A stretch of DNA of 24,411 nucleotides from a virus. The stretch is taken from IMG/VR virus record IMGVR_UViG_3300017964_000075, positions 1 to 24,411 of that record, one strand, 5' to 3'. Shown here in pieces: positions 1-24,411 of the stretch (positions are counted from its first letter, which is position 1; each line of letters begins with the position of its first letter). Position numbers and translations under genes: made by a program. Below the pieces are notes generated by a model that was not told the DNA's origin, ran no database searches, and saw only the letters and a program-made list of their open reading frames with translations.

Positions 1-2
1 CG

Positions 3-1541
3 GTAGATACCGGCACGGCTGGAACCATGGGCCCGGCGCACATGGCGGTAGACGGCGACTACATCTACGCCGTGGACCGTTCCGGATCGGTCCTCATGTA
101 CTCGCATGATGCGGGTGCCACATGGGGTTCAACGTCCACCGGTTCAAGTTACGTGTACGCTGATGTCCGCGTTGATCGTCTCACGCACGACGTTTATGTC
201 CTCGTTGATAATCCGTCTGTATTCTGGTTCAAGAGCACCGATCGTGGCGTGACGCTCAGTTCCGCGAACTCGACCGGAAAGTCCGTGTTCTACTCGGTTG
301 GTGCGATGACATCGGACGGAACAAACCTGTACTTCTACATGGCTGGCAGCGGAGCCAACCTTGAGCGAATCGATCTCGGCGGTGGCGCTGCTCTTACTCA
401 GACCGTGACTGCCTCATCTGATTCTCAAGGCCGTTCACTTGCGGCTGACAACTGCGGCAACGTCGTTTCAGGTCACAAAGATGGCGCTGACCTGTACTTC
501 CAGTACTCCACGGACTCTGGATCAACGTTCAGCGCTCAGGAACTGGTGGTCACTGCCGGTGATCGGGCGAACGCTTCAATCAACGAAACCAACGGCGACG
601 TCATGTTCTTGTATGAAAAAAGCGGCGACATCTTCCTTTCCACCTATGACGGTCTTCTTACCGGCGGCTCAAATTGCTACGTCGCTTCATTCTCGTTGAC
701 CGCGATTGAGTTTGATGCGGCTGGCGAGACGAATGACATTGTGATTGAGAACACCAGTGGTTCTGACATTACGGTGGACAGCATTTCGATCACTGGCACG
801 GATTTCACGATCTCAGAGGATTGTGGTGCGACAATTCCTGCTGGTGCTTCTTGTACGATTTCAGTGACTGGTGAGAATCAAGCGGACGAAACGTTGACGA
901 TTTCATTGAATGGTACGGCTCGTCAGGTGCCTGTGTCGATGGGCGCGATCGCTGAGTCAACCCCGGCCCCTTCTCCCGCCCCCGCCCCGTCTCCTTCACC
1001 TGCCCCCGCTCCCGCCCCATCTGAGCCAGCGGCTCCTCGAGTGCCAGGGCCTGTACCGCCATGGCCATGGGCGACTGTGATCGGCGATTCCGTATTGCTC
1101 GAGTGGGATGTTCCTTGGCAGGACGGTAACGGTCCGATCACCAACTACAGAGTTCGCAGTATCCCAGACGGCGGAACGTGCACAACTACAGAGCTTTCCT
1201 GCACAATCACAGGGCTCGCTCCCGGTGTCGAGTACACGTTCGCCGTATCGGCGCAGAACAGTGAAGGCTGGGGTCCCGAAGAGTTTAGTCAGGTTGCTGT
1301 CATGGTAGGCGAGACAACAGAAACTCTTCCAGAGACCCCTGTAACAGAGCCGGTACCAGCGCCGGAGACAGAAACACCACAGCCAGACGAGACAGTCTCT
1401 GCACCGACGCCTGAGGCCTCTGAGCCGGCAGTGGCGCCCACGCTGCCAGTAACTGGCGGTTCTCCTCTGGGATCAATCGCGCTGTATTCTGCGTTTGTTA
1501 TCGCTGGCGCTGCAACAGTGATCGCGACTAAGAGAAGATAA
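3..1541 (+). CDS. LPXTG cell-wall-anchored surface protein, Asp-box propeller + ASH-like + FnIII (5' partial)
   Basis: The frame is open to the left edge, so the true start and any signal peptide lie upstream; residues are numbered from the ATG at 27. Three Asp-box motifs (SxDxGxT-type: SHDAGATW 26-33, STDRGVTL 70-77, STDSGSTF 161-168) indicate a sialidase-like beta-propeller. An ASH/choice-of-anchor-D-like Ig domain follows (about 218-307), then a Pro/Ala/Ser linker (312-337), an FnIII domain (338-427) and a Pro/Glu/Thr linker. The C-terminus is a complete sortase signal: LPVTG at 473-477, a hydrophobic segment and the basic tail TKRR. Known: such a signal leads to covalent attachment to peptidoglycan by host sortase. 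Inferred: a host-expressed surface protein for superinfection exclusion, adhesion or glycan binding. No sialidase catalytic residues can be claimed. Domain architecture is confident; function is not. Confidence 0.85.
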   Translation, partial: VDTGTAGTMGPAHMAVDGDYIYAVDRSGSVLMYSHDAGATWGSTSTGSSYVYADVRVDRLTHDVYVLVDNPSVFWFKSTDRGVTLSSANSTGKSVFYSVGAMTSDGTNLYFYMAGSGANLERIDLGGGAALTQTVTASSDSQGRSLAADNCGNVVSGHKDGADLYFQYSTDSGSTFSAQELVVTAGDRANASINETNGDVMFLYEKSGDIFLSTYDGLLTGGSNCYVASFSLTAIEFDAAGETNDIVIENTSGSDITVDSISITGTDFTISEDCGATIPAGASCTISVTGENQADETLTISLNGTARQVPVSMGAIAESTPAPSPAPAPSPSPAPAPAPSEPAAPRVPGPVPPWPWATVIGDSVLLEWDVPWQDGNGPITNYRVRSIPDGGTCTTTELSCTITGLAPGVEYTFAVSAQNSEGWGPEEFSQVAVMVGETTETLPETPVTEPVPAPETETPQPDETVSAPTPEASEPAVAPTLPVTGGSPLGSIALYSAFVIAGAATVIATKRR

Positions 1542-1564
1542 GTTTCAACTATTCTCGTCTAAGT

Positions 1565-1602
1565 CTTACATAGATTTACACAAGCGTGTAATAATACGTC
1601 TC
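1565..1602 (+). promoter_or_regulatory. Promoter and operator-like palindrome of the HTH gene
   Basis: A -10-like TAATAA at 1589-1594 lies 18 bp after a -35-like CTTACA at 1565-1570. The expected start of transcription falls at or next to the ATG at 1603 and no Shine-Dalgarno is present, which suggests a leaderless mRNA. A perfect inverted repeat, TTACAC-AAGC-GTGTAA (1576-1591), sits between the -35 and -10 and overlaps the -10. That position fits a repressor operator, possibly for the adjacent HTH protein. Confidence 0.5.
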
Positions 1603-2091
1603 ATGTCAAGCACAGACCAAGACCGACTAGTAGAAGAGTACGCCAAGCGTATTCAGCCGATTCTCGCTTCTGCGCAGAAAGCGTACGGAAGACGCGATCA
1701 GGATACACCTGCTCACGTGAACAGCAGACAGTACACGCAGCTTCTCGTTGAGTTTACTTCTAAGGGTGGAAGTCTTCAGCGTCTTGCTAGGCGTCTTAGT
1801 GTTTCGTACTCTGGCATGCGTCGTCGAGTAACTACGTCGGACGTTCCTCCTTTGAAGACCCCTCGAAAGAGCCAGGGACAGATTGAGTACTCAACTGTCT
1901 CGAGTGCCGCTGATCGCGTGCGTAACGCAAAGAGACAAGGCACTTCCGGATATCACGCGCAGCTCTACGAGGAGTTTAATAACGGTATCCCAATGAATCT
2001 GCTTGCTCGAGAGCTCGGGATTTCAAATGCTGCGCCCTTGTACTACGGAGTGCAGTCTCACTATAAGCGTTCTCTTCATTCTGCTTCATGA
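1603..2091 (+). CDS. Helix-turn-helix regulator with two HTH repeats
   Basis: 162 aa, basic and soluble. Two similar segments each look like a helix-turn-helix: around residues 45-76 (YTQLLVEF, then LQRLARRLSVSYSGMRRR) and around 118-150 (YHAQLYEEF, then MNLLARELGISNAAPLYYG). An internal duplication with both copies kept is likely. The start is the ATG just downstream of a -10 box with no ribosome binding site, as in leaderless actinobacterial genes. The palindrome in its promoter would suit autoregulation. It is translationally coupled to the next gene through an ATGA overlap. The protein family is not recognised beyond an HTH DNA-binding protein, and its target genes are unknown. Confidence 0.75.
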   Translation: MSSTDQDRLVEEYAKRIQPILASAQKAYGRRDQDTPAHVNSRQYTQLLVEFTSKGGSLQRLARRLSVSYSGMRRRVTTSDVPPLKTPRKSQGQIEYSTVSSAADRVRNAKRQGTSGYHAQLYEEFNNGIPMNLLARELGISNAAPLYYGVQSHYKRSLHSAS

Positions 2092-2246
2092 CCCCTGAGG
2101 AGCTCGAGGACGAAGACTACCCCTATGAGGATTCGTTAGAGTTTTTCGCTGACATCATCGATCAGGGCGCTTTTCACGTCACGCTCACGTCACAATACCT
2201 TCGGGATCTGGCAGAGGAGATAAGATCTCTTCGGGAGAATAACTGA
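2088..2246 (+). CDS. Small acidic hypothetical protein (52 aa)
   Basis: The ATG at 2088 overlaps the preceding stop (ATGA), the usual sign of translational coupling with the HTH gene. The 52-residue product is acidic at its start (MTPEELEDEDYPYED) and ends in an amphipathic, charged helix (LRDLAEEIRSLRENN). No family is recognised. It may act with the HTH protein or simply be a small early phage protein. Its reading frame is short, so the call rests mainly on the overlap and the gene-dense context. Confidence 0.55.
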   Translation: MTPEELEDEDYPYEDSLEFFADIIDQGAFHVTLTSQYLRDLAEEIRSLRENN

Positions 2247-2258
2247 AAGAGATCACGA

Positions 2259-2468
2259 ATGCGACACGAACGCTCGCTGTACACAACCGTCTATGGTGCC
2301 GTGTATGACAGAATCAGCGACAAGTACCCAGCGGATAAGAAAGTTGTAGCTGCGAAAAAGATCACAGACACCCTGTGGGAGCTTTCATACGACTGCCACA
2401 GCACGCTTGAGTCTGTGTCAATTGAAGAAGACTTTTACACTATTGCTAGCGACGTGTTGAATCTTTAG
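2259..2468 (+). CDS. Small hypothetical protein (69 aa)
   Basis: The 69-aa product (starts MRHERSLYTTVYGAVYDR) begins 12 bp after the previous gene with only a weak purine-rich AAAGAGA upstream. It is mixed alpha/beta in character with no membrane segment or metal motif, and no family is recognised. Its last 23 bp overlap the 3' end of the convergent WhiB gene, so the two transcripts would be antisense to each other there. It closes the short plus-strand early-like operon with the HTH regulator. Confidence 0.55.
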   Translation: MRHERSLYTTVYGAVYDRISDKYPADKKVVAAKKITDTLWELSYDCHSTLESVSIEEDFYTIASDVLNL

Positions 2469-2781
2469 TCTTCTCGAGAAGCTTCTGCTCCTCAATCCCA
2501 AAGCGCCGATGAGGCTTGCTTTGTCGAATGTAGATCGCGTTTTGTCGCATGTACCCGGCTAGAAACCGATCGTCTTCGTTTTCTCCACCCCAGACACCGA
2601 TTTCAGCGTTCTCTCTCGCGTACTCACGACATGGTTCAATGACGGGGCATTGGCTGCATATTTGTTTTGCAATTGTCTCGCGCTTTACTTTAGAGCGAGG
2701 TACTTCTTTTTTCGATCCCTGAGAATAGAAGTACTCTGTCATGCCGCGACATGCGGCGTCATTTATCCATTCAAATGACAA
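2446..2781 (-). CDS. WhiB-family iron-sulfur transcription regulator
   Basis: 111 aa. The four cysteines of the WhiB fold are present: C11, C42, C45 and C51 (C-x2-C-x5-C for the last three), followed by the GVWGG turn at 62-66 and a basic C-terminal region (around QSKPHRRFG). Known: WhiB proteins bind a 4Fe-4S cluster, pair with the principal sigma factor, and occur only in Actinobacteria and their phages. Phage copies such as WhiB of mycobacteriophage TM4 alter host division and superinfection. The start is a TTG at 2781-2779, chosen because GGGGAG lies 6 bases upstream and the conserved sequence starts there. It is the last gene of the minus-strand operon, after a small membrane protein. 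Confidence 0.92.
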   Translation of the reverse strand: MSFEWINDAACRGMTEYFYSQGSKKEVPRSKVKRETIAKQICSQCPVIEPCREYARENAEIGVWGGENEDDRFLAGYMRQNAIYIRQSKPHRRFGIEEQKLLEKTKDSTRR

Positions 2782-2796
2782 TGTTTCTCCCCGAAA

Positions 2797-2817
2797 GTTG
2801 TCAGTTGTCAGTTGTCA
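2797..2817. repeat. 7-bp tandem repeat (GTTGTCA x3)
   Basis: Three perfect copies of GTTGTCA occupy the gap between the small membrane protein and WhiB. Read on the minus strand, the first TGACAAC copy supplies the membrane protein's TGA stop, and the array ends just before the GGGGAG ribosome binding site of WhiB. Copy-number slippage would alter the intercistronic spacing but not either protein. Confidence 0.75.
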
Positions 2818-3054
2818 GTTATTCTTTTTGTCGACCTTTTGGAAGACTTCGTTGATTTCCTCAGTCGTGAGAACGCCGTCGTCCATGTAGGCTCTTGCGA
2901 GTCCCTCAACAACAAACGCGACTCCACCAATTCCGGCCATAAGCACGGCCTTGACGAGAGGGACGTCAACAATAGCTCCTGCACCGACGACACTCAATCC
3001 TGTTGCTGCAAACGTTGCGACGATTCTGAAGCTGATTTGTTTCATCATTTCCAT
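2815..3054 (-). CDS. Small membrane protein, holin-like
   Basis: 79 aa. Two hydrophobic segments can be seen, about residues 8-30 (around FRIVATFAATGLSVVGAGAI) and 32-52 (around VKAVLMAGIGGVAFVVEGLA), joined by a very short turn. A soluble tail follows that reads YMDDGVLTTEEINEVFQKVDKK. Small size, two membrane helices and a charged C-terminal tail fit a class II-like holin, but no lysin gene lies beside it. The ATG at 3054 has GGGAGA about 7-8 bases upstream; a second ATG 9 bases in (residue 4) is possible. It is the gene after RNR on the same strand and is followed by WhiB. The holin assignment is an inference. Confidence 0.6.
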   Translation of the reverse strand: MEMMKQISFRIVATFAATGLSVVGAGAIVDVPLVKAVLMAGIGGVAFVVEGLARAYMDDGVLTTEEINEVFQKVDKKNN

Positions 3055-3111
3055 GGAAGAGTCTCCCTGTTATAGCCCTCTCCCAAGGACATGATTATTC
3101 TAAACCATGTT

Positions 3112-5163
3112 TCAGGCGTTCTCCTTGACAAACTTGATTTCACACGAATCTGTTGTACAGTAGCTTTCACCAATTGCGTCTGCTGCCATTCCTCCGTACA
3201 CTCCCGTGAAGTCAATCGGGAACAGCGCCTTTGACGCCTCGAGATACTCGTTCTCGTCAATCTGCGTGTATGGCATCTGCGGATACACGAAGTTCCCCTG
3301 TGGGAGGAATGAGACGGTCTTGAGTTGTCCGTCATACATGTGAAGCACTGTTCCGATTTGGTCCTTTTCTTCTTCGGCGTCGAATGAAATTGTCACTGAC
3401 ACCGAGTTATCCGACCAGTATCTTTGAGCAGTCGACGCGAGAGACATCTTCTCGAAGATCGTGACGTCCTTCTCTGATCTCGTGGCATCTGATTTGATCG
3501 GAAAGAACACAACCGATGTCGTGTCTGGTGATTCTGACGCCGGCTCGACTCTGTAGTTCGCCATGCGAAACAGTGGGAGCATCGGATCGTCGTTTGAGAA
3601 GCGAATCGCTCTCAAGAAGAATTTGCCACCCGGCGTCCAGTGAACACCGGGTGACTCGCCGGCGAGAATTGACACAGTCCCAGACGGCTTAACAGTCGTT
3701 GTCTTAATCGACTCACGAACACCAAGCCATTCGGAATAGATGTTGTCGTAATTCTTCACCGTGGCGTATCCTTGGTCCATCCAGTCACGTAGAACTGGCA
3801 GACCATGCACGTCTGCGAAGTTTGCAACACCAGACATCGATGTTCCGATCCGTCTGTTTCGTTGCATGATTGCGTTTGTCTCCTCCCAGTGAGTCGGAAG
3901 AAGAGTAACGGTCTTAGCGTACAGGTACGCGAACTTGAGAGTGCGTCGGTAGTCCTCGAGTGACTCGTGACGGTTGAGATATGTCTCGACGAGCGTGCAC
4001 ATCTCGTATGACTCAAGTGACTGCTCGGCGCACGGATTGTAACCAGCGACCCTGTGATCCTTATTGTTCGGCGGGTCAATGAGACGCCCATACTTGCGGC
4101 TCATATCCAGCCAGATCACGCCAGGCTCGCCGTTCAGTGAGATGCCGTCTACAATACTTGACAGGTCTTCTCCAACGGACGTAGCGACGGAGTTGTTAGA
4201 CATCCAGCCCCAGCCTGGCGCCTTCGGATCATACGAGTTTCTTTCTGGATACACCTCAGAGTTCTTCAGGTTAAGGAAGTTCTCATCATCAAGTCGACCA
4301 AGAAGAAGCTCAGCAGAGCGACGAACGTTTCCAGAGACAACGCAAACTCCAATGAGATTTCCGATGTCGGCGATATCGGTCCGTGTTAGTGACTCTCCAT
4401 CACGACCGTCGAAGAGCTTACGAATATGATCGTGAAGCTTCTCGAGAGGCTGATGCCCAGCGGCTGTTCCACCGAACGTGCGAATTGGCTCGCCTGCGGG
4501 GCGAACGAGCGAGTAGTCAAACGTGATCGTGTTTTGATCAGCCTTGAGGTACGAGTTGAGCAGAAGCGTCATTGACTCGACCCAACCTTCACGAGTGTCT
4601 GGCACCTCGTACTCGTAGTAGTTGTCGCTTGGCTTGTAGATCGTGAATTCCTTGTCAGCGCCTAGGTCATCGAATCCGACGCCAACGCCGAGCATCGATG
4701 CCTCCATAAGAAACGCAAAAGGCTTCGCTGGATTGTTCTTGCTCATCTCAGCAGTCGAGACAAACGCGCAGTTCTGAAGCGCGGCCGAGTTACGATGCTC
4801 GTTGACAAGTGGCGTGCCCATGACCCAAAGCCCACGACCAGGTGGCGTCCACTTTAGATTGAAAAGACGATCGTACGCTTCCTTAGCACTTGCCTGCGCC
4901 TTGCTGTCGTTCCACGGCAGACGGTTTGTCTTGCAATGGTCTTTTTGAAGCGAGTACATCCCGTTGATGCAGCGTTCGCAGACGTCAGCCCATGTCTCCT
5001 TCGTGCCGTCTTCCTTAAGACGCGAATATGTGCGAAGGAATGTGATTTCTCCGACGGAATTTCCCGCGGCGTCGGTGTACCCAAACGGCGGCTTCTTATC
5101 TCTGTACTCAGCTACAAAGTCGTCAGAAAGATGAAAAGAGAGATAAGAAGACACAGCGATCAC
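3112..5163 (-). CDS. nrdJ: Adenosylcobalamin-dependent ribonucleotide reductase (class II)
   Basis: 683 aa, close to the length of monomeric B12-dependent ribonucleoside-triphosphate reductases such as the Lactobacillus leichmannii enzyme. It reduces ribonucleotides to deoxyribonucleotides through a thiyl radical made with coenzyme B12. Visible catalytic elements: C132 in LQNCAF and C389 form the substrate-side pair; the NPCAE loop at 376-380 carries the radical cysteine C378 and E380; FDYSLVRPAGEPI lies at 215-227; the phosphate-binding PSGTVSIL is at 493-500; the regenerating tail pair is C669/C674 (CTTDSC). All are intact, so the enzyme should be active without NrdB. The start is GTG at 5163 with no clear ribosome binding site, 29 bases after a TATAAT box; the GTG at codon 4 is an alternative. 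Confidence 0.95.
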   Translation of the reverse strand: MIAVSSYLSFHLSDDFVAEYRDKKPPFGYTDAAGNSVGEITFLRTYSRLKEDGTKETWADVCERCINGMYSLQKDHCKTNRLPWNDSKAQASAKEAYDRLFNLKWTPPGRGLWVMGTPLVNEHRNSAALQNCAFVSTAEMSKNNPAKPFAFLMEASMLGVGVGFDDLGADKEFTIYKPSDNYYEYEVPDTREGWVESMTLLLNSYLKADQNTITFDYSLVRPAGEPIRTFGGTAAGHQPLEKLHDHIRKLFDGRDGESLTRTDIADIGNLIGVCVVSGNVRRSAELLLGRLDDENFLNLKNSEVYPERNSYDPKAPGWGWMSNNSVATSVGEDLSSIVDGISLNGEPGVIWLDMSRKYGRLIDPPNNKDHRVAGYNPCAEQSLESYEMCTLVETYLNRHESLEDYRRTLKFAYLYAKTVTLLPTHWEETNAIMQRNRRIGTSMSGVANFADVHGLPVLRDWMDQGYATVKNYDNIYSEWLGVRESIKTTTVKPSGTVSILAGESPGVHWTPGGKFFLRAIRFSNDDPMLPLFRMANYRVEPASESPDTTSVVFFPIKSDATRSEKDVTIFEKMSLASTAQRYWSDNSVSVTISFDAEEEKDQIGTVLHMYDGQLKTVSFLPQGNFVYPQMPYTQIDENEYLEASKALFPIDFTGVYGGMAADAIGESYCTTDSCEIKFVKENA

Positions 5164-5191
5164 CCCGCGGATGTAGTTGATTGGTATAGGA

Positions 5192-5197
5192 ATTATA
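5192..5197 (-). promoter_or_regulatory. -10 promoter element for RNR operon
   Basis: A perfect TATAAT on the minus strand lies in the 57-bp gap between the DUF3039 gene and RNR. A weak -35-like TTAGTA sits 18 bp upstream. The predicted leader is about 20 bases. It would let RNR, the holin-like gene and WhiB be expressed separately from the glycosylase and DUF3039 genes upstream. Confidence 0.5.
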
Positions 5198-5217
5198 GCT
5201 CAAGTAGGCTGCTTCTA

Positions 5218-5460
5218 CTAAGACAGAAAAAGCGTCTTGTAGAGCTCGGCGCATCTCGGGCAGATCGGAAAGTTGTCGGGATCCCTGGACGGTACCCAGA
5301 TCTTTCCACAGAGCGCTACAATCGGAAGACCATTCACAAGTGCTTCTGTGATTTGATCCTTCTGAGCGTAGTGCGCGAACTTATCGTGGTCGCCCTCTTC
5401 GTATTCGTATTCAACAATAGGGACGCTCTCTAATTCGACTTCTAGTTCTACTTCTGACAT
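5218..5460 (-). CDS. DUF3039 family small zinc-ribbon-like protein
   Basis: 80 aa from the ATG at 5460. The region GDHDKFAHYA ... ALCGKIWVPSRDP ... FPICPRCAELY matches the DUF3039 proteins found across Actinobacteria, whose function is unknown. H30, C51, C67 and C70 could bind zinc (H, then C, then CPRC). An acidic N-terminus (EVELEVELESVP) precedes it. A longer frame from 5529 exists, but its first 23 codons are an Arg-rich out-of-family stretch inside the glycosylase gene, so the internal ATG is preferred. It overlaps the end of the glycosylase gene by 13 bp, which suggests coupled translation. Confidence 0.85.
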   Translation of the reverse strand: MSEVELEVELESVPIVEYEYEEGDHDKFAHYAQKDQITEALVNGLPIVALCGKIWVPSRDPDNFPICPRCAELYKTLFLS

Positions 5461-6248
5461 GTCGAACACCAGTACAGTTTGCGGCCGTCTACGTCGCCGA
5501 TTTGCACCTCGCTGGAGCAGACCCTGCACGGTAGCCCATGTCTTTTGTAGACGTAAGAGTATTGAGTGTACTTAGAATCTGAAAGCTCTTCGTTGCTCAG
5601 ATGATTGACGTGCACGGTGCGAATCATCCCGTCTGTCGCTCCGTCTCCCATCAGCACTGATGCTCTTTCCCAGATGTTTTCAATCGTCTTCTCCGGCACA
5701 TCGCATCCTCGAGTCTCTGGATTCAGATTCTCAAGAAAGAGAAGCTCGGCTCGGTAGACGTTTCCGATGCCAGCGATGATCGACTGATTCATTAATAGTG
5801 ACGCGATGCTTTTCTTGCTCGAGCGGATCTTATCGACAACCGCCTGAGACATCGGCTCGTCGTGAAGTGGATCGTCTCCAAGCTTTGCAGTTTTCTCCAA
5901 CATCTGCTCCGTTGTCAGATACTCGCATTTCGTCGGGCCAACGAGCTCTGATACAAAGATTTCGTTTTCTAAGCGAAGTCTCGCAGACGGTCGCGGCTGC
6001 CCGCCTCGGTTTCTACGAATGTTGAACCACCCGTAGAGGCCGAGGTGAATGTGAACAATCTCGTCACGTTCTTCGAAGTGGAAGAACAGGTGCTTGCCGT
6101 GCGTCGTAGTACCGAGAAGTGTTCTTCCGTTGATGGACGCCGCGCCGTCTGCGAATCTGCCTTGCGGGCTCGTCGCTACCACCGGCAGTCCTTGAAAACA
6201 GTTTTCATGGACGTTGGCGAAATAGCGAATCGAGTGTCCCTCCGGCAT
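5448..6248 (-). CDS. Fpg/Nei-family DNA glycosylase / AP lyase
   Basis: 266 aa. It starts MPEGH, the catalytic N-terminus of endonuclease VIII (Nei): Pro2 is the nucleophile and Glu3 the acid. K52 in HGKHLF is the conserved lysine. The helix-two-turn-helix DNA-binding segment is at about 152-170 (MNQSIIAGIGNVYRAELL). A C4 zinc finger closes the protein with C241, C244, C261 and C264. Known: these enzymes excise oxidised pyrimidines and nick the abasic site. All key residues are present and the length is normal, so it is likely functional. It is the first gene of the minus-strand operon, with a TATAGT box 7 bases before the ATG, which suggests a leaderless mRNA. The Nei rather than Fpg assignment follows from MPEGH. 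Confidence 0.94.
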   Translation of the reverse strand: MPEGHSIRYFANVHENCFQGLPVVATSPQGRFADGAASINGRTLLGTTTHGKHLFFHFEERDEIVHIHLGLYGWFNIRRNRGGQPRPSARLRLENEIFVSELVGPTKCEYLTTEQMLEKTAKLGDDPLHDEPMSQAVVDKIRSSKKSIASLLMNQSIIAGIGNVYRAELLFLENLNPETRGCDVPEKTIENIWERASVLMGDGATDGMIRTVHVNHLSNEELSDSKYTQYSYVYKRHGLPCRVCSSEVQIGDVDGRKLYWCSTCQK

Positions 6249-6390
6249 TGATGTGACTATACACTAAGGACGCGCGAAAGTTACGACCGACCCGTACATC
6301 TTTAAGTATTTTTCGCTCTCAGCAGTCACCTAGCCGAGTAGCTCTCAGATGTACTTATTTGGTGAATGACACCCAGAAGAATAGACTATA
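6249..6390. promoter_or_regulatory. Divergent promoter region with inverted and direct repeats
   Basis: This 142-bp gap separates the glycosylase (leftwards) from the lysis genes (rightwards). Minus-strand -10 TATAGT lies at 6261-6256; plus-strand -10 TATAAT spans 6387-6392. Between them is an 8-bp perfect inverted repeat, GTACATCT (6294-6301) and AGATGTAC (6347-6354), and a direct repeat GCTCTCAG (6315-6322, 6341-6348). The segment GTACATCTTTAAGTA (6294-6308) recurs with two mismatches at 13710-13724 upstream of another plus-strand operon. Confidence 0.5.
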
Positions 6391-6392
6391 AT
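6387..6392 (+). promoter_or_regulatory. -10 promoter element for lysis operon
   Basis: A perfect TATAAT, with no convincing -35 (ATGACA at 6366-6371, spacer 15). Transcription would start near 6399. The ATG at 6391 lies inside this box, so it cannot serve as the start for this transcript. The operon start is the ATG at 6430. Confidence 0.55.
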
Positions 6393-6429
6393 GATATTTA
6401 GAGCTCTACGTCTGAGAGGTGACGCCCAC

Positions 6430-6666
6430 ATGGACAACTATAAAGACAAAACCATGTACATCCTTGCAATTGGCGTGATGTTGGCGATTCTTGTCGCCAT
6501 CGTTGGAGATTACGCAGTTGCCGCGATCGAGACTCAAACAACCGAAGAAGCTGTTGAGGTTTCATCGGACGTTATGACGCTTGTTCAAACCGCCCTAGGT
6601 GGCGTCATTGGTATCCTCGGAGGATACTTTGGTGCTAAGGGCTCGTCTAAGAAAGAAGAAGAGTGA
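6430..6666 (+). CDS. Holin candidate, two transmembrane segments
   Basis: 78 aa. TM1 is about residues 8-29 (around MYILAIGVMLAILVAIVGDY) and TM2 about 47-66 (around LVQTALGGVIGILGGYFGA). An acidic periplasm-side loop (ETQTTEEAVEVSSD) lies between them and a charged Ser/Lys/Glu tail ends the protein. This layout and its position directly before the endolysin gene (TGATG overlap) fit a two-TM holin. The ATG at 6430 was chosen over 6391 because GAGAGGTGA precedes it at normal spacing and the upstream ATG lies in the promoter. Known: holins time lysis by opening the membrane. A role other than holin cannot be excluded. Confidence 0.72.
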   Translation: MDNYKDKTMYILAIGVMLAILVAIVGDYAVAAIETQTTEEAVEVSSDVMTLVQTALGGVIGILGGYFGAKGSSKKEEE

Positions 6667-7697
6667 TGGCCCGCCCATACACAGGATTTGACGTAATTGC
6701 CGGTGGAAAGCGCGCTGGCATGGAGACACTTCTTAGTCTCTTAAGCGCGCACTTTGGTCTTTGGAATAACGGCAGTTTTGGTGTTCGTAAGAAGAGAGGC
6801 AAGTCCTCGTATTCAGTGCATGCGACTGGCCGCGCGGCCGATCTTTCTTGGAGAGGTGCTCCGTATCGCGGGCCCGGCAACTACGAGGCCGCCTGTAAGA
6901 TGATGGACTTTGTTGTCGCCCACGCCGATGCTCTTCACATCGAGGCGGTGTTTGACTACTACCCAGCGCCCCACGGCCGCGGATGGAAGTGTGACCGTGC
7001 CGCGTGGCAGGTCTATGACAAGCCCGCGTTCAGCGGCGCTCCTGGCGGCGACTGGGTGCACATTGAAATCTCGAATGACAAGGCAGATGACCCGGCCTAT
7101 TACACTGAGATCATGCGGCAGCTTCTCGGCGAGCCACCTGTTGCTGTAAAGCCCGCCCCGGCGGCTAAGACACGTAAGGCGCCTCCCGGCAAGAAGCCGT
7201 GGCTCCAGGTTGGATCAAAGGGCAACGAGGTTAAGGCCATGCAGAAGATCGTTGGCGCTGAGCCAGTCGATGGTAGCTTCGGGGCGAAGACTGAGGCGAA
7301 GGTCAAGGAGTGGCAGGCCGAGCACGATCAACACGTTGACGGTATCTGGGGTCCCGGTTCTGACAAGCACGCTAAGAATTGCACCTGCAAGCCCGCTGAC
7401 GCAAAGGCCGAAGACGCTACTCCCTCGGAGGTCACGACCAAGAAGGCTGCTACTAAGCCCGCTAAGAAGCCCGCGGCTACTGCCACAAAGGCCTCTCGAC
7501 CATACCCGGGCGCCCCAATTCGCAAAGGCTCAACTGGTCCGAACGTGAAACTTGTTCAAGGAGTTGTTGGCACAGAGCTCGTCGACGGTCAGTTCGGTAG
7601 CAAGACGCTCGCGGCTGTTAAGAAATGGCAGAGCGAAAACGGGCAGTTGGCTGACGGAATCGTTGGTCCCAAGACTTGGGCGGCGATGTTCGGCTGA
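6666..7697 (+). CDS. Endolysin: M15-like peptidase with two peptidoglycan-binding domains
   Basis: 343 aa from the ATG at 6666, which overlaps the holin stop (TGATG); a GTG one codon earlier is possible. The N-terminal domain carries an M15/VanY-type zinc motif, H52 to D59 (HATGRAAD), and H132 in DWVHIEIS. A D-Ala/L-Ala-linked peptide bond of peptidoglycan is the likely target. A Lys/Pro/Ala linker follows (about 157-178), then peptidoglycan-binding domain 1 (about 179-235), a second Lys/Ala/Thr-rich linker, and binding domain 2 (285-343, ending ADGIVGPKTWAAMFG). There is no signal peptide, so export would need the holin next door. The exact bond cut is not established from sequence. Confidence 0.88.
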   Translation: MARPYTGFDVIAGGKRAGMETLLSLLSAHFGLWNNGSFGVRKKRGKSSYSVHATGRAADLSWRGAPYRGPGNYEAACKMMDFVVAHADALHIEAVFDYYPAPHGRGWKCDRAAWQVYDKPAFSGAPGGDWVHIEISNDKADDPAYYTEIMRQLLGEPPVAVKPAPAAKTRKAPPGKKPWLQVGSKGNEVKAMQKIVGAEPVDGSFGAKTEAKVKEWQAEHDQHVDGIWGPGSDKHAKNCTCKPADAKAEDATPSEVTTKKAATKPAKKPAATATKASRPYPGAPIRKGSTGPNVKLVQGVVGTELVDGQFGSKTLAAVKKWQSENGQLADGIVGPKTWAAMFG

Positions 7698-7735
7698 CGC
7701 CAGCATCTTCTCTCCACAAAGATAAAGGTGCAGCC

Positions 7736-7936
7736 ATGGAAGCAGTTATTGTAGCCTTAATAACAGTGGTTGGTGGAGTTCTTGTAGCTCTCATTCAAAA
7801 GACAAGAAATGAAAATACAAGAGATCACGCCATTGTAGCAAAGTCTTTGGATAGAATAGAAGACAAGATCGACCATCACATAGTTGATCATGCGACAGGT
7901 AAGTTCTCCTCAAAAGGAAAAGAAAAGGCAACCTGA
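7736..7936 (+). CDS. Small single-TM membrane protein
   Basis: 66 aa from the ATG at 7736, with AAAGGTG about 6 bases upstream. A longer frame from 7676 is an extension into the lysin 3' end and is not preferred. One N-terminal membrane segment (around VIVALITVVGGVLVALIQ, residues 4-21) is followed by a charged, probably helical part (RNENTRDHAIVAKSLDRIEDKID). Type I topology, small size and position after the endolysin suggest an accessory holin, antiholin or spanin-like lysis protein, but no family is recognised with certainty. Confidence 0.65.
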   Translation: MEAVIVALITVVGGVLVALIQKTRNENTRDHAIVAKSLDRIEDKIDHHIVDHATGKFSSKGKEKAT

Positions 7937-7938
7937 CA

Positions 7939-8142
7939 TTGGGCAAGCAGAAGAAGGCTAAGGCCGCTACTGGCACACGAACCCGAGTAAATCCGCTCAC
8001 TGGTCAAGTCGAGCAGGTCACTGGCACTAAGGCCGGGAGAAAACGTCAACGACTCCCGCTAGATCATCCCCTGCGTACACACGTTGTCGCCGAAAAGAAA
8101 GGCAAGAAACGGTCTAAGCCGTTGTTCGACGACGACGAGTAA
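7939..8142 (+). CDS. Small basic hypothetical protein (67 aa)
   Basis: The frame opens with TTG at 7939, 2 bases after the previous stop, with AAAAGGCA upstream at somewhat long spacing. The product is very basic with many Lys/Arg (MGKQKKAKAATGTRTR, then KAGRKRQR, AEKKGKKRSK) and ends in an acidic patch FDDDE. It probably binds nucleic acid or is disordered. It is the last gene of the lysis cassette. No family is recognised and the TTG start is uncertain. Confidence 0.5.
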   Translation: MGKQKKAKAATGTRTRVNPLTGQVEQVTGTKAGRKRQRLPLDHPLRTHVVAEKKGKKRSKPLFDDDE

Positions 8143-8184
8143 GGTCTAGTGACGTACGACACACTGTAACCCGCGTTAGAGAAG

Positions 8185-8236
8185 GAGGTTTCTTATCAAG
8201 CGACGAGGTAAGCAGAGTGAGCGTAGCGTCACCTAA
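8185..8236 (+). other. Strong ribosome binding site with ATC-initiated 13-codon mini-ORF
   Basis: GAAGGAGGT (8181-8189) is almost a perfect anti-SD complement. Six bases after GGAGG, the codons ATC AAG CGA CGA GGT ... TAA (8195-8236) encode 13 basic residues (x-KRRGKQSERSVT). No ATG, GTG or TTG is placed correctly for this site. ATC is a rare start codon, so this may be a leader peptide, a decayed gene start, or a fortuitous site. AGAA/TTCT arms around the GGAGG could also form a small hairpin. Confidence 0.3.
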
Positions 8237-8252
8237 CAAGGCCTAACGCTAC
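8222..8252. other. Inverted repeat / possible RNA hairpin
   Basis: GTAGCGT (8222-8228) and ACGCTAC (8246-8252) are perfect inverted arms with a 17-base loop. They lie in the non-coding stretch after the lysis operon, just before the larger terminator-like hairpin. They also overlap the mini-ORF, so the stem could affect its translation. Confidence 0.45.
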
Positions 8253-8256
8253 CTTA

Positions 8257-8306
8257 GGGGGATGGTCCCGCCGTTTCGGAGGTGAGCGGCGGGCATCTCC
8301 CTCTTT
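8257..8306. terminator. Terminator-like hairpin between convergent operons
   Basis: A long stem: CCCGCCG (8267-8273) pairs with CGGCGGG (8287-8293), extended by GGGGGATG (8257-8264) against CATCTCCC (8294-8301) with one G-U type mismatch. The loop is 13 bases. On the plus strand it is followed by TCTTTA, a poor U-tract. It sits between the plus-strand lysis operon (ending 8142) and the minus-strand transglycosylase gene (ending 8316), so it may stop transcription from both sides. Confidence 0.6.
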
Positions 8307-8315
8307 AGAGGCAGA

Positions 8316-8954
8316 TTACTTTGAAAAGCCCCACGGCGACCAGCCAGAGTTGTTGCGGATCGCCAATGCGGCGCGAAGATTTGTCTCGGCGTCATACAAC
8401 TCGTCGCAATGATCAAGAACCCCTTGCGCTTGTAGCCAGCCGCCAGGCCAGTAGCGGGTTGGCTTGCACCAGAACTGGTTGATCTGCGTCAGCCCATTGC
8501 TACCGCCCATAGGGTCATCGGGGTTGTGCTGCTCGGGGCGGCAACGTGACTCGCGGTATATAGTATAAGACAGCTTGGGAAGCTGATCTTCTGACCACCC
8601 GACCTCTCGGGCCAGGTCCATCCACTCGTCGCATCTCCAGTCTGGAGAATTTGATCTGTACGGCGGTAGAGGATCTGGCTCCCACGCTGGCATTTGCTGG
8701 CGACGTTCATCCCCATATGACATAGGTGGTCGAATCTCAACCGAGCGCACAGGTGTAGGCGCTTCCTCTTCCTCCGCCGCCTCATCATTCATAGGGACGC
8801 TCGGAAAATCGTGTCTCAGCAGCTTACGGTAGTCCTCGCTGTCGGCGAACTCTGCCGCCTCTCGTGCCTCGACGATTTCCTCGAGCGTAGAGATTCCGAC
8901 CAGCGCGGCCGCCACTAAGCTTAGTAGAGGTAGTAGTGAACCGTTCTGTTTCAT
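8316..8954 (-). CDS. Secreted lytic transglycosylase-like lysozyme-fold protein
   Basis: 212 aa. The N-terminus (MKQNGSLLPLLSLVAAALVGIS) is a signal peptide or membrane anchor. An acidic, Pro-rich region (30-105) follows. The C-terminal domain (about 108-212) resembles a goose-lysozyme/SLT transglycosylase: catalytic-type Glu135 in YRESRC, then GLTQIN (154-159) and a closing WSPWGFSK. C108, C138, C163 and C183 could form disulfides, as suits an exported protein. It would cut glycan strands of peptidoglycan. The start ATG has GAGGAG 6 bases upstream. It is on the opposite strand from the lysin cassette with its own promoter. It could aid lysis, or be a virion-entry or host-surface factor. Confidence 0.8.
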   Translation of the reverse strand: MKQNGSLLPLLSLVAAALVGISTLEEIVEAREAAEFADSEDYRKLLRHDFPSVPMNDEAAEEEEAPTPVRSVEIRPPMSYGDERRQQMPAWEPDPLPPYRSNSPDWRCDEWMDLAREVGWSEDQLPKLSYTIYRESRCRPEQHNPDDPMGGSNGLTQINQFWCKPTRYWPGGWLQAQGVLDHCDELYDAETNLRAALAIRNNSGWSPWGFSK

Positions 8955-8963
8955 TTGGTGCTC

Positions 8964-9006
8964 CTCTCATCCCGGGAGAGTGTAGGGAGAAGTATGAGCT
9001 ACTATA
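8964..9006 (-). promoter_or_regulatory. Promoter and SD-overlapping hairpin of the transglycosylase gene
   Basis: Minus-strand TATAGT (9006-9001) would give a leader of about 40 bases. In that leader CTCTC (8980-8976) can pair with GAGAG (8968-8964), and the second arm contains the start of the GAGAGGAG ribosome binding site. The hairpin is only 5 bp, so any effect on translation is speculative. Confidence 0.4.
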
Positions 9007-9018
9007 CCACAAAGATTT

Positions 9019-9047
9019 CACTTAGATTACATCAACGACCACTTAGA
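9019..9047. repeat. Direct repeat CACTTAGA, 21 bp apart
   Basis: Two perfect copies of CACTTAGA start at 9019 and 9040, two helical turns apart and just upstream of the -10 box of the transglycosylase gene. The spacing and position suit binding of a dimeric or tandem regulator on one face of the DNA. Confidence 0.45.
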
Positions 9048-9070
9048 CGCAAAGTCCCTGGTCAGATGGC

Positions 9071-9877
9071 CTAAATCTTTTTGCGTTTGTCACGCCACAT
9101 GCGGTACGTGTTCGCTCTGCGGTCTCCGTTCCATGGTTTCCATGGCCCACAGTAGTGAACGATTACCGGTTTGATCTCAGCCGGGTCCCAGTCATAAGAT
9201 TTCGTGTTCTTCACGTACGGATTGTCTGGCATGAGGTAGAAGTTGTAAATCAGAGGCAGCTCGTCCCAGTCGTAGTGAAGAGCGAGAAACAGCGCGTCCT
9301 GCGCGCCGTTAAGAAGCTCATCCGACCTCTCTTTGACGATCTTCTTCAATTTTGCTGTCACGCCGGTTTTTCTCCAGCGCTCGAGGTTCACAATCATCAC
9401 GCCAGTGCTGAAGTATCTGCCTGGTGTTCCGAGAAGCCTCTCTGCCTCGTTTGGCTGATTCTGATCTACCACGGCGATCGTCTGCTCTGGCTCGATACTC
9501 AAAAAGTCGGGAAACCGCCTCATGATCAAAATGTCAATATCTAGGTAGTACGCGTATTTGATGTGTTTTGGCAGAGCCTCGTTCAGAAGACACTTTGCGT
9601 ACTGAAATGCAGAAATGTCAGGCTCGTCCGGGTCCTGCCAAAACCTCTTTAACTCATCTACGTGCTTCATAGGCAGAACTGACGTTCTCATGTCAATTCC
9701 GTATTTTTCTGCAACATCGCCGATCTTGTCGATGTTCTTTACCTTCGTCCCGCCCTCAAAGATGACGTAGATTGGCACCTTGCCATCACAGGCCTCCCAC
9801 GCATCAACAAGAGCGACAGGTAGGTAGTCAATGTACATATCGTCGGTGATAAAGACGATTGCTTTGTCATTTTTCAT
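9071..9877 (-). CDS. GT8-like glycosyltransferase
   Basis: 268 aa from the ATG at 9877; a frame from 9907 adds MIEKEEEDET, but the inner ATG has AGAGGA at good spacing while the outer has none. It shows the family 8 pattern: a GT-A fold start (AIVFITDDMYIDYLPVALV), the metal-binding DxD as YLDIDIL (D113, D115), YFSTGVMIVNLERW around 155-168, GAQDALF and a C-terminal HYCGPWKPW (H241 to W249). Known: GT8 enzymes are retaining transferases that use sugar nucleotides to modify glycans. Inferred: modification of host wall polysaccharide, or of phage or host glycoconjugates. It stands alone, with no sugar-nucleotide synthesis genes near. The substrate is unknown. Confidence 0.87.
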   Translation of the reverse strand: MKNDKAIVFITDDMYIDYLPVALVDAWEACDGKVPIYVIFEGGTKVKNIDKIGDVAEKYGIDMRTSVLPMKHVDELKRFWQDPDEPDISAFQYAKCLLNEALPKHIKYAYYLDIDILIMRRFPDFLSIEPEQTIAVVDQNQPNEAERLLGTPGRYFSTGVMIVNLERWRKTGVTAKLKKIVKERSDELLNGAQDALFLALHYDWDELPLIYNFYLMPDNPYVKNTKSYDWDPAEIKPVIVHYCGPWKPWNGDRRANTYRMWRDKRKKI

Positions 9878-10084
9878 AGTTTCGTCCTCTTCTTCCTTTT
9901 CTATCATAAGGACGGCTGAAAATCGGCACTTTTGACCATTTTAGGCCATATCATTGGTATAAGTCCGTATGACCCTTGCTTTTCATGGCTTTGTGTTACA
10001 CAGGCTCAGAAATCAAGGGTATGATAGGGTTAGAACATACACCTTTAACCAAAAAGGTTTACATCTCACATTGTACAAAGTGCC
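9878..10084. promoter_or_regulatory. Divergent control region of GT8 and recombinase genes
   Basis: A 207-bp AT-rich gap. On the plus strand, TTACAC (9996-10001) and TATGAT (10020-10025) with an 18-bp spacer are a promoter candidate for the recombinase. ACCTTT (10041-10046) and AAAGGT (10053-10058) form an inverted repeat. ACATTGTAC (10068-10076), which extends into the palindrome TTGTACAA, is repeated at 10851-10859 beyond the recombinase gene. No gene is seen here. Confidence 0.45.
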
Positions 10085-10810
10085 GTGACTTCCATGAAAG
10101 ATAAGGACCTCGCTTTACTATACGCTCGGGTCTCAACCAGCATCCAGGCGTCAGACGGTATCTCATTGGACGCGCAAGAGCGTGATCTTGTTCGAGCAGC
10201 GGAACTTGCCGGGTTCACACGATATGAGATCCTCCGCGAAGAGGGTCGCTCAGGCAAGTCGATCTCCGGCCGGCCGGTTTTGAAAGAAGCTCTAGAGCGA
10301 CTTGACGCTGGCACCGCCGGCGCACTCTTTGTCACTAGAATTGACAGACTTGCTCGATCAACAAAGGACTTTCTCAGCATAATCGACAGAGCCAGTAAAT
10401 TTGACTGGAGAGTAGTTCTTCTCGACCTCAACCTTGACACGTCTACGTACCAGGGACGTTTTGTCGTCACGATAATGAGCGCGCTAGCAGAAATGGAACG
10501 CGCGATCATCGCCGAGCGCCAGAAGGACGTTCATCGTGATCGACGAGAGAAAGGTATCGTCTGGGGTGTTGACAAAGGTCCAAAGCGAATTATCTCAGAT
10601 AGCACGCTTGAAACAATCGACCAACTTCGATCTACTGGCATGTCGTATCATAAGATTGCACAGAAGCTCAACACAGACGGTGTAGAAACTCCGTTTGAAA
10701 AGACCTGGCACGCATCATCTGTACGCCGAGCTTATCTTCTTGAAGAAAAAATATCGGGGCCGGGAGAGCTGCCCGTCAGCCAAGAGCAGCTCAATCCCGA
10801 CCCCGAATGA
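10085..10810 (+). CDS. Small serine recombinase (resolvase/invertase family)
   Basis: 241 aa. The catalytic domain has R15 and nucleophile S17 in YARVST, and the TRIDRLARS motif with R85 and R88. The long helix follows (IMSALAEMERAIIAERQ). After it, residues 180-217 (LRSTGMSYHKIAQKLN and TWHASSVRR) look like the helix-turn-helix start of the large serine integrase Recombinase domain, but the zinc-ribbon and coiled-coil parts are missing. It is therefore longer than a resolvase and much shorter than a 450+ aa integrase. Possible jobs are genome resolution, inversion of a fibre segment, or integration with a partner. GTG at 10085 or ATG at 10094 could be the start. It faces the primase gene convergently. 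Confidence 0.88.
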   Translation: MTSMKDKDLALLYARVSTSIQASDGISLDAQERDLVRAAELAGFTRYEILREEGRSGKSISGRPVLKEALERLDAGTAGALFVTRIDRLARSTKDFLSIIDRASKFDWRVVLLDLNLDTSTYQGRFVVTIMSALAEMERAIIAERQKDVHRDRREKGIVWGVDKGPKRIISDSTLETIDQLRSTGMSYHKIAQKLNTDGVETPFEKTWHASSVRRAYLLEEKISGPGELPVSQEQLNPDPE

Positions 10811-10842
10811 CGTCGCTCTCTCCCAAAGCGTCGTCGATCTGT

Positions 10843-10859
10843 GTACAATTACATTGTAC
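10843..10859. repeat. Perfect 17-bp palindrome (GTACAAT-TAC-ATTGTAC)
   Basis: 7-bp perfect arms around TAC lie in the 69-bp gap between the convergent recombinase and primase genes. The right half (ACATTGTAC, 10851-10859) also occurs at 10068-10076 on the other side of the recombinase gene. It is not GC-rich and lacks a T-run, so it fits a protein-binding or recombination site better than a terminator. Confidence 0.5.
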
Positions 10860-10879
10860 CATAATCCTATTGGTAAATG

Positions 10880-13501
10880 TTATCTCGCGAATCTTGTAGC
10901 AACGGACCAATCAACCTCAGTCGAGGCGACCGTTCGTGGCATTAGCATCATTCCAAGAATCTCGGCTCTAGAACCGAAGCCGTTGATCTCGATCCCACGC
11001 TCTGACAACTTACGTTGAAACGCGATCTGAGTCATCGGCTTCTCGCCTCGTTCCTCACTCCAGACTCGGTAAATTGCGTACAGCGACTTAATTGGCACTG
11101 AACCGCCTTCGGTCTCCTTAGTCTCTTCAAGGAGAAAGAATCCGATACGATCTTCGTTCTTGCGGTAGATGTCAGCAGCTTCTGTGACAGCCTTACACCA
11201 ACCAAGAGAGTCTCTTGCGCTCGACCCAAGAAGTTTGATCGCGCCTTCAACAGCCCACGACAGCACAGCCGGCAGCGCGCCTTCTGGGTCGAAGATGTAG
11301 TGCTTCAAATCAGGGTCCGGGTTCTCAGGGACTTTTGTCAGAGGCACTGGTCTGATGCGTCTCCACATCGCGTCATCGGTGATGACTGGTCTGTGGTTTG
11401 TAGTGACCCAAAGCTTTGCACGCGACTGGAACGTGAATGGCTTTTCTCCAGGAGAGCGAGCCGAGATCTCAGAAGAACCGGTGAGCTTCTTGACTGAGTT
11501 TTCTTTCATTCTCTCAGTTTCAGGGAGCTCGTCAACCCAAACAAGACGACGACCGCGAAGCTCTGCCCAGTGATACAGATCTGATCCGTGCGCCTGTCCG
11601 TCACCCTGCGCAAGAATGCTCGAGTCAAGTGGCCACGCGTATTGTGACGTTCCCATCGCTTTCACAAGCGCTTCGACAAGAGTGTTCTTACCAGAGCCTG
11701 GAGGTCCGTACACTAAGAACATGATGTCGTGAGTACGAAGACCTGTCAACGAGTATCCGGCAGCTTTTTGCAACCACTCTTGAAGTTCCTTGTCGCCGCC
11801 TGTAGCAAAGTCAAGGAATTGCTCCCAGCGAATATTCCGAATCCCCGGGTTGTACGCAACTGGCGCACGTCTCGTGATGTAGAGATCTGGTCGACCGCGA
11901 AGAAGCTCGCCCGTTCTCAGGTCGATGACACCGTTCGCTACTCCAAGAAGAGTTTCGTCACTGTCCCATGACTCGACTGGGATGAGAATTCTTGGGTCGG
12001 AGTTGGCGCTTTCAATCGCGCCGCTGATACGAGCGTTTGACTTTGCCTGTTGCGCCCAGCGAATTACCTCAGACTGTTTGTCAGCATCGTCGAGGTAGTG
12101 CGTCACCTCGCTAGCGATGATCGGCGCAAGCTTCTTAGACAGCTCGCGCATCTCAAGATTTTCTGCGTCTGGCTTCCAGTATCCGCCGTCCCAGTGGAAC
12201 CAGCCTAGTCCCGGAGTGTACCGAATAGCAGCACCAAACGAATCCACGAGACGTCGTCCATTGCCAGTATCTGAGAGGGTACGCTTTCCAGGCTCCCCGC
12301 CTTCCCCTGCCCCAAGCGCGTCAGGGTCTTGTGGTACGTCGATATTTGAGATGCTAGACGCGTCGGCAATCGAATCGCCGTCTTTAATGGCACTGTATAC
12401 ACTGCCAGAGATAGTGCCAGGTAGATGTACGTCATCAGCAGAGGGAGCACTCGAGCTTTTCTGCGTTGCCGATTCTTTCTTATCTCCAACGCTCGCACGA
12501 CTCTCCTCCTGCGATTTATTTGCCCATTCCTGTAGACCCGGCCAAAGCTTTTCAGTCTTAGGGTTGTTGACAACAAAATCAATAGCGCGACGCACGTGCA
12601 TAAGAAGTCCGCCGGAGCCCTCGAGCTCAAGTGGTGGCCGCACCTTCTCTGCGTTGAAACGAATCATCATTGTTTCAACAGCCAAACGACCGGCTTCAGT
12701 ATTTACTGGAAACTTGTTCGCAAGAGCGCACGCCATAGCGTAGATATCTACAGCGCGCGATCCTTCGTCGATACCTTCGTCAAGAAGGCGATCAACATCT
12801 ACTCTCTCACCGGCAAACTCTAGCCCGTCAAGAAAACCCCACTCGCCCTCAGCAAGTGCTGTCTCCAATCTCTTCGACCTCTTGCGAAGAGATGCAAGTA
12901 GTTCTTCAGGCGCCTCTGCTATTTCAATTTCCCATGGAGCCTTGCCCGGCGCCCAGTCGTAGCACACTCCAGAGAAGTGACGAGACGGTGCGATAAGCAC
13001 ATAGCCATTGTGCTTGATATCAATTCCACCAAGCCCAGACTTTTTTAGATTGCCAACAAGTCCTTCGGACTGATCGCACTTGTAGAAGAGATGTCGGCCA
13101 CGAACTGAGCGCCCGTTCATAGAGTACTCGCCAGTGATCGCCTCTACCGTCGGAGGAAGCGCTCCATCGACCAGAGCTTCAAACTTCTCAAACGAGTCAG
13201 GTCCACCAGAGCGAGGGTCGATGTCGATAACAAAGAAACCGCTTGGCTTGCAAAAGACGCTGACGTTATTCTGCGGTGACTTTGTCCACCACTCGTCTAC
13301 TATGGAGACGTCGCTCGTCGCATGAAGATTCCACTCCGGAATGCTCGGATGCTTTCCGACGTCTTTTGGCTCAGGGTGTGTGCCGCCGCACGTGCATCGG
13401 CCGTTGTCAATGCCATAGCATGGCATGACGTGCCAACCCTGCGCGGCGTACCACGAGGCTGCCGGCCCAAGACGGCCCTCTGCGTCTGCCCACGTGCTCA
13501 C
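10880..13501 (-). CDS. Bifunctional PrimPol primase-polymerase / SF3 (D5-like) helicase
   Basis: 873 aa. The N-terminal PrimPol domain (about 10-210) has the metal-binding VIDIDPRSGG (D93, D95) and GRHLFYK (H137). A Cys cluster near the start (CYG ... CTCGG) may bind zinc. A low-complexity Ser/Asp/Gly-rich linker (about 325-410) leads to the D5-N region and an SF3 helicase: Walker A GPPGSGKNT (599-607), Walker B LVWVDELP (653-660), sensor LWVTTNHRP (697-705) and arginine motif RRIRP (714-718). Known: such fusions prime and unwind DNA at plasmid or phage origins. The start is GTG at 13501, where homology-like sequence begins, with no clear ribosome binding site. The upstream TATAGT at 13615-13610 would leave a 100-base leader. 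It is convergent with the recombinase. Confidence 0.93.
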   Translation of the reverse strand: MSTWADAEGRLGPAASWYAAQGWHVMPCYGIDNGRCTCGGTHPEPKDVGKHPSIPEWNLHATSDVSIVDEWWTKSPQNNVSVFCKPSGFFVIDIDPRSGGPDSFEKFEALVDGALPPTVEAITGEYSMNGRSVRGRHLFYKCDQSEGLVGNLKKSGLGGIDIKHNGYVLIAPSRHFSGVCYDWAPGKAPWEIEIAEAPEELLASLRKRSKRLETALAEGEWGFLDGLEFAGERVDVDRLLDEGIDEGSRAVDIYAMACALANKFPVNTEAGRLAVETMMIRFNAEKVRPPLELEGSGGLLMHVRRAIDFVVNNPKTEKLWPGLQEWANKSQEESRASVGDKKESATQKSSSAPSADDVHLPGTISGSVYSAIKDGDSIADASSISNIDVPQDPDALGAGEGGEPGKRTLSDTGNGRRLVDSFGAAIRYTPGLGWFHWDGGYWKPDAENLEMRELSKKLAPIIASEVTHYLDDADKQSEVIRWAQQAKSNARISGAIESANSDPRILIPVESWDSDETLLGVANGVIDLRTGELLRGRPDLYITRRAPVAYNPGIRNIRWEQFLDFATGGDKELQEWLQKAAGYSLTGLRTHDIMFLVYGPPGSGKNTLVEALVKAMGTSQYAWPLDSSILAQGDGQAHGSDLYHWAELRGRRLVWVDELPETERMKENSVKKLTGSSEISARSPGEKPFTFQSRAKLWVTTNHRPVITDDAMWRRIRPVPLTKVPENPDPDLKHYIFDPEGALPAVLSWAVEGAIKLLGSSARDSLGWCKAVTEAADIYRKNEDRIGFFLLEETKETEGGSVPIKSLYAIYRVWSEERGEKPMTQIAFQRKLSERGIEINGFGSRAEILGMMLMPRTVASTEVDWSVATRFAR

Positions 13502-13763
13502 TGCGGGCGTACGATTCTGTTTAGTGAGAGATCAAATGACTTACACATTCCCTGCGACGACAAGATGTTGTTAGAAGACTGACGGTCTTCGGTGGCTGAC
13601 TGCTTGGACACTATACACATTTCTTCGACTCAAGACCTGACGAACTCAAAAAAGTGGGAATACTTCTAACTATATCACAGTGTGTGCAGAGAGATTGTGA
13701 TATTGTTCTGTACATCATTTAGTACATAGTGCTAAATAGTCAGCACCTTCAGCGAGGTAGTAC
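13502..13763. promoter_or_regulatory. AT-rich divergent control region, candidate replication origin
   Basis: 262 bp without a gene, between the leftward primase-helicase and the rightward late operon. It holds: an inverted repeat GAAGAC/GTCTTC (13574-13579, 13585-13590); a minus-strand -10 TATAGT (13615-13610) for the primase; an 8-bp inverted repeat ATATCACA/TGTGATAT (13672-13679, 13696-13703); a plus-strand promoter TTGTGA (13695-13700), 17 bp, TTTAGT (13718-13723); three GTACAT copies (13710, 13722, 13760); and GTGCT/AGCAC (13729-13733, 13742-13746). Density of repeats beside a replication protein suggests an origin or a compact switch. Neither is proven. Confidence 0.45.
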
Positions 13764-14012
13764 ATGGGAAAGCTTTTTGATGAGATACAGGAGTCTAACG
13801 TCGTGAAAGGAAGCAAGTCACGAATAGTAGAAATCCTAGATCATCTCGATAAGACAGACAGAAAAGATCTTATTGAGGCGCTAAATGATCATAGCATACC
13901 GGCATCAAACATTTCAAGAGCAATGGCAAAACGCGGGCACAAACTTGCTGTGCACGTCATTACCCGCTATCGACGCGGAGAATTGGTGACAAAGATCGAT
14001 GAGTCTCTCTGA
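13764..14012 (+). CDS. Small probable DNA-binding protein (82 aa)
   Basis: 82 aa, helical and basic. The segment DLIEALNDHSIPASNISRAMAKRGH, followed by LAVHVITRYRRGEL, has the look of a helix-turn-helix, of the kind seen in small phage proteins that check sequence by a spacing-type rule (SIPASNISRAM as recognition helix). GAGGTA 4-5 bases before the ATG gives a good ribosome binding site. Its 3' end overlaps the phosphoesterase gene by 14 bp, indicating coupled expression. It is the first gene after the divergent control region, so it could bind the inverted repeats there. A terminase small subunit is another possibility, but no large subunit is nearby. Confidence 0.65.
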   Translation: MGKLFDEIQESNVVKGSKSRIVEILDHLDKTDRKDLIEALNDHSIPASNISRAMAKRGHKLAVHVITRYRRGELVTKIDESL

Positions 14013-15015
14013 CGATATCAACGCCGAAGACGAAATTATCGAGCTTCGAAAAGCTCTGAAAAGAGCGCAGCAAGCCGAGTACAAGGCAAAGCGAAAGAGC
14101 GAAGAGATCGTCGAGGCCGTGTACAGAGCCGCGAAGGACTCTGCAACTGCTGTAGGCCGCGGGTCTAAGTACGCTGTAAGCGCGCCACCAAAGGATAGTA
14201 GAAAGTCTCGAGCAGAGGTTGCACTTGTGCACGCGACAGACTGGCAAAACGGTAAGAAGACAGTGAGCTACGGAATGGCGACGTGCGCTCAAAGAATGGA
14301 GCAGTTCGCAGAAAAGGTCCTCGAGCTCACGACTCTACAAAGAACTCATCACCCAGTGAAGGAATGTGTTCTTATGTTTGGCGGCGACATGGTCGAAGGC
14401 ATCACGATCTTCCCGGGCCAGGCCTGGGAGGTTGAAGCGCATCTTTTTGAGCAACTCTTCGAAACAGTTGCAATTGAAGAATCATTAGTAAGAACTTTAG
14501 CGGGTTTCTTTGAGAAGGTTCACGTTGTCTGCGAATACGGAAACCACGGGCGTCTAGGCCGCCGCGGCGAGCTGCCGGCCGGCGACAATATTGACGCTAT
14601 GACGTATCGGATCGCCCAAGACAGAACTAAGGATCTGAAAAATGTGACATGGCAGATGTCTGGTGACTGGTTTCAGATCGTCGAGATTGGTAACTATCGC
14701 GCGCTTCTAGTGCATGGCGACGAGATCAAATCATTCGGTGGCAATACACCAGCCTTCGGTATTCTGAGAAAGGCCAACGCGTGGGCAACTGGCGTCATCG
14801 ACGAATTCCAAGATGTCTACATGGGCCACTGGCATACTCCAATGTCGTTGACAATGTCAAATGGTGGACGGGTATTCGTGTCAGGTTCACCAGAATCTCA
14901 CAACGAGTACGCCAGAGAATTTGTCGCAGCAGTTGGAAAGCCGTCTCAGCGGCTTCATTTTGTTGACCCAGACAAGGCTAGGGTTACCGCAGAATACGTT
15001 GTGTGGCTTGATTGA
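13999..15015 (+). CDS. Calcineurin-like metallophosphoesterase
   Basis: 338 aa. The N-terminal 10-45 is a charged coiled-coil (ELRKALKRAQQAEYKAKRK). The core has all the metal-site motifs of the superfamily: H78-D81 (HATDWQ), GGD 128-130, GNH 181-183 (then GRLGR), H239 (VHGDE) and GHWH 276-279. Such enzymes use two metals to cut phosphoesters, and phage members may act as nucleases or phosphatases. The substrate cannot be told from sequence, and no SbcC-like partner is in the window. It starts at an ATG inside the end of the small DNA-binding gene and lies directly before the tail module, separated by about 75 bp. Confidence 0.88.
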   Translation: MSLSDDINAEDEIIELRKALKRAQQAEYKAKRKSEEIVEAVYRAAKDSATAVGRGSKYAVSAPPKDSRKSRAEVALVHATDWQNGKKTVSYGMATCAQRMEQFAEKVLELTTLQRTHHPVKECVLMFGGDMVEGITIFPGQAWEVEAHLFEQLFETVAIEESLVRTLAGFFEKVHVVCEYGNHGRLGRRGELPAGDNIDAMTYRIAQDRTKDLKNVTWQMSGDWFQIVEIGNYRALLVHGDEIKSFGGNTPAFGILRKANAWATGVIDEFQDVYMGHWHTPMSLTMSNGGRVFVSGSPESHNEYAREFVAAVGKPSQRLHFVDPDKARVTAEYVVWLD

Positions 15016-15089
15016 TAAGCAGTTTTTCTTTCTCGCAGCTTGACGCCTTTGATAGGATATCTAAGGACACCTAGACCTGGAGAAACGAT

Positions 15090-15833
15090 GTGGCCTGGCC
15101 AGCAGACGTACTTACTAGAACTGTCACAGGCACGTATCTAACTGGTGTCGGGTCTGCGGCACGCGGGCGCGTGACATTCACGCCGACGACACGAGTTGTC
15201 GATATTGAAGATTCTATAGTTATAGAAGACTCTCTAACTGCCGTACTAAACTCAAATGGCTCCTTTAGCATAGATCTTCCGACCACAGACAATGATGCAT
15301 TAGTACCTAGCAACTGGACTTACGAAGTTCAGGTTCGTCTTTTTGGTGTAAAGCCAAGAAAATTCTATGCGTATCTGCCATATGGCGACGGATCTTCTGT
15401 TGATCTAAACACAGATATAAGTGGCGACGAAGGTTACACTCCAGGTGGATCAAGTTCTACTTCAGGTCTTAGAGGCCCGGTGGGGCCAAGAGGCCCAGGG
15501 ATAGTCACGGGCTCTGGCGCTCCATCAAATCTTGTAGGTTTCGACGACGATATCTACATTGACACAACTACGGGAGATCTGTACGGCCCTAAGGCGGACG
15601 GATCTTGGCCCCCTACGCCGCTGTACAGTCCCGGGGATACGAGAAGGCACATTCATTCGCAGATATCTCCATCTTCTACTTGGACAATTACACACGATCT
15701 TAGCGGCTACCCTGCTGTAAGTGTAGTGGACACTGCCGGCACACTCGTTTATGGCGAAATAAGTTATAGTAGTACTACAGAAGTGGTCGTTTCTTTTAGC
15801 GCACCATTTGCCGGTTACGCGTACCTCACATAG
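15090..15833 (+). CDS. Tail fibre/minor tail protein with collagen-like segment
   Basis: 247 aa. The start GTG at 15090 has GGAGA about 8 bases upstream; the overlapping ATG at 15088 is in another frame and reads nowhere. N-terminal part (1-110) is a beta-rich domain (TVTGTYLTGVGSAARGRVTF). A short collagen-like stretch, GLRGPVGPRGPG (127-137), links it to a C-terminal domain with STWTITHDLSGYPAVSVVD (196-214) ending AGYAYLT, a pattern seen at the tips of phage tail proteins. It heads the tail-fibre operon. A TTGACG at 15040-15045 upstream may be a -35 box, but no good -10 follows. Confidence 0.8.
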   Translation: MAWPADVLTRTVTGTYLTGVGSAARGRVTFTPTTRVVDIEDSIVIEDSLTAVLNSNGSFSIDLPTTDNDALVPSNWTYEVQVRLFGVKPRKFYAYLPYGDGSSVDLNTDISGDEGYTPGGSSSTSGLRGPVGPRGPGIVTGSGAPSNLVGFDDDIYIDTTTGDLYGPKADGSWPPTPLYSPGDTRRHIHSQISPSSTWTITHDLSGYPAVSVVDTAGTLVYGEISYSSTTEVVVSFSAPFAGYAYLT

Positions 15834-15849
15834 CCAATAGGAGCCTGGA

Positions 15850-17391
15850 ATGGCTAATCAATTCCTTACAAGTATTGACCTCAATCAGAATCAGATTATT
15901 GATGGTCGTTTTGAGGTTCTTGCTTCTGCGCCAGGCGCTGGTGTATCCTACGAGGGTAGAATCTACTACGATTCCACGCTAGACGCCCTTCGAGTCTACG
16001 CAGACGGCGCCTGGGTGTCGTTGATTCATAACGTATCTTCCACTACAACGCAGCTCAATGCTTCGACAAGTGGAAATACAATAGATCTCAGCCTAGACGC
16101 TTCTTCTTCAAATATTGCCGACTACTTAGTACTTCGCGACGGGTCAGGTAACTTTGCCGCCGGAACAATCACCGCGACGTTCAGCGGCAACCTCACTGGA
16201 AATGTCACCGGTCAAGTATCGGATATCAGCAATCACGATACCGGCGATCTTACTGAAGGATCCAATCTTTACTTTACAGACGCTAGAGTAATTGCCGCAA
16301 TTGCAGCAAACACTGGCGATCTTGACGTCAACAATCAGAAAATAACAAATCTTGCAACACCGACAAACGCGTCGGATGCTGCAACAAAAGGATACGTTGA
16401 CGGTGTAAGCCAGGGGCTAGACGTTAAGCAGTCTGTACGTGTAGCTACAACCGGCGCTCTTAGCATCACAACAGATCTCGAGGCTGGAGATTCTGTCGAC
16501 AACATTACTCTTGTCGCTGGCGACAGAGTTCTTGTTAAGAACCAGGCATCAGGCGCAGAAAACGGTATCTACGTTGTTCAGGCCTCAGGCGCTGCCGTCC
16601 GCGCAGATGACGCGAACTCAAACGATGACGTAACCGCTGGGATGTTCACCTTCGTTGAAGAAGGCGATACGTACGCTGACACCGGCTGGGTTCTTACAAC
16701 TAACGAGACAATCACTCTTGGGACTACCGCTCTTGCGTTTGCTCAATTCTCAGGAGCTGGCACATACACTGCTGGTCCTGGTCTTGATCTTACGGGCGGC
16801 GACTTCAGTGTCAACGTTGATGACTCGACTATCGAGATTGTCACTGACACGCTTCAAGTCAAGGCAGCCGGCATTGACGAGAGTCATCTCAACGCTTCAG
16901 TCGCCGGCGACGGTCTAACTGGCGGCGGCGGCTCGGCTCTTGCTGTTGGTGGAACGGCGAACAGAATCACTGTCACAGCTGATGCCGTAGACATTGCATC
17001 TACGTATGTTGGACAGTCGAGCATTACGACACTCGGAACTATTGCGACCGGTACCTGGGAGGCCACAGACGTTGCCGTTGCTCACGGCGGTACCGGAGCA
17101 AGTACTGCCGCAGATGCTCGCGACAATTTAGCTGACACCTCGACGAGCGGGCTAACAACAAGTACTCCAACTCTTGCCAGAATTTCTGCGCAGACAATTG
17201 GAGACGGTTCAAACGTTTCGTACACAGTCCAGCACAACTTCGGAACAAAAGACGTCGTAGTGCAAGTGTACGAGATTGCAAATGACCAAACAGTCTTTGC
17301 CGACGTTGATAGAAACTCAATCAACGACGTTGTTATTACATTTGCTTCAGCACCGGCTACTAACACGTACCGCGTAGTTGTAACTGGCTAA
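15850..17391 (+). CDS. Tail fibre protein (513 aa)
   Basis: 513 aa. Motifs typical of marine and environmental phage fibres are seen in order: an N-terminal adaptor MANQFLTSIDLNQNQIIDG (1-19), GRIYYDSTLDALRVYADGAW, GNLTGNVTGQVSDISN, TGDLTEGSNLYFTDARV, KITNLATPTNASDAATKGYVD, and AVAHGGTGAS. Its C-terminus (VSYTVQHNFGTKDVVVQVYEI ... TYRVVVTG) resembles a fibre-tip fold. It lacks the Gly-rich domains of the downstream adhesins. GGAG lies before the ATG. The receptor is unknown. Confidence 0.85.
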   Translation: MANQFLTSIDLNQNQIIDGRFEVLASAPGAGVSYEGRIYYDSTLDALRVYADGAWVSLIHNVSSTTTQLNASTSGNTIDLSLDASSSNIADYLVLRDGSGNFAAGTITATFSGNLTGNVTGQVSDISNHDTGDLTEGSNLYFTDARVIAAIAANTGDLDVNNQKITNLATPTNASDAATKGYVDGVSQGLDVKQSVRVATTGALSITTDLEAGDSVDNITLVAGDRVLVKNQASGAENGIYVVQASGAAVRADDANSNDDVTAGMFTFVEEGDTYADTGWVLTTNETITLGTTALAFAQFSGAGTYTAGPGLDLTGGDFSVNVDDSTIEIVTDTLQVKAAGIDESHLNASVAGDGLTGGGGSALAVGGTANRITVTADAVDIASTYVGQSSITTLGTIATGTWEATDVAVAHGGTGASTAADARDNLADTSTSGLTTSTPTLARISAQTIGDGSNVSYTVQHNFGTKDVVVQVYEIANDQTVFADVDRNSINDVVITFASAPATNTYRVVVTG

Positions 17392-17428
17392 CATATAAGG
17401 GTCGAGGCCCTTACGGAGGAACTGAGTC

Positions 17429-20400
17429 GTGGCTCAGAAATTTACCACCCCTATCACGATACGTGATTTATCTTCAGCGTCCTCCGACTCAATAGCGGTA
17501 TCTCTTAGTGGCGACACAAACGATCGTTTTAAGATCGAAGCCGGTGGTAGAATTGTCTGGGGCACTGGATCTTCTGCCGGAGATGTAAACCTCTACAGAG
17601 ACGCATCAAACGCTCTAAAGACTGACGACACGTTCGAAGCTGCGGCTGGCGTAATTACTCTTACTACAGCCGGAACTCCAACAGCGACAATTGCAGATGG
17701 CGCACTTGCTGTTGACACGACAAACGACATCCTGTACTTTAGATCTGGCAGCTCGTGGGTTCAGGTGTCAGGAACTGGCACAGACCACGGAACATTAGCA
17801 GGTCTTGGCGACGACGATCACACAATTTATTTGCTGGCTGACGGCACAAGGACAGCCACAGAATTAACAATTTCTGGCGATCTTACAGTAGACACTGACA
17901 CTCTCTACGTAGACAGCGCGAACAACCGTGTCGGTATTGGAACAACAACACCAACAGTCGCATTAGACGTAACTGGCAATGCGTTTATCTCACAAGACGC
18001 AGAAGTTGACGGTATACTAACTGCGAATCACATCCATGGCAATATCGCCGGCTCAGTCTATATACACGTCAAGAATACGTCGGGTTCGACTATAGCTGCT
18101 GGAACACCTGTCTATGCTACAGGTTCTGTTGGTGCATCCGGAGCAACTGAGGTTTCACCTTCGGATGCTTCAACGTCTTCAACAATGCCAGCACTTGGCA
18201 TCACACAAGTAGCCCTTGCAAACAACGCTGAAGGACATGCTACTGTTCTGGGTGTAGTTGGAGGCCTGAACACCAGCGCATACGCGGTGAATACCACACT
18301 GTACGTAGCGCCAGGCGGCGGACTAACATCCACACGTCCAACGTCTTCTTCCGATCTGGTTCAGGCGATTGCAAGAGTAGTCAGAACAGATTCTTCAACG
18401 GGTGAGCTACTTGTTCTTGGTGCAGGTAGAACAAACGACATCCCGAACGATATCACTTTGGGTACGGACACAATCGGCGACTATGTTGAGTCTCTTGTAG
18501 CCGGCACTGGAATAACTCTCAGCAACAACAGCGGCGAAGGCGCAACTCCAACCATAGAAATAGGTCAAGCCGTCGGCACGACTGATAGTGTCACATTTAG
18601 CGACGTCACTGTTAGCGGCAACCTTACTGTCAGCGGCAGCACCACGACAGTAGACACCGCTACTCTTTCTGTAGAAGATCCACTGATTATCTTAGCGAGC
18701 GGAAACAACACCGCTGACGTTGTAGACATCGGTTTTTATGGTCTCTACGACACAAGCGGATCACAAGATCTCTACGCCGGTCTTTTCCGAGACGCAACCG
18801 ACGGAAAGTTCAAACTATTTAAAGATTCACAGAGCGCGCCGACGAGTACAGTCGACACTGGAGCTTCCGGCTACTCCGTGGCAGATCTTGTAGCGAATGT
18901 TGAAGGAAATCTTACAGGAACCGCAGACTCTGCGAACACTCTTTCCACATCAAGAACTATCAGTCTATCTGGCGATGTCGTCGGGTCGGTGTCATTTGAC
19001 GGTTCGGCAAACGTTTCAATATCAACAACTATTCAGGCAGACTCCGTAGCCTTAGGTACTGACACCACAGGCGATTACGTGGAGTCGCTGGTTGCCGGGA
19101 CCGGAGTGTCGCTACTCAACAACACTGGAGAGGGCGCGACACCAACGATCTACATCGGTCAGGATGTTGGGACGGGTGCGAGTGTCACCTTCGGACATGT
19201 TTCCGCAGATCTAACTGGAAGCATCACTGGTGATGTTTACGCAAGCAACGGAACATCCAAAGTTTTAGACAACGGAACCAACGGCACTGACGCAACGTTT
19301 ATCGGTGCAGTAACCGGAACTGTATCGGACATTTCTAACCACGACCTCGGCGATCTCGGCGACGTTAACTTCACAATCGTCACCCCAGCACAAGGCGATG
19401 TCGTTTATTACGACGGCGCAGAATGGGTCAACTTCCCGTTGTCCATCGGGGATGTTGGTGGCGTCAACTTCACAACCAGTCCGACAACCGGCGACTTCCT
19501 AAAGTTCAATGGAACAGATTGGGTCCCGGACGCGATCGATCTCGGTACCGACACCACCGGTGACTACGTAGAAAGCCTTGTCGCGGGCACGGGTGTCACT
19601 CTTTCAAATAACACTGGCGAAGGTGCGACGCCAACTGTGGCAATTGGGCAGGCTGTTGCAGCTTCGGACGACGTCACGTTCAACACAGTCACTGGCACAA
19701 ATGGGGTAGTCACTCTCACTACAGCAGGCACTCCAACCGCGACAATTGCTGACGGCGCGATCGCAGTTGACACTACAAACGATCTTCTATACTTTAGATC
19801 TGGGTCGACCTGGCAGCAAGTTACCGGCGGCGGTGGCGCTTCTGTAACTGTCTCAGACGGAGCGCCATCGTCACCGTCTTCAGGCGATCTGTGGTACGAG
19901 TCCGACACCGGCTCCATGTTCGTCTACTACGACGACGGTGACACTCAGCAGTGGGTTGAGGTCGGTGGCTCAAGTGTTGTAGCGATGACAGTTTCAGACA
20001 CTCCACCGTCTACGCCAAGCAATGGCGACATGTGGTTTGAGTCTGACACCGGAAAAACGTATGTTTACTACACTGACGGAACGTCAAGTCAATGGGTCGA
20101 GGTTGGCGCCGCCGCGAGCGCGGCAGCGTACGTAGAAGTCTCAGACACAGCACCCTCTGCTCCTGATAACGGCACGCTGTGGTACGACTCCACTACTAGC
20201 GCTCTTCTCGTCTACTACAACGACGGAAGTTCAGCGCAATGGATCGAGGTCATTGGCGACAGCGTTGTTGCGATGACAACATCTGATACGGCGCCTAGCA
20301 GCCCCACGAACGGCGATCTTTGGTTTGAATCAGACACCGGCAGAACGTATCTCTACTACGACGACGGAACGTCGGGTCAGTGGGTCGAGGTTGGCGCCGC

Positions 20401-20725
20401 GGGTGGAGTTGCGTCGACCGTAGCAACATCGCAGCCAGCGACCGCGAATACTGGCGACATTTGGTACGACTCAGACGATGCCGAATTGTTTATCTACAAC
20501 GGATCAACGTGGGTGTCTGCTGGAGGCGGCGCGTCGGTTACCGTTAGCGACACTGACCCGGCTGGACCGTCCGAAGGCGACATGTGGTTTGAGTCTGACA
20601 CGGGTCGTCTTCTAGTGTATTATGATAGCTCTTGGGTCGAGGTTGGCGGCACTGGAAGCGTCAATCCAACGATTACCAGTAGCAGCACAGATGCTGCGAT
20701 TCTTTTGATGGAGATTGGACCGTAA
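17429..20725 (+). CDS. Large tail fibre protein with several internal repeat families (1098 aa)
   Basis: 1098 aa of repeated beta-rich modules. Three copies of LGTDTxGDYVESLVAGTG begin at nucleotides 18458, 19052 and 19541. Two copies of TLTTAGTPTATIADG lie near 17654 and 19709. A tandem array of six repeats of about 47 aa runs from 19844 to about 20660; the consensus contains SDTxPSSPxxGDxWFESDTG and a tail of YYDDG then QWVEV. The N-terminus (MAQKFTTPITIRDLSSAS) looks like an attachment domain. A GAGGAACTGA stretch gives the ribosome binding site. It is the largest gene in the window and probably forms the main fibre shaft. The next gene starts inside its stop (TAATG). Confidence 0.88.
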   Translation: MAQKFTTPITIRDLSSASSDSIAVSLSGDTNDRFKIEAGGRIVWGTGSSAGDVNLYRDASNALKTDDTFEAAAGVITLTTAGTPTATIADGALAVDTTNDILYFRSGSSWVQVSGTGTDHGTLAGLGDDDHTIYLLADGTRTATELTISGDLTVDTDTLYVDSANNRVGIGTTTPTVALDVTGNAFISQDAEVDGILTANHIHGNIAGSVYIHVKNTSGSTIAAGTPVYATGSVGASGATEVSPSDASTSSTMPALGITQVALANNAEGHATVLGVVGGLNTSAYAVNTTLYVAPGGGLTSTRPTSSSDLVQAIARVVRTDSSTGELLVLGAGRTNDIPNDITLGTDTIGDYVESLVAGTGITLSNNSGEGATPTIEIGQAVGTTDSVTFSDVTVSGNLTVSGSTTTVDTATLSVEDPLIILASGNNTADVVDIGFYGLYDTSGSQDLYAGLFRDATDGKFKLFKDSQSAPTSTVDTGASGYSVADLVANVEGNLTGTADSANTLSTSRTISLSGDVVGSVSFDGSANVSISTTIQADSVALGTDTTGDYVESLVAGTGVSLLNNTGEGATPTIYIGQDVGTGASVTFGHVSADLTGSITGDVYASNGTSKVLDNGTNGTDATFIGAVTGTVSDISNHDLGDLGDVNFTIVTPAQGDVVYYDGAEWVNFPLSIGDVGGVNFTTSPTTGDFLKFNGTDWVPDAIDLGTDTTGDYVESLVAGTGVTLSNNTGEGATPTVAIGQAVAASDDVTFNTVTGTNGVVTLTTAGTPTATIADGAIAVDTTNDLLYFRSGSTWQQVTGGGGASVTVSDGAPSSPSSGDLWYESDTGSMFVYYDDGDTQQWVEVGGSSVVAMTVSDTPPSTPSNGDMWFESDTGKTYVYYTDGTSSQWVEVGAAASAAAYVEVSDTAPSAPDNGTLWYDSTTSALLVYYNDGSSAQWIEVIGDSVVAMTTSDTAPSSPTNGDLWFESDTGRTYLYYDDGTSGQWVEVGAAGGVASTVATSQPATANTGDIWYDSDDAELFIYNGSTWVSAGGGASVTVSDTDPAGPSEGDMWFESDTGRLLVYYDSSWVEVGGTGSVNPTITSSSTDAAILLMEIGP
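19844..20660 (+). repeat. Six tandem copies of a ~47-aa fibre module
   Basis: Copies begin at about 19844, 19985, 20132, 20273, 20414 and 20537, so spacings are 141, 147, 141, 141 and 123 bp. Each holds a GDxWxxSDT-type turn and most end with QWVEV or WVEV. The fifth is the most diverged (SQPATANTGDIWYDSDDAELF). The array looks like old intragenic amplification, since the copies differ at many bases. Confidence 0.85.
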
Positions 20726-21057
20726 TGGCAGTAGGAGATCGCACCGAAGGTAGACTTATTGGTCCGTCAGCAGTAGGAACTTCTGACACCACTCTTGGTA
20801 CTGTCCCAGCAAGTCGCCTTTGGGTAGTTAAGCAAATCATGATCACGAACACAAATGGTGTTGACGCGTGGGTGACGATCGCTATTGGCTCCACTGGTAC
20901 AGCGAGTAACGCGATTTTCTATCAACTACCTGTTGCTGCTAACGATACTGTTATTTTCGACACTGCTTTAGTAATCACTGCCGCGGAAACTTTACGAGCT
21001 GTTGCTGATCGCACTGGTGTGAATATCACTGGTGTTGGCTGGGTGAAGGAAGTCTGA
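20725..21057 (+). CDS. Small phage structural protein (110 aa)
   Basis: 110 aa, beta-rich (LWVVKQIMITNTNGVDAWVTIAIG, then FDTALVITAAETLRAVADRTG). The pattern resembles small trimeric or capping phage structural proteins placed among tail genes, but no name can be given. ATG at 20725 overlaps the previous stop (TAATG), and its own stop overlaps the next start (TGATG). It sits between the main fibre and the Gly-rich adhesins, so a fibre joint or tip part is a reasonable guess. Confidence 0.68.
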   Translation: MAVGDRTEGRLIGPSAVGTSDTTLGTVPASRLWVVKQIMITNTNGVDAWVTIAIGSTGTASNAIFYQLPVAANDTVIFDTALVITAAETLRAVADRTGVNITGVGWVKEV

Positions 21058-21944
21058 TGGCTATTGACGCTGCTTTGGGGCGTCTTGGGATTAGGCCCGG
21101 GGTATGCACTAGTTCAACGCGCCCCGCGAACCCCTTTGAGGGTCAGGTTATTTACGAGACTGATACGAATAACATTCGTTTCTGGTCTGGTTCTGCGTGG
21201 GAAAGCAATAAGGGCGGGATCGTTTCTTCTTCTGCTCCTACTGGGGCGGCTGCTGGGGATATTTGGTATGACTCTGATGACGGTCGTGCCTATATTTATT
21301 ATGATGATGGTTCTTCTCAACAGTGGGTTGAGTTTGGTGCTCCTCCGTCTGGTTCTTCTATCACTCTGGCCTCTTACGCTGATTCAGCGGCCAGAGATGC
21401 CGCAATAACTTCTCCGACAGAAGCAGATTTGGTCTACCTACAAGACACAAACGCTATTCAGTTCTACGATGGATCGTCTTGGAAAGGTATCAGCAAGATG
21501 ACAAAAGTTGCAGCATTTACGAGTTCTGGTACTTGGACGGTGCCTGCTGGTGTGACGTATGCGGTCGCCCATATCCGTGGCGGAGGCGGCGGTACTACAA
21601 GCGGGACTACGGCGACGCAAGGTGACGGCGGCGACTCGTCGGTGGCGTTCGCCGGTGGCACCGTCACCGCCGAAGGCGGTGGTGGAATCCTCATCGTGGG
21701 CCAGAATACCTACTACGGACACGCTGCCGGACCGCCTAATAGTGGGCAAGGCGCAACAGGCACAGCCGGAGCCAACGCCTACTCATCCGGCGGCAAGGGC
21801 GCAGACGGTGCCTACATCGTGGCCGGTGACACCGTGACACCTGCCGCCAGCATCGCCGTGACTGTGGGTGCTGGTGGCACCGCAGGGACCGTCGGAGCCG
21901 CTGGTGGTTCTGGCTACGTGTGGATCGAATATCAGGAGTCGTGA
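21057..21944 (+). CDS. Gly-rich adhesin-like tail fibre protein (295 aa)
   Basis: 295 aa. The N-terminal module (residues 10-50) carries GVCTSSTRPANPFEGQVIYE, shared with two later genes. A single copy of the 47-aa fibre repeat follows (56-95, GDIWYDSDDGRAYIYYDDG). Then come an AARDAAITSPTEADLVYLQDT segment and a Gly-rich domain from about 150 (FTSSGTWTVPAGV, then GGGGG) to the end (GGSGYVWIEYQES). Known: Gly-rich polyglycine sandwiches form receptor-binding tips in some phages. Third codon positions are T-rich in the first 320 bases and mostly G/C in the last 360, so the gene looks mosaic. It overlaps its neighbours by one base on both sides. Confidence 0.84.
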   Translation: MAIDAALGRLGIRPGVCTSSTRPANPFEGQVIYETDTNNIRFWSGSAWESNKGGIVSSSAPTGAAAGDIWYDSDDGRAYIYYDDGSSQQWVEFGAPPSGSSITLASYADSAARDAAITSPTEADLVYLQDTNAIQFYDGSSWKGISKMTKVAAFTSSGTWTVPAGVTYAVAHIRGGGGGTTSGTTATQGDGGDSSVAFAGGTVTAEGGGGILIVGQNTYYGHAAGPPNSGQGATGTAGANAYSSGGKGADGAYIVAGDTVTPAASIAVTVGAGGTAGTVGAAGGSGYVWIEYQES

Positions 21945-22231
21945 TGAGTGAACGTGTCGTAGCCGTGCTAGACGGCAGCGTCGTCGCGAACGTGGTCGTT
22001 GTTGGTGCCGACTGGGTGGCCCCTGCCGATGGGTCGATGGTCGAGTACACGACCGGCTACCCGGCTGCTATCGGCTGGGAGTACGACGGCACAGGGTTCA
22101 TCCCACCTCAGCCGTACCCGTCGTGGGTGCTCACCGACTATGTGTGGGAAGCACCTGTCGCTTTGCCTGATGACGGCCAGTCGTATGTTTGGGATGAGAC
22201 GACGGTTAGTTGGCAGGTGGTGAGTAACTAA
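21944..22231 (+). CDS. Small tail-associated protein, assembly-chaperone-like (95 aa)
   Basis: 95 aa from the ATG at 21944, which overlaps the previous stop by one base (TGATG); a longer frame from 21920 has no reason to be used. Its pattern of Trp, Pro and acidic residues (GWEYDGTGFIPPQPYPSW, then WEAPVALPDDGQSYVWDE) matches small proteins found beside fibre genes in aquatic phages. These are thought to help fibre assembly. Third positions are G/C-rich like the preceding Gly-rich end, so both may have come as one cassette. A chaperone role is inferred from position. Confidence 0.72.
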   Translation: MSERVVAVLDGSVVANVVVVGADWVAPADGSMVEYTTGYPAAIGWEYDGTGFIPPQPYPSWVLTDYVWEAPVALPDDGQSYVWDETTVSWQVVSN

Positions 22232-23166
22232 TGCCTTTATCTTTCCCTGACGCCCCCTCAGTAAACGATACCTATACCGTAGGTGATCTGACTTATACGT
22301 GGAACGGAACTGTCTGGCGTGTAAGTGCAAAGCAAATCTCTATTGACTATCTTGTTGTTGCTGGTGGGGGCGCTGGAGGTAAGGGTGCAGGCGCTCAGTC
22401 CACTGCTATTGGTGGTTCCGGTGGTGGCGGTGCAGGCGGTATGAAGACTGGGACAACGCCCTGTATTGTCGGCAGCAATTATCTTGTAACGGTTGGTGCT
22501 GGTGGAAGTATTGGTGCAGCATCTAGGGACAGCGGTAATAACGGGACTTCTAGTGTATTTAGTGTTGCTTACGTTTATGGCGGCGGTGGTGGTGGCGGAG
22601 GTCATATTCTGGCTGGCATTGACGGTGGTTCTGGAGGTGGCTCGGCCTGTGATAACGCTGGTGCAGGTAGTCCAGTATCTGGTCAAGGAAATAGCGGTGG
22701 CAATGGCGGCGGCACCAACGGCGGCGGAGCAGGTGGTGGCGGAGCGGGTGCTGTAGGAGGTAACGGGGCATCTAGCGCTACTGGGACAGGTGGAGATGGC
22801 GGTAACGGTGTAGCGTCGTCCATAACAGGCTCTTCTGTTTACTATGCTGGCGGTGGTGGTGGCGGAGGTGGCCTGAACGGTTCTGTCGGAGGTTCTGGTG
22901 GACTTGGCGGCGGCGGTGATGCTCACGGTGGTGGGGGCGGATCTGCTACAGCCGGTACTGCCAATACTGGTGGTGGCGGAGGCGCAGGTTCTGACGGCGC
23001 TGGCGGTGCTGTTGCCGGAGCAGGTGGTTCTGGTGTTGTGATTATCAGGTTCCCTACCGCGTCTGGCTCTCCAACCGTATCTGCTGGGCTAACTTCTTCT
23101 TCTACAACTGATGGTACTGATACCGTGGTGACGTTTACGGCGGGAACTGGGACGGTGACTTGGTAA
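22231..23166 (+). CDS. Gly-rich adhesin-like tail fibre protein (311 aa)
   Basis: 311 aa. A short N-terminal module (MPLSFPDAPSVNDTYTVGDL, then TYTWNGTVWRV) differs from that of its paralogues. It leads into a Gly-rich domain of about 250 residues (SIDYLVVAGGGAGGKGAG onward) with many GGGG runs. The C-terminus (GSGVVIIRFP, then VSAGLTSSSTTDGTDTVVTFTAGTGTV) is shared with the next gene. The start ATG overlaps the previous TAA (TAATG). Its long Gly-rich tract gives spurious antisense frames, which are ignored. Receptor binding is inferred. Confidence 0.85.
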   Translation: MPLSFPDAPSVNDTYTVGDLTYTWNGTVWRVSAKQISIDYLVVAGGGAGGKGAGAQSTAIGGSGGGGAGGMKTGTTPCIVGSNYLVTVGAGGSIGAASRDSGNNGTSSVFSVAYVYGGGGGGGGHILAGIDGGSGGGSACDNAGAGSPVSGQGNSGGNGGGTNGGGAGGGGAGAVGGNGASSATGTGGDGGNGVASSITGSSVYYAGGGGGGGGLNGSVGGSGGLGGGGDAHGGGGGSATAGTANTGGGGGAGSDGAGGAVAGAGGSGVVIIRFPTASGSPTVSAGLTSSSTTDGTDTVVTFTAGTGTVTW

Positions 23167-24320
23167 TGGCTGTTTCTTCTACTTCTTCAGGTTCTCTTAA
23201 AACAGGGGTATGTCTTTCAACAGACCGCCCAGATAACCCGTTCACCGGACAAGTCATCTTTGAAACCGATACCGGCAAAGTGTTTGTGTGGGCCGGATCA
23301 ACATGGGTAAACATTGGTGATACGTCTGGTGAAGGTGTGCAGTTGCCTTCTGGTACTACTGCCGAGCGCCCCTCGTCTCCTACTGCCGGTCAGATGAGAT
23401 TCAATGAGACGACCGGTGAACCCGAGTATTATCACTCCACTGCTGGATGGTTGAAGTTCAGGAACTCTCCAGAATTTACTGTCGATTATCTGGTGATTGC
23501 TGGCGGTGGCGGTGGTGAAGAAAGGGCTTCCGGCACCAATACAAGATCTGGTGGTGGCGGTGGTGCCGGTGGTTACCGTTCCACGTGGAGTACAGAGCCT
23601 TCAGGAGGGGGTGCTTCAGCAGAGTCAACGCTCACTTTGGGGTATTCCAACAATTACACTGTGACTGTCGGCGCGGGGGGAGCGGGAGGAATCCGCTTAA
23701 TAAGTCGTGCATTTGAAGGTTCTGATTCCGAATTTTCCACAATAACGTCAGTAGGTGGAGGGTACGGCGGTCTGTACTCGGTGTCAGTGGGTGGCAGAGA
23801 GGGCGGAGACGGTGGTTCTGGTGGTGGTGGTGGCCGCAACTCTGGAATAGAAGGAAGCGGCACATTAAATCAAGGTTATGATGGCGGAGCAGGTGGTGCT
23901 GAAACCGGTGGTGGTGGTGGCGGTGCTGGCGGCACTGGAGGCGCTGGAGGTGGTAGTTCGGCGGGCGCTAACGGCGGATCTGGGGTAGCAAGCACCATCA
24001 CTGGGAGTTCAGTGAGCAGAGCGGGCGGTGGCGCTAACGCATATGGTTCTGCGTCATCCGGCGGGGGAACAGGAGCGGGAACAGATCAGAATGGAACTGA
24101 CGGTACCGTCAACACCGGTGGCGGTGGTGCAGGTGCGTCAAGTGTGTCAACTGAAGGTGTCGGGAGGGGCGGCAACGGCGGGTCTGGGATTGTTATCATC
24201 CGTTACTCCAGCAATCTTACTGTAGATGTTTCTGCTGGCCTCACCTCAACAACCACGACAGTCGGCAACGATAAAGTTACCGTCTTTACTGCTGGAACAG
24301 GAACAGTATCATGGGTTTAA
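23166..24320 (+). CDS. Gly-rich adhesin-like tail fibre protein (384 aa)
   Basis: 384 aa from the ATG at 23166, one base overlapping the previous stop (TAATG); a TTG two codons earlier is not preferred. The N-terminus carries the shared module (LKTGVCLSTDRPDNPFTGQV, then IFETDTGKVFVWAGSTW) and a second similar piece (ERPSSPTAGQMRFNETTGEP). The Gly-rich region (about 105-345) ends in the C-terminal module it shares with the previous gene (GSGIVIIRYS ... VSAGLTSTTTTVG ... FTAGTGTVSWV). The combination of N-type A with C-type Y differs from both neighbours. Confidence 0.85.
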   Translation: MAVSSTSSGSLKTGVCLSTDRPDNPFTGQVIFETDTGKVFVWAGSTWVNIGDTSGEGVQLPSGTTAERPSSPTAGQMRFNETTGEPEYYHSTAGWLKFRNSPEFTVDYLVIAGGGGGEERASGTNTRSGGGGGAGGYRSTWSTEPSGGGASAESTLTLGYSNNYTVTVGAGGAGGIRLISRAFEGSDSEFSTITSVGGGYGGLYSVSVGGREGGDGGSGGGGGRNSGIEGSGTLNQGYDGGAGGAETGGGGGGAGGTGGAGGGSSAGANGGSGVASTITGSSVSRAGGGANAYGSASSGGGTGAGTDQNGTDGTVNTGGGGAGASSVSTEGVGRGGNGGSGIVIIRYSSNLTVDVSAGLTSTTTTVGNDKVTVFTAGTGTVSWV

Positions 24321-24411
24321 GTAACTCTGTACCGAACAGTATTCTCCAGCCGGGAGTCTGCACCTCAACAACCCGTCCTGCTTTGCCATACGAGGGGCAG
24401 GTCATCTTTGA
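24311..24411 (+). CDS. Tail fibre protein, fourth adhesin-like gene (3' partial)
   Basis: The ATG at 24311 lies 10 bases inside the end of the previous gene, and the frame stays open to the right edge (33 complete codons). The sequence MGLSNSVPNSILQPGVCTST, then TRPALPYEGQVIF, is again the shared N-terminal module. It is therefore a further member of the adhesin chain, truncated by the window. Confidence 0.75.
   Translation, partial: MGLSNSVPNSILQPGVCTSTTRPALPYEGQVIF

Follow-up and report, generated by a model that had tools for sequence, protein, structure and literature searches.

The DNA analyzed here, a 24,411-nt stretch of an IMG/VR virus record (hereafter the window), begins inside a gene whose product ends in a sortase sorting signal. 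Does a phage place its own protein on the wall of the infected cell, or does the window start in bacterial DNA flanking a prophage? The first-pass annotation, made from the sequence alone, leaned toward the former and proposed looking for a signal peptide upstream and for a sortase in the likely host. The roles that it put forward, namely superinfection block, altered adhesion and glycan binding, are treated here as hypotheses.

Domain architecture and sorting signal of the window protein

The open reading frame at 3..1541 (+) proved real, but position 3, taken at first pass as the beginning of the gene, is the window edge and not the true start. The frame is open at the left edge, 512 aa are visible, and neither start codon nor signal peptide of this 5′-truncated copy is visible inside the window. 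The beginning is preserved in a sister copy from another phage lineage (L005), whose 114-nt overlap with the window contains one mismatch: a plain signal peptide, MKKILSALAALAIPLSILPMTQNPVKA, leads into Asp-box blades. Joined with this copy for motif counting, the protein comprises ~649 aa.

The N-terminal part of the visible protein (3..680, +) is a β-propeller-like region of 44-aa blades, recognized by a motif scan and its period. Strict Asp-boxes are located at nt 102-125, 234-257 and 507-530 (+), corresponding to ORF residues 34, 78 and 169; addition of the upstream part from L005 raises the number to five (residues 83, 127, 171, 215 and 306), which recur with the 44-residue period as in BNR/Asp-box propellers. 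Our reading of the repeat frame suggests a propeller of ~seven blades. The BNR/Asp-box profile matched weakly (E 0.0012, below the curated cut-off), and a PDB search with the N-terminal part retrieved sialidases at E about 0.008. No sialidase family of Pfam or NCBIfam scored above cut-off for the window protein, in which no clear FRIP motif was found by reading. The propeller is followed by an ASH/choice-of-anchor-D-like Ig domain (717..887, +; E 0.012 for ASH and 5e-5 for choice-of-anchor D, both below curated cut-offs), and a Pro/Ala/Ser-rich linker read from the sequence (957..1037, +) connects this to a fibronectin type III domain (1083..1280, +). The FnIII assignment of the first-pass annotation is firm (PF00041 E 6e-15, above cut-off; FnIII chains in the PDB search), while its labels 'Asp-box' and 'ASH-like', though reasonable, are less secure, resting on sub-cut-off scores that agree with the repeat pattern. 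A Pro/Glu/Thr-rich, probably wall-spanning linker (1302..1442, +) leads to the C-terminus.

The C-terminus carries the complete sorting signal noted at first pass. An LPVTG sortase motif (1443..1457, +; LPVTGG in the sequence) is located 32 residues from the end, within the 25-45 residues expected for LPXTG proteins, and, as in such proteins, is followed by a hydrophobic helix (1470..1526, +; Kyte-Doolittle maximum 1.99) and a basic TKRR tail (1527..1538, +), the protein ending in ATKRR. The AlphaFold model of the window protein contains, at low confidence, a helix at residues 492-509. A strict sorting signal was present in four of the 6777 ORFs of at least 80 aa from 15 related phage records longer than 100 kb, whereas residue shuffling gave an expectation of 0.5; 4 of the 15 records had such a signal.

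Phage origin of the window and copies of the gene in other phages

Judged from its sequence, the window is phage DNA throughout. Positions 376-24411 correspond to 1-24048 of a 109,822-base phage contig (G002) at 99.85% identity, contigs from other metagenomes (G001 and G004) match at 99.84%, and the agreement of the three contigs, which come from separate metagenomes, runs from the gene into phage DNA. G002 carries terL (84% identical to that of DSL-LC01), portal (73%), tape measure, tail and pol I (82%) genes. DSL-LC01 (Actinomycetia phage, OQ999401.1) is a complete circular genome, assembled from a metagenome and described as lysogenic (PMC10611076), and is syntenic with the window: in both, a 162-aa HTH-like protein (1603..2091, +; 53% identity), a WhiB-like regulator, which is an actinophage marker (2446..2781, −), a 79-aa protein, a ribonucleotide reductase (3112..5163, −; 82% identity), a 103-aa protein and an Fpg/Nei DNA glycosylase (5448..6248, −) are encoded in the same order. 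The window continues with a lysis cassette (6391..7936, +) encoding a 91-aa holin-like protein (6391-6666), a PG-binding endolysin (6663-7697) and an 86-aa TM protein (7676-7936). Relatives of this holin-like protein and endolysin are present in another phage contig, G003. For the 241-aa serine recombinase (10085-10810) and the primase/helicase (10880-13501) of the window, no counterpart was found in DSL-LC01.

Homologues of the window protein were found on virus contigs only, with neither a bacterial flank nor an integrated copy, and 60 bacterial genomes of the candidate host family yielded matches to FnIII domains only and no full-length homologue. Host DNA beside a prophage, which the first-pass annotation had considered for the window start, was not seen; this explanation, or that of a chimeric contig, could appeal to the window beginning within the gene and to every contig with the gene breaking inside it. 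Such breaks also fit a near-identical gene common to several phages, and we infer that they occur because near-identical copies reside in different phages. Together with homologues in other phages and the concordance of three independent contigs into phage DNA, this makes a host flank or a chimera highly improbable.

No single contig contains the full-length gene, as all carrier contigs end inside it. In L005, a capsid gene and a gene for a large secreted Thr-rich/FnIII protein (companion protein) are located just upstream of the LPVTG gene. The idea derived from L005 that the gene adjoins the major capsid gene of the window phage itself was rejected, as G002 carries a capsid module of the DSL-LC01 type. 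The L005 capsid protein lacks a homologue in G002, and L005 therefore represents a second phage lineage sharing the LPVTG gene. The third copy resides in G003, a phage of 39% GC in which the LPVTG gene has 53% GC. This copy keeps LPVTGG, while it has diverged in the Pro/Glu/Thr-rich linker, with linker and tail only 41% identical to those of the window copy. Over 235 codons of the folded region, window and G003 copies differ with dN 0.069 and dS 1.53 (dN/dS 0.045), and the ASH-like domain (residues 226-318) is 97.8% identical at the aa level with a dN/dS of 0.013. A dN/dS of about 0.05 indicates strong purifying selection on the folded domains, and by this comparison domains and sorting motif are maintained as the remaining tail changes. 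The differing G003 tail may stem from recombination rather than divergence.

Several further features of these contigs were observed. The endolysin, holin-like and LPVTG genes of G003 (27431-28653 and 35546-36490) have 50-53% GC within the 39% GC phage and look like imported cassettes; a single tRNA-Ser was found, in G003 only. Assembly break points lie at window 1-1100 and at L005 2785-3690, L005-lineage contigs often ending in the companion gene. Surface genes as break points fit sharing between phages or strain diversity. L255 and L258 likewise encode serine recombinases upstream of the HTH gene. G002 carries, flanked by portal and capsid-module genes, a single 5188-aa ORF (80977-96543, −; locus L015) whose domains include an RNase_T exonuclease, a UvrD helicase and NUDIX, and the equivalent place in DSL-LC01 is occupied by a 9870-nt 'hypothetical' gene (WJZ48510.1).

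A slot for surface proteins and a second LPXTG family

The 162-aa HTH gene marks a slot for surface proteins. In DSL-LC01, it lies directly downstream of the gene for WJZ48438.1, a 'hypothetical protein' that is large, exported and Thr/Pro-rich like the window protein and is likewise followed by the WhiB, reductase and Nei genes; it differs in its outer domains, which are unrelated, and in a membrane-anchoring C-terminus of another kind without LPXTG. We surveyed 65 phage loci retrieved from the HTH gene and examined the gene just upstream in 54, which collapsed to 35 distinct proteins at 90% identity. In these DSL-LC01-like phages, 29 of the 35 were at least 400 aa long and Thr/Pro-rich with a signal-peptide-like start as scored by a simple hydropathy rule rather than a trained predictor, whereas only 19 of 416 control ORFs from related phage records, all of this minimum length, passed the same test. 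Some of the slot proteins carry SUEL-lectin, PA14 or FnIII domains. None of the 54 upstream proteins contained LPXTG, their ends being other hydrophobic or basic tails. The window phage thus appears, by sequence comparison, to fill the large-exported-protein slot of its group with a sortase-anchored version.

Other C-termini recur among these proteins. L252, L261, L264 and similar slot proteins share NVGADMTxxxRKxAQxxxVxAVIVxQVIAGTSALxxARK, possibly another surface-anchoring signal. The companion secreted Thr-rich/FnIII proteins (L005 2724-4742, L030 11439-13493, L027 2681-4450 and others) have in common a C-terminal domain, FEEEVNIFEGGFDEYVPADSTVPVKTRRV..., that occurs in at least a dozen phages, precedes either a basic tail or TM helices, and has no curated Pfam match.

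A second LPXTG family, unrelated to the window protein, is encoded by large aquatic actinophages (G008, G017, G027, G028, G029 and L027). Its members consist of a signal peptide, an unrelated outer domain, a Big_1-like Ig domain and a Thr/Pro stalk, and end in LPVTG, LPETG, LPSTG or LPQAG signals. In most of these phages, the neighbors of the gene encode an endolysin, a holin-like protein and a companion surface protein, and some of the genes adjoin a capsid gene. This family had no match in 60 genomes, in a search that had no positive control and shows little. Among 50,697 phage records, neither the window protein (P0001) nor the second family found a match, and only the companion protein matched DSL-LC01. 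AlphaFold predictions were poor (mean pLDDT 43 for P0001 and 52 for the second family), and fold searches with both were uninformative except for Ig-like folds.

No sortase was detected in the window or in 29 related phage records (30 in all). The first-pass annotation had turned to the likely host for this enzyme, and 145 of 149 genomes of the candidate order do encode one; the host is itself a guess, as the order is that of a single actinobacterial MAG whose related phage contig is possibly mis-binned. This MAG encodes a sortase, and none of its proteins emerged as a convincing LPXTG substrate from a narrow pattern scan. Actinobacterial class E sortases favor LAXTG, so the processing of LPVTG by the true host is a prediction.

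Proposed role of the putatively wall-anchored protein

The protein is very likely phage-encoded and built for the cell surface. To this extent the first-pass view that the phage displays its own sortase-anchored protein held, given the 110 kb contig, the synteny with a circular phage, three phage backgrounds, the second LPXTG family and the L005 signal peptide; display itself, along with export, anchoring, timing, ligand and role, we infer as follows. A large DSL-LC01-like actinophage would encode the protein, which the infected (or lysogenic) actinobacterium would export via Sec. The C-terminal LPVTG signal would halt it in the membrane, where a host sortase would cleave after Thr and join it to peptidoglycan. 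Beyond the wall, the Asp-box propeller would be presented on the Pro-rich stalk with the FnIII and ASH-like Ig domains and would probably serve as the head that binds a ligand or glycan. These steps, from export and retention in the membrane to sortase transfer and propeller display, are proposed because they constitute the established pathway of LPXTG proteins. With the surface of the infected cell thus covered or altered, further phages, and later the phage's own progeny, would fail to adsorb to the cell or its debris.

Receptor masking, or superinfection exclusion, is our tentative choice of role, preferred because the locus is conserved and diverse and contains glycan-binding folds. The lectin and PA14 domains of other slot occupants lend indirect support to glycan binding. 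The working analogy is Llp of phage T5, a small outer-membrane lipoprotein that acts on FhuA in superinfection exclusion (PMC9586334). Both would be phage-encoded exported proteins at the surface of the infected cell, and by analogy the window protein may block re-adsorption to infected cells and lysed fragments; Llp is a small lipoprotein, whereas the window protein is predicted to be large, wall-anchored and multidomain. Overall, we assign a probability of about 0.6 to a wall-anchored surface protein of a DSL-LC01-like actinophage whose most likely role is masking.

Lysogenic conversion and a lysis-linked role are close rivals of masking. In the former, the protein on the surface of lysogens would benefit the host by promoting adhesion or deterring grazers, much as staphylococci benefit from SasX, the LPXTG protein of a phiSPbeta-like prophage in S. 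aureus ST239, which is prophage-encoded and cell-wall-anchored (PMC10232760). Like SasX, the window protein is phage-encoded and, as predicted from its sequence, exported and wall-anchored via the host sortase, and its domains are adhesin-like; the published description of DSL-LC01 as lysogenic and the serine recombinase of the window point the same way. SasX, however, sits in the chromosomally integrated prophage of a Firmicute, whereas the window belongs to a large aquatic actinophage whose gene was found on virus contigs only. To our knowledge, SasX lacks an Asp-box/ASH/FnIII build. We regard lysogenic conversion as possible though somewhat doubtful: neither an integrated copy nor flanking host DNA turned up, the short recombinase resembles resolvases and invertases, and LPXTG genes elsewhere adjoin capsid, endolysin and holin-like genes rather than an integrase.

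In the lysis-linked reading, the protein would be anchored late, and the wall fragments set free by the endolysin would carry it, either to act as decoys or to contribute to lysis itself. LPXTG genes adjoin endolysin and small TM (holin-like) genes in G008, G017, G027, G029 and L027, and the corresponding three genes of G003 share a GC content of 0.50-0.53 within a phage of 0.39. In the window, however, ~5 kb and an opposite-strand block separate the gene from the lysis cassette, and the slot neighbor in DSL-LC01-like phages is the HTH protein; this reading, which also overlaps masking, seems unlikely as it stands. Still less probable is a tail or head fiber whose FnIII domain and propeller bind the host and whose LPVTG segment is a mere membrane helix. 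Phage tail proteins often contain Ig/FnIII domains, the FnIII part of the window protein is matched by PHROG 6977 'minor tail protein', and sister genes adjoin a capsid gene in some phages, but a signal peptide and a complete sorting signal, kept in diverged copies, are a misfit with cytoplasmic virion assembly, and the tail genes of DSL-LC01-like phages are separate.

Wall-anchored proteins of phage origin are familiar chiefly from prophages of Firmicutes, where they act as virulence factors (SasX, for example), and our search of the literature outside most subscription journals turned up no description of LPXTG proteins from aquatic actinophages. Our analysis indicates that large aquatic actinophages repeatedly carry such proteins, on several unrelated backbones and with no sortase of their own in the phage records examined. 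We consider it conceivable, if short of an even chance, that these phages widely carry a 'surface display' locus of large, fast-changing, exported glycan-binding proteins, whose anchors (LPXTG sorting signals, TM hairpins, and other hydrophobic or basic ends) are swapped between phages, and that host sortases are recruited so that progeny are not lost on the cell. Should these proteins coat the infected cell, the surface of abundant aquatic bacteria would be remodeled by their phages via the host sortase, and superinfection exclusion, cell aggregation or grazing resistance in aquatic communities would have an explanation that can be tested.
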